Made by a program: the position numbers and the translations under genes
Notes under the pieces: generated by a model
What the model was told of the DNA's origin: nothing
Database searches by the model: none
What the model saw: the letters and a program-made list of their open reading frames with translations, nothing else
Assembly (NCBI GenBank): GCA_004369045.1
Contig: ML213503.1
Span: 3,079,697 to 3,143,696, forward strand
From: Heliocybe sulcata
Lineage: Eukaryota > Basidiomycota > Agaricomycetes > Gloeophyllales > Gloeophyllaceae
DNA length: 64,000 bases
Direction: 5' to 3'
Shown: positions 1-64,000 of the stretch, one piece after another
Position numbering within the stretch: position 1 is the stretch's first letter
Layout of the letters: every line of letters starts with the position of its first letter

Positions 1-1355
1 CAGCAGACAATTAATCAAACCGCTCCCTTGGTCTCCCACCATTGCCATCCTTCTTCATCTCGGCGCGGTAGCACTTCGGCGATGAAAGCTTCATGTTCTT
101 GTGAATTCTCCCCCCTGGCGACCGCATGCTTGTTTAGCATGCGAGCGCGACGGGTCAGCGTTCTACGCTTGGGATACAAACTTTGCGGACCCAATCAAGA
201 AGCATCTCCCTGCCTCCTTAACTCCCGCTGCTCGTCCCGTGGTGGCAGATGATGCGGGACTTGATATGATTGGAGTGCGTCTCCCTTGCCTAACTGGACC
301 GGAGGATGCTCGAAACTTTGCGGAGCAAGGTTGATTGGCTGCTCCCGCCGGTACAGTGCCTTCTCTTCTTCTGTTACGTTCGAAGCGTCCTGTCAGAGGT
401 ATCCAAAGCACCAATACCCATGGCGCCTATTCGAGGCGGCCTGATCTGACATTGGTTCAACCCTGCTGGGGGTGGTCTAGTTTTCTCCGATGATGTAGTG
501 GCTTGCGTTGGCGTGAGTATATCGACGTTTCCTGATCCTCTCTATTGGCGCATGCGGCCATGGCTATTCATATGCAGTTATTTTGGGTACGCCCGCCACC
601 ATTGGTACTGCCCGCAGAGCATTCACATCCATACTCTCCGACCAACACGGATGGACGAGTAGAACGTCCTGGAAAGCAGCGATGTTGCCTGAGTGGGGTA
701 TGCCCGTGGCCGCCCCACCGAGGTGCGCGACGCGACGCGATCGAACCAGTCAGGGCATCGTCTCCACGAAGGCGGTCGGGCAGGCACAAGAAGCGCAGAG
801 ATACCCTTCGGCAGATCTTTCAAATTCATCTGGATTATAGAAAACGGGGTAAAGAGGACACCATATACATTCATCTAGAGCTGTCCTCGGCGATAGTGCC
901 AGGAAAGTGGATTGCAGATGGTAGTACATTGGAAGGATATAAAGGAAAAATAACTACTAACTAATGGCAACACTAACACCGATAACTACTAGGTGAAGAA
1001 GATACTCGAACAATCCAGCGCTGTACACCAATCCTGAACGTGAAGCCACAGATCGCAATGGTAAGGTAGCGGATGGGGCAATAGAAGAGGGGATGGGGTA
1101 GGATGGATAGGGTGATTTGAAAGAATGTGCGGGTGCCTAAACACTTGGACAATCTCTGAGGAGATCGCCACGAAACAGGACCAGAATCCGGGATAAGGGT
1201 GCCTCCATGAGCAAGAGGAGAGGCCTTTGTAAGATGTGAGTCCGATCAGCATTCATAGCAGTTGTCTATAAACGCCGAACCTTATGGTTAGAGGCATTGA
1301 CCATGAGGCACAAGGCACACTCTCACCTGCTGAAGCCTGGCTCGTCGACAACCAA
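1..1355. other. Gene-free stretch before the repeat-peptide gene
   Basis: No convincing gene was found on either strand. The open frames are short, overlap one another and show no domain, signal peptide or splice logic. The part nearest 1356 is presumably the 3' flank of the minus-strand peptide-precursor gene. No tRNA or recognisable transposon end was seen. Confidence 0.5.
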
Positions 1356-1685
1356 TTACCAATCCGTACCGGGGGCGGGCTCGCGCTTCCAGTCCGTCCC
1401 GCGCCTCCAGTCGGTACCAGGCGCAGGCTCCCGACGCCAGTCGGTGCCCCGCTTCCAGTCCGTCCCCCGCTTCCAGTCGGTACCAGGCTCAGGCTCGCGC
1501 TTCCAGTCGGTGCCGGGCTCGGGCTCCCGACGCCAGTCGGTGCCGCGCTTCCAGTCGGTCCCCCGCTTCCAGTCAGTGCCAGGCTCGGGCTCACGTCTCC
1601 AGTCGGTGCCAGGTTCTGGCTCGCGTTTCCAGTCAGTGCCACGCTTCCAGTCGGTGCCTCGCTTCCAGTCGGTACCCCGCTCCTC
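1356..1685 (-). repeat. Coding minisatellite of GTDW units
   Basis: The units are 18 nt (KR-GTDW) or 30 nt ([10 protein letters not shown]). They are ordered in a higher pattern of two short then two long units, which gives blocks of about 96 nt. Copies 2-5 and 6-9 follow the pattern fully and copies 10-13 partly. EPAP replaces EPEP only in the last block. Open frames on the opposite strand across this repeat are by-products of its periodicity. Confidence 0.85.
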
Positions 1686-1893
1686 CTGCAAGAGTATACA
1701 GGTAAGAAATGATGACCGGACAGCACAAGAGAAGCACGTACAATCACAGCAGATGCATCAGCCTCTGGCGTCTGTATTTTTACGTCAGAACGGCGTGCAG
1801 ATTATGGTCAGCGGCAGGACGTACGGGTAGGCCGTTGGCCAGGACGGCAAAGAGAAGGAAAAGTAGGGTGAGGTAGGTCTTTGAGAGGAACAT
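1356..1893 (-). CDS. Kex2-processed repeat-peptide precursor (14 x GTDW)
   Basis: The predicted secreted precursor has 142 residues in three exons: 1825-1893, 1742-1771 and 1356-1685. Both introns (53 and 56 nt) are GTACGT...CAG and lie between codons. Exon 1 encodes a textbook signal peptide ([21 protein letters not shown]). A small exon adds a short acidic pro-segment ([10 protein letters not shown]). Exon 3 encodes 14 copies of GTDW separated by KR or RR, about half with an extra EPEP or EPAP, and stops directly after the last GTDW. In fungi Kex2 cuts after KR/RR, Kex1 trims the basic residues, and Ste13-type dipeptidases remove X-Ala/X-Pro pairs. Many identical tetrapeptides are therefore the expected product. 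No oxidase or DUF3328/UstY-like gene of the cyclic-peptide (ustiloxin-type) pathways is adjacent, so the peptide may stay linear. Signalling or RiPP function is inference. The first copy is preceded by ER rather than KR. Confidence 0.8.
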
Positions 1894-4800
1894 GTTTGGG
1901 TAGCCGAAGCAGTTGGAGATTGGATTAAAGAGCGACGAGGGTGAGCAATTTTAAATGAGCCGAGGTGGAGATAGATGAGAGCGCACCTGCCGCAGTGTCC
2001 CGTTCCTCTGGGCCACTTTGCCGGAGTGCCGGTCACGTGCTTACGGTAACTTTAGATCGGACTCGGGGCTTTTCTCTCAGATGCCCCTGCCACTCGCGAT
2101 CAATGTCAATTCGCCGGCGCCACCACGCTGCCCGCCTCAGGGCTGCCTATTTCCTCGAGCCTGCCATCCTTCCATTCCGGCGTATTGCTCACATCGCAAA
2201 CAGAATTCCTTCTCCTGCTCAGGGCGCCATTGACGTCGTCACGCGGGTGCGCCAGGTGCAGAACACTATAGCATCACAGATCTTATCGACAAATCTTCCC
2301 TATCTGCCGTACGCCCGTCGCGACTCGTAAATATAGTACATTGACGACACGTGTAAATCCAGTCTCACAGGGCATTTGCGTTCGTCGAAAAGAATACCTT
2401 CAACGGATCCAGCAGAGCGTGCACGGCCGGAACGCCTTTCCTCGAACGAGGACATTGTACGCTGATATAGCTGGAGACCTAAACTGGGACACGCAGGGTG
2501 GGTTAATCAAGGGGATCTGATCGCGTGCGCAACAGTGCGAGCCGATAAGCGAACGACCGGTGGGTCCTCGCCCGATGCCCGCAAAGGCCATTGGCCTGCG
2601 GGATGGCCTATCGCTGCTCACGCCTCTTTGGTTCTTTGCTGCTCGATGACGACGTGGCGCTGGGTTACTGTCGCCGGCGTGGCAAGTACGCCGTCGGACG
2701 CGCCATCTGAACAGTCTTGCAAGGCTATTCACGTCGAGTCCAAGAACCGAACAATTATTTACGGCGCATTTCTAGAGCGCAGTGACGGTTTGCTCCCGTC
2801 TTCTTGTGAAATAGCTCTGACGTTTCCGGCGGCAAAATCTTTGGGAGTTGAATTCTAGGGCTTTGAGTGCAGTCGGCAATTATAGCTCTGATATGCACAT
2901 GTGCGTGCTGTCACGTCTCCCCGAACTGAATGGTTTCTAGGTATCACAAACAGTTGCGATCGTCTTGACCTTTGTCGTGGTTATTTGCGGGCACCATAAC
3001 AGAAAACGCTATGTCCCCCACCTGACGGGCTCTCAGCCCAAGTCTACCGTGGGTGCCGTCAGCAACCATTCGCCAGTCTTATCAGCCCTTCTTGGGGGCA
3101 CGGAGCTTGCTTCGAATACGTGCTCGTCCCATGGGTAGTTTCCCCGCACATAAGTCATCATTTGCATTTCGCGATCTTGCGTGCGACTCAAATAGCGTGA
3201 AACATTCCCAGATGCAAACCTTGTCCTGCAGCGCGACTCGACGCTGGATGTTTGCAAGGAGCGGGACCCGGCAGTAACGGCGTCAGAAGCTTCATGGCGC
3301 GTCGATATGCTCTAAGGCAATCTCGCAGTGATTGGCATGATGCTGCAGAACATTTATTGGACATCAGATCGGATGGAACAGGGTATGGACGGCAGTGGAT
3401 GTCAGACTTCCTCTCATGAGTGCAGTTGACAGTGTTCCTCCGGCGCCGTCCTGCCAAGCTGGCGTCTTCTTCGATCGGGAAACTCGGTGAGAGCGCGCAA
3501 AGAAGGCGTCTGCTAATCCGGGCCTTGAAACAGGAAGTGGGCACAAGGGGAACGCCCGGTCCAGTATGGCAAAAGTGCGGCTATTTGCGTCTCTGCAGCA
3601 GGAACGACGGAGGGACATTTGCAAAACAGGCCTGGGTTTGGGTACATGACTGGAAAGCGTATCAGAACGCCGGAAGCAGAGAAGATCGCTCAAGGCAGGA
3701 GCTGGAAGTGCCGGGACGTGGACGGGTTGGCGACATGCAAGGATGGTTGGCCAGGCACGTTGCATTGGATTCTCCGGTGTTGAGTGCGCACTTGGCCCTT
3801 TGTGGCGCCCGGCAACCCCGCGGTATCGCGCACGTCCTTGCGCTGGCTCTGCGCGGAGAAGAGAATCACTTGTTGCCAATCGGCATTCTTGGGTCCGGCG
3901 TAATTCTGGAAAAAGACATGAGGATGTCGTCATGAGAGAAACATGGGGAGATCCGGGAGTGGTAGGTCGGAGTGACAAACTGACAAGATGGTGGGCTCAG
4001 TAGGCTGTCAGGTATTCTTGCCATAGGCATGCGCTGAGGCAGCAGCTCTGGACTAGGCGGAAATCTGATCTCGGTGGTGAGCTCATAGATAGGGAACATA
4101 ACCGACCCTGCACCCAGGCAATTTCGGAGACCGGGGCATTGCGAGGCCTAGCACGCCTTCTTTCCAGCCACCGGGTCACGAAGGACCGTCAGATGCGGGT
4201 ACTCTACCGTTAAGCTCTAGTGAATCTCGCCACCTCCACAACAGCAAGTGTAGCTATCACAGGGACCATGATGGGACTGCAGGAACGGCTGTAGTCATGA
4301 TCGGATGTTGCCGGTATGTTTCTCTTGAATGATGGCGACCGGTCTGGCAAATCATTAATCAGGGATTGAGCCTCTCGCCGGGACCGATGATGGGACTCCG
4401 GTGCTCGTGGGACATAGAAGGCATCGCCATTTCTGTTCCGACTGACCGACTCGGACAAGGATCCCTTCCGAAGCCCATCGCGGGAGTCTCAGTCACCGAC
4501 ACAACCCTCGTACGGTCCTATCCTGGCGTCACCGCTGTCGACACGAATGACCACTTCACTCCGCCCAATTCATGCTCTGCTACATCCGCAGAGGACGGGC
4601 CTTGATTCTGCCACTACGATCTGTTCGCCATCACGAAAACCTTAGCTTAACAAACACTGTATGACACCGGACGCCGAGGAATATATCTGATCCGCATGGG
4701 ACTGTAGATGTGGACGTATACTTTTTTTCCCCCTCTGACGCTTACCGCTGGCTCAGGACTTGTACACAATCGCCGCTTGCAACGGTCGGGCTGTTTTCTC

Positions 4801-5495
4801 TACTTGCAGATTTATCTTGACTAGCCGACGGCTCCTGGCCTCCTGGCACTCGAGAAATTTTGCAGAGCAACGGAACTGCATAGAGCCCCCAAGATACGTG
4901 ATGTGCGGAAGTACGCGAAACTCAGGCCCAGTAAGTCGCAGGCTGTCCCGGTTGATCTCAGCACCCAGCTGCGATATCAGACGACCTAACGGCATTTTCT
5001 CGCAAGGCTACCATATACTTGTCAGATATGTTGCACGGGATTACGATGCACACGAGCATCTCTACGAGCCCGGAACCTATGTCCGCTGCGGGGTGCAGTG
5101 GCACGAGGCGAGATTACAATTTCGGCTCGTAATCCTTCTTGCATTCCACTGGAGTAAACTATTCTAGCAATGGTTTGGCTGGATGATCCAGTCGTGGATG
5201 TTCCATTGGTTTACCACCGCTGTGATTTTCTAGACTCTCGTCTCCCTTTCGAACAAGACGTTCCATGGAGGCGTCAGGGAAGCGGTGGTCCCACCCGAAC
5301 AAGCCGACGACATCTAGCATTTCAAGAATGTCCGACTCGTTCGATACCACAGGCTATGGTATGTATCCCCGGAGTCTTCAGTATACTAATCACTGAAGCG
5401 TATTCCATAGTAACTGTAAGCCGCACTCGAGATTTTCAGTAAGTCCGTTACGCTAGGCCTGCAGACATGATTGATACATAGAGCAACAATATGCA

Positions 5496-5770
5496 GGATA
5501 ATAAGGTTTTTGGGCGAAACACCGTGCGTTCACGGAGACCTGATTCAACCAAGCATCAATACTACTCCTGTGATCTTCAGACAAGTGCACCAGAGTATGT
5601 CACGCTTGAAACGCAACAACGTTATTTGAATGCCACAACTAACTAAGCCAGGCGACAACGAGACAACTGTGCGTTCCCAGCTCTCGTAATTCGGTTCTGA
5701 TATCCAGGCGAAATATATTCTAGCGACGTTCCGGTGTGCATGTCGTGTTCCACTGGTAGGCTGCGTGTGT
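5496..5770. repeat. Diverged duplicate segment, copy A
   Basis: It shares many blocks with 5840-6185, among them GGATAATAAGG, CACGGAGACCTGATT, GTGATCTTCAGACAAGTGCA, GAAACGCAACAACGTTAT and TTCCGGTGTGCATG, in the same order and orientation. The copies differ by substitutions and several small insertions. No open frame is conserved between them, so it appears to be non-coding, possibly a fragment of an unrecognised mobile element. Confidence 0.7.
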
Positions 5771-5839
5771 TCCGCCCTTGCAAGCCGCATTCGGATCGCT
5801 AGTGAGTCTCCGCTTACACTGGGTGCAGACTTGTATACT

Positions 5840-6185
5840 GGATAATAAGGTCCTTGAGTGCCAGTGGATTATGATATACCTGGAACACCCTGCGTGCACG
5901 GAGACCTGATTTAACCAAGCGTCCATACTACTCATGCGGCGGACCTCTTCTCTCGTGCCTGGCGGTCAGCTCCTGGCGACGTGATCTTCAGACAAGTGCA
6001 CTAAAGTCTGCTATGCCTGAAACGCAACAACGTTATCTTAATGCCACAGCTAAGACAAGCCAGACGACAACGAGACAACTGTGCGTTCCCACCTCTCGTA
6101 ATTCGGTTCTGATATTGACCAGAGCAGCCACGCGAAATATATTCTGGCGGCGTTCCGGTGTGCATGGTAGGCTGCGTAGACCCTC
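5840..6185. repeat. Diverged duplicate segment, copy B
   Basis: Second copy of the segment at 5496-5770, lying about 70 bp downstream in direct orientation. It carries extra bases near 5875, 5937-5975 and 6115-6130 that are absent from copy A. Confidence 0.7.
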
Positions 6186-7113
6186 CGGGCCTCGCAAAAT
6201 CTCTGGTGCCGGTGCAGAGCTTCGAGAATCTTGGTCAGGGGGCAGAGTTGGGTGGCTTGACAACAAACTGCTTTACGCCCGAGCAGACCGATCCCCGGCG
6301 GTCTGACTATGGATCTCCTGGTCAGAGCCAGGCGAAAAGCGGTCTCCTGCATGTGATTATTCAAACCTCTTCTCCGTCAGAGCTCTCACCAATGAAGAAC
6401 TCTTGAAGCTAAGACGGCGCACTAGGATAGCCGATGCTCTCCCTCCGGTATCCTGCTTGCTCGGTGCTCGGAATAATCACGGCCAGAGGACGATCATCGC
6501 AGCATTTCTCGAGCAGCACGGGAAGAACTTATCGCGTCGTCAATTTATTCAAACGTCGACCCAGCTCGACATGGGCTACACGAGGCAACCATCGCGACTT
6601 GGAATGAAACTTCCCTGGCGCGTATCGATATACACCTGGACCACGAGACCGCAGAAATGAGATGTTATCCGTACTATGAAAACCAAGATCGTCTGTATAT
6701 GAGCCAGTGCGACTCTGGAACGCATGACGACACGACCAGATGACACCGGCGCTTATGATAATCACTACTTACTACAAGATTTAATCGTATCTGCGGTTCT
6801 TTAAGGGAACTACAGTCTAGCTAGACCCTCCCAGTGTGCCTCCTGGCTAGTCTTGCCCTCGCAGCCGTGGTCATATCTTCCCTACTCACCGCATCCTGCT
6901 CCCAGTCGCGCCCACGGCCGGCTTTCCTAGTGTCGAATAACTTCCCGACGGGAAAGAAGCGTTGCAGAAAGGGTTTCTTGAATGTTACCGAACCAGAGCC
7001 CGATGTCGAAGGGCGGGACAGGGCGGGCGAATATTGGGTCGATGATGTTGACAACGAAGGCGACATCTGCGTCGAGTTCTATGGAATAGAGTAAGGACAA
7101 GCTACCATTAACA

Positions 7114-8584
7114 CTAGCGTGAGGTGCGCACTGCGATCCTGTACTGTGTACGTTTTCCGGCACCTGGGCCAGGCCCGGTGTGGTACGTCTCGGAGTCAGA
7201 TGTAAGGCTGTCATGCCTGGCTCTCGCCCTATATCGAGCAGGGCCCTCGTTCCTTGGCCCCGTCGCATCGTCTTCGAATCTGGCGCGTAGGCGTCTCTCG
7301 GGCTGCGGCTCCTGGTAGCCTCTGGAACGCACCGACGCCCTCGATTGAGACCTCGGGGGAACGTCCGGATTCCTGACATTCGCTCGGACATCCGGCTGAG
7401 GGGGAGGAGGCAAGCTCTTGCTCCTATAATTGCGCGGATTGAGACCTTGTCTCGTATCAGGTTGGACATCGGACGGTCGTCCTCGTTGCGTGCTGGCTGG
7501 CGCATCACCCCGCCCGGGCGGGCGGGCGTGGTACCAGGATTCACCAGCGCCCGTGGACTGGAGCCGCGCTGGCGCAGAGTGCGAGAAAGCGACCCCTGGA
7601 GGTGCGGGGTGCGAGGCGGTTCTCGTCGCGGGCGGCCTTGACTTGGGCGCAGGCTGTTGCCGGCGCTCGGCGTACTGTCGATCGCGGGACTGACTGCGGT
7701 CAAGGGCGGAAGCATTGCCATCTGGTATATAAACGCAAAGGTAAGTATCTTTGAGTAACTACATTGAAATCTATGACTTACCGGAGCTGGCGCCTTTTCG
7801 GCGCATGGAAACTTGTGGCTGAGGAGCTGCATTCTCGATGTCTTTGGTTTGAGGCTGGCTTTGTGGCGCATACCCAAAGCGAGCCGAGAGTGGTTCGGAG
7901 AAGGATAGACCCAGCTTTGGTGAAGACGGGCGTATGGTCTGTGCTTTCTCATACGAAACGACATTATCCTCCGCGAAAGTATTCAGTAAGTTGTTCAGAC
8001 GGGGGGCGGAATTCGTATTAGCTGCCGTGTTTTGCGTATGTGGGTTGGGCTGCAGAGGTGGTAAGATACGTATTTGTTCTGGGAGGACTGGAGTGGGAGG
8101 GCCATAGTCGTAGAGGTACGTTGGGCGGACAGTCGGCCCGATAGTGGGTTTGGGAGGCAGGACGTTTGAGGCCGATACGGATCGCCCGCGTGTTACCCAG
8201 CTAGGACGCGCTTTTCACGCGTCGTTGTCAGACTGCGTGAGGAGAAAGGCCTGAGATATACTACATACCGTGAAGGTCCTTCTTCTCAACGGAAGGCTCG
8301 ATAACGACGTCTGCCCTCCCATCATCGAACTTCAGCACCATCTTCGGCGGGACTGAATAAATACTCTCGTTATCATATTCATCATCTCCATGAACAGCGC
8401 CGCTAGAGTCCGAAAGAAACGATGGAACGCGAGAGGGAGGCTGGGACGGGGAGTAGAAATAGTCGGAGGGAGTGTGTGGTTGTGTGGCATGGGACTTAAC
8501 CCAATTGGCGACACGCTTTCGAGACGCGACGTAGGAGGCAATATTCCGTGGCGTAGGTTCGTTGTCGTAGTAATAGTCTGCCAT
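7114..8584 (-). CDS. Hypothetical low-complexity protein
   Basis: Three exons (8269-8584, 7782-8210, 7114-7721) give 450 residues with matching phases. The protein starts MADYYYDNEPTPRN. It has an acidic, Tyr/Ser-rich first 105 residues, a Pro-rich middle with PPTPVLPEQIRILPP, and a long Arg/Pro/Ser/Gln-rich, mostly disordered C-terminus with few hydrophobics. No signal peptide, membrane segment or known domain is visible. The intron at 7722-7781 is a clean GTAAGT...CCAG. Intron 8211-8268 uses GTATGT and a weak acceptor (GTGAAAAG) preceded by a good CTGAC branch site, so that junction is the least certain. It looks like a fast-evolving, disordered fungal protein; no function is proposed. Confidence 0.65.
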
Positions 8585-11500
8585 TGCAGAATAGTGAGGA
8601 ATAAACAGCAAATAATAGCTTAATGGTTAGTCAAGGGGGGAGGAAGAGGAGGACTGGCTGCCTTGGCCAATCGCAGGTTTAATGACAAAATTGCGCACTG
8701 CGCACTGGACGAATCTAGGCACTGCATGACTCTATTCACGGCATCGCCATAGGGGAAGGGATAATTGGATGGGCCAACTCTATACTTGTGGTTCACGGGA
8801 AGACGGGCGCATGTGTGGAAGGAGGTGCCCAATGGATATCCGCCACCGACCCCCGTTTTTGGCAAAGGATTGTCTCTCGGAGACCTACAAAGTCTCTCTG
8901 GTCCATCATTTGGTCCCGGTGGTCTCAGTGATGCTGGGAACGAGACCGGCTCTACACCAAACTCCCGCGACATTGTCTCCTTTCCCAACGACACCGAGCG
9001 GAAATGAAGGTTCTCGCTGCCTCGTGGATCTAATATCATGTCCCGCCTCTGACCCGCCTTGATCACAAGATATCTAATCTGTATTTGTCTGTGGAGACTC
9101 TTATGACTCACGAATCCATTTTACAACTGGAACTGGTTGCTGGCGAGTGAAGAAAAGGAGACCCCGGTAAGTGTCTTTGAGCACGAGATCTAGAGGACAT
9201 AACAAAACCGTCGAGGAGCTTGTGATATAGAGTATTGTTGGTCCGGTTCATAGGTCGGATCCACGCCCGGCTGCGGTTGGGACTGTCCTCACCGGGATGG
9301 CCCTAATGGTACTACTGGCCTTCTCACCGTCCAGACTGTACCATTCTGGGTCGATAACAGAAATGCGCAGCATTAAGCTTTGTACCCTGCGTACTACCCA
9401 TCATTTCAACTACACGGCCGCCACTCAGATCCTTGTCCTTGCCGTGCTCGAAAAGGCTTACAGGCAGCGATAATCGAGACTGCTACCCTGGTCGAAATCC
9501 GCTTTATATCCACCCAACAGTCTCGTCGTCGGCTGCAGGCTTCCCAATCTTCCCAGCGGCAGTCCTCGTCCGACGGCAGAGATCCGTTCGAACCAGGAAC
9601 AAGCAGGACTCTGCGCTCGGTCAGTGTATGTCCATAGTTCCCTTACAGAATTGTCCCCGCAGGGCCGACGGATCGTTACTATCGCTACCCAGAGATAACG
9701 GGCGCGAATCCGGCACTTTTGTCCAACTACAAATTCAACTTCCGCGGCGTGGCCCCATGGCACGATTCGTACCAGGCTCTGGTTCTTGGCCACCAAGCTC
9801 TTATGCCTGCAATTCACGTCCACAGGTACCAGGTGCCTGTACAGAGATCACCTCCAGTATATTCCCTCTCGCTGGGTGGGTCGCAGGCATAGGTGAGACC
9901 CCTCCGTGAGAGGATATTACGCCAAGATTTTCAAATACTCCGAGCGTCGGATGTTGAATAGAGAACCAGCGATGTCGGGTGTTCTTCCAGGCCACCCTGG
10001 TCTATATTGAGACGCAGTGAAGTTGAGGCGCCCCTGCTCTACAAATTCACAGAGTTTCCTCTGTAATTCGAGTTGTTCGGTGGATAGACAGCGTTGCTAT
10101 AGAACTTGATTTGAAGATAGGCGCGGGGACAGTGGACCAATGAGGGGCTACTGACTGCGACCCCGCAGCACTATTATATGGGTAACTCGCCGATACAAAT
10201 GGCAGTCGGGTACTTACTAACGTCACTGTCTTAGAGCTTGTGCAAGGGATGTCAGAGGGAGGGATATTTAGGTATGCTGGCCAATAGCTAATCTGTCCGC
10301 TGGTTCAGCCTCTCCCATGTGCAAAGTGGTGGCTTATATGTCCCGTTATAACAGATACCTCAAAAGGCCATGGTGGCGTTATCCACCAATTCGTGAGACA
10401 GCAATTCTTTGCATTCTCTGGCACGCATCAGCTGGTCCTATAAATGCCGCTTGTGGCCACCAGCTTGCTGAACCTCGCGTCCACCACCACCCTTGCCCTC
10501 ACGGACGCGCAAGAGTACATATATCCGAAGGCTGTCGCTGCTGCACATGGTAAGAGAGCAGATCGGGTCCACCCGCGCGATCCCGGGACTGCTGCCTTGG
10601 AATTCCCGCCTTGGAGTCGTTCCAACAAGCGCGAGTTCGGGCCAAGTCAGATGTCACTGGCAATGCCAACCCAAACCTTCTCTATGTAAGGAAAGCCTTC
10701 TCAGTTCGGTCATCCAGCCGCACCAGGTGTGAAATTATCAGTTTCCTCGCACTCCTAGCACCTCGTTGGCCGACTTCCTCCGGACCTCAGCTAGTCTGCC
10801 TGAGAACGCACAGGTGTACAAAGACCTCATCCGGTCTTCTGGACTTTTCTCTCTCCTCGTGATATAGGTCATCTTTTGCTGGACCTACGGCTCAGTAGGT
10901 GCGTCGTCACGCAGCCGAGATCTCTCTGCTCCTTTTCCATTAGCAGCTACCGGGACTTCATGCTCAGTGTCTGATAGACACTGTCCTAGGGCATGCCCAA
11001 TGCCGTTTGCCGGTAGGGAAAATTCATTCTCTCGCACTGACTCACAGGCTCCAGACTGCTCGAGGGCTTGGACGACTTCGCGGCGAGGCTGGCTCCATTA
11101 TCTACGTCTAGAGGGCGGGAAAAGACGTCGCTGCACGGGAGTAAAACCTGTCAGTCTGGACGTACCATCGGCGGTTATTGAGGAAACTGCGTCGGTCTGG
11201 GAGCATGTCCAGGGCCGCCTCTATTCGGCAACAGTTTCTTGTACAAATGCGCAGGTGTGCGCCGTCCCCCAGTCAAGTCTCAAATCACGTCCTCACGCGC
11301 ACGCCCGGTAGAGCCTTTGAAGCCTCTTCTATTGCACCCGTAGGCTGGTAAGATCCCACCCGGACCGGCGGACCAGTAGAATATACGCATCTGCCCGAGG
11401 CGCACCCGAGGCCACAATGAACCCAAAGCCAAAAATACCCATAATCGTCTTGATAGGTGGAAAGCTGCGAAGCTCCATCCCATTCCTGCGGCTTAATGAA

Positions 11501-12133
11501 GTCAATATAGTCAATGCCGCTATAGTATACATAAGCTTGATACCATGCGTCCGAGGGAGGGCCAATCGGAGAGTTTGCAGTGATCCAGAAGCACTGTACA
11601 GAGTCCGACGAATGCTGAATGAGCTTCCTTATGACGATATTTGATGGTGAGATAGAAACCGAACCGGTACCGGGGATCCTGTACATTACTTCTGTCGAAT
11701 CCTGGTGGGGCGGGAGCAACCAGTCGCTTGAACGAGCTGGACCAAGGACCGAACGTCTTATTTGTACAAGGCGATCCTCGAAAGTAGAAAAATTTCTTTC
11801 ACTAGCGCAACTAGCGACGGTCGGCTGACCAGTGATAAAGCAGATCAGCTTGCACGGGCACTTAGCCATAAGATTAGTCGCCGGGGCTTCTACCGGCTGA
11901 TCCTTGAGAATATTCCCGCTGGTCGGGCTAAAACGCTACATGAGCGCATGCATCTGTGACTTTCCTCGCAAGAAAAGCTTTAAGCTCGCCACTGCCGTCG
12001 GGACCGCAGCGCGAACAATCCCAATTCCAAGGGACAGCCGTACCGGCATGTAATACACACAAGGAAAAGTACCACCGGACTTAATCCTGCAGGGCCGCCG
12101 CATTAGTCAAGGAGGAAGATGGAGAAGATGAAA
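8585..12133. other. Gene-poor stretch with coding-like fragments
   Basis: No intact gene could be modelled. Two patches read like protein in more than one frame: about 9655-9860 (plus) and about 10443-10865 (plus, listed as a possible pseudogene). An open frame of 194 residues on the minus strand at 11285-11869 has no recognisable domain and is Tyr/Trp-rich in a way unlike the neighbouring genes. It is not called. The last part is the 3' flank of the PRP17 gene. Confidence 0.4.
10443..10865 (+). pseudogene. Possible decayed protein gene, family unknown
   Basis: Protein-like wording continues across different reading frames: TDAQEYIYPKAVAAAHG then HPRDPGTAALEFPPWSRSN near 10510-10625, followed in another frame by QFPRTPSTSLADFLRT and ASLPENAQVYKDLIRSSG near 10735-10850. 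One plausible GT site follows AAAHG, but no set of introns restores one frame that I could find. I do not recognise the family. This is either a broken host gene or a coincidence of composition. Confidence 0.25.
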
Positions 12134-14182
12134 TCAGGCACCCACCCATAGTTTTATTAGGCCGTCCCACGACGCGGTGACCACCTTCGACTGAGCAATG
12201 AAAGGAAGCGCATTAATAACCATAACGTATTCCTTTCGGAGCGAAATAAAACTCACAGTCTCATGCGGCAGCCACTCGTGCGCGATGACGACCTTGTTGT
12301 GCGCCTTGAGCCTCTTCTTGATTCTGCCCGTCTTCCACTCCCAGAATACGACGTTTCCCTCGGCGTCCCCGCTCGAGATCCACTTGCCGTCGGGCGAATA
12401 CCCGACCTGGCACGCGTACCCCGCGACCGTATGCCCTGCGAACCGCTTCTTGCGGTTCTGCCGGAAGGTATCCGTGCTATAGATAAGGATCTGGTTGTCC
12501 AGCGACTGCGCGGCAAAGTATTTGTCTATACGCGCACAGCAAATTTGGTGGAATTAAGAATAAGCATAAGCTATGAGAGAACGTGGCGGGGGACGTACTG
12601 GAGGGGTGCAGCGTCACGGCGGGCATCGAGTGCATGTACGGCTCCGCGATGTATTTGATGACCACGGGGATATCCCAGTCCCAGGCGCGGATTGTCTTGT
12701 CGTCCGAGGTCGTCACGAACCGGCGGTTCTCGTCCACAAACGTGATCGTATTCACAGGCCCGAGGTGCTGATCGTATTCCTGGGTGATCTCCCCAGAGTT
12801 CATGTCGTACTGGTGACGGAATGATCAGCCAATCGTGTGCAGGAGCCAGCTAAATTTACGTGATGCTGCTCACCTGGATGATCTTCTTATCGCTCATACC
12901 CGCCAGGAAGATGTGCTGCTTGTCCTCATCCGGATGAAACTTTATGCAGTACGGGATCTTGCCGTTGCTGAAGCGCTTCAGGCATTGGCCCGTCTCGGTG
13001 TCCCAGAGCTTCATCGTGCGGTCGTAGGAACATGAGAGGAATTTGCGCCCATCATTGGAGAATGTCAGGTCTTTCACGGCCTTCACGTGCCCGTGGAAGG
13101 TCCGTAGGCAGTTGCCATGCGTGTAGACGTCCCAGAGCTGCGAGCGCCATATGAGGCAAAGCTAAATAAGCGCTAGCATCGCTCACCTTGATCTTGGTGT
13201 CCATGGAGCCACTTAGCATTAAATGGCCCGTGCCCGGGAAGAGGCGTATGACCGAGACGGCGTTCGTGTGGCCAGTCCAGGTGTGCACGCAGACCTTGGG
13301 TATGAAACACTCTTGGGAACCAGGGTCCTCTTGCAGCTGCGGGGCCTCTGCCACAGGCGGGTGCATGTATGTTCGGCCCTGATAATCGGCCATGGACTTG
13401 CCGTGGAAAACAGACGTCTCTTGGCCTGGGGCGCCGCGTTTGGGTTTTGCTTTCTTTGTCTTGACGACCTCCTCGGGCTCCTCCTCCTCCTCCTCCTCTT
13501 CGTCCTCATCCATATCTGCACCTTCGGGCATGATGCCTTGCGGCTCGTCGCCCTCCCATGATGCCCACGGCCCGACGTATGCACCGTCGCCATCGACAAT
13601 GTCCAAGTCACCCTTGTTCTTTCTTTTCCGTTTCAGCTCCTTTCTCCGCTCCTTCGGCACGGCAACTGAACCCAATGTAGCATACCCATTCGCGGCGGCC
13701 GCCTCAGCGTTTCCAAGGATGGCCGGCGCGCTAGGATCTATGGATGGATTGGCCGAGTACCCGAGGATCGAGTAACTCAAATGCTGTTGCCGGAAAGCAT
13801 GGTCTGTCATCTCCTGCTCCTCCACGTGTCCTGCTAATGCGTTCTGCGTCGCGAATCGATTTGTCGGGCCGAAGGGGTTTTCAGGACCTTGTGCGGGAAG
13901 GGTCATGGACTCGAGGGGGATGTTGACGTGCATTTGGGTGTCAGTCGGGCGGGTGATGAGGGAGGTTTGGTGGAGGGGATCCTGAGGAGAGTATGAATGA
14001 GTGCATCAAGGCTCTGAGAGTAAGACACGCACCTCGGCGAGAACATCTGGGGCAGCATCTGGCGCAGTAGGACGCAACTGCTCCTCGACGCGCGGTTTCT
14101 TTGCAGTTGGCAAGGCAGAGAGACTGAAAATGTCGCCGGTCGAGGGCGCAGTGTCCTCGTCGGAGGAATACTCGACAATCAT
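12134..14182 (-). CDS. PRP17: Pre-mRNA-processing factor 17 (WD40, spliceosome)
   Basis: Six exons (14033-14182, 13187-13981, 12874-13137, 12599-12809, 12257-12525, 12134-12190) encode 581 residues. PRP17/CDC40 is a WD40 protein of the catalytic spliceosome that acts in the second step of splicing. Support comes from the order of family blocks. First are an acidic/Lys-rich N-terminus with a long Glu run near residues 195-205 and the pre-WD motif [19 protein letters not shown]. The WD repeats follow, with [43 protein letters not shown] and MSDKKIIQ, then [36 protein letters not shown] and SWDGLIKLW. The length matches the family. All junctions are GT-AG and in phase. It starts 186 bp from the divergent Myb/zinc-finger gene. 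Confidence 0.93.
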
Positions 14183-14368
14183 GGCGACGGGGAGACTCGA
14201 ACTGCGAGTTGAGCTCGGAGCCGCGCCACAGCTTCTGCGTGATGTGGTCACACGCGGTAATTGTCACAGTAAGATCGGAGGCAGTAAGGAGTGTACCTGA
14301 GAAGGGACCAAACAGAGACAATGAGAACGTCGAATAACCTATGTTATGCTCTGCCCACCCGATGAGAA
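14183..14368. promoter_or_regulatory. Divergent promoter PRP17 / Myb-C2H2 gene
   Basis: Only 186 bp separate the two start codons, which read away from each other. The space must hold both 5' leaders and core promoters. No TATA box is obvious. Coupled expression is inferred from geometry alone. Confidence 0.7.
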
Positions 14369-16884
14369 ATGATGGAAAGGAACGTAGGAAGGCCCTGGAC
14401 CGCCCAAGAAGATGCGCTACTCAGGCAAGCCGTGGCCATTCACGGAGAAAGCGACAACTGGAAGACCATCGCCCAGTCCGTGCCGGGTAGAACAAATAAA
14501 GCGTGTCGCAAGGTAAGCCGTGGCCGCCCTTCCCAGCACGCGATTCGTCTCATAGCCTCCTTTTCTAGAGATGGAGGCATTCTTTGTCACCCACCGTCAA
14601 GAAGTCCGCATGGACACAGGAGGAAGACGAGCTCCTTCTCCAGCTCTACGCGAAACACCACACAAAGTGGTCTCTCATCGCTCGTCACATCCCCGGTCGC
14701 ACGGACGATGCCTGCTCCAAGCGCTATAGAGAGGCTTTGGACCCCGCCCTCAAGAAGAGCGAGTGGACTTCTGAGGAGGATTCCGTATTATTAGATTTAT
14801 ACCAGCGACTCGGTGGCAAATGGGGTCAAATTGGACAAGAATTGACACGCAGCGGGCTAGCATGTCGAAATAGGTACGCCCCTCTAGCGCTATCTTGTGA
14901 TACAACCTAACCGACCGCTCTTGCCTTAGATGGAGGTTACTCGAGAGAAAGAAGTCTCATGCCCAACTATCTCTTGCGCTTGATCCGGCTCCTACCGTTC
15001 AAAATGCAGCAACCCCATCAGATGGCCCCGTCCAGTCTTCTTGGACCAATCTCGCTCTCGACGTCTCATTCTGGGACCCGTACCCCACGAATCCCAGTTC
15101 CACCGTACCATTGAATGAGGCGGGATCTCCCGACATACCCACCAGTCATGGGATAATACCTAGGTCCAATCCCCCGCCTTTCCAATATACTTCATCCTCT
15201 CTGAGTTCAGCACTGTCTTCACCGCGACCCCAGCTGAGGTTACCGCGAGCACAGCCTTTCGGGTGCGACCAACAGACTCCGCAATTCGGTTATGAAATCA
15301 GCAGCGGTCAGATAAACGTAGACTGCAATCTCGACGTCCATGATCAGCACAGCAATGGCGTCAGCCAGCCAGAATTGCCCGCCCATAATCCTGGCTTTCT
15401 CCAGCAGCTGCATCCTGACGCGCAGATCTATGGCCTACCCGACACTTATCCTCGCATTAACGCCGACGCGCGCAGCTATGGCAGTAATCCGATCGAGGGT
15501 GTTCAGCTCTCTCTGGGCAACAGCTGCGCCCCGCAGGCTCCCGACATAGTCTACCCTCACGATGCTCACGATGCTCACGACTTGCAACCCGAGCACCATG
15601 GCGTTGTCATGCAGGACGGCGACCCGCATAGGATGTCGTATCACTCCGGCACACCTTGTAGCGCAGACCACGCACTATCCATCTGTATACCTGCCACTCC
15701 GATCACCCATGAAGCACCGCCGATGGGCGACGTATGTCCGTCCCCCTACTCGTCGTATACACCTGTTGCCCAATCTCCCCGTCCTCTTGCTGTAATTCAG
15801 TTGTCACCAGCGGAGCCAGATCTCCCTGAACAAATCTCCCTCAACCTGGCCGCACGCTCGCGATCAGCTGATGCCCGCCGGCGCGGGCGCAGTCATCCAA
15901 CAGCACCCAGGACGCAGAGCACCAGGAGAAAGCAAGGCGACCGGCCACGGAAGCTCGATTCTGATTTGCCGGTCTCGTCGGAGTAAGTGCCCATCCATTT
16001 CCAGCCGTACTCGGGGATTGGCGCGTGTATGGTGGATCCACTTGGAAGGGACCCTGGCTGACTTACGTGCATTACTTAACAGCCTATCCATCAAGGCGTA
16101 TGCGTGTGGCCACCCGCTCTGTTGGCTGCCGTCGGCGTCTGCCAGCCTCTCTGCGTTTCCGACATCTCATGGGCTGTCGGAGCACTGTAAGGAGAGACAC
16201 GCGGATATGAATATCGTAGCTGTTGGTAGTGGAGGGAACGATCAGCCGTTCCGTTGTGGATTGGAAGGGTGTGGGAGGGGATGGAAGGTATGCCACATGG
16301 GCGCCTATGCAATGTCCAATCGAGTTGCTGATCGACATGCGCATGTTTGCAGAGTCTCAATGGACTCCAGTATCATCTGCAAGTGTAAGTCCATACCAGA
16401 ACACATTGCGCTCACCTCTAGACCTAATACCGCGTTATTTAAAGATCCAAGGCGCACTTCATCAAAGCCATATCGACTACATCGGCTCCTTCCTCGCCTC
16501 CTGTCACCCCCGATGACGAGACCAATCCGGCAAGCGCGGCGGCCAATAGCAGCGACAGCGGCAGCACTACTACTGTGCGGGTGTCAGCCAATAAGACCGA
16601 GAAGCGGAAGGAGCATCGCTGCCCGCATCCCTCGTGCCCCAACGTATACAAGCAGTTGAGCGGGCTCAGGTATCACCTCCTCCACGTACGTGTCCTGTCT
16701 CTTATAAACCCTGCTATACTCCCATGTGAATGACCTCTCATTCCACTTCTCATAGGCCCATCACCACGGGCTGCCGGTGCAACTGTCGGACGTGCCACCC
16801 ACATTGGCGCGGAAGATCAAAGAGAAAGAGTCCAAGGCCCGGCTCAGGGCTTCATCAAGCCCAGACACGGACATTCATCTGTAA
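14369..16884 (+). CDS. Myb (three repeats) plus C2H2 zinc-finger transcription factor
   Basis: Seven exons (14369-14512, 14569-14873, 14930-15982, 16083-16287, 16353-16384, 16445-16685, 16756-16884) give 702 residues. Residues 5-55, 60-110 and 113-160 are Myb repeats with regular Trp: RPWTAQEDALLRQAV, KSAWTQEEDELLLQLY and KSEWTSEEDSVLLDLY, ending in ACRKRW, ACSKRY and ACRNRW. A Pro/Ser/Gln-rich linker of about 330 residues follows. The C-terminus has C2H2 fingers: CGHPLC...SEHCKERH, FRCGLEGCGRGWKSLNGLQYH and HRCPHPSCPNVYKQLSGLRYH with HLLHAHHHG. The last two resemble Sfp1-type fingers, where NGLKYH is typical. It is a nuclear DNA-binding protein with two different DNA-binding modules. The targets cannot be told. 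Whether Myb and fingers are always made as one protein depends on the junction at 15982/16083, which has good GTAAGT and AACAG sites and a GCTGAC branch. Confidence 0.85.
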
Positions 16885-17509
16885 TTGACTTGACTCGGAC
16901 ACCAGCCTGTTCCGGGCTGTCGGACATACATGCATTCACGTATATTTATCGTTCAAGGGTCAAAACATAATCGTTCGCTGTCACATTTGCATCATGTTAT
17001 CGATATCGTTTTCGCGTCTCTGCTGGTTCTTTAGTTTAGGTGTATACCTCGGACACAAGGTCACCATGTAGCTGTTCTGTATTATATAGACTGTATCACT
17101 GAATGCATATATGCTTTTGTATGAGTCGCTTCGCTTGTGTCTTGGTTCACGAGGAGTACTTGGGCGAAACGCCTTGAATGCAGACGAGGCCAAGCAGCAC
17201 CTGTGACCAAGAATCGCAGCATTCGTTGCGTCTTCCGATGCACGACAAGTCCCGGCCGATACGAAGCGTCGCCGGCTTGCATACCTTCCGATGCATATCC
17301 GATTGGAACATTGCCTTTTACGAAACATTCAGCCATTCGGATTGGATGATGTGAAGCGACATGTTGGATGCAGTTCATTCCCGTAATTCCATGATACAAA
17401 GATGACAGCAATGGCTTTAGAGCGATCAAGACCAAAAGTGGACTGAATAGATCGGGGCGTACGTGGATACGGCCCACCGTGAAAAAAACCTTTAACGAAC
17501 GGAGATTGG
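16885..17509. other. Convergent intergenic region
   Basis: It holds the 3' flanks of the Myb/zinc-finger gene (plus) and the SGT2-like gene (minus). Open frames here are shadows; no gene, RNA gene or repeat was recognised. Confidence 0.6.
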
Positions 17510-18776
17510 TCATCGCCCGCCCCCGGCACCAAACTGCGAAGCTCTAGAGTGCGCTGTCAGTCTCAGGCTATTTCAAATAGGACGCTGGAGATACCGACAG
17601 CTCTCTCATTTGCGGGTCGTTCATTAGCTCCGACATAGATGGCATTCCCCCGCCGGACTGCATACGGTTCATCTGACAAAGTCCGACATATGCCAATCAG
17701 AAGCCAAAGACGCCGGAGTGGAAAGTTATCGTACCATGTTCGCGACAGCAGGATTGGACATGAGCCGTTCCAGACCTCCGTTCCCCATCATCTGCTGAGC
17801 GGCCTGCATAAGCATGGGATTTCCCATTAGACTGGAAAGGTCGGGCATCCCGCCGGCCCCGGCAGCACCTCCCCCGCCACCCATATTCCTGAGCATGTCC
17901 GCCATGCCTCCCATATTATCCATACCTCCACCAGAACCACTTGTAGCCGCGCTAGGGTCCTCCAACGGAGGCATATCGTCATCGTTATCGTCCTCCGTTA
18001 CAATACGAGCTTCGGCGTTTTGTAGACCAGTCTTCAAACTGGAGTTGGACGGGTCCTTCTCTAGACCTCTCTTGAAGGCGGCAGCAGATGCCTTGTAGTC
18101 GGCTAGAGAGTAGTGCGCGTGTCTAGGGAAGCAGGACAGGTTATATTTAGTTTCAGATGACTTCAAAGGATGCAAAGGATGCTAACCCCAATCTATGGTA
18201 CGCTTTCACAAAGGAGGCATCCACCTCAATTGCTTTCTCAGCGTCGCCAATAGCGGCCAAGTGGTCTCCCTTGCTGGAGTACGCAGCAGCCCGGTTGGAG
18301 TAGTACACAGCATTCGTGGGATCCAGATCGATAGCTTTGGTGTATTGGGCGATAGCTTCGTCGTATTTCTTACTAGACATGAGCGCGTTGCCTTCAGCTT
18401 TCGCTTTCTCTGCATTGGCCTTGTCGAGAGCGGTAGGGCCCTTGGATGTAGAAGCCGATGGCGCGGACGATGCAGCGGTGGAAGAATTCGATCCAACCTT
18501 GTCTCGTGTCTTCAGAAAGACGTCGAATATGGTCTGAAGGTTTGCAGGCTTGATGCTAAGCTTGCCGCATTGCTCCTCGTTTAAAGGATCGACACCGAAG
18601 GCTTCGCCGATGCATTGGACTTGCTGCCTGTTAGACCCAGGCCGATTCGAAGCAATCAGCAACTTACTGGCAACCTCAAGCCCTTCCCTATCATCCTGCT
18701 TGACTGTACCGTCCTGAATGGACTGGTTGAGAAAGTCAATAATCGAGAGAACGAGTCGCTGCTGCTTTTCCGACAT
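17510..18776 (-). CDS. SGT2: Small glutamine-rich TPR co-chaperone (Sgt2/SGTA)
   Basis: Exons 18668-18776, 18187-18619, 17735-18122, 17599-17672 and 17510-17543 give 345 residues, the usual size. Sgt2/SGTA hands tail-anchored proteins to the GET pathway and binds Hsp70/Hsp90. Visible parts are the N-terminal dimer domain (RLVLSIIDFLNQSI then GLEVAIQCIGEAFGVD), three TPRs from about residue 105 (AEGNALMSSKKYDEAIAQYT, NAVYYSNRAAAYSSKGDH, AYHRLGHAHYSLADY), and a Gly/Met/Gln-rich C-terminus (MLRNMGGGGGAAGAGG, LMQAAQQMMGNGG). The first intron (48 nt, GTAAGT...GCAAG) keeps the frame open if retained. Splicing it restores the family motif EVAIQC. The last intron needs an unusual GTCGGT donor. It is divergent from PRP19 with only 89 bp between. 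Confidence 0.92.
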
Positions 18777-18865
18777 AGACGCAGTTCGTAGAGAAATAAA
18801 CAACTGTCAACAAGCGCGCGGCCTTGAACTTGTACACAGCGTTAGTCTCAGCTCGGCCGTCCGCT
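18777..18865. promoter_or_regulatory. 89-bp divergent promoter SGT2 / PRP19
   Basis: The start codons of the co-chaperone gene (minus) and the PRP19 gene (plus) are 89 bp apart. Both promoters and leaders must therefore overlap or reach into the neighbour. No TATA element is visible. Confidence 0.75.
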
Positions 18866-20503
18866 ATGTTCTTCTGCGCTATCTCTGGTGAAGTCCCTCA
18901 GGATCCTGTCATCTCTGCAAAGTCTGGCCATGTATACGAGCGTCGTCTCATCCAAAAGTACATAAACGAAAATGGCTCGGATCCTGTCACTGGGGAGAAG
19001 TTGGAAGAGTCTGATCTCGTCTCTGTGAAAGCCAGTACGTCGCGCTCGCAGATTCAGGAATCGTGTCTGACAATCGCAAACAGGCCCTAATGCTGCTCCT
19101 CCTCGAGCACCAGCGCAGACGTCTATTCCGGCCCTGTTGCAGACTCTCCAGAACGAATGGGATGCCCTTGTATTGGAAACGTTCGCGCTTAAGCAACAAT
19201 ACAACGCGACGCGTCAGGAGCTGAGCTATTCTCTCTATGCACAGGATGCGGCTACCCGTGTTGTGGCGCGTCTGATGAAAGAGCGCGATGCTGCCAGAGA
19301 GTGGGTGATGCTTGCCGTTCCAAACTGCTCTCCATACTTAGTATATCTCTCTACAGAGCACTGGCGAGCGTGCAGGCATCTATGGGCATTGTACCGCCGT
19401 CGGGGTCAAGTGGTGATGTCGAAATGAGTGGCGAAGAGGAAGGAGCTGGCGGTATTCCGGCGGATATCGTGTCTCAGATCGACGAGACGCACCAAACTCT
19501 CTCCGCTGCTCGCAAAAAGCGCAAAGCGCCCGCGCACTACGTCACGCCGGCTGAAGTAAAGACCTTCAAAGCGAAGCATACCATTCCATCCCTGCATTCC
19601 GCCTCGCCAGCTGGTATCACGTCCCTAGCCGTCTCTCGTACCGACCCCTCCCACTTCCTGACCGGCGGCAACGACAAAATCGTCCAGCTCTACGACAGGA
19701 CAACGGACAAGGTCCTCGCCACGCTCAAGGGTCACACGAAGAAGGTCAATCATGTCGCCTTCCGCGAAAAGGATGGCGAGCCCACCTTGCTGCTCTCAGG
19801 TGGCGCAGACAAAATTGCGAAGATCTGGTCACACGATGCCACCTCAGGCGAGTACCTCCCAAAGCAAACTATCAGGTCGCACAAAGGAGAAATCACGGGT
19901 CTTGCGGTACATCCTACATCCACCGTTCTCGCGCTGTCTTCCCATGACAAGTCCTACTCGCTCCACGACATCACAAACTTCAAACAAGTCTTTTTCTCCG
20001 CTCCCGCCGACGAGCCATTAACGTCTCTATCGATCCACCCTGATGGTATGCTTCTCGCTGTCGGAACACCGGCTTCTACAATTCAGATTTACGATATCCG
20101 TTCTGGCGGTATCGCCGCTACCTTGACACCAGAGGGCAGCACGCCCTTTACAGTGCACACAACGAGTTTCTCCGAAAATGGCTATCACCTCCTTGCGCCC
20201 GACTCCTTGTCGTCGATGGCCATCTGGGATCTCCGAAAGCCGAAGATCGCGCACTCAATTCCCTTGGGCGATGACTTCAAGATCAACAAGGTGTCGTACG
20301 ACTTGAGTGCGCAACTGCTGGGCGTCGCCGGCAGCGAGGGTGCGCGGGTCTATGCGCACAAGTCTTGGGAGGAGTTGGCCAGGTTCGAAGAAGGCGGTGA
20401 GGTGACTGACTTGGTCTTTGGTCATCAAGGCAAGGAGATATGGGGCGTGAGTGGGAGGGAGGTCCGGGTTTGGGGCTCTGAAGAAGCCATGGACACCGCA
20501 TGA
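18866..20503 (+). CDS. PRP19: Pre-mRNA-processing factor 19, U-box E3 ligase
   Basis: Three exons (18866-19034, 19084-19300, 19357-20503) give 510 residues. PRP19 is the scaffold and ubiquitin ligase of the NineTeen complex that activates the spliceosome. The U-box opens the protein ([20 protein letters not shown], then [20 protein letters not shown]). A Pro/Ala-rich link and the coiled coil for tetramerisation follow ([30 protein letters not shown]), then a seven-bladed WD40 domain with [49 protein letters not shown] and [11 protein letters not shown]. The Met chosen is the first in frame and sits directly at the U-box, as in homologues. Length is normal and phases agree. Confidence 0.95.
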
Positions 20504-20978
20504 TTGTCGACGCTGTTCTTGTTCGTATGGGCTGCGTATACATGTACTTCAAAGGCTATGATATCTCTCATTAGGGATACTCAAGAGAATGTCGAGCACT
20601 ACGCAACAAAACGAATTCGCTTCTGAGTCTTATCGCGAATAATCAAGACTTCACGTTTTCTCCGTCATCCAGCACAAATCATGAGGTATCATCAAAAGCA
20701 TCTCGCTTCGTGCATGTCATTTTGTAAGTAATACAGCCAATGTGATGATACAAAGATATTCGTCACTGAGTCGAAGAAGTGCTCGAGTCCAAGCCCAACC
20801 ATAAAAAGAGCGGTCTGTGCCGCTTGAACGGATAAAAGCATCAAAAGAAGTGGTGAATGCTACAATGCTACTAAGGGGTAATATGCTGTACAACAGTCGT
20901 CGGATATGCGTTTAGCAATAAATGAACATACAAGAAGGAATCGTCTAAGGGCGGCGGGACCTGACCACCAGCCCCAGC
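20504..20978. other. Convergent intergenic region PRP19 / OPT
   Basis: The 3' flanks of PRP19 (plus) and the oligopeptide-transporter gene (minus) meet here. No gene or repeat was seen. Confidence 0.65.
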
Positions 20979-23720
20979 TCACGACCAGGAAGTGGGCCCG
21001 AACCCATTGACCGGATCCGGCATCAGGAGCGGCATCCCCATCGCATCGGCCGTGTTCTGCCAAACGGTGTTGCCCCACCATGGAAAGTTGATCCCGCCCT
21101 TCGGCAGCGCCAGCGCGAAGAAGATGACAAGCGTGCCGACGGCGACACCCGCGTCCAAGGCAGCGGACAAGATGTAGTTGTACCGCATCCACCAGCGGAA
21201 GCGGTAGCGGCGGATCACGTACTGGAAGACGAACCCTGTCAGCGCCCAGGCGGAGTAGTTGATGCCGCTCGCGGGCGGGAGCGCGGTGACGCCGGCGAAG
21301 AAGACGGGCATGTTCACGTAGCGCCAGAGCGAGTGCGGGTACCGGCGCGCGAGGTAGTAGAAGGGGATGGGGGCGATCGCGCCGATGAGGAAGAAGAAGA
21401 CGAGCGGGTAGTAGAGCGCGTTGGTGGAGAAGAACCGCTGCGGCCCGACGCCGCCCCAGATGAGGGAGGCGGTCGCGAACGTGTTGGACGACGGGCAGGT
21501 GAAGCCGTGCACCTGGCCCTCCGTGCAGATGTCCGGGATATTCTCAAACATCCAGGCCTGGACGAGCACGACGACGAAGCAGCTGATGACCGTCGCCAGC
21601 GTCTGCGCCACAAACATGATCCGCGGGGGCACCTTCATGTAGTGGCCGAGCTTCAGATCGCCCGAGAACGTCGTGGCCTGCGACACCGTGATGTACCCGT
21701 ACGTCTTGAACAGCATCATCGCGAGCGGCCGCCCAGGGAGCATGTAGCCGACGATGATCTCGACGAGTGTGTTGATCGGGATCTGCTGGTTCGTGATCGC
21801 CTGGATCATCGCGGCGGGGAGGACGAAGACGCCGGCGACGAGCAGCGAGATGATGTACGCCCAGGTCGGGAAGTGCGTCGGGTTTGTCTCGATCGCGATG
21901 ACGCCGAGGACGAAGGAGACGAGGCCGAGCGCGGCGTACCAGTATGCGGGGACCTCGCTGTAGGCGAGCATGAGCCGTGAATGCACGTCGCGCTCGTCGC
22001 GAATCGTGCGGCGGAACTGGCGCATGATGTCGCGGCGGTACCACACTGCAGAGCGTCATCAGTTTCGGGACACGCATGAACCGTGTAAAATAAATCTCAC
22101 AGAAAGTGTGCACGAAGATCGACGTGAAAATGGCGAACGACGGGCCGTACGAGACTGCGAAGGTCGCAGTGATGAACATGGGCGAGTAGGCCTTGTACTT
22201 CGCAAGGTCGAACTGGCCGTCGGTCACAATGGCGGACACGTTGTACTGCATGCCGAAGCGGTCAAAGGCGCCAGAGGACGACATGGGCAGGAAAGCGGAG
22301 AAGAAGACATTCTTGTCTATATATCACCAATGCGGTCAGCCATGCGAGCGGATAGGGAAAGAAGAAAAGGCAACTGACAGTAAATGATGGGCGTGAGGAT
22401 CCAGAAGAAAAATATGAAAGAAACGAGAGTGTTGGCTTCTGCCCACCACTGCCCGACGAGCGTCAGCATGCGATTCAGCATGCGGATGAAAGGAAGAACT
22501 CACGGGGGAAACCAAGGGACTCCCGACATACGCGATCATGCTCCAGTCGAACGTAAACAGACCCATGCCCAACCCCGTGAGCGTCCCAAACAGCTGGTTA
22601 ACCACCACATTGTTCGGCGCAATCCAGCACGCCCAGTTGAAGACGCTCAGGCCCGTCCAGATGTACCCAGGGAACCAGTACCACATGAAGCTGCAGCAGA
22701 ACGCGACGAGGAAGAACTTCTCCCTGCTCCAATGCCTGCGCTCCTTCTTGCCGTAGTTCTTGTGGAGCGTGTTGAACAGCGCGGCGTTGACGAGCGCGCC
22801 GGGCCAGATCATCGAGCTCGGCCAGACGACGAACTGCCTGATCAGGCCGGCGAACGCGTATCCGATGACCTGCGAGGAGATGCACAGGAGGAACTGGTAG
22901 CCGAGCCCCCAGTTCTGGTTGTAGAAGACGCGCTGCGTGAGGATCGTGTCCGTCGCGTACGCGCCCATCTGCGTCACGTTGGCCATGACGGTGATGACCG
23001 TGTGCTCCTTGACGTTGAACGGCCCCGGGTTGAGCGACATGGAGTAGCCGCGGATCGTGATGCGCTTCTGGGGGAGGATGTATTCGAGGAACTTGCCAGC
23101 GGGGAGGGTGACGAGCTGGATGACGAGGGAGGTGATGAAGACAGACGGGTCTGGGAGAGAGTTAGGGTATAGTCAAGTTGGAGCAATGCGTACACGTACA
23201 TCGTAAGCTGAAGAACTGGTTGAGACCGGGAACGAGGATAGAAACGACGATGCCCAGGAACCACATGCGGAATGTGTTGACGGGCATTAATGGGTCGTCC
23301 GTGCTCGCCACAGCGGCGCGCACCTCAGGGTACGGCGACTCACTGATAGCTCATAAGTTCTGTGATACACACCGGAAGTGGGATGACAGGCACTTACTCG
23401 TTGTATTCGATGTCATGCTTGAAGCTAGGCGTACCAGTCGTGCTTCGATCGCTATCATCTTGGTACTCCGTGTCGACCTCGGTTGTACCAGTGAACCCCT
23501 CAGATATCGACACCGTCCGAAACTTCTTCTCCGGGCGATTGATGCTGCTCGAGTCGGACGGGCTGCTGGGCACAACCGTGCTCAGGTCATAGTTGGGGTC
23601 GTTAAAGTGTTCCATGAGAATATCGTCGACATCTTCTGGGACATCGGGGGCGTTCCTGCGGAGGCGGAATGAGGGAAGACTGGCGAGATAGCCAGAGGCA
23701 CCGGTGGTCCTGGCTTCCAT
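20979..23720 (-). CDS. OPT-family oligopeptide transporter
   Basis: Six exons (23398-23720, 23200-23342, 22504-23150, 22379-22448, 22101-22316, 20979-22045) give 821 residues, typical of the family. It is a proton-coupled importer of small peptides, probably in the plasma membrane. The N-terminal 125 residues are hydrophilic and Ser/Asp-rich. The OPT core starts with DESPYPEVRAAVASTDDP and has the signature NPGPFNVKEHTVITVMAN. Many hydrophobic spans follow (FLLCISSQVIGYAFAGLI, FFLVAFCCSFMWYWFPGYIW and others), with KLGHYMKVPPRIMF near the end. Each junction is GT-AG, and the last exon is an uninterrupted frame of 355 codons. Substrates (peptide, glutathione or siderophore-like) cannot be told. 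Long open frames on the other strand are shadows. Confidence 0.93.
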
Positions 23721-25223
23721 GTCGTGAGGTGCTGGCTGCAGCTTAGAGGTGAGAAGGAGGGACGGGTGCCGCAGGACTCGGAGGAGGGGAGATGGCGAAT
23801 GAGGATTTTATTGCACGCCAGAGGTCCTTTTGTGCGGTCTCAAGTGGTAATCATAAGGCGGTTTCATGCCACTGTGCCCTGACTCGGCGGAGAAGCGAAA
23901 GAGTCTTGCACACGGGACGGATACGAGACAATTAAGATTCGTGACGGGACCTCGCTATCTCAACAAAAGGCCTGAGAGCGGGCTGATCAGTCTCCATATC
24001 ACGGATAGCATGGCGTAATGGGCGTACCTCTCATCTCTCTTTACCTATGCTGCGCTGTGCTCGTGCAATAATGAGCGACATTGTATGATTTCTGAGCGTA
24101 CAAAGTGCAGCAGCATTGCAATGCGGTGTGGCCGACATCACCAAATGGATACACCGCCGTGTCACAGCCAGGACGTGCAATGGCCTTTGTCTGGAACGCT
24201 TATTGTGAACGCACTGCGAATGACAATAAGCAACGGAACCTGTCTTGCATGTGCCGACAAAGAAGCAGATCTCGTCCCGATCCTCCGCACGCAGGTGGCT
24301 GTGTCGGCGCCCTCGTGGCTGCACGTGGGTCCCGTTACGGTCGTGGTCAAAGTTGTCGCTGCGTGTGGAGTCCGGACTGACTGCGTGGCTTGCAAGTGAC
24401 AGTGGCAACTTACCATTTCAGCGCCATTCGCGAGAAAGGCCATGACTTTGATGGAACAAGACATACGCATATGTTAAGGTGCTCTGCTTCTATACTGAAA
24501 GGGACTCGGCCTGTACTTCTGTGGCTGAGAGTCTTAGACGGCTTCGCCATGGCGGCGACCAGGACACGCAGCCGCTCGCAGTTTCACGGCAGTAGTCCAA
24601 GACCCGGAGTCGCAAGAGTCTTACGGACGTCTACCCAGGACCATTTACGCCCGCGCCGAAAACGCTATCTCTGCCATTTGCCGCGACTCATTCTCTCGAC
24701 ATCATGCTCATGGCGCGCATATAACGTGGATTCCATAGCTCAGGCCTTTCGAGTGCGACATGACGTTCAGTAGCAGCATTGTGGTTCTGGATACAGCTAT
24801 ACATTGTTTTGGGCTATCTGCTATGTCTCAGTCTCCTTTGTCTCGCTCTGTTCATCAATGCATCAAGCTTGCTTCCGCCTGGCTGTCGACCAGACTGGGA
24901 TTCGAACTGTGTTCGCTGAGCTCCAACTTCTGGCATTTCATGAGCAAGATCGATACCAAGAATGCTGAACAAAAGAGTTGTGGCACTCCCATTACATACA
25001 TTGTTCAGGGCTATTCCGTGGTCCGGGTCCGGTCCCAGACGGACCGATGGCCTTTACTGCTACCATAAAAGGCCTTCAGCCACACTTATCATATCGGCAT
25101 TGGGTGGGCAACGATGGCGTGCATCGAAGGTTGTATGGCGAACCTGTCATTCCACACCCTATATTTCTCCAAAATCCACAGCAGGATGTCCCTATTCGTG
25201 CGCCTAACGATCTGCACATCACA
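23721..25223. other. Intergenic, upstream of OPT and TauD-like genes
   Basis: About 1.5 kb separates two divergently transcribed genes and probably holds both promoters. No coding sequence could be supported. A TATA-like CCATAAAAGG lies near 25062. Near 25020-25050 there are several CGG/CCG half-sites (GGTCCGGGTCCGGTCC...GACGGACC), the kind bound by Zn2Cys6 regulators, but their number may reflect local GC content. Confidence 0.5.
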
Positions 25224-26765
25224 ATGGCCACCACCACCATCACCGAACGCACCGCGAAGCTCACCCTGAACGGCTCGGCTAGCACCAACGAAGGAGAACA
25301 AAAGCCGGAGCAGCCACAACCCACTTACCGCTACGCGCATCTGCTGCCGCACTTTTCGCAGGACACCTACCCGCCGCTGACGCCCTACGAGCACGCTGAC
25401 CCGGGCCACAGAGCGCTCGGGCACGCCAACCCGCGCGCCTTCCTGGGCAATGCCACAAGGGTAGTAGAGCTCACGCCCAACCTCGGCACCGAGGTACGCG
25501 GTGTGAACCTCGCACAGCTCAACTCCGATGAGCGCGACGAGCTTGCCCTGGAGGTAAGCAACGCCATCAGTCTTTTGTGCGCTCCCCATTGTTCTCATGC
25601 TGACCTTGCGATCGAAACTGTGTTCTAGGTTGCACGCAGGGGACTGATGGTGTTCAGGGACCAGCACGAGTTCATTGACGCGGGACCCGAAGCTTACCTC
25701 GAATGGGGACGGCACTTCGGTCGGTAAGTCATTGACTCCAATTGGAAATCCCAGTGTGGCTCCGTCTTTTGTGGGACATGAAGCGAGCTTCTCTTGCCTC
25801 ACGTCCTTTTGTTGTGTATATATAACAATGGACTCGACTTCATATCGTCGTGATATACCCTTGCTGATCCGCGATGCCCTGACTACAGGCTGCACATTCA
25901 CCCGACCTCAGGCCACCCGGATGGTTACCCCGAACTGCACCTAGTTTACAAGTAAGCCCACTCTACCTGCACAATCCCACACAGATTCTCATCGTCCTCT
26001 AACCACCAGGGACGCCTCCTCGACCTTCAACTACGAGCTGCACGACTCCCTCCTCCCCACCGTCTGGCACTCCGACGTCTCGTACGAGCTCCAGCCGCCA
26101 GGTCTGACCACCTTCTTCCTCCTCGCGCAGCCCAGCACGGGCGGCGACACCCTCTTCACGTCCCAGGTCTCCCTGCTGCGCACCTTCTCCCCGCAGTTCC
26201 GCGCGTTCCTGAAGACGCTCTCTGCGGTGCACTCGGGCGTCGAGCAGGCGAACTTCAGCCGCTCGGGCAAGCGCGGGGGCGTGGTGAGGCGCGAGCCGGT
26301 CGAGCATGTGCACCCGGTTATCAGGCGCCATCCTGTCACGGGCGAGGAGGCGCTATATGTGAATAGGCAGTTCACGAGGAGGATCGTGGGGCTGAAGAAG
26401 GAGGAGTCTGGTAGGCTGACCGCAGACGTTGGGAATGCTGTCGATGCTCATAGTTCTTGTTAGAAACTATCCTGAAGCTCCTCTTCGACCACATCGACAG
26501 GAGCGGTGCCAACCAGGCCCGCATCAAGTGGGAGCCCGGCACCATCGTCATGTGGGACAACCGTGTCACTGCGCACGTACGTCCTCCTTCCCGTGCCTCA
26601 CAGTCACGGACTCGTCTCATACTCACCGCGCTTTGCTTATTGTAGTCTGCGATCCTGGACTACGGCGAATCCAAGGAGACGCGCCACGGCGTGCGGATCA
26701 CCCCGCAGGCTGAGCGCCCCGTTCCCGCTCTGGAGGGGCTGGAGTTAACTAACGACACTGCCTGA
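25224..26765 (+). CDS. TauD/TfdA-family Fe(II)/2-oxoglutarate dioxygenase
   Basis: Six exons (25224-25553, 25629-25723, 25889-25951, 26010-26410, 26464-26576, 26646-26765) give 373 residues. Family members oxidise sulfonates such as taurine, or related acids, using 2-oxoglutarate and iron. The fungal sulfonate dioxygenase Jlp1 is the nearest well-known model. Visible: an N-terminal extension, then VVELTPNLGTEVRGVNLAQL, RRGLMVFRDQHEF, and the iron ligands H and D in VWHSDVSYELQPPG. Next are FLLAQPSTGGDTLFTSQ and the substrate-side VNRQFTRRIVGL, and the distal His and 2-oxoglutarate Arg in WDNRVTAHSAILDY...TRHGVRI. Key residues are all present. The intron at 25724-25888 is long for this window (165 nt). 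The substrate is not proven; a sulfur-scavenging role fits the family only. Confidence 0.9.
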
Positions 26766-27173
26766 GGAGGCGGCGTTGGTGAGAGGAAATGAGGGGTAAA
26801 AATATCTTATTGGTAAATCTATAGATAGACTCTGTGGGTGTACGTGGACGGGGTTGTGTATGATGATCGTGTGCTGTGTCCGGAGAATCAGATCCATGCA
26901 TTGGTCTGGTTATGAATTGGACGCCGACTATGGAGGCTGCGTTTCTGGTCAATGAGAAGAGTACTGCGCATCGCATCTGTCAGCCTCGTCTTGTCTATGG
27001 CATGGCACAGGGGGGCGTATCAGAGAAGCCCATAGCCCCGCCATTGGGGCGGTACGAAGTCAGGCTGTTATGAGAACAAGCATACAATATCAGAGAAGAA
27101 TTGAATTAGCTCGAATGTGATATATAGAAAGCCAGAGGCAGCAAAAATATCTTACAAGCACGGCAGAGGCAGA
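26766..27173. other. Convergent intergenic region TauD-like / MFS
   Basis: Short 3' flanks of two genes facing each other. No further gene was seen. Confidence 0.65.
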
Positions 27174-29191
27174 CTAATCCTCATGCTCATCAACGTCCTC
27201 TTGGTACCTATCCGAGTCGCGCACTAGAAACAGCACCATACTCGAGGCTACAAGCATCGCCTAGATTTGACACGTGGCTTAGCGTCAGAGACTCAGGCTC
27301 GATATCAGTGCAGTAGAACTTACGCCGTGTACCCAGAACGCTAGCTGCGGGAATGTCGAGATCGTCCTATAAGATTGGTTAAGAAAGCCCGCATTCTGGG
27401 CGGACCGGGCGAGATACTTACGAAGTGAGGATGGTGCCCATGACGATGGGCGAGAGGAGCGTGCCGATGCTCGAGACCATTTCTACTGCGCCCAGTGCAT
27501 CTCCTACGGCAGATGAGTTGATGCGAATGAACGGAGAAGCATCGCGGCCATACCTTGCTTCAGCGGGTGTACAGTCGCCACGACCAGGCTTCGTGCTACA
27601 GGACCCCCTCCGCACCCGAATCCGAGAAGAATAACGGCTAGATGCCACGCGCATTTAAGACTCTACTTGTTGCCGGATTGGTGAACACGCTCACCCAATA
27701 ACTGCGTGATGCGCGTGCGCATATATCCAAGGATGACGTAGGCAGACGCGTTGATGAACCACGACGCCATGACAATGTGCACGTCCAGGTGATCGCTCGT
27801 CCCAGAAAGTGTTGCCATGTCTCCAGAGGTTCGGAGGGGCTTGGAACGGAGGTAGTAAGGGCGGAGGATGCGCCGCACGAGCAGCGGGATGAGGAGGGTC
27901 AGGCAGAAGACATCGACAAAGCTCAGGGTTGTCAAGACATATCCTGTCTGCGGTTAGTGGCGTTTCAGTATGTGATTTGGGCTAAACAGAATCGCCGGAT
28001 AGGCAATGCCCGGAGACGCACTTCTGAGGGTTTGTAGTCGTACCGAGTGGTGAGGAAGAGCATGAGTGATACCACGCCATAAGCGTCTGCGAGCTGGCAG
28101 AAGATAATGTGTACGGCAAGGTAGAATAGACGCCAATTGCGCTTCCCCGTCTTAGGGTTACGCGTTGGCTTGAATTCTTTCAGCTGCTCTGGTACCAGTA
28201 TGCGAGTCAGGCGATGTCTGGGTTTGGCAAGCCAGCCACCAGATACGGCTGCCTCTACTTCTTGTGCTTTGGCCTTGCGTTCGCGACGGAGCTCCTCTCG
28301 TTTCTCCAGAGAGAAAGACTCCGGTATGAGGAAGAAAACATATAACCAGAGGGAGGCAAACATTGCAGCCGATAGATAGAAGACGACCAGCACGTTGTCG
28401 AATCCGGTCGTGATGGCGCCGCCAACCATAAACGCAATACCTCCACCAAAGACCGACCAGCCATTCAGCTTGCTTATCGTAGCCGTCCTTATTACACTCC
28501 TTAGATATTATAACGTGTCCACTGTGGAGTGAGTATTTACCTTTCTTCTTCCGAGACTAAGTCAACGATAAACATGTTGGCGACGAAGCCAAAGACGGGA
28601 ACTTGACCAAAAGAGCCGCAGAGGATCCAAGTGCAGAGGAGAGTAATTTCGAGCCAGCCCGAGACAAACGTAGATGATACCAGCGACAAGCCGATGCCCG
28701 TAGCAATGGTTAGCAGGACCAGCATAACGGGCTTCCGACCAAATCTCGACGCAAAGAAGCTGGCTGCACTGTATCCAACAACCGCTGTATTGAAGGTCAT
28801 CTTAGTGAAGTATTGATAAGCGCGATGTCAACTAATATTGCTCACAACCTAAACCATCAGATATGGATATTGCTGTGAAAATGGCAGAGAAGATGCGCTG
28901 CACGCCAGGAACCGAGCATTGCTCCGTGGACAGGCCTCCATCCGACGGAATGCTTCCAGGGTCATTGAAGGTGTACCAAAGACGGCAAGCAAGCCGGTTT
29001 ACTACGACGAAGCTGGTGGTAGCTGGAAGGATTTGGGCGAGGCGGTAAACGAGGACGACAGGGGAAATGAGCGTGACTGGCGAGACACTTGAGGAGCTGG
29101 GTTTGACAACATCCGTTGTGCGAAGGAGCGGCTGCCTCTCGGAGTCAGAGGAAGGCTCTTGGCCAGGAGCGCGAGGTCCAGGGTGGCTCAT
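27174..29191 (-). CDS. MFS transporter
   Basis: A multi-exon major-facilitator protein. The start ATG at 29191 opens a hydrophilic tail (MSHPGPRAPGQEP...ERQPLL) before TM1 (VTLISPVVLVYRLAQILPAT). Later blocks are GYSAASFFASRFGRKPVMLV, which contains the loop 2-3 motif GRKP, SLVSSTFVSGWLEITLLCTW, GFVANMFIVDLVSEEER, a TM segment with FYLSAAMFASLWLYVFFLIP, a central basic loop (KREELRRERKAKAQEVE), FCQLADAYGVVSLMLFLTTR, IVMASWFINASAYVILGYMR and AVEMVSSIGTLLSPIVMGTI. The last TM reads AMLVASSMVLFLVRDSD before an acidic end (EDVDEHED). The protein belongs with the tetracycline-resistance-like / general substrate group. The substrate is unknown. Exon boundaries near 28805-28860 are uncertain. Confidence 0.85.
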
Positions 29192-29816
29192 CGCCTTTCC
29201 TTTAGACAAGGAGGTAGGTGCTTAAAGGAAAGAAAAAGCCAAGCAAGAGACTTCAGTGCACCTACTGGATTGAACCTTTTACCCTTATAAAGATGGCGAG
29301 AGGAGGGAACACAGACATCAGGCAGAATGCATCAAACTTCTTACCGTACGAGTCGTTGTGGAAATCCCCACACGATAACGCATTTGCACCGCCACATACT
29401 GCGGCATCACGACGAAATATAGCCGGTTAGCATCACTAGTCGCAAAGAAACTGCGTTTGGCTGCGACTCTATGGTCCGATGCTAAGCACAATATTGGTCC
29501 GCAGTGCAAGACTTCTGCATACAGTTCATTCTGGGATATTGCTAACGCAAATAGGTATAGTGGCCCATCACAACAAGTATCCTACAGCCGATCCCAGATT
29601 ACAGCAAAATCTACCCGATTCAAGAGGGCCAGAGTGAAAATATACTGAGTGATAGAAAGCTAGAAAACCCGTTGCGAAGATACAGTGAGATCATGCTGCG
29701 AGGTGCGGAGGGAATACGTTGAAAGTGTCAGCGGTGCCCGCCAGATGAAGCCTGCCAAAGGACCAAAACAAAGAAGCCTCCCTTCTTCCACTGCTCATAA
29801 CATCTACCGCCTGAAG
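29192..29816. other. Upstream region of the MFS gene
   Basis: It lies between two minus-strand genes and should contain the MFS promoter and the 3' flank of the hypothetical gene. No coding sequence or repeat was recognised. Confidence 0.55.
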
Positions 29817-30954
29817 TCATACCAGATGCAACCAGAGATCACCTCCGAGGTCCACGCCCTTGAGCACGCTCGCCCACTCATTGGACGTGAACTGGGCACA
29901 GCGAGCCTCCAAATCCTGAGGTTCCGAGGTCTTACCGCTGCTTGTCTCTCCCGGAGGAGGAGAAGAGTTTATGGGCTCGTACAAGCCTTGATTAACGAGA
30001 GCATCTTCTTGCGATCGTCTGATAGCGGCCATGGCATACTCGCGATTCCTGCTTGGCTTGACCGACAGGAGAGCACCCGCTTTCCGTCCATCATCGGACT
30101 GCATATGTGAACTGTCGGCTGCTACGGATGACGGGAGTGTTGTTTCAAGGTAGGCAGCAGACCGCTCGGAGCCGGGAGGGGATGGAAATACAGCAAGGGA
30201 GTCGGAAACAACATTTAGTGCAGGGTTATGCTGGCCACCCGCGTTGTTGACCTGAGGCGCGACGGAGTTGCCTTCACTGCGAGATGAAGTGACCTGCTCC
30301 ATGTTGGGTAACAGATCGTCGGGCCGAAATTGGCTCAGAGATCTGAAGCTGCTAGGTGACGCGTCCCAAAGGCGCATAAGGTAGCTCCCCAGCCTGACCT
30401 GCTCCTGCGCACGCGTAACCCCTTGTGTCACAGATGGCATCACGGGTCTACTCGCAGCGGAGTTCAGGGTCAAATGTGAGGACATCATAGCCAGGACGGC
30501 CGTCCTCATACGTACGACTAAATTAACACTTGCCACGAGCGAGACCGATAGGCTCGACGGGTCAGAGGCGTTGGCGAAGTGCATGGCAGGAATATTGGTC
30601 ATAGGCGCTCGGGGGCCGTCATAGTCTTCTCTGAAATAGATATCGAACATGTTCGTCTTGGGTAGTGGGGAGTAAGGGTCACTGTAGCTTGGTCGGCCAG
30701 GGTCGTTCCAGCCTGCGCAGGTCACGGCTTCCCGCTCTACGAGCGAGTGCTCTTCAATAAAAATGTGCTTGCATAGCACATCTTTGCGTGGATAAATTGT
30801 CCATTTGCCGTCGTCGTATGATGGGCGCGGGTAGAACACTATGGAACGTGATCAGCCGGGACGCTGTATTAATAGTACCTGGACTCGCACTAGGCAGTAT
30901 ATTCAGAGACGAAGCATCGAGCATTTTTGAGGGGATTAGGCCTAGACTTCGCAT
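29817..30954 (-). CDS. Hypothetical protein
   Basis: A 340-codon open frame (29817-30839) begins inside an exon and can be joined to a first exon by a 40-nt GTACTA...CATAG intron. That gives a start at MRSLGLIPSK (30954) or MLDASSLNIL (30924). The middle is folded-looking (DDGKWTIYPRKDVLCKHIFI, NMFDIYFREDYDGP). The C-terminal half is Ser/Pro-rich and disordered. A GTACGT...GAGTAG stretch around 30450-30517 (66 nt, in frame) may be a further intron. No domain is recognised. The short first intron and the choice of start are weak points. Another frame upstream (QLISQDTLTLKG) may be a missed exon. Confidence 0.5.
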
Positions 30955-31686
30955 CCGATTTCCCTTGAGTTACTGAATCAGCCTTGTACCAAAAGTCACT
31001 GGGACATCGTCGACGCACTATACCCTTCAGCGTCAAAGTATCTTGAGATATCAACTGCCGCCATTGCATTGCGACGCTAACCATGCGGGCAAAAGTACTG
31101 AACAACGATCACAGGGGAATAGCCACAATTTTGGCCCGTATCGAAAGTAGATTGTCAATTTGTGCGTTTCCAGCGAAAGAATATGGGACTGACGGCGTCC
31201 AAACTCGAAAATCGTGGTTTATGTGCAAATATGAGTCGAGAAAGCGAGACAAGCAGCGACGGCAGGTGAAGTGACTGGTACGGAAGGAGGATGCAGGCCC
31301 AGCTCAGAAACAGCATCTCGAAGTGTGAGATTACGCGCGTGACGTCACGCGCTCCCCATAATTACCGCTCACATGCTTCATCGCCGAGTCACATGACATT
31401 TAATTTGCGCGCGTCCCGGCGGTATCCGTTTTTTTCTCCATGCATATGTCAGAGAATGTCATAACTGAGAATGGTATACGTAGCTGCGGCCCATCCGAAT
31501 ACCGTTCCACCATCTTCTATCACACCTATCTTAGTCGATAACGCCATGCGAACGCCATTTGCTATCTCCGCCCGCTCATCGCCGCCATATATTAGCGGAC
31601 GAAGCCCTTGCACGACCCTTCTACTCCCAGCCCGACACTCCAGTGCGATACTAACGAAGCCACCGGCGCAGCGACACAGAAGAAAT
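30955..31686. promoter_or_regulatory. Divergent promoter region with CRE, hypothetical gene / carbonic anhydrase
   Basis: It separates a minus-strand gene from the plus-strand carbonic anhydrase. It contains the 18-bp CRE palindrome and a possible in-frame N-terminal extension of the carbonic anhydrase from 31546. A pyrimidine run (GTTTTTTTCTCC) lies near 31430. Confidence 0.55.
31335..31352. promoter_or_regulatory. Perfect 18-bp palindrome centred on a CRE (TGACGTCA)
   Basis: GCGCGTGACGTCACGCGC reads the same on both strands. The core TGACGTCA is the site of bZIP factors of the ATF/CREB type, which in fungi include Atf1 and Sko1 acting under the HOG MAP kinase. It lies 194 bp before the first possible ATG (31546) of the carbonic anhydrase and 381 bp before the divergent hypothetical start. 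Binding is inferred. Confidence 0.7.
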
Positions 31687-32433
31687 ATGTCGTCTCCAAC
31701 TGTAGATCACTTTCTTGCTGCCAGCGAGGAATATCGGAAGACATTCGGTGACAAGGGTTCTCTCCAAACGCCTCCCGTCAAAAAGCTAGCAGTCGGTAGA
31801 GTATCCAAGTTTATAAAATCAATGCGAAACTGTATGATTTCTTTCCAGTGACCTGCATGGATTCCCGTATCAAGTCAAACCCGCTCATCCTTGCACGTTA
31901 ATCAATAGGCTGACCGTTCAATCTAGCGTCGTTGCCCATCTCGGACTGAAGGAAGGCGACGCACACATCATCCGAAACGCGGGGGGTAGCGCGTAAGTGT
32001 CTCACTGAACTCGGTACCTCCTTATCACCGACGATGATGCCCCATTTGCCAGTCGGGATGCGCTCCGAAGTATTATTATCTCCCAGCGCCTCCTGGGCAC
32101 CCGCGAAGTCGCGGTCTTCCACCACACGAAATGCGGCATGCTGACATTCTCGACTGACCAACTTCGAAAAATGGTCAAAGACTCAGACCCGAATGATGAA
32201 GGGCTGAACGCCGTCGACAAGATCGATTTCCTGGAATTCGATGATCTAGAGGGGTCGGTCAAGAAGGACGTTGAGTTCTTGCAGAACAACCCCCTGGTGC
32301 TCAAGGAGACCAAGGTATCGGGCTGGGTATACGAGGTCGAGACCGGAAAGGTAGGAAGAATTCGGATAAATCATTATCGTACATCTGCTTACGGTATTAC
32401 AACCATCTTCCGTAGATCAAGCAAGTTGTGTAG
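31687..32433 (+). CDS. Beta-carbonic anhydrase
   Basis: Five exons (31687-31795, 31849-31873, 31927-31992, 32053-32350, 32416-32433) give 171 residues. The enzyme interconverts CO2 and bicarbonate, and fungi need it at ambient CO2. The zinc and catalytic set is complete: Cys and the Asp-Arg dyad in VTCMDSRIN, and the His-Cys pair in VFHHTKCGML. IIRNAGGSARDALRSIIIS and GTREVAV are typical. The second exon is only 25 nt and carries the MDSR motif. Its removal would destroy the enzyme. The short form with about 170 residues resembles the single-domain type common in fungi and bacteria. The frame stays open upstream: a start at 31546 would add 47 residues free of acids and rich in Arg/Ser, like a mitochondrial presequence. 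Confidence 0.92.
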
Positions 32434-32553
32434 AGACGGATGCCGAAGCGCGTCCGTGGCTCTTCACCGTATTGTACATTATCTGCCACATTCAGGTATC
32501 TTGGATTAAGTCTTCCACGAAGACGGCCGAAAGGCCGTCCGAAGGATGTTGCT

Positions 32554-34950
32554 TCACTGACGATTAACCATCTTGACTCTGAGAGGCATGTCATCGGCCG
32601 GTTCTGGTCTCAAGCTCAACCTCTGCACCCTGTTCAAAGTACCAGTACTCACTCATCGTGACTGTAGCTGTCGGTTTAGCCTTTTGTCCCTCGTAGGCCG
32701 GATGGAACTCGAAGTTCGCAATGAGCACCCTGCGCGGAAGCGGTTAGTGATGAGTTTGCAACGTCCAACCAGGATACTGAATTTTACGCACGCAAGAATA
32801 GCCTTCATCTCCATGATCGCCATCGTCTTCCCTATGCACCCATGCGGACCTGCCAAGAATGACAGGGTTGAGAAGGTAGGGTGATACGACGGAGGTAGGT
32901 TCTGCCAGCGCTCGGGGCGGAATCTGTTAAACGCGGATGAACTCAACAGACGCGGAGTTAGATCGAATATGTGGGCTTACATCTCGGCGTCCTCCCCCCA
33001 GACTGCTTTCCAGGTGTTGATGGCTCGGATCTGCAAGATCGATCACAAACTCGTGAGGATAAGTATTAAAAAGATCGCTCGGCTTACAGGAATGGAGAAC
33101 AGAGTGCCTTTGGGCACATGGACGCCGTCGAGCCAGAGATCCTTGCCAGCTTTACGGTATGTGACGGGAACCGGCGGGAGCACCCGCAGTCCCTCCTGGC
33201 TATAGGTCATGGAGACCGTAAGAGGAATAACTAGAGACACCAAAATAGACAGCACTCACACTACGCAATCCAAGTATTTAAGGTCTTTCAGCGTCCTGTA
33301 GTCGGGCCTGGGATTAGCGGAGATTACTTCGGAGACTTCAGCCCGCAGTTTAGACTGGGATTCTTGGTTGCAAGCCAGAAGGTAGAGAGTCTACGAACGT
33401 AAACTCAGTGAGAGGGGCGACGTTCCACGACAGATATGGCACGAACCCATGCGAGGCCTGAAGCCGTCGTCTCATGACCAGCTCCCAAGAACGTGAGCTA
33501 GACGTAGAATGGATTCGTCAGTCAAGCCATAATGGGATACGCGTGAACATGCTTTACCATCTGTTCTATGAGCTCACGGTCGCTCATACGGTAGGAAGAA
33601 GCACTAGCTTGGCTCTTTTGTTTGTCTTCCGATGCCCGGGCTTTGAGGAGAAGCGACATAATATCCTTCTTACTAGCTGTATCGAGGGCACCCACAACAG
33701 ATGTTTCGGCGATTTTGGTAGCCAGAATTTTCGCACAGATTTCGCGTATGTGCCTGACTGTGCCCACCATTGTGGTTAAGGGACCTAAGATGACGAACAC
33801 GTTGAGGTGAGCATGCCCTTCGGCAATTAGAGACTGTCATTGCTCACTAGTGAGAGGGAGCTTGCTGAATAGATCTCGGTGTCGGTATGCCCAGTCTGAG
33901 CGTAGCAGGGCAGGAACTCCGGGGAGTACAATGAAGGAGATGATCATGGCCTGATTCTTCCCCGACTGCAAATTGAGGAGGTCTTCGTAGGCTACAGCTA
34001 ATTCATTGTTATGGTCCAGTAATGAGTTGCACTTATAACCGAACGCAGTCTCGCAGATGATGTCCAGAGCCACCTTGCTCACTGACATCGTACTCATATA
34101 TTAGTAAACACGACTTCGATTGGATTGCAGACGCACTCCAGTCGTAGATATGGAACTCTGTTCCTTCGGGATCACTGCCTTTGTCAGTCATTTGCGACTT
34201 CAACGTGTTGATCAAGCTAGCGAGAAGCCATAACTGTGAAGTCATGAGAGGCGCGTTTGCCCATGGTAGACGTACGTTTCAATAGGTCCGTAGTACATTT
34301 CGGTTTCTGAGATATCCAGATTGAATACTTGGGAGGGTAACGAGCGAGGAAGTACGCACGAGCCATAAGATTCGGGATTGAGAAGGCCGGAGTCAGTACT
34401 TTCCTCATCATTTTGTGCTCGTCACCAGTAACCGTCAGTAGACCATAGCCAGCTGCCATGCCCAGAATATTTCGCATGAAGTCGGGCTTAATTCACGCCG
34501 TTGTGAGCGCATTCCCATGCTCGACACCAGCAAAGTGGCCTACCCTTGGAGCGTCCAGCCATCCGCTTACCAGAGCCCTTTCGAGGACTTCGGGTTTGAC
34601 GAGCAGCAGCCTCTCTACACCTAACGGTCCAACAGCTCTCACAGTCGGCCCATAGGCCTTCAACCAGTCACGCTGAATAACACCGGGTTCGGAGCGGGCG
34701 ATCTCAAGGAATACTCCGGTGACGGGATTTCCGAGCGGAGGACCGGGAAGCTTGCTGAGAGGAGACAGGAAGCGGGGCCATAGTAAGACACGGTAGAATA
34801 TCGTAAACAACGCATATGCTTTGCCAGCGCTCAGTAACAGCAGGATCAAATGCACCGGAAATGCGACGTACCTGTAACGCCGAACGAAAGGAGCTGAATG
34901 GTCGTGAGATGCTCCCGCAACGGGGCAAGAACATTTGCTATCGCCTCCAT
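32554..34950 (-). CDS. Cytochrome P450, paralogue 1
   Basis: A multi-exon P450 of about 540 residues. The start MEAIANVLAPLREH is followed by a membrane anchor (AYALFTIFYRVLLWPRFL) and the proline hinge KLPGPPLGNPVTGVF. Also seen are GYGLLTVTGDEHKMMRK (helix C region), the oxygen-binding I-helix AGHETTASGLAW, and the K-helix ExxR (QEGLRVLPPVPVT). The heme loop is FLAGPHGCIGKTMA, with Cys present but His where most P450s have Arg two residues before it. The end reads NFEFHPAYEGQKAKPTATVT and KPADDMPLRVKMVNRQ. It is a microsomal monooxygenase of unknown substrate. It lies head-to-tail with a close paralogue (35479-37861), which shares exon boundaries. Nothing seen breaks the gene. Confidence 0.9.
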
Positions 34951-35478
34951 GGTGAAGGCTGCAGAAAAAGAGAGAGAACACGCTGCGAACGCTCGGCAGT
35001 TGATTTCACCAATGGCATGTTTAGAACGAGTAGCGTTAGTGAGACCCGCATGTGATAGTGAGGGAACATGTCTTCTGCTTCCAATGGCTCCATCCTGCGG
35101 CCATCATGATCAGGCTACGCGACTCAGCATCTGACCTCTCCTCTGAGATCTGAGGACCGGAATTCCGTCTCGACTCCCCGCTGCCAGCACTTTCCATCGC
35201 CCAAGAGGAAGCTTCGAACAAAGCAGAGTACCCATATACCGCGTGTACAGAGCCTTCATTAATGTTGCAGTCCTGCAGATGATGCATATGCATGGTGCAA
35301 ATATTGGTCGCCGGTCCGCGCGAGGCTCTTCCCCGCAATTACCCGCATACCTGAATTAGGTATCCATCGAGCCAAACACAGCACTAAGCGCGGTCCCGCT
35401 GCTAAGCGCTAAAGCTTAAAGCTTAGACCGAAAAGCAAGTAAAGTATCACTATCCAAGCTACTCTGTATTCATCTCTG
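34951..35478. other. Spacer between the two P450 genes
   Basis: It holds the promoter of paralogue 1 and the 3' flank of paralogue 2. An imperfect palindrome (CTAAAGCTTAAAGCTTAG) lies near 35409-35426. No gene was seen. Confidence 0.6.
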
Positions 35479-37861
35479 CTACGAGGACAACGCGCGGACC
35501 AGGAGAGGCATCGAGTCCGCTGGTTCTGTTAGAATACGTCAGACTCGATGAAGTGCTTCCAACGTAGACATCATTGCACGACTCACTCATAGTGATAGTA
35601 GCAGTAGGCTTAGCAAGCTGTCCCTCGTGAGCCGGCCGGAATTCAAAGTTAGCAACCAATAGTCTGCACATCAGAATCAGTCCACCAGCACACCACAGGA
35701 CCGCGCTGTTAGACCGTGAATACGCACGCGAGGATGGCTTTCATCTCCATGACGGCCATAGTCTTGCCTATGCATCCGTGCGGACCGGCCAGGAACGAGA
35801 GGAACGAGAACGTAGAGTTGTACCCTTGTGGGAGGTCGTGCCAACGCTCGGGACGGAATCTGACACGCCCGTCAGAAAGCAGACACGCTGCATCAGGATG
35901 ATGTCTTACTCCTCAGCGTCATCTCCCCAGACCTCCTTCCATGTATTAATGGCGCGTATCTTCAGATAGTATTCAGTAGAGAGGAAGAGCGAGAGCTTGT
36001 ATCGGAGAAGAGACTTACAGGCAAACAGAACAGCGTCCCCTTGGGCACCCAGACATCGTTGAGCCAGAATCCCGTGCCGGAGATCCGGTTTGTGACTGGA
36101 ACTGGAGGAAGGACGCGTAGGCTCTCCAGACTGTAACCACGGATTGGAATACAACCTTCTTGAAGATACTTGAATACAGGCTCACACCACACCATCCAAA
36201 TACTTCAAGTCCTTCAGAGTCCTGTAGTCCGGCCTGGGATTTGACGATACAATACTTGATACTTCCGCGCGGAGCTTCGATTGGGCTTCGGGATGGCTCG
36301 CTAAAAGCCACAACGCCTGCAGCATATCTTAAGGACACAGGTCGATACAGGAGGAAGACTACTAACCCAAGAGAGACCCGAAGCCGTTGTCTCGTGTCCG
36401 GCTCCCAAAAAAGTCAGCTGGTTACGCACGTTTTAGGCTGCGTATCAACTTTCTTTCGACAGAGCAAGCACGCCTACCATCTGTTCTATCAAAGCATGGT
36501 CCTCCATGCGATAGCCGCCCGTGTCTTTTGCACTATCGCCGGATGCCCGAGCTCTCAGCAACAAGGACATGATATCCTTCTTGCTGGCTGTATCTACTGC
36601 GCCGACGCCAGCTGTCTCTTGGATCTTGCGCGCTAGCAGCTGAGCGCATATCGACCGGATTTGGCGTACGCATGTTAGCATAGTTGCCACAGGTGCTGAT
36701 AAATAATATGATATCTGCTGTCAAGCATAGCATCTCAGGTCTGTCAAACAGGAAAGACCTACAGAGCCCTGGTATCTTATTGAACCAATGCCTATGGCGA
36801 TAACCCCACTCTGAGCGGAGGAGCGCCGGGCCTCCTGGAAGGAGCATCACGCACACGAGCTTGGCATTGGTTTCGTTCGACTGAAGCTTCAGGAGATTCT
36901 CGTACGCCACAGCAAGCTCGTTGTCCGGATTTGACAGCGAGTTGCAGTCGTAGCCGAATGCGGTCTGGCAGATGATGTCTAGCGTGACTTTGCTCACTAG
37001 AGTGGAAGCCGTTAATTGCCTTTGGACTGTACGTCAGTTCCGATCTCGTACATACTCCAGTTATACATTGGAAATTGCTTCGCCCCGGTACACGCTGTGT
37101 CCTCCTTGATCAGAGTCTTGAGCCTATTGATGAGACTGCACATCATGCGACGTAGCGTCAGTCTGGGGATGATAAGTACCGTGCTCGTAAACGTACATCT
37201 CAATGGGTTCATAGTACAGTTCCGTCTCTGACATTTCTCGTCTTAGAAAGAAGTAACGGAGATGCCGAAGAGTACTTACGGGACATGAGGTTCTGAATTG
37301 AAAAGGCAGGGTTCAAGACCTTCCTCATCATCCGGTGCTCATCTCCAGTCACCGTTAACAGACCGTAGCCAGCCACCAAGCCCAGGACGTTCTTCATAAA
37401 GTCGGGCTGAAGTACTTGAGCCGTCTAGTGGCGACACATTGCACTATCAGAACGCTCACTCGTGGGCATTCAAGCCATCCAGTGACCAAGATCCTGTCCA
37501 AATCTGCCGGCTTCACAACTAATAGCCTCTCCACACCGAGCGGCCCTACTGCTCTGAGAAGAGGACCATGTTCCTTGACCCAGTCTCGCTGTATCACTCC
37601 GGGCTCTGACTTCGCGATGGGCAGGAAAACTCCGAGCAAGGGGTTGCCTAATGGAGGGCCTGGCAAGCGCCTGAGCGGGGATGCGATGAATGGATATATG
37701 AAGACACTGTAGATTGCTCTCAGAAGGAGAACCACTGGCAGATCGATTGTCAGAACAAGGATTCGGGATAGCATCGGTATCCACTCACCGAAAGCCAGCA
37801 GCAACGCATACTGAATAGTCTGCAGTAAGGACTCTCCTCTCAGACTCGAGAACTTAGTCAT
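35479..37861 (-). CDS. Cytochrome P450, paralogue 2
   Basis: It starts MTKFSSLRGESLLQTIQ. An early 54-nt GTGAGT intron lies in the anchor region, giving LLLAFVVLLLRAIYSVFIYP. Hallmarks are RRLPGPPLGNPLLGVFLPIA, GYGLLTVTGDEHRMMRK, I-helix GAGHETTASGLSW, ExxR in LESLRVLPPVPVT, heme loop FLAGPHGCIGKTMAVMEMKA and the end ADSMPLLVRALSS. The same Arg-to-His change in the heme loop as in paralogue 1 marks a shared subfamily. About 540 residues; the gene looks intact. The product is membrane-bound in the endoplasmic reticulum. The two paralogues form a tandem pair downstream of a beta-carbonic anhydrase. No terpene synthase, polyketide synthase or other pathway gene is adjacent, so a metabolite cluster is not supported. 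Confidence 0.9.
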
Positions 37862-37923
37862 GGGTAGACCAGCGAAGCGAGGCGACAGTGCTGCGTCCGG
37901 TGTTCACGAGCACCACGCCGAGG

Positions 37924-37931
37924 TATATATA
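37924..37931 (-). promoter_or_regulatory. TATA box of P450 paralogue 2
   Basis: TATATATA lies 63-70 bp upstream of the start codon at 37861, on the right side for the minus-strand gene. Most housekeeping genes in the window lack such an element, which suggests inducible control of this P450. Confidence 0.5.
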
Positions 37932-39033
37932 GGACGTTGACTGGAGAGCTCGCCGGCCCAGGACCAAGAACCAGTACAAGCGCTGTCCCGGCACTGCACA
38001 TTGCACAAGTTATTGGTGCAAGGAGCAACTCCCAAAGTAACTCCTTCCAGCGTTATTTAGCCATGTCGACTTTGACTAGCACTGGGCACTATACCGGTAG
38101 CTGAGGAGAAGCGGTTAAGTACGTTCTCCCACGCTTCTTGTCAGAACTACTCAACTTCAACGTTCAACGTTCAACTACGGCAGGAAGGTTTCTTTCTTAC
38201 GTTCTGGAGGATGCTTCATGGAAGATCCTCAGCAATACTTAGTCCTAGCGGTACGCCGCAGCTCTTAAGCTTGATCAATTAGAAATTCGCCTAGTCCATT
38301 CTTGACTCGTATACAGGCGTCACATTGCAGTCAGAGACTCACAGGTTTCTGAAGCTGCCCACTGCAGCTGCCCGTTTTCTGTGTTCTCCTCCACTCCAGA
38401 TGCAGATACGGCCATCTCGATCCCTTTAACACTTGCTGCCAAATGCTTGCCAGGCCTAGCGCTCGAGCCTTTGTCTCGTCTCCTTACGCCACGGTGACCG
38501 GTAATGCCCTGCAGGCTAGGCTACGCTGTGATGCACCTTGTTGCAGCTGTTGGCGTGTAACCAGGTAGTAACTGCGAGCCAAATTCGGTGGCCATGTCTT
38601 AGTCTCAGTCTCAGGACAAGGCATTCTGAAGGCGGACTTCCGTGACAATAGGACTAGTGTGGCTTTGACCCGAAAGAACCATCTGGACGGTTTGAGCTCA
38701 CCACGCAAAGGGATACAAGTCGAAGACTTCCAATCAGGATCCTCGTCTCAGGAGAGATGGATATCAGTGAGTTTATCCGGTCCGCTGGCTTTGCTACGAT
38801 GCGGTTTTTGATCCCTTGTATCCAGGAAAGGCACTTACTGGTAGGTTGCATCGAAACTACGTCCCTACAGTGAGGATGCTGTGGGGACCCACATTGTGGC
38901 AAATGTGGTTCGGGGTTTGGCGGACCGCTGTGGCGTCTCGCACAGCTTGCCTCTCTCCCATTTAAGCGCGTCTTATTCCGAGGACTCCTTTTCTCAACCT
39001 CTCTCCTCTCAACTCATCCAGCCTCGGATATCA
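37932..39033. other. Intergenic, upstream of P450 2 and the WW-like gene
   Basis: About 1.1 kb between divergent genes, with no gene recognised. A small tandem (TTCAACGTTCAACGTTCAAC) sits near 38155-38174. A pyrimidine-rich leader (CTCAACCTCTCTCCTCTCAA) near 38994-39013 immediately precedes the plus-strand start at 39034. Confidence 0.5.
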
Positions 39034-41472
39034 ATGATTCCCTCGACTTCCACGATGTCTACCTCTACATCTGTATTCCAGCCTACCTCTACCTCTGTAT
39101 TCCAGCCTACGCCTGTTGTCGACGAGGTCAGGCAAGATGCCACACTCGTGGCGTTGGACGACCTTGACAGGGTTGTGGCGCACGACAACGGCGACGCACG
39201 GTCAGAAGCGACTACCCTCGGAGGGGAGCATGAATTTTCTCTGGTACCCATCACGCCGTCCGGCGTCCGGCGCTACGAGACCAAGCACCTTCTGTTCGTG
39301 TCATCTCGTAGCTGTACTGCTGCCACTAATCCATGCCACAGCAAGAAGCGCGATAGCGATGCCGACTTCCGCGTCCCTCCGTTCACTAGGGATTGGGAAC
39401 GGTATGTGGCAGACTGTTTAAACTGCTTTCCCGTCTGACTAGGAGCCACAGCTCTCAACCGTGTGGCGACTGGGCGCCACATGTCCATGCGGAAGGCGCG
39501 CTATATTTTATGTACGGCACCAAGGTCTGTTAGTGCATGCGTCACAGATTCTGGGTCACTTACACCTCCCACAGAACATACTTACCGACGCCAATCTGCG
39601 AGACAGTCATCAGTTCCGTGCTATCCATGCAGCTACTAAGGCTCTCGAGAACTTGCTTGTGGAAGGGAATGTTGATATCGGCGAGGACTTGGAGATTGTT
39701 TTAGATCTCATGCCGAGCAACGACCGGGAAGATTTTTCTGAATGCGGGTATTACATCGCAGACAATAAGAAGCGCTCTGTCTTCTGGTTGCATGAATACA
39801 ACGCCGAAGAACTTCTGACAGAATTTGACAGTGACGTGCCACGGTCTCATATGGGTACGCCACTCCAGCCCAGCCTCATCGTTATGTCCACTCACGCATG
39901 CCGCCGCAGGGCTCTGTCTCGAGGTGGAGTACTGGTGAGGAGCAGGTTTATTCCAAACATAGTGGGAGAACAAGGTACTGATGGTCAGGACAGGAGACAC
40001 TACGAGCTGTATTCAAACCACCGTGTGGTCACTCCTGTTATCCTCCAGGAGCTCAAGGGTATCATGGTTTTCAATGGCATTGGTCAGATTTCTCCTCCAC
40101 GCTCCATCGTGATGTTCCCTGCTGAACATCTGCTCATAGATTCTTTGACTTCCTCGACCTCAACGAGCCCCTACAACGGTCAACAAATACAGGAACTTAT
40201 GGCTATGGTCACTCATTTAGAAGGTACGCATCTGAGCCGGGTAATCCTGTCCATATGCTTATCCCTTGTCATCCAGAGATTGGCAGTCGCGGTGGTTATG
40301 CTGCTCAAATAACCGGTACGTGCCAAGAGCTTCATGAAACAGCAGCGGTTCAATTATTCCCTTTCATCAGGTCGCCTCATGGCCGTTTTCGGTGAGTGAT
40401 AACGGGGACTATCTCGTATGATCGCTGACAACAATATACGATTCTGCAGCCTACGCTCAGTTCCTCAACTACCACGGCCAAGTCGGAGCACGCCTCTCTT
40501 CAGACCGAAGCATCTACGAACCGGAAGACGACAGTAACAGCCAGCCATTATTCCATAGAATCCGCTCTTTGTCGTTCCATATTCTGAATATCCTGCTACT
40601 TAACGGCCCTCGGCAACACGCGACAGCTCTCGAGAAGGTTTGGGTGGATAAATGCATGCGTCAAGTGCCCTGGGCCGAGCACGTCAAGGAGTTGCTGGAG
40701 GAGTGGAGGAATGTGGCTATCGGGGTACGTCTTCACTTTCCGTTGGCATTCTGTAAGTCCATCTAACCATCGTGATTGATCACTAGTCTGCGCTGTTGTT
40801 CGTTGTCAATGTCCTGGGTTTACAATATGCGCCGGAACGGACTTCCGCCACCCGCTCGCTCCATCAGGAAGCCCAATTCTTCGCCGCATCGTTCGCCACA
40901 GTGAGCCTCATCACAGCCATGTGGCTCCTCCGGCAGCTTCGCTCGCTCGACCCCATGAACGCCGAAATCTGCGTAAGCGTCAGCATTTCCTGTGTCCCCG
41001 AAGTGCTACTTACGATGCTTAATTTTGTTTAGCAACGATATATCTGGTTCAGACCTGGCGGTTTGAGAGGTGCGGGCGTTGCCTATGGCTTGCCATACGC
41101 TCTCTCGGTGTGGGCGTGAGTTCCGTCTACGTGACCTGCTGATCTTCCGGTGCTAAAGTATTGTTTCTCAGGATGATGGTCTTCGTGGTCTCGATGTTCT
41201 GCGTCGGCTTCGACCTGAATCCGATTTTCCCCGCGGACGAATTTGCGTTGCGCATCTCCACGGCAGTTATCTGGATGTTCTTGCTCATGACTATGGTGTG
41301 GGTCTTCCTGCAGAGCCCTGGGCGTGGCGACATGCTTGAATATGCGAACGATAAGGTAGAGGCTCTCCATGGGGCAGTATGTCATCTGCTCGGGAACTTG
41401 AAGTGCAACATACGAGGAATGCGTCGTCACGAGTCTGAGGAGGACAAAAGTGCCGAGCAGGTGCTGGTCTAA
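39034..41472 (+). CDS. WW-like domain protein with C-terminal membrane segments
   Basis: Twelve exons (39034-39401, 39452-39524, 39575-39854, 39910-39934, 39994-40082, 40140-40223, 40277-40315, 40371-40391, 40450-40724, 40787-40972, 41033-41115, 41172-41472) sum to 607 residues in one frame. The N-terminus has a direct duplication (TSVFQPTS/TSVFQPTP). Around residue 120 is a WW-like element (RDWERS...HVHAEGALYFMYG), then a conserved-looking part with CGYYIADNKKRSVFWLHEYN and LCLEVEYWRHYELYSNH. The C-terminal 200 residues have about four hydrophobic spans (SALLFVVNVLGLQY, FAATVSLI-type, LPYALSVWAMMVFVVSMFCV, TAVIWMFLLMTMVWVFL). This architecture recurs in mushroom-forming fungi as far as I recall. 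The function is unknown. Two of the exons are only 21 and 25 nt. Confidence 0.78.
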
Positions 41473-42603
41473 GATTTGGTTTAACTCCATATGTCCCTTG
41501 CATGCCTATCTGGACCTAGATCCTAGTTTCCCTCATTATATATTGTCTTCCGAACTCTCATAACAGGCATTCTTCTGTACCGTCTGTACTACGCACACTC
41601 ATTGTATCCCTTTTATTAACGAAGTCCTTCGTTTGCCACCCACAGACCTGATCTCCTCAAGCCCCCAGGTCTGCGAGGCCCCGGCGTGATGACCGGATCG
41701 CTCTGAGCCAATCAATGACTTTACAGAAGGCACTGCCACCTACCCGATTTTGAAATACCAGATACGATATAACTCGATCTCTTCATGTACATGAACATTC
41801 ATTCCACATTCACCGCCGACATGTCCTCTGAGGGAAGGAGGAGGTGGGATATGGAGGGTGCGGGATTAGGAGGAGGCCTCTGTGGCATGGTTAGTGAGCA
41901 ACAAGCCATGGACTGCAAAGGAGGCAGGAAAGGCTACTGTTCAGGAGCGTAATGGGCGGGTGCGGTGACTGATGCCTTCAGGCCATCCGCAGATCCTCGA
42001 TGCAGGAGTAAGTGACCGATGAACGATGGCTTGAGGACACTACGGACTTGACATGCGAAGCCCTCGGATGACACTCCTAGTCTCAAGTACTTAGGCGCTA
42101 TGCAAAGAGATATACGTAGAGAACCACCGATTAATTATCCGAGGCGAGGCGTATGATTTGGAGTGCCGGCCTCCTGCAATAATTGGCTCAGAACCCTTGC
42201 ATGTGAGGCCCAGATTTTTCAGTCTACCTACGGGCCCTGTTTATGTATGCATACCTCAAACGAGCATTAAAATTTAGGACCTTTGGTCTGGCCTAATCAA
42301 AGCCGTACGTCGACTAATACTTTGGATGAAAAATGGTAATGTGTCCTTCACTGGATCCGCTTTCTATCCACTGTCTAAATAATCAGGACTGTTATTGCTC
42401 GATCTTATTACTTATTTACGATTTTATCCAGCTATGCTGGTTGTGGACGGCGAGTCCGTCCATGCCCTCCGGCGGCACCGTATTTAGAAAAAAGTGGCTG
42501 TGCGCTCACGCGGAATAACGTCCCACGGACTCACAATCACATGTCGACGCGACTTCCCCGCATCTCTAATTCTCGTTTCTAAGTCTCTGTACATTTGCTG
42601 TAC
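41473..42603. other. Intergenic region before the ABC transporter
   Basis: About 1.1 kb without a gene. It holds the 3' flank of the WW-like gene and the promoter of the transporter gene. No repeat or RNA gene was recognised. Confidence 0.55.
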
Positions 42604-45589
42604 ATGCTGGCTATGTCAAGCAAGACGCAGCTGGCGAAGGAGCAGTTTGCTCGATTCGCCAAAGCGTACGGGGCGCATCGGCCAGTAATCCAGCGTGCTC
42701 TGACTGGCGGCTTCGTGGCGTATGTGATACTCACGACGTATCAGAGTTTGGCTGCGCGTCCAGGGGGATCTGGTGGAGGGAAGGGAGGGAAGGGTGCGCG
42801 GGGCAAAGGAAAGGGCAAGGAGAAGGAGGGAGACAAGGCCCCGCGGGTTGCAGTGAGCATTCGAACATCTCGAGACCATCTGAGAACTGGACTGACGGTC
42901 GTGAACGCATCAGGTAGATGCAGTATTCTATCAGCGACTATCAAGAATCCTCAGAATTGTTATTCCGAGTCTGAAGTCGAGAGAAGCGATACTGCTCTTC
43001 ATGCACTCCAGCCTGCTGGTCTTCCGTACGGCCATATCACTCTACGTCGCCTCCTTGGACGGGAAGTCAGTTCCTCGTCGCATCACTACCGTACACTTCT
43101 GACATAGGCTCCGCAGGATAGTTGCATCCATTGTCAGAGCACAACCGCTAGCCTTCCTCCTGAATATCCTCCGCTGGCTACTGGTCGCCATACCTGCGAC
43201 ATGGTGCAATAGCTGGCTTAGCTTCGTAGAGTCCCGCCTGTCCAGCGCCTATCGAACGCGGCTCACTGATGAAGTTGTCCGATCGTATTTAGACGATGGG
43301 GAGGGTGGAGGGAAGGTGTACTACAAGATCTGTGAGTATCCTCAACCGCGCGGGGCCTGGTGAAACTCATACTTTGCCGCAGCTAATCTGGACGACCGGA
43401 TAAAGAACCCCGATCAGTATGCCAATTCCCCTTCTCTCTTGCCCTGCATCAATCCCTCACCATCCCTCCCAGAATGATTACTAACGACATCCAACGCTTT
43501 TCGGCCCACCTTGCCGCCATCTACGCAAACATGGCCAAGCCTGTGCTTGACGTTATCTTGTACAACTACCAGCTCTCGCAGAACGTCGGCGGCGAAGGTC
43601 TCGTTGTCCTCACTGTCCTTGTACAAGCGTCTGCTGCTCTGCGTGCGTCCCTTCCGACCCTAACTAACCATCGATTCGCATTGACCTGGTTTCCATAGTA
43701 CGCAAACTAACCCCGCCTTTTGGCCAGTACACGGCCCTCTCTGCCTCGCTCGCGGGCTCTCTCCGGCATACACACTCCCGCTTATCGGAACACGCAGAAG
43801 AGATCGCTTTCTTTCGGGGCGAGGAAACTGAGAAGATGTTATTGGAACGAGAGTACGCGGGCATGGTCATGCACGAGAGGAGGGTGCTAATGGGACGGTG
43901 GTGGCATGGGATTGTGGAGGAGGGGATTGTGAAGTGGCTGTGGGGAAGCTTCGGAGTGAGTGCGCAAATTAACTTGATCCTGTCATATCATGAGTGTTCA
44001 TACGGCGTCCTTGTGTAGTTGTGCATATGTGCCATCCCGGTATTCTTCAAGCTTCCCGGCGTGTCGGTCGCCGACCTCGGAGGGCGGACGGAGGGCTTCG
44101 TTACTAACCGTCGTTTATTGCTGTCAGCATCAGGTAAGTACGCTCCATTGATCTCACCCAGTCTTCCGTTACTGATAGCCGTATCCATGGCAGATGCGTT
44201 CGGTCGCGTGATGTACTCCTACAAAGATCTTTCGGAACTGGCCGGGTACACTGCGCGTGTCTCGCTCTTGCTAGACACGATGGCGGATGTGAGGAAGGGG
44301 AAACTGGAGAAGGCTTTAGTGAGCAGTGCTAGTACGGAGGAGAACGCGAAGAGTAAGTGTGGGACTGTGGTGTATCAACGGGTTGACGAACGTGTCGGCA
44401 GTCCTCAGAGGTAAAGGCCAAGTGATCGAGTCTGAGGAGATACGATTCGACAGCGTGCCCATTGTGACGCCGAACGGGGACATCTTAGTTAAGAGCTTGA
44501 GCTTCCACGTTAGGCCTGGAGTGGGCACATTTCTGCGTCGTTATGGGGAAAATGTTGGCTGATTACTCCCGTCATCCAGGAACACCTGTTGATAGTGGGT
44601 CCTAACGGGTGCGGCAAGTCATCGCTCTTCAGGATATTGGGGGGCCTGTGGCCCGTATACGGTGAGTCCACTCTTGCGCCGAGCTATGCGGGGGATTACG
44701 GGCTGACTGCGTCCGGGAAATGACAAGGTGGAACGGTACACAAACCGCCTGCGTCTCAGTTCATCCTGATCCCTCAGCGCCCGTACCTCCCTCTTGGTAC
44801 GCTCAGAGACCAGGTAATATACCCGCATTCGAAGTTGGACATGGAAGCTCGTGAGTGGCAATTACCTTTTTGATCGTCTTATCCGTGTCTCACCAAGTAT
44901 GTGTTGTAGTGGGACGAGCAGACGACGAGTTGCTGGACATATTGTCCGTAGTGCAGATGGATCATATAGTGGAGAGGGAAGGTGGCTGGGATGCGGCGAA
45001 GGAGTGGAGAGACGCATTGAGTGGCGGGGATAAGCAGAAGATCGCGTGGGCCAGGTTGTTCTACCATCGGCCTAAGGTGTGTCATTGCGGCTGGATCAGA
45101 CATAAGTAAGCATGACCTAATCTTGCTGTGCGTGACAGTACGCGGTGCTGGACGAAGCCACCTCACTTGTCCCGACTGAGATGGAGGGCCGCATGATGGA
45201 CTACGCCACGGAGTTGGGGATTACACTCTTGACAGTGTCCCACCGCCCATCGCTGTGGAAGTACCACTCGATGATACTACAATATGACGGGCAAGGCGGA
45301 TACGTGTTGTGAGTATTATTCCCTCCCGATTTAGGATGAGTGAGTTGACCGGAATCGTTTCAGCACAAAACTGGACGCGGAGAAAAGACTCGCGCTTCAG
45401 GAGGAGAAGCAAGCACTCGAGACTAAGCTTTTGGAAGTGTGAGTGTTCCTTCTCTTCCGACAGTCCGTGTTGCGGCGATACGTCGGTTTGTTAGATATGG
45501 ATAAGGCTAATCTTTGGCTGTCTTGCAGGCCCAAGATGAAGGCGAGGTTGGCGGAGCTGAAGGCTGCTGTAGACGCAAAGGCGTTGTAA
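42604..45589 (+). CDS. Peroxisomal-type ABCD half transporter (fatty acyl-CoA import)
   Basis: Fifteen exons from 42604-42852 to 45529-45589 sum exactly to 715 residues. The ABCD family (ALDP in animals, Pxa1/Pxa2 in yeast) imports long-chain acyl-CoA into peroxisomes as dimers. Family marks are the loop [37 protein letters not shown] and [20 protein letters not shown]. The nucleotide-binding domain has Walker [30 protein letters not shown] (Q-loop), signature [14 protein letters not shown], Walker [10 protein letters not shown] and the switch His in LTVSHRP. A Gly/Lys-rich stretch ([18 protein letters not shown], near residues 57-77) lies in the N-terminal part. The C-terminus ends in a charged coiled coil. 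All catalytic residues are present. Confidence 0.94.
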
Positions 45590-45925
45590 TGCTATGCGCG
45601 GCATTTGTGCTAGTAGTGTACATTACTATACCCTGGTTATGAACGGCCTTGCTGGATATGACGGCTGCAGAGCGGCATCGGGCTTGTGAGCGGACCGGGT
45701 AGTCAGACCAATCAGAGCCGCGAGCGCGCGTCATGGCTGCTTGACTGATTGGTCGCTTCCCGAACAGGTGCAAGAATCGGGACCAATCGGGGACGAGCAT
45801 TACGCAGTAAAGGGAGAAAATTATCACGGGCTCCAGTCTTATACCCCACACCGCCCCTAGGAGCGAGCGCACACGACCGTATCGTTATACTAGTTCTTTG
45901 TCTTCTTCTACTTTATACATCCGAC
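45590..45925. promoter_or_regulatory. Promoter region of the PRELI/Ups gene
   Basis: 336 bp between the ABC-transporter stop and the PRELI start. It contains three CCAAT boxes, given separately. No coding sequence. Confidence 0.6.
45708..45787. promoter_or_regulatory. Cluster of three CCAAT boxes
   Basis: CCAAT occurs at 45708-45712 (plus), 45748-45752 (minus, ATTGG) and 45783-45787 (plus), about 35-40 bp apart and 139-218 bp before the ATG at 45926. Each has the favoured flank: CCAATCA at the first two, CCAATCG at the third. In fungi the HAP2/3/5 complex binds CCAAT boxes and controls respiration and mitochondrial genes, which fits the gene behind it. Confidence 0.65.
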
Positions 45926-46572
45926 ATGCATTACTTTTCGCAAATACACAACTACGAGTGAGCGATTTCAGTAGATGCGGAGCATGCGGTTGCTAATGAG
46001 GTGTCGTGTGGGCTAGTCATCCGTGGTCGAAGGTCGTGATTGGGATGTGGCACAAGTATCCCAATCCACATTGTTCACATGTTGTCACCGTCGATGTCGT
46101 TGACCGGTCGGTGGACCCAAATACCGGTGTCATTCGGACGGAGCGTATCCTTGGGTGTAAGCAGAACGCGCCCATCTGGGTTGTCAAGGTGAGTCATACG
46201 CTCTTGATACACTCAAACGGCTGTTCTGATTCGCATATTCAGCTTTTCGGTGGTTCAGAAGATGCTTTCGTTAGAGAAGTATCGTTTGTCGACCCCGCCA
46301 CGCAAACGGCTACCATGACGTCCGTCAACCTTTCGCTCTCCCAGTTCGCGACATGCTACGAGCACATCGAGTATTCTCCGGCATCCAACTCGCGGACAAC
46401 GTTCACGCAGACGGCGGAGATTCAGGCGCGTGTAGCGTTATGGCGGAGCGTCTCGGACAAGCTCGAAAACTGGCTGGTGCAGCGCTTCGAGCAGAACGCA
46501 CAACTCGGCAAGCTCGCGTTCTCGGATGTGTTGCGGAGTCTGTGGGAGTCGCAGGATAAGCAGTCAGCATGA
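45926..46572 (+). CDS. PRELI/MSF1-domain lipid-transfer protein (Ups family)
   Basis: Three exons (45926-45957, 46017-46188, 46243-46572) give 177 residues. Ups/PRELI proteins carry phosphatidic acid or phosphatidylserine across the mitochondrial intermembrane space with Mdm35 and set cardiolipin and PE levels. The PRELI domain covers nearly the whole protein: YFSQIHNYDHPWSKVVIGMW, KYPNPHCSHVVTVDVVDRSV, RTERILGCKQNAPIWVVKLF, REVSFVDPATQTATMTSVNL, FATCYEHIEYSP and a C-terminal helix (ALWRSVSDKLENWLVQRFEQ). Length is normal. It cannot be assigned firmly to Ups1 (PA) or Ups2 (PS). Confidence 0.92.
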
Positions 46573-47230
46573 TCCTAGAGCTGCGCTCTGCATCCGCTTT
46601 CCTTTTATCTCTGGATCTGCTTTGCGAGGGCTTTGGTGTTAGACGACTAGACATTCATTTGGTACATTACCCAAAAGCGTCACCGACGCCCCCTGCATCC
46701 CGCATACTCACGACTTAACGATACACTGCACCTGTCTACTCTGTACACCGCATTAATAGCCACGAATTAGAGGAATGCCATGATGTCTCGCATGCAGAGT
46801 TCAAAAGCATCTCGATTCATAACCAGACTCCTCCTTCTGCTACCTCGAGCTGGTAAGTTCCCATATGTGCCCTGGCCATTCATCATGATCTCATGTACAC
46901 CGTCGCATTATCGGCTCGTTTTCCCTACATATTGTGCCGGTATACGACTAACTGCAATCAGTGGATGGGGGCCATGGAACCTGACGTGAAATGGCTTTTC
47001 GTGACTCATACATGTCACACCTTTCGCCCCTCCAACTGCTCTAGAGAGCTGAACTCCTTGCGCGTTCCGTTGCGACCGTCAAACGCTTTCTTGCTTTCTT
47101 GCTATCCCTTTAGACTCCAGGCCTGAAGGGAAGGGCGAAAACTTCACGGTGGTCGGGTGCCGCACGACCCAACTCGTACCTAATATCGCCAGTGATCTCG
47201 GACAGTCACACACATAGCAAGCATCTGCAA
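46573..47230. other. Intergenic, PRELI gene to TFIIIC gene
   Basis: It holds the PRELI 3' flank and the TFIIIC-subunit promoter. No gene or repeat was recognised. Confidence 0.55.
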
Positions 47231-50200
47231 ATGGATGAGCTCGTGCATCATTGCGTCCGAGAGCTCTCTTTTGATGGAGACCTGGGTGAGTGCCGATTTC
47301 ATGTGAAACCATGCGAGGGGAGGACGCGCAGTCAAGGAAAACTCGGACGATGTGAGGTTCGAACCCGCGGGTCGCAGTTCGATGTCAGGCCTATCCAATT
47401 TCCATACTTCTTCTCTCTGGATATATGTAACACATTATTGACACTTTCTTGATTATATTTGCAGGGTGCAGCGTTTCTCGGTTGCGGGACTTCATCTCGG
47501 AGTTCCATTCCCATGACCCAGCACATCCCCAAACGGTGGACGACGCATATTGCGCGTTTGTATGGTCTGTAATCGTCCAGCACCCTGCTGTGCGCATCGG
47601 GACAGTGCCACCTGGTGTTGCCACCGAGGTCTACATTGCTCCGCAGATCAGTGCTAAGCGAAAGGCCCAAGAGAGAGGAGAAGAGCTCCAGGAAGCTGCG
47701 CCTGCCACCACGCTCGACGTTATCGAGGATGCGAAGCTGCGGAGCCTCGAAGACCTCCAGGCTCAATACGGAGATAGTCTCAGAATGGCTGTCGATCCTG
47801 AGACCACTCTGGTTGCTATCACGGGCTCTCATATCAGGGTGAGTACACAAGTTGCCAATGTACGGGGCCCTAAGAGTATTCATGGTAGCATCTCTAGCCG
47901 TCCTCGCTCAGTCCAATGGTATATACTGCTCTACAACTGATCACTCGCGGCCGTGAAAATGGTATCAGTGTCATGGACCTTGGAAAGAAGTCCGGGTATG
48001 ACCAGAAGACATGCCACTACCTTGTGAAGCAGCTTCTCAAGCTCGACCATATGTGAGTTCTCATTCCATACTATGTCCAGCTTTGAAGGAACTCCTGCCA
48101 CTTCATAGCGAGAAGATACGTCAGGGTGGCGTGGGCGCGCACTTCTGCATCCACAAGTACTTCTACGACCGAAGCACGCTCTGGAAGAAAATCCGAAAAG
48201 AAGAGGAGCAGGGACAACAGGCCATCGTAGGCGCTTTGGATGAACAGGACGGTCCAGGAGACGATGGCCAGTCACAAATCTCCGGACTGAATCAGATCGA
48301 GTTTGATCCTATCGATGCCAGGCACTTGTCAAGTCTCCCTTTAGTCAGAGCCCGCATCGTCAAACTATTGAAGTCCTGCAAAAATAACATGCACGTGTCT
48401 CAAAATCTGATACTCAGCATCGTAAGTCCCTGGGTTGGGACTGTGCCATCATGAATAGTACTTGACTTATTCTCTCATGCTAGGGCTTCTCCCATCCCAC
48501 CAAGACAGACCGGCGTTTCTTCAGTACTCGGCTGAATGATCTCATAGCAGAAGGCGTCATCGAGAAACTCTACGTGCCGAACCCGAACTCTAGGCTCGAG
48601 AAGAAAAGTTATCTCCAATGCGTGCGCTTGGTGACTGCAGAGAACCGGGGCCATTCGGATGACCTACAGGGTGCGACTCGTCATGTGCCGGGGGAGGACG
48701 AGAAGGATGAGATGGACGTTGATCACGGTAGGTGCTGACTCTTTCGCTCTAGTCGATATTTTACTCAATAATGCCACAGCCGAGGACGAGGCCGGTGGTC
48801 TGAAGATAAACTTGACGCTGCACAAGCAGATGATAAATCTTCTGGAAGGAGCTGGCACAAAGGGCATGACTCTCAATGTGGGTTAAGGCTTCCGTCGCTT
48901 CGTATATGCGCTGAACAGTCTATCAGGACCTCTCCGAGAATCTCGGCCAGTTTGACAAACGGACAATCGAACTTCTGATGACACGATTAGAGAAGCACCC
49001 GCCTCCTGCCCATCTCAGCGATCTTGGCGTCGCAGACGTGATGGAAACGTACGGTCGAGAACGTAGGCACAGGTACTATACCGTAGCGGCATACAACGCC
49101 TTGCTTGCCCAGGAGAAGCTGCACGACTCGCAGGACCGGTACTCTCGGGATTTCTCGTCTGTCGGCGACTTCCTGCATGTCGATGGGTCCTCATTCTATG
49201 AGGACGAAGCCGCGCTGATCTGGCACCAAGACTATTCGAAGGAACAGAGGCAGGGCAAGGCCACTGGATCCAGTAAGCCTCTGGATAGGCCACCTGCTGC
49301 CGACGGTGCGAAGGGGAAGGCCAAGGCGCCTATGAAAGCTCAGACGAAGGAAGCAAAGCCTGCGCACGAGGGCAAAAGGCTCAAGCAGGCGAAACGAAAG
49401 CGAGAATTCGACGACGACGGCGACGGAGTTGTCGATGACGAAGCCGGTCCTTCGAAGCCCCCGGCTCCTGCAAAACGGGGGCGTCCCTTGAAGAGGCCCA
49501 AGGTCGATGTGGCAACAGGTCAAGAGGTAATGAGTCATGATCACGAGAGTGTCGTCCCCGTCGTCAGCCGAAAAGTGCCTCAGCCCAAGAAGCAGGGCCG
49601 TTCTGCCAAGACCAAGAAGGACATACTCGCAGGGGAGGGCGAAGCAGCAGACAACACATCCGGAGATCCTGGTGCCGAGTCTGTGACCCAAGAGACACCT
49701 CAGCCTAAGAAGCAGCGGCGTCCCAGGAAGGCCAAGAAGGACAGCTTGACAGTTGAAGCTGAATTAACGACTGGGGTATTGGACGGGCCTGTCACGTTGG
49801 TCGCTACGCAAGAGACTCCTGGACCTAAGAGAAGTGGTCGTCTTCCTGAGGCAGCTAAGAAAAACCTTGCGGAAGAAGGACCAGCTGCGGCGACTGTGAC
49901 CGAGGAGTCCCCAGCTTTTCGAAAGAGGAGTCGACCGTCTAGGAGCACTAGAACTCCTCGCAAGAGTGTGGTCCCTGCCGGTGAGGCTGGTCCGTCCGGA
50001 AAGGGAGGTAGACGAGGCGTCTCTGTATCACTACAAGATGTTCCAGACGTACCGCCGAGCTTTCTCCCCCCTACAGCTCCAAAACAGGATGCGGAGGGTG
50101 GGGAGCCCAACAATGAACTCTGTAAGTAGTCAGCTCATTCTCTTCCGCCCTATCGTGATCTCATGTCGCTGCAAGGTTCTAGAGTGTCCCAGTCGAACTC

Positions 50201-53200
50201 CGTACGGATGTTCGATAATGAGTCACGGCTACCGTTGGCAGGCGATGCTACTTGGCACGAGCCATTCTCAGACCCGTTCTTTGCGGATTCTCCACTTACT
50301 GAGCTATCAGACGATCTCCCCGAAGGCTTGGACCTCGCGCATGATCCCACGCTCATACCCATAGACCCGGTCTTGTTAGAGGAAGAAGCCATCATCCCAT
50401 TCGAGCCTGTAAACACGGCAATTGAGGTAGGGGTGAGTTTCTTGTCATACGTCAAAAAGCTGAACCATACTCCCTGGGATATGTAGGGATTCACGGGCGC
50501 CTCAGCTCCTGATCTATCCGAAGCGCCTACGATTGGGACTGGTAGGAAGCGAACTATTGCTATGTCAGACCCTGAATCAGGCCCAACGAAGCGACAAAAA
50601 GCTTCTGAATCCGAGCAAAACAGTGGCAGAGCACGTCCTAAGGCAAACGTCTCGCTACTTCGCAGAGAGAATGAAATCTACCAGCTGTTAGAGCAATTAG
50701 GAGGGATAGCCGTGACAAGTGGTAAAGACTTCCTGGATGCACACGTGGTAATGATTCAGAGAATGACGAATGCTGGGGAGCCAACCAGCGCGCCAGTCGG
50801 TAGCCGCTTGGACAGACGTACGATCGAGGCTACTCTAAATAACCTAGAATCTCGAGGCAAAGTCAAGACATTGAAAACCATCGTTAAGTTGCCAACTGGG
50901 TCAAATCGCCCGGCGCGTATCAGCTATCTCCCTTCGTTACCCCAGGAGCAACTGGAAGCCTTCCTAAGCAATGTTGGGCGCAATTTGCCATTGCCAAACA
51001 TCCAGCCTCCCGCTATCAAGAAGGTTGACGAAGTGATGGAGTTTGTCCCAGGACAGAATGTTGAACGCGCAGCTCTTCCTCTGCAGTTGCTCCGCCTCGA
51101 CAAGCCTTCAGACAATGACGACGAACGTTGGTCGAGGAACCTTGCTCGAGCCGACCAGCTGTTCAATTATGACGATGACACCATTCGCAATGTGCTTCTA
51201 ACCGAAAACCACACGAGAGCACAGCTTTACGGCTTCAAAGTGGGCAAAATGACAAGAGCACGGGAGGTGCACCTCCACATGCTCGGCCGCTTCGCAGCCG
51301 GTGAAGATTCTCCTCGTATCGTTTCTCTGGAGGACCGGATCGTGCATTTCTCCTACTTCTTCACCGATCTCCCTATACAGCGCTACTTCGCAGTGGTGTC
51401 GGCACTGGCTTATGACGACAGACTCTCCGAACTCTTGAAGTCGGATTCAGGGAAACGTACGCCTGTAGGGGATATTGAGCCAGACCTGCATCGCCTTCTC
51501 CAAGTAGGCAGAGCGAGAGCGCGGGCCCGTATCTTCGACATCCTGGAGATGCTTTGCGATCTCGAGCTTGCTACTGCCCTGGAGCCGTCTATAGAGGAGA
51601 ATGCGCATATTACTTGTGCCCTGAAGGGTGATCATCCGTTCAAGTATTCTATTGCATCTCTCGAAGAGAGGACGCCTCAGTCCGCACCGCTCTACTGGCG
51701 TTTTCATGCATCTGCCCCCATTCGCTTATGGGCAGTAGCTGATAAGTCTCCCCCTCTGTGGAGAGAGGTCTCACTTGCTAATGAATCCGAGGGCTTGTTG
51801 TATTGGCAGGAACTCCAGCGTGTATCGACTGACGGCAACTATGCCAGGCAATTGATGTGTCCAGGGGACGAGGGAACTCACGACAGCTCCGGTAAGGCTC
51901 CGGCAGTAAGCAAGTCTGTCCGACGTGATATAGCGTGGACCGAGTCCTACGTACTGTCTTGGCACCAAAGTCAGTATCTCAAGAAATTTGTGGACCCGGA
52001 CACAGGACAGACGCCCCTTGAGTACGAAAGCGGCATCGAGGAGGCCCTCCAAAGGATTTGTTGGGTTGTTTGTGCGCCTACAGAAGTCGTTCGTGATTTC
52101 TTCACCATCCTCAGATCCAGGCGACTTCTGGAAATTGAGGCGGCTCACAGAAAGGCAGAGCAGAAGGCAGCGACAGATAAAGGAAGGCGCAATGCAGAAG
52201 TTAAAGCTCTGCTCGCTCAGAAGTCTGCGGAAGAGCGGGCAAAGAGGGAGCAAGAATGGGAGACGCTAGTGAAGCATGTACACCCAGATCCGCTTCCCGA
52301 GACGACTACGCGGAGATTGCGCTTTATGAAGTCACGTTTCTTGCAGGCAGGTTCTGGAATTGAAAATCAGCTCTGGGAGGAGGATGTTTCACGCGCGATT
52401 CAAGATGCGAAGTTTTCTGCTGAGAGAATACTTCCAAAAACCTCGAAGGAACCTCCACCACCTCGAGTTGCGAAAGGAATATCGGAACTAACCCCAGGGC
52501 CTCCTCCGCCTACGCATCCACCTACTTTGATCCCTAATGCACCGGAAGAGTCTGTAGAGGTCCTTGTCTCCCGGCAACCGTCCATTATTCGCAATAAGCC
52601 TGAGGTTAAGGAGAAGATGCCGCGGAGGAAGCGAGGAGAGCAAGGTCATGTTTATTACGTTTCTCATACCATAGCTGCTCATATCCATTTGCAGCGCAAG
52701 AACAGGAAACACTTGAGGAGGAGAAGCAGACGCTTGAAGAGGACAAGCAGAAACGGCGCAGGTTCCAGTGGACAAAGGAGTACGACGAACTCGCAAGAGA
52801 TGCATCCATCATCATCAGGGCTCGCTGTCGCGGTACGCGCATCGAGTGGACAGCCTTTGATCAAGTGTTCCCCTGTGTGCCGAGGAACTCAGTCCGGCAA
52901 AGATTCGTCAGCCTCCGGGAAGAACCAGGCGCTGAGACTTACTTGCAGCGTCTCGAAGAGAAATGGCATGAGCTCTGGTCGAAGTATCGACGGAGTGTCT
53001 TCTTGCCGGATAGCGATCCTATCACCCCGTCCAACTTCGACCTGGTCAGGCATATCGATTTCCTGCGCAGACACATCGACAAAAATGCCATGTACGTTTG
53101 CCGAGATTGGTCAGTTATTACTACAGCGCTCACGGTCTTACAGACGCGTGGGCTTCGAGCAATCGTCCCAAGGCGAGCTCGTCCTCCTGCCAGCAACCCT

Positions 53201-54987
53201 GCAAGATCTTCAGCAAAGCTATGACATTGTGGAGAAGCCTGTCAATGAAACAGCATGGGACTTTGTCTGGAGTATCACTGGAGAAGAAGGTCGTGAAAAG
53301 AACATGGCACGGCAACCCTTCCTAACGAATCCAGAGACCAGTTTCTGGGCCACCGAAGATCTACCAGAGACTGTCCACCTCGCACAGTCCGCTCTGAAGG
53401 TACGCTGCGATAATTAAGGCTCTGAATAAATGTTCAGTTAATACATTCGCAGGTTGTGCTTGGTACGCCAAACGAAGTCTACGATCCCGATGCAGCATCT
53501 CGAATGCTGCACCAGATTGGGGAAGAGCCTGTATCCAAGGCGACTTCGAACATGCTCGAGCGTGGTGTGCTCTCTAAGCTTATCCGTGATCCGTCGAAAC
53601 CAAGGCCAGGCAGAACTCTAAGAATCTCCGAAGTGTGCGTTCCCATGGTGCATATGTTGTCTTGGGCGAGTAAGTCTGACCTTGTCTCGGACTTTTGCTA
53701 GAAATCAAAATGCAATCGGCGGTTCATTTGCAAGCGATGTTTTCCAGGATGCCTCTGCCCTGGAGGACATATGTTACCAGCAAGACGGAGAATGGCGGGA
53801 CTGGCCGCTTATTGCGACTGATGGCGATATTGCAGTGTTGCTGGAACTCGCTGCCGAGGGCAAGGTAAACCTTTGCCTCAAGAGTCCACCTTCGTAGAAA
53901 GTATTCATCTCTGTCCCAAGGTGGAATTCAAGGTCGACACGTCACGTGCCCAGGCCGCTCGTCCAGCTATAGACTGGAACAGTAAGAAAGCAGGTAACTC
54001 CCTCCCTGTTCCAATCCCTTGATAGTAACCAGCACTAAATTCAGTTCAGACGACGATGACTTTGAAACAGACATCAGCATCCGATTCCACGATGTGGATG
54101 TACCGTTCAGTCCCATCGAACCTTCGTCACCCGGGGACTTGAGCGCCGCACAGCAAGAGGAAACGACGGAAAGCACGGAAATGATGACAGAACATGGGAA
54201 GACGTTCGATGGCAGTGTCGCTGCATGCAGGCGGTCAGGTCCGCGTGCTATTGATTGTCAGGGATGTCTCACTGCGCAGTTGATGCGACTGAAAGCCGAG
54301 CGTGACGTTGAGCAAAGTGGTCTCATTGACGAAGTTTCACGGATTCTGCATGACGCCGGGCCAACAGGGGTTTCGGAAGCAGATTTGTCGGTACGTCTTC
54401 CATGTCTTCTCCCTAGACGAAGCCGTTAATGGGACTGTCACAAGGCTCGGATAACGTCGAATGACACATGTAAAATCCGCGACATCATCCGTCTTCTGGG
54501 AGACCCTTCCGTACCTCTGCTTCACAGAGTGGGCTATGGGGAGATTATGCTGGTGTCCTCAGCGCATATCCGACAGTGGACAGTTGTCACCTCTGAGAAC
54601 CCTCTGGCTAAGACGTTTCCCCGCCGATGGCTTGATATCTCTGGCAAGCGAGTTAAGGAGGTATGGGAGGCAGCGTTGCGTGCCGTGATGGGTGTAGTTA
54701 TTTTCAGGCCGGGCATCCCACAGGTACGTGCTGGCAGACTGTTTGCTGGGAAGCGGCAAGATTTTTCTGACGATAATACACAGGGCGAAATCAGATGGCG
54801 ACTGCGGGCTGTGTATGAAAGACAAGAGGTCAATGCCATCCTGCGATTCCTGAGGGCGAAGGGTTTCCTTGAGGCGCGCGTTCCTCCTGATTCAGAGTTG
54901 GATGACTGGGACGTCTCTGCGCCGAGTAACGAGCAGGAGAAGATGGTGATGTGGTTCGTAGGCAAGAGGCACTGGTATCAGGTCTAG
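47231..54987 (+). CDS. TFC3: TFIIIC B-block-binding subunit (Tfc3/tau138 type)
   Basis: A very large gene with many introns, about 2,000 residues. This subunit recognises the B-box of tRNA genes and recruits Pol III factors. The start MDELVHHCVRELSFDGD at 47231 is joined by a 179-nt first intron to GCSVSRLRDFISEFHS. Next comes YIAPQISAKRKAQERGEE and a winged-helix B-block part (SSLSPMVYTALQLITRGREN, MDLGKKSGYDQKTCHYLVKQ, GVGAHFCIHKYFYDR). More helix-turn-helix parts follow (RFFSTRLNDLIAEGVIEKLY), then a long basic linker with an AT-hook (KRGRPLKRPK) and 40-residue repeats. Then come RRENEIYQLLEQLGGIAV, SLEDRIVHFSYFFTDLPIQR and QWTKEYDELARDASIIIRAR, and the C-terminal region to WFVGKRHWYQV. 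The frame 50562-52640 alone is about 690 codons of continuous exon. Some later exon edges (52640-54460) are approximate. Confidence 0.9.
47356..47366 (+). promoter_or_regulatory. Perfect B-box (TFIIIC site) in intron 1 of the TFIIIC gene
   Basis: GGTTCGAACCC matches the Pol III B-box consensus GGTTCGANNCC at every fixed position. It lies inside the unusually long first intron (47286-47464). No tRNA can be folded around it: a partial acceptor pairing (TGCGA with TCGCA) exists but the interval is too short and the arms do not pair. It may be an isolated TFIIIC site, as in the ETC sites of yeast. Confidence 0.6.
49575..49990 (+). repeat. 40-residue repeats in the TFIIIC linker (120-nt period)
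   Basis: Within the coding sequence, units beginning VPQPKKQGRSAKTKKD, TPQPKKQRRPRKAKKD and TPGPKRSGRLPEAAKKN start at 49575, 49695 and 49815, exactly 120 nt apart. A fourth, shorter unit (SPAFRKRSRPSRSTRTPRK) starts at 49908. Each pairs a basic cluster with an acidic Glu/Ala-rich tail. They probably arose by tandem duplication and look like disordered DNA- or RNA-contacting arms. Confidence 0.75.
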
Positions 54988-55851
54988 ACAGATGTGCACT
55001 GGGGTCTGGACGGTTGTCCTTATTCTTGTGAGCGCATAGCTTCCCTTGATTTTTGATGTTCAGTGATGCTAATGACTGCTTATTTGTCTGTAGTCAATAT
55101 CAATGATGGCATGGTTGTATCAAATAGCAATTAACGTGAAGCGTATAATTATCCTTCGCTGCATGGAGGTCTCAGTTCCGCCGCTGGATTCGACTTGGCG
55201 TGTATGCCGCGGAGGAGTTCGAGTGATCAGCCAGGTTGTCGTTGGATTAGTTCTCGCCCGCGTTGTTAAGATGATGCTGCGCAATTAGGTGACAACCCGG
55301 GCTGGCGGTCTCCGCCGTCACTCTGGGAGGACGGCAGGTTCTCTACTCCTTCAAAGTTCTGCCAATTACCGAGACCATGCGAAACAAAAGCCTGGGGATA
55401 TGTTCAGGGAGAAACGTAGTCTCTTCATTAGCAGTGAAAGGACGGAAATAATGCAAATATTACATGAGGATAAAGAGTCTGGAGCAAGTGATCACCGTGG
55501 CGACGAGGCAGGGGCCGTATATGCATTTCTCACGCGGGTGGGGTACTCACATTAATATTCATTAGCCGATCAGAGGGTGCTGGAGTGGCAGTCGCGTCTG
55601 ACCCGTTGGAATTCACCCTTCCTTCATTTCTTCCATTTTCTGAGACTGCTACCCCGGCTGGCCGTCGTCGCAGCCGTATACCTGGCTTGTATCTATACCT
55701 GCTAACTGAAGACTCCTTCACTGGTGTACTCTAACCGTCTTTTTGCCCTAGCGGCAATCTCATTCCATTCCTTCAAGTGGTAACGCAGGCGCGTTACCTA
55801 GGGTCAAGCATCCGCTCGCAGAATCTTTACGAGGAACCTCAAGTGCTCTTT
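54988..55851. other. Intergenic, TFIIIC gene to membrane-protein gene
   Basis: It holds a 3' flank and the promoter of the next gene. The short open frames carry no support as genes. Confidence 0.55.
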
Positions 55852-58528
55852 ATGATGCGTGTCAAGCAGATTCTTGCCGTTCTTCCTCTGGCGAAAGTGC
55901 AGCTTTTGGTGAGTGTGGTGTCTCTTCATGTATTTCGTGTGGTGGAGACGGGGCTGTCCCATGGAATCAACTTTGTTAGGGCGTTGAGGGCGACTCGGGA
56001 CATGGCTTACATTCTATACTCAACATATTTTGTTTGTAAACTTGGTACTGATGCAACTCCGGTTTAGTGGGAACGGATCTACTTCAACAAGCTTACCCTC
56101 TTCTACTTCATCTTCTCCGTCGTGCACTGCATCGTCCAGATTGTATTCCAAGTTCAAGCGTTCACCGTTAATGCCCAAGCAGAGTCCTTCCTTCAGAACA
56201 TCATCACGCAGGGCAATGCGACTGGCACCGGCTTCCCCGTCTTCGGCAATGACCTGCGCTGGTGCAACACTGTCCCGTCAGACACCAGCGCAAAGTCCTG
56301 CCAGGTGATCTGGAACGGCCAGTCCTCTGCCAGCTCCCCTTTTGCTTCCTCCACATCCGTCACGTCCTCTACGGCCAGTCATCAGAATGCGGCAGCTCTC
56401 ACTAGCTCTAGCAGTGCAAGTTCTTCTGCTTCGACATCATCAGTCGCGTCTAGTCACAGTGGCACAGCTGTTAGCTCCTCAGCAGCTTCATCCTCGCAGG
56501 CATCTACCTCGTTGCTATCCCGAGTTTCGACCATCTCGCTCACGCCTTCGCCGAGTACGGTGGTGAAGTCCGTCCAAGACACGATCACGGCCACGATCAC
56601 CAGCGTAGCTCAGGCCACCACGACGGTGAAGGTCGATGAAGAGGAAGAGGAGGAAGAGGAGGAAGAGGACGACGAGGACGACGAGGAAGAGGACAATGAC
56701 AGTCACAGCGTGAGTGGCGCCGTACGCTGCTTTCTATCTTTCCTCTGATTGAGATCGGCGCGCATATAGCACCACAAGCGTAGCGTCTTCGGTATGATTC
56801 AGGCAATCCAGGTGAACGGCACTGTCACCGTCGACATTCATGGTCTGGGCAACGCCAAGCGGAACGTTACGCTGGACCGAACCTGCTTGGTCTCTCTCAA
56901 TTGGCCTGTTCTCCAGTGCGTAGCAATTCAAGGTTCTAGTTATCCGTACTAACGGTTCATAGGTTGTCGGACACGAAGCGGGAGGACATCGCATTCATCG
57001 CGTTCCAAATTTGGGTGCTGGGCATGTCCATCGTTGCAGTAAGCATATCCATATTCTAATCCGAGTCTTACGAACCTTAATTGGCGCTATCTGTTCAGAT
57101 TTTAAACGAGTCCATCCCCCACATGTACGAACAATCTCCGTGTATTGACTGTCCTTTGATATTGATCCGCCGCACAACAGTGTTGCCTCTCTTCTCACGC
57201 ACGCGTTGGCGACCGCGTGGGCTGCCTTCGCCGTCAGCGACACGGCTGTGTTCCACGCGCAGTTCAACCGTCTGACGGCCGAGGGACCGTGCAAGCAACC
57301 GTCGCTCCTCCCCGCGTACTGGAAGGCGCGGGGCGATGCGGAGATTCCAGGTCTGGCTTTGAACGCGGCGGCGCTCTTAGTGTCGGTGTTCCTGTCCTGG
57401 AGACTCATCAAGGTGCGTCGAAGTGGAACGAATCTCGCAGATTCTCGTAGCCTAACGGAAGATTTGGGGGGATAGCTGTTCGGATGGCAGACATTCAAGC
57501 GCGTCGGCGCGTCCTTCATCATCAACCGGGTGTACAAGTTTGTGCTCAGCTTGTCGATCGTCATTCAGTTGTCGATGTTCTTCATCGTGGTGTCGCTCGG
57601 CCTCTGGCTGGACCAGCTGTGGAACGGCCAGATTGGCATGTTGACGGATCATGTGCTGCGGTTCAAGGTCATCGTCCTTGTCGTGTTTATCGTGAGTAAG
57701 AACATTGTCATACTTGACATTGCGACTGACATAGTATCATCAGTTGCTGTTCCCCTGGCTTGCTATGGTAAGATATGTGCGCTTTGAATGGCGCCGGTAT
57801 CTGGTATTGACGCCGGATTGCAGGGCTGGTTCGCCGTTCGCCGCGAGCTCAAGGTGTTCATGGCCGCATTCATCGGCTTGTCGATGGTGTACATCGTAGG
57901 CTGGGCTCTCATGTTCGTCTCGCACACATTCCGGTGGACGTTCGTCCAGTGGAAGTTCTTTGCCGTCATCACGTCGGCTTCCGTGTTCTTGACGTTGATG
58001 ACGTTCATCCTGGGTGTCATTTGCCGGTTGAACTTTGGCAAAGGACTTCCTCGTTACTGTGAGTCGCTTCCTTGGCCTTCAGTGACACGACACTGACGAA
58101 CGCGTGTTGAAGTGAACGCTCAGGAGCCCTTAGCTGGTGATGACTTTATTCACGTCAACCCTGGCGAGAAGAACGACGAGGAAAAGGTGGCATTCCCGAG
58201 CCAGAACATGCCCATCCCGACATTCTCGGCGGCCTTCGGCTCAGGTAGCGAAGTACCACCGCCGAGTCAGATGTTCGCGCCGCGTCAAATGGGTCCTCGA
58301 TTCTACGCTCAGGCCAACGGAGCTTTCGATGGGTCGTCGAGCGCGAGCAGCACGCAGGTGCCTTCGCCCGCCCATACGAGGCAGGTATCCAACGCCTCTT
58401 CAGGCTGGTACACGGGCGGAACGGCGCTGTCGCGGAACGACAGCCGCGGCAGTGAACGCAGCTACTCCAGTCAATCGAGTGGGCATGGATCGGATCGTAT
58501 AGGAGGGAAGAGGTGGCTTATAGAGTAG
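55852..58528 (+). CDS. Multi-spanning membrane protein with Ser-rich and acidic loop
   Basis: Ten exons (55852-55908, 56068-56709, 56770-56915, 56963-57038, 57099-57124, 57181-57412, 57476-57691, 57744-57767, 57824-58058, 58113-58528) sum to 689 residues. TM1 is LTLFYFIFSVVHCIVQIVFQ. A loop of about 235 residues follows, with WCNTVPSDTSAKSCQ, a Ser/Ala/Thr-rich stretch and then a run of Glu and Asp (about 25 acidic residues near 56635-56700), ending in VTVDIHGLGNAKRNVTLDRT. Then come about seven spans (FIAFQIWVLGMSIVAIL, IVASLLTHALATAWAAFAV, LALNAAALLVSVFLSWRLI, LSIVIQLSMFFIVVSLGLWL, VIVLVVFILLFPWLAM, FMAAFIGLSMVYIVGWALMF, SVFLTLMTFILGVICRL) and a Ser-rich cytosolic tail. It could be a receptor or sensor; no catalytic motif is seen. 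The first exon depends on a 159-nt intron and is less sure. Confidence 0.8.
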
Positions 58529-58806
58529 AGGAAGTGAAGAAGGTTTACGATTCCAGTGTATTCTGCTTTCGATTTTCGGCCACGGGGTGGTAACAGACGC
58601 TCGTCTCATGTATTCTATCTTTCGCTTGCTTAACCCGCAATGTTATTTATCTTGATCCGGGAATAATCGCGTGTCTGGAAACTCGAATACAACATGCAAC
58701 ATGCAAGACTAGGCTACAGAACTAGGGGCAAGAAAGCAACTATTCAAAGCAAAGTAGAGTAAAATCGTGTCGTGTATCGCGTATCTGCTAATAATAATAG
58801 GTGCCA
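58529..58806. other. Convergent intergenic region
   Basis: The 3' flanks of the membrane-protein gene (plus) and the MAPKKK gene (minus) meet here. AT-rich; no gene. Confidence 0.6.
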
Positions 58807-61800
58807 TTAAGCTGGAAGAGAAACGTTTATAGAGAGATTTTCGCGCTCGGACTCTGGGGTTTCGACGGGGGACATGCTAGGAGATTGCGCAGTGATAGCT
58901 TCGACCTCCTTCTCCGCTATGATGGCGGCTTGGCGGGCAACGGACGCCGCTTCATACTCCTCTTGAGAAGGTATCCCATTTGGCGGACTCGTCGATAATT
59001 CTTCTTCCTGGTAGTTCAGCAGAGCCTGGTGGAATTCGAGCATCCAGGGATGGTTCATGAGTTCGTTCGCAGAGGGTCGTTTCATAGGATCGATGGTTAG
59101 GCATTGCTTGATGAAGTTGATGCCGAGGTCGCTGAGTTGGCCCGGATCGGGCAGAGGAGGATGTTGCGTAGCCACTCCGATTTGGAACATTATCGCCCTA
59201 AGGAAAGTGAGCAAGCATCGCAAGTTACAGCATCGTTTTGCTTACCACTCGTTATCCAGATTACTCCAAGGCTTCCTACCTGTACACATCTCGAGTACCA
59301 CGCACCCTAACGACCAGATGTCCATTGCACCATGTCTTCCCCGCTTGTCGTTCTTGATCATTTCGGGAGACATATACATAGGCGTGCCCGTCAAGCTGTT
59401 GCCTTGTCCGAATCCTGGTGGTCCAGCAGCCGCGTCAGGGCCCCGTCGGGAGCGTGCAACAGAACGCTGATTGCGGGCCAACACTTTCGCTGCGCCGAAG
59501 TCGACGTACTTGATGACACCCAGATGATCGAGCAGGATATCTGAGAATAATCCGTTAGACATGCTACTAATCTGCAAACTTGGGACTTACTATCAGGTTT
59601 GATGTCGCGGTGGACGATGCCCTGGGAGTGCAGATATGCCAAGCCTTCAAGCATTTGCATAGTATATACTTGTAAGATACCCTCATCTTCGATGCGGCCA
59701 TGCTCGAGTAGCGCGGCCAAGCTACCACCCTGACAGTACTCCTCGAAGATATATACCTTATCGCGATGCACTTCAATCCCATAGTACTCGACGACATTCG
59801 GATGGTGAAGCATCTCCATGACTTGTAGTTCATCCTTGATCTGCGAGAACAAGTTGGGCTGGCCGGATAATTCCTGGAACTTGATCTCCTTAACGGCCAT
59901 CAGAGATCCAGAGTCCAAGTTGACACCCAAATATACTGAACCGAAGGCGCCGGCACCAATGAATCGACCTTGCTGCCACCGTACTGCAATGTTCGAGCTG
60001 GAAGAAGCGAGGAAGGCGAGAGACCGATTCTCTGGTTTCTCGTCATCCAAGACTCGACCGACTACGCGTTGCTCTGATCCCATTTGCGCTCTGCGGCTCT
60101 CGAGATCATGTAAGGCTCTGGACGCCCTATCCCAGAATATCCGTACGCTGGGATCTCTGGATGTCCTGGGGGGAACGCCAGAGCCGACAATAGTATCATC
60201 ATGGTCAGCATGAGGAGTACATGATCTAGAAATAGCATCTTCCTTCTTCGCTGTGGTATCCAAAGCTTGTTGACGCAGGAGCTCTTCCTGTCGCTCTTTC
60301 TCCCTCTGAGCCAAGCTCGAGCGAGCACCAAGGATATCGAAGTGGCTAATGAGAAGAGTCATACAACTGGCAACCTTTTGCCGGAGCATCTCGAACTGGT
60401 CTTCGGGAAGCTGCAGGATGTTGTTGCGGCGGGTGCGATGGAGAGCAAACTCAAGCGCGTTGACAGCCCACCTGAAAGTTTTCCTGTCGTTAGGGTCGCA
60501 GTCGTCGCAGATGAAAGACACCCAGGAGATAGCAAGCTTGATCAATAGCCGATTGAATTTGAGCAAGTTAGCCCGGTCCATAGAGCGCTGAGCATGCTGA
60601 CCGTTCTCCGATGCAAAGAGATACCAGTTTTCCAAGAGGTCCTGGCATCCCCTTACAGTCCGAAGAGTGTGCCGCACATGGTGCACCGAATCCACGATAG
60701 ACTCCGCCAGCCGGTTTGTAGCACGAGCAATCTTCCGCAGCTCACGATTGACGGCCGGAAGATGAGCCTGCTGTTCCACGACACAGGGTATAGAGCAGAG
60801 AGAGCCTTCTATTGGATCTCCCTCCTCATCGACTGGGATCAAGCACTCAGTGAACTCCTCCTTCGCAAGGGCTAGACGGCCATTGGCACCGTCAGCAATC
60901 AGACGCACACGGCTGTCCCTCAACTCCAGATCAACCTTGGGCATCTCGAGCATCAGGACAAGTCCATTCCACAGGAATCGACTGCGGGGAGAGAGCACCA
61001 GGATGTACGAGACTTCCTCATAATCTTCACTGTACGGGTCTGCGCCGCTCGCGGCCCCGACTCCGTCGTCGGATGGCATTAATTCCCGGACGTGAAAAGC
61101 CTCCACTAGAAGACGACGGATGATATCGGGCCGGTCGCGCAGGGATGGATGTGCAATGATATAAGTCCCATCTTCTTCAAACGATTGAGTATACACGAGG
61201 AAGTGGTCCGTTTCGACGAGAGCTGCTATGAAATGGTCTAAAGAAACGTTCTCAAGCGCATATTCGGCAGAGTTTCCGAATCTCTGCGTCAGGGCCCTAA
61301 ACGAGTCTCAGCAAGGTTAATGAAGGCCTCAACTGATACAGTATGCTTACCGAGCAAACCGTTGCAACTTCCTATATCGAATACGCACACTGTCAAGAAT
61401 CTTACTGTACCAGCTTATCATCTGTTCATCACTCATACTTTTCCGGGCCTCAGAGATGTATTGCTCGTAGGGATTGGTGCCATTCACGGTGGAGGCGCCA
61501 TTCTCCATCGACCCATTCTCTCTTGGGCCGTTCTCTCTCTGAGACGGCACCTTCAGCTGGGTCTCGAAGTAGTTGGTAACTCGGACCATGAGTTTGTTCG
61601 TGAGCGCACTGAGCTCGCTGTCAGTCTTGGAAAGCACAACAGAAGACGCATGACTCACCAGATCTGCTCGGCTACTAACGTTGATCCTCCTGCCATGCTC
61701 AGACTGACATCGTTAAATGTCGCCCACTGCGCTTCGAGCAGGTCAGTCTCCTTGAAATAGATGCCCTTCGCCGCGCTCTTGAGTTTCCAATGGATCAATT

Positions 61801-63277
61801 TGAAGAAGAACGTCAGCGCTTCCAATACAACATTATCATAGTCCCGATCTATGCACGACGGCAGATTCCAATTTCCTCCGGGGTCAGGTGCCAAGAACGC
61901 CTCATACTGTCGCTTGAGCGTGCATGCCAGCCCTATGCTGACCTTCAGGTCATCAACCATCTGGTCGATGATCAGCACTTCCGGGTCCTTTAGTCTCTGG
62001 ATGTACGAGAGTCGCAACCTTAGGGTGGCCTGTACGAGCTTAGTGGGGAAGGAAATTAAAGGAAGGAGTTCGGGCTCGAAAGTAGGAAGGTTCATTTCCC
62101 TGAATAGGTGCGCGAGATTTACTTGTGCATCTCGAGTCGTCCCGATGAGGGAGTGCACAGTGGTCAAGATTTCCTTCTCGAACGTCCGCTGGATAGAGTC
62201 CTCCTTGAGGACCCTCTCGACAAAGGAGGTGCCGTCTACCACCTCCTTTCCAGTGCCCTCATCTTTGACGATGCGCGGCGTAGGCCCACCGACGGGCCCG
62301 TCTGCCGTGTGCCTAGGCTCCGTCACATCCAGAGTCTCGCTGCCAGTCCACTGTCGCAGAAGCTTGACATACGTCCGGATAGAGGTGAGGACAGTGGACC
62401 ACGTATTGAGTGTATCGCAGCGGGCTTGGAAAGCTGGCTCTCCAGCCGCAGGCTTGTCGAGGTAGAAAACTTTCATATTGGGATAGAGAGTCTGCACCAT
62501 ATCAAGGCGATTCAGGATAGCATTAACGTGCTTAAGGGCATTCGTGTGCGGATCCGAGTCTGAACTTTCCTGATCGTCGATGCGGAATGTCATGATCTCG
62601 CTTATGAGAGCGTCGACAGTGCGAAGGCGTCGCTCTTCGAGTCGCTTCCTCTCTTCTTCCTCCGTCCGCTGGTGCAGCCTCGCCCGTATTCCAAGCCATA
62701 TGTCTGCGCGCAGCATGGCCTGCTTGTCTGCCGAGGACTCCAGTGCGACAGCAATGCGTTGCCTCTCTGACTTGAGAACGTCCCCAGCCAAGACAGATGC
62801 CAACATCGTCTGCCATTCCAATCGTTCCCTCTCCTCGAGCGTCGCAGGCTCAATAGGTTCAGCCTCCAAAAGAATATTGACTGCGCTCTCTCCAGAGATA
62901 ACCGCGCTCCGTCCCAACTCTTCATCATCACTGTCCCCTTGATCCACTAGCTGTCCAAGCCCGTGCTGCAGATAATGACTATCTGGGTCATTGCGGGGGT
63001 CATCTTCGAAGTCCGTCCCAGATCGGTAGCGCCGGACGAATTGCGAATAGATGTCAGAATACTTCGTAGCATTCTGAGGGGGGGATAAGAGGGCGCTACT
63101 GCCCGAGCTGGATTGGGAAGAATACGAAGGTCTCTGTCGGAGCTTTATGCGGTTTCTGCTGGAGAGACCGCCGGCTGTGGTGGGGGATGAGTACTGAAGA
63201 CCCCAGGTAGATGGGGAGTCGTCGTCGTTGCCGTCGAGTTCGGGATGTGTATATAGGGTGGGGGTGTGTCTGCGCAT
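58807..63277 (-). CDS. Ssk2/Ssk22-like MAP kinase kinase kinase (HOG pathway)
   Basis: Five exons (61659-63277, 61351-61617, 59591-61296, 59246-59540, 58807-59197) give 1,425 residues. Ssk2-type MAPKKKs are switched on by the response regulator Ssk1 and phosphorylate Pbs2 in the osmotic and general stress cascade. The N-terminal 1,000 residues carry the family's regulatory region (FVRRYRSGTDFEDDPRN, IWLGIRARLHQRTEEEERKR, NVAHLFREMNLPTF-like). The kinase domain near residue 1,040 has GRFIGAGAFGSVYLGVN (P-loop), VKEI (Lys), EEYCQGGSLAALLEHGRIED, HRDIKPDNILL, DFGAAKVLA, GTPMYMSPEMIK, DIWSLGCVVLEM and RPSANELMNHPWM. All catalytic residues are present. A Ser/Glu-rich tail ends the protein. Junctions are GT-AG and in phase. 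Confidence 0.93.
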
Positions 63278-64000
63278 TAATCGACGAGGTCAATGTCAAT
63301 ATTAATGCTGGAGGCGACTGCGATGTTGTCCAGCAGCAGAGTGCCTTACTACTCGGAATGTCGCTGCTAAGCCGTTATGGAGCCACGTGAAATTGCCGCA
63401 TTCGTAAATCCTTACCTGAAAACAAAAAGAATTTAAAAATATGTATGTAAAGAAAATAAAAGAGATAAACCTCAGCGGATTGACATCTTCCTGCCTAGTG
63501 CAGTGCGGCATCACCTTTGTATATCGCTGTACGTATCACTCACATACTTCAATGCTTGCTTACAGTGGGAGGACACCGGGCTCAGAATGAATGTACCAGT
63601 GTTTCTTCCCGGCGGCCGGGATGAACTTTACTGTCTGAAAATACACATTCAGATCCCGCTTGCTATCGGTGATTTCAGACCGCGCTCAATATTCAAGAGG
63701 CTGCTGGAGCAATATCCTCCGCCACAAAATATGTTCGAATGCATCTAAAAGATACCATAGTGTTGGCATAGGTATGTATAAGCAATTGTTAGATGAATGA
63801 GGACTCAATAATATTCTGCATTCTCTCGGCGCTCATGACCGGGACTTGCTGATTATGAGGAAGTTCAGACTCCGCTCAATGTCGTGGTGACTGGTAATAT
63901 ATGATTTTGAAACTGAGAGAGTTTCAAGCGGATTCCCCGGACCATTATCCCCCAGTGAGTAGTACGTAGTCTGTGCGGACTCTTCTTAGAAGACATTTTC
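63278..64000. other. Upstream region of the MAPKKK gene
   Basis: It should contain the promoter of the MAPKKK gene in its first few hundred bases. An A-rich stretch lies near 63418-63470. No further gene can be supported before the window ends. Confidence 0.5.

Follow-up and report, generated by a model that had tools for sequence, protein, structure and literature searches.

A window of 64,000 bp from the Heliocybe sulcata genome (the window being the whole stretch of DNA that was analyzed) contains a gene with 14 identical copies of the tetrapeptide GTDW. The gene product is probably a secreted KEX2-processed repeat protein (KEP) which yields linear GTDW, with a likely extracellular role. 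A diverged paralogue with the same exon plan was found on another contig.

Structure of the precursor gene and its paralogue

The GTDW precursor gene is located on the minus strand and has three exons and two introns (Table 1). The splice model was inferred from the splice consensus, the reading frame and the paralogue. The original prediction had described 14 GTDW cores, two small phase-0 introns and a last core followed by the stop. These proved exact to the base and the strand was added. It had also claimed a signal peptide. The N-terminus is signal-like, with a mean Kyte-Doolittle value of 2.96 over a 12-residue window (a measure of hydropathy only), and the precursor is probably secreted. 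TAA directly follows the last core. Seven of the 14 cores are directly preceded by KR or RR alone, four by KR/RR with EPEP and two by KR/RR with EPAP. The first core (1/14) is preceded by EER with no dibasic pair. A KR/RR site, with or without a spacer, is therefore found ahead of 13 of the 14 cores, in agreement with the separators described originally.

Table 1. Positions of the GTDW precursor gene and of two further features in the window.
Feature	Position	Strand	Description
GTDW precursor gene	1356..1893	-	ATG at 1893, stop codon at 1356-1358; predicted product of 142 aa
Exon 1	1825..1893	-	Start codon; residues 1-23 form the signal-like N-terminus; hydropathy computed
Intron 1	1772..1824	-	53 nt, GTACGT...ACAG, phase 0; inferred from splice consensus and frame
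Exon 2	1742..1771	-	Short pro-region, 10 residues
Intron 2	1686..1741	-	56 nt, GTACGT...GCAG, phase 0
Exon 3	1356..1685	-	EER, then 14 GTDW cores with KR/RR between; EPEP or EPAP before six
Opposite ORF	1240..1830	+	196 aa, antisense to the precursor across the GC-rich repeat
OPT oligopeptide transporter gene	20982..23172	-	19.2 kb from the GTDW precursor

The precursor was searched against its own genome (31.6 Mb, 51 contigs). Four matches were obtained, two to itself and two at one locus on contig C11. This paralogue (C11:379030-378432, minus strand) is predicted to encode 162 aa. An exon of 66 nt, an intron of 54 nt, an exon of 60 nt and an intron of 56 nt are followed by the repeats. Both introns are phase 0. 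The first is equivalent in position to intron 1 of the GTDW precursor and the second has the same length as intron 2. The 15 cores all end in DW and comprise ASDW (6), GSDW (3), and GGPDW (6). Eight of the 15 directly follow a dibasic site, six follow EP, EPEP or EAEP, and the first follows a single Arg. The stop codon is directly after the last core. One odd EEE fragment was present between dibasic sites. GTDW and ASDW are isomeric and have the same computed mass. The computed [M+H]+ is 478.1932 for both, 464.1776 for GSDW and 531.2198 for GGPDW, and the y3 ion is 421.1718 for GTDW compared to 407.1561 for ASDW. The paralogue and the recognition of the EP dipeptides as STE13 sites go beyond the original prediction.

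Searching the genome with the paralogue gave five matches, all within the two precursor loci. A triple W-KR pattern, which is blind to W-RR runs and other core endings, had six matches in the whole 31.6 Mb genome, again all in the two precursor loci, compared to 0 in the reversed control. A short D-W pattern matched too often to be informative (657 times forward and 755 times in reverse, compared to 642 and 569 in the control). Pfam was run on 10 of the 44 ORFs listed near the paralogue and both matched ORFs were FMN oxidoreductases.

Predicted maturation, modification and transport of the peptide

The genome has candidate genes for the Kex2, carboxypeptidase and STE13-type enzymes. A kexin homologue on contig C3 has S8 and P domains in neighboring ORFs and its best PDB match was kexin (E 1.7e-29). 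The genome search for the P domain gave one match, although intron-split copies could escape it. The sole DPPIV_N locus found was on contig C17 with an S9 domain alongside, and the closest PDB chains were FAP and DPP4. Peptidase_S10 (serine carboxypeptidase) had 37 matches in the genome and these are Kex1 candidates. A cluster of S10 matches at C19:341974-383671 apparently comprises several adjacent genes.

In the proposed maturation the signal peptide would be removed and a Kex2-type protease would cleave after each KR or RR. The basic pair would then be trimmed by a Kex1-type carboxypeptidase. EP-EP or EP-AP would be removed by an STE13-type dipeptidyl aminopeptidase, so that spaced units would reach the same product. 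The mature N-terminus is predicted to be Gly, as seven cores directly follow a dibasic site, and the C-terminus to be Trp, as the last core abuts the stop codon. Each precursor would release as many as fourteen copies of GTDW, a linear tetrapeptide. The paralogue would yield ASDW, GSDW, and GGPDW. GTDW would most likely act extracellularly, either in signaling or in interactions with other organisms.

The absence of an adjacent UstY-like gene had been used to argue for a linear peptide, and a genome-wide search for DUF3328 genes had been proposed. Eighteen matches to the UstYa profile (PF11807, DUF3328) were found in the genome, and several of them were paired or grouped. None of the 18 was on C1, the 3.4 Mb contig of the GTDW precursor, which extends the original statement to the whole contig. 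The UstYa match nearest to the paralogue was the single one on C11, approximately 621 kb away. A lenient KEP scan was carried out on unspliced ORFs of at least 40 aa from 20 sources, including the immediate surroundings (a few kb) of each UstYa gene. The only KEPs found were the GTDW precursor and the C11 paralogue, while the reversed sequence gave two hits. No KEP-like repeat was found near UstYa in 14 stretches, which total 132,003 bases and include every one of the 18 matches. UstYa pairs or groups were located at C2:322072-332161, C22:28839-34453, C6:1030241-1038254, C10:843709-847654, C10:1016167-1018096, and C5:554471-556468, with no recognizable KEP repeat in the stretches scanned. In the Umemura survey a DUF3328 gene no more than 15 genes away was recorded for 103 of the 1680 KEPs from Basidiomycota (PMC7329392). 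No such gene was detected within that distance of the GTDW KEP.

With no UstYa match on the contig and no KEP repeat at the UstYa loci a linear peptide is favored, and linear GTDW is the best reading and a likely one. A dikaritin with a linked modifying enzyme is unlikely and was rejected for the lack of a UstYa match on the contig. It is unlikely that GTDW is instead a RiPP which an unlinked enzyme, of UstYa type or otherwise, cyclizes or oxidizes at Trp or closes head-to-tail. The 18 UstYa matches, some of them paired or grouped, are in keeping with such an enzyme and Trp, Asp and Thr may in principle be cross-linked, but the precursor contig has no UstYa match, the lone one on C11 is distant from the paralogue, and the core has no Tyr. 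The low proportion of Basidiomycota KEPs with a DUF3328 gene in the survey also speaks against it (PMC7329392).

The surroundings of the precursor were examined by running Pfam on 30 of the 123 non-nested ORFs of at least 70 aa between 20 kb left of the window and position 30000. Matches were obtained in 11 of the 30 (one WD40 match was just under the cut-off) and the other 19 had no match. The neighbors matched kinesin, RINT1/TIP1, WD40, a Prp19-like protein, and an OPT transporter. An MCM protein was located to the left of the window, approximately 1-3.6 kb from its start. No modifying enzyme was recognized among the 30 ORFs.

OPT loci were hand-counted from 42 matches, giving 14 in the genome. 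With 14 loci approximately 0.017 OPT genes would be expected this close to the precursor by chance, a proximity which was noticed post hoc. Qsp1 of Cryptococcus is, like GTDW as predicted here, a secreted fungal peptide ending in Trp, and its precursor is not known to be repetitive. In contrast to the maturation proposed for GTDW, it is matured outside the cell by Pqp1, and it acts once imported via Opt1 (PMC7537855). GTDW could similarly be a quorum-type peptide which is taken up by OPT to act intracellularly. Peptides of four to seven residues are consumed by yeast Opt2, but wine yeast Opt1 gave no growth on peptides in the same source (PMC10686055). The OPT linkage was spotted after the fact, other genes including the Prp19-like one intervene, and none of the 42 OPT matches in the genome was on C11, the contig of the paralogue. 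Import is unlikely, and the linkage was kept only as a rival to the extracellular reading of GTDW.

STE3 had 14 matches at approximately five places in the genome. Several STE3-type receptor matches were located at C11:798177-836776, possibly a mating-type region. The STE2-type receptor (PF02116) had no match in the genome, and no control genome matched in the same search either. The STE3 matches and the lack of an STE2 match suggest a basidiomycete host. Against GTDW as a receptor signal are the lack of an STE2 match and the shortness of the core, as four residues offer a receptor little to recognize.

Comparison with known repeat proteins

By its predicted sequence the GTDW precursor is a KEP with alpha-factor-style STE13 spacers, EPEP and EPAP. 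KEPs are defined by at least three near-identical repeats split by KR, RR or KK, and 14 GTDW repeats were found here. The XP or XA dipeptides which follow the Kex2 site in STE13-type KEPs were found before six of the 14 cores, and six of the 15 in the paralogue. Both host enzymes have candidates, Kex2 on C3 and an STE13-type dipeptidyl peptidase on C17 (the latter assigned by domains). Pfam had one match to the precursor, a trypanosome repeat protein at 19.4 bits (12.9 for the paralogue) with a cut-off of 100. A PDB search with the precursor gave 0 matches.

The original prediction had compared the layout to fungal Kex2-processed repeat proteins and to alpha-factor-like or dikaritin precursors. 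The first two comparisons stood and the last did not. Dikaritins of the ustiloxin type share a signal peptide (here signal-like) and identical short cores separated by Kex2 sites, and the ustiloxin core is also four residues. Dikaritins usually have UstYa-type enzymes encoded nearby and Tyr in the core, whereas the GTDW locus has no UstYa gene in its vicinity and its core lacks Tyr. Ascomycete alpha-factor-type precursors likewise combine repeated cores with dibasic sites and with XA/XP dipeptides which STE13 removes, and alpha-factor acts through Ste2. Their pheromone core is 9-24 residues (PMC6339444) compared to four here.

The layout itself is already published. STE13-signature KEPs were described in Basidiomycota in 2019, and KEP repeat motifs on record range from 3 to 352 residues (PMC6339444). 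A survey of 7878 KEPs gave an average of 5.30 per Basidiomycota strain (PMC7329392). Agaricomycete KEPs whose cores end in Trp and which carry STE13 motifs were described in 2022, with processing in Pichia, and the peptides SGVAADW, MSGVAADW, SGTGEASAADW, and GPPAPSW were detected (PMC9769878). The claim that the peptide is new held for GTDW, as no paper on it as a fungal peptide was found by title in the open-licence PMC literature (the supplementary tables of the KEP surveys being outside this scope). It did not hold for the layout (PMC6339444; PMC9769878). The core is unusually short for the class, and neither it nor the paralogue was found in print within that scope. The analysis adds the exact peptide, the paralogue and the equal mass of GTDW and ASDW. 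The literature search for AADW, ASDW, GSDW and GPDW carries little weight, as the top results dealt with other subjects judging by their titles, and the KEP paper already known did not appear among them.

The closest systems are Pleurotus ostreatus KEP 1091723 and P. eryngii KEP 1439342, which also have dibasic sites, XA/XP STE13 motifs and a DW-ended core (PMC9769878). Their cores MSGVAADW and SGVAADW were detected as linear peptides in fruiting bodies, and at 7-8 residues are longer than the four here, as judged from the published description (PMC9769878). The repeat core of Lentinula edodes KEP 2599, SGTGEASAADW, also ends in DW and occurs sevenfold, with the peptide found in fruiting bodies. 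Unlike GTDW it is 11 residues, and STE13 motifs are noted for the Pleurotus KEPs and not for 2599 in that source (PMC9769878). The peptides detected by mass spectrometry in Lentinula and Pleurotus have the -AADW end in common (PMC9769878). Coprinopsis cinerea KEP 490115 shares the C-terminal Trp, and its STE13 motif was removed in Pichia, but its cores QYKAPSW and QMRPPSW are longer and end in SW (PMC9769878). Six KEP knockouts in Coprinopsis had no visible phenotype and synthetic peptides had no antibacterial activity (PMC9769878).

KEPs with structural roles do exist, and the Rep1 peptides of Ustilago form amyloid-like fibrils (PMC9769878). It is very unlikely that the GTDW repeats work in this way, as an intact or part-cut structural or surface-active protein with the tetrapeptides as by-products. 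The units are identical and four residues long, 13 of the 14 core junctions carry a dibasic pair and the spacers are of the STE13 type, all of which fits full release, and cores this short are unlikely to form fibrils. Release of GTDW as a free peptide is preferred.

Selection on the repeat and significance

The 14 GTDW cores use GGC, GGT or GGG, ACC, ACG or ACT, GAC or GAT, and TGG, so that every variant is synonymous. Thirteen codons deviate, of five extra codon types. Counting each extra codon type once, the probability of five random codon changes all being synonymous is approximately 4e-4. When the repeat was aligned to itself at the 96-nt period the mismatches at codon positions 1, 2 and 3 were 9, 13, and 34 (binomial P 2.5e-5). 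The shifts of 66 nt (31, 31, and 41) and 162 nt (19, 19, and 30) matched more poorly and had a weaker third-position excess. Codons of the paralogue cores also vary synonymously only, given how the cores were grouped. Both TCN and AGY codons are used for its Ser, which indicates that selection acts on the residue. The third-position test showed no excess in the paralogue (70, 62, and 71 mismatches at a 21-nt shift), where identity was 0.41 and the copies do not align.

Other frames across the repeat are also open, and an open frame alone is therefore no proof of a gene. The wobble pattern favors the GTDW frame over the opposite ORF. With this pattern and the paralogue carrying the case, the predicted GTDW precursor is taken to be a real, selected gene. 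That the locus is a GC-rich minisatellite, open in several frames by chance, is extremely improbable despite its tandem periods of 96, 66, 48, 30, and 18 nt and long ORFs in other frames such as the opposite one, since the changes are wobble-biased, the N-terminus is signal-like and the paralogue shares the exon plan.

The related cores of the paralogue suggest that -DW is presumably a conserved, recognized end, in line with the -AADW of Pleurotus and Lentinula. As a tentative and rather unlikely extension, GTDW, ASDW, GSDW, and GGPDW may be minimal secreted signals which share only -DW, are made from two diverged precursors, and are perhaps imported by OPT instead of acting on an alpha-factor receptor. 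The size of GTDW fits the peptides taken up by the yeast OPT transporter, which makes this a concrete hypothesis. With 14 copies of one tetrapeptide and ends fixed by the gene, GTDW is cheap to synthesize and test. Basidiomycetes carry alpha-pheromone-like precursors even though their mating pheromones are described only as prenylated a-type (a-type in PMC9769878).
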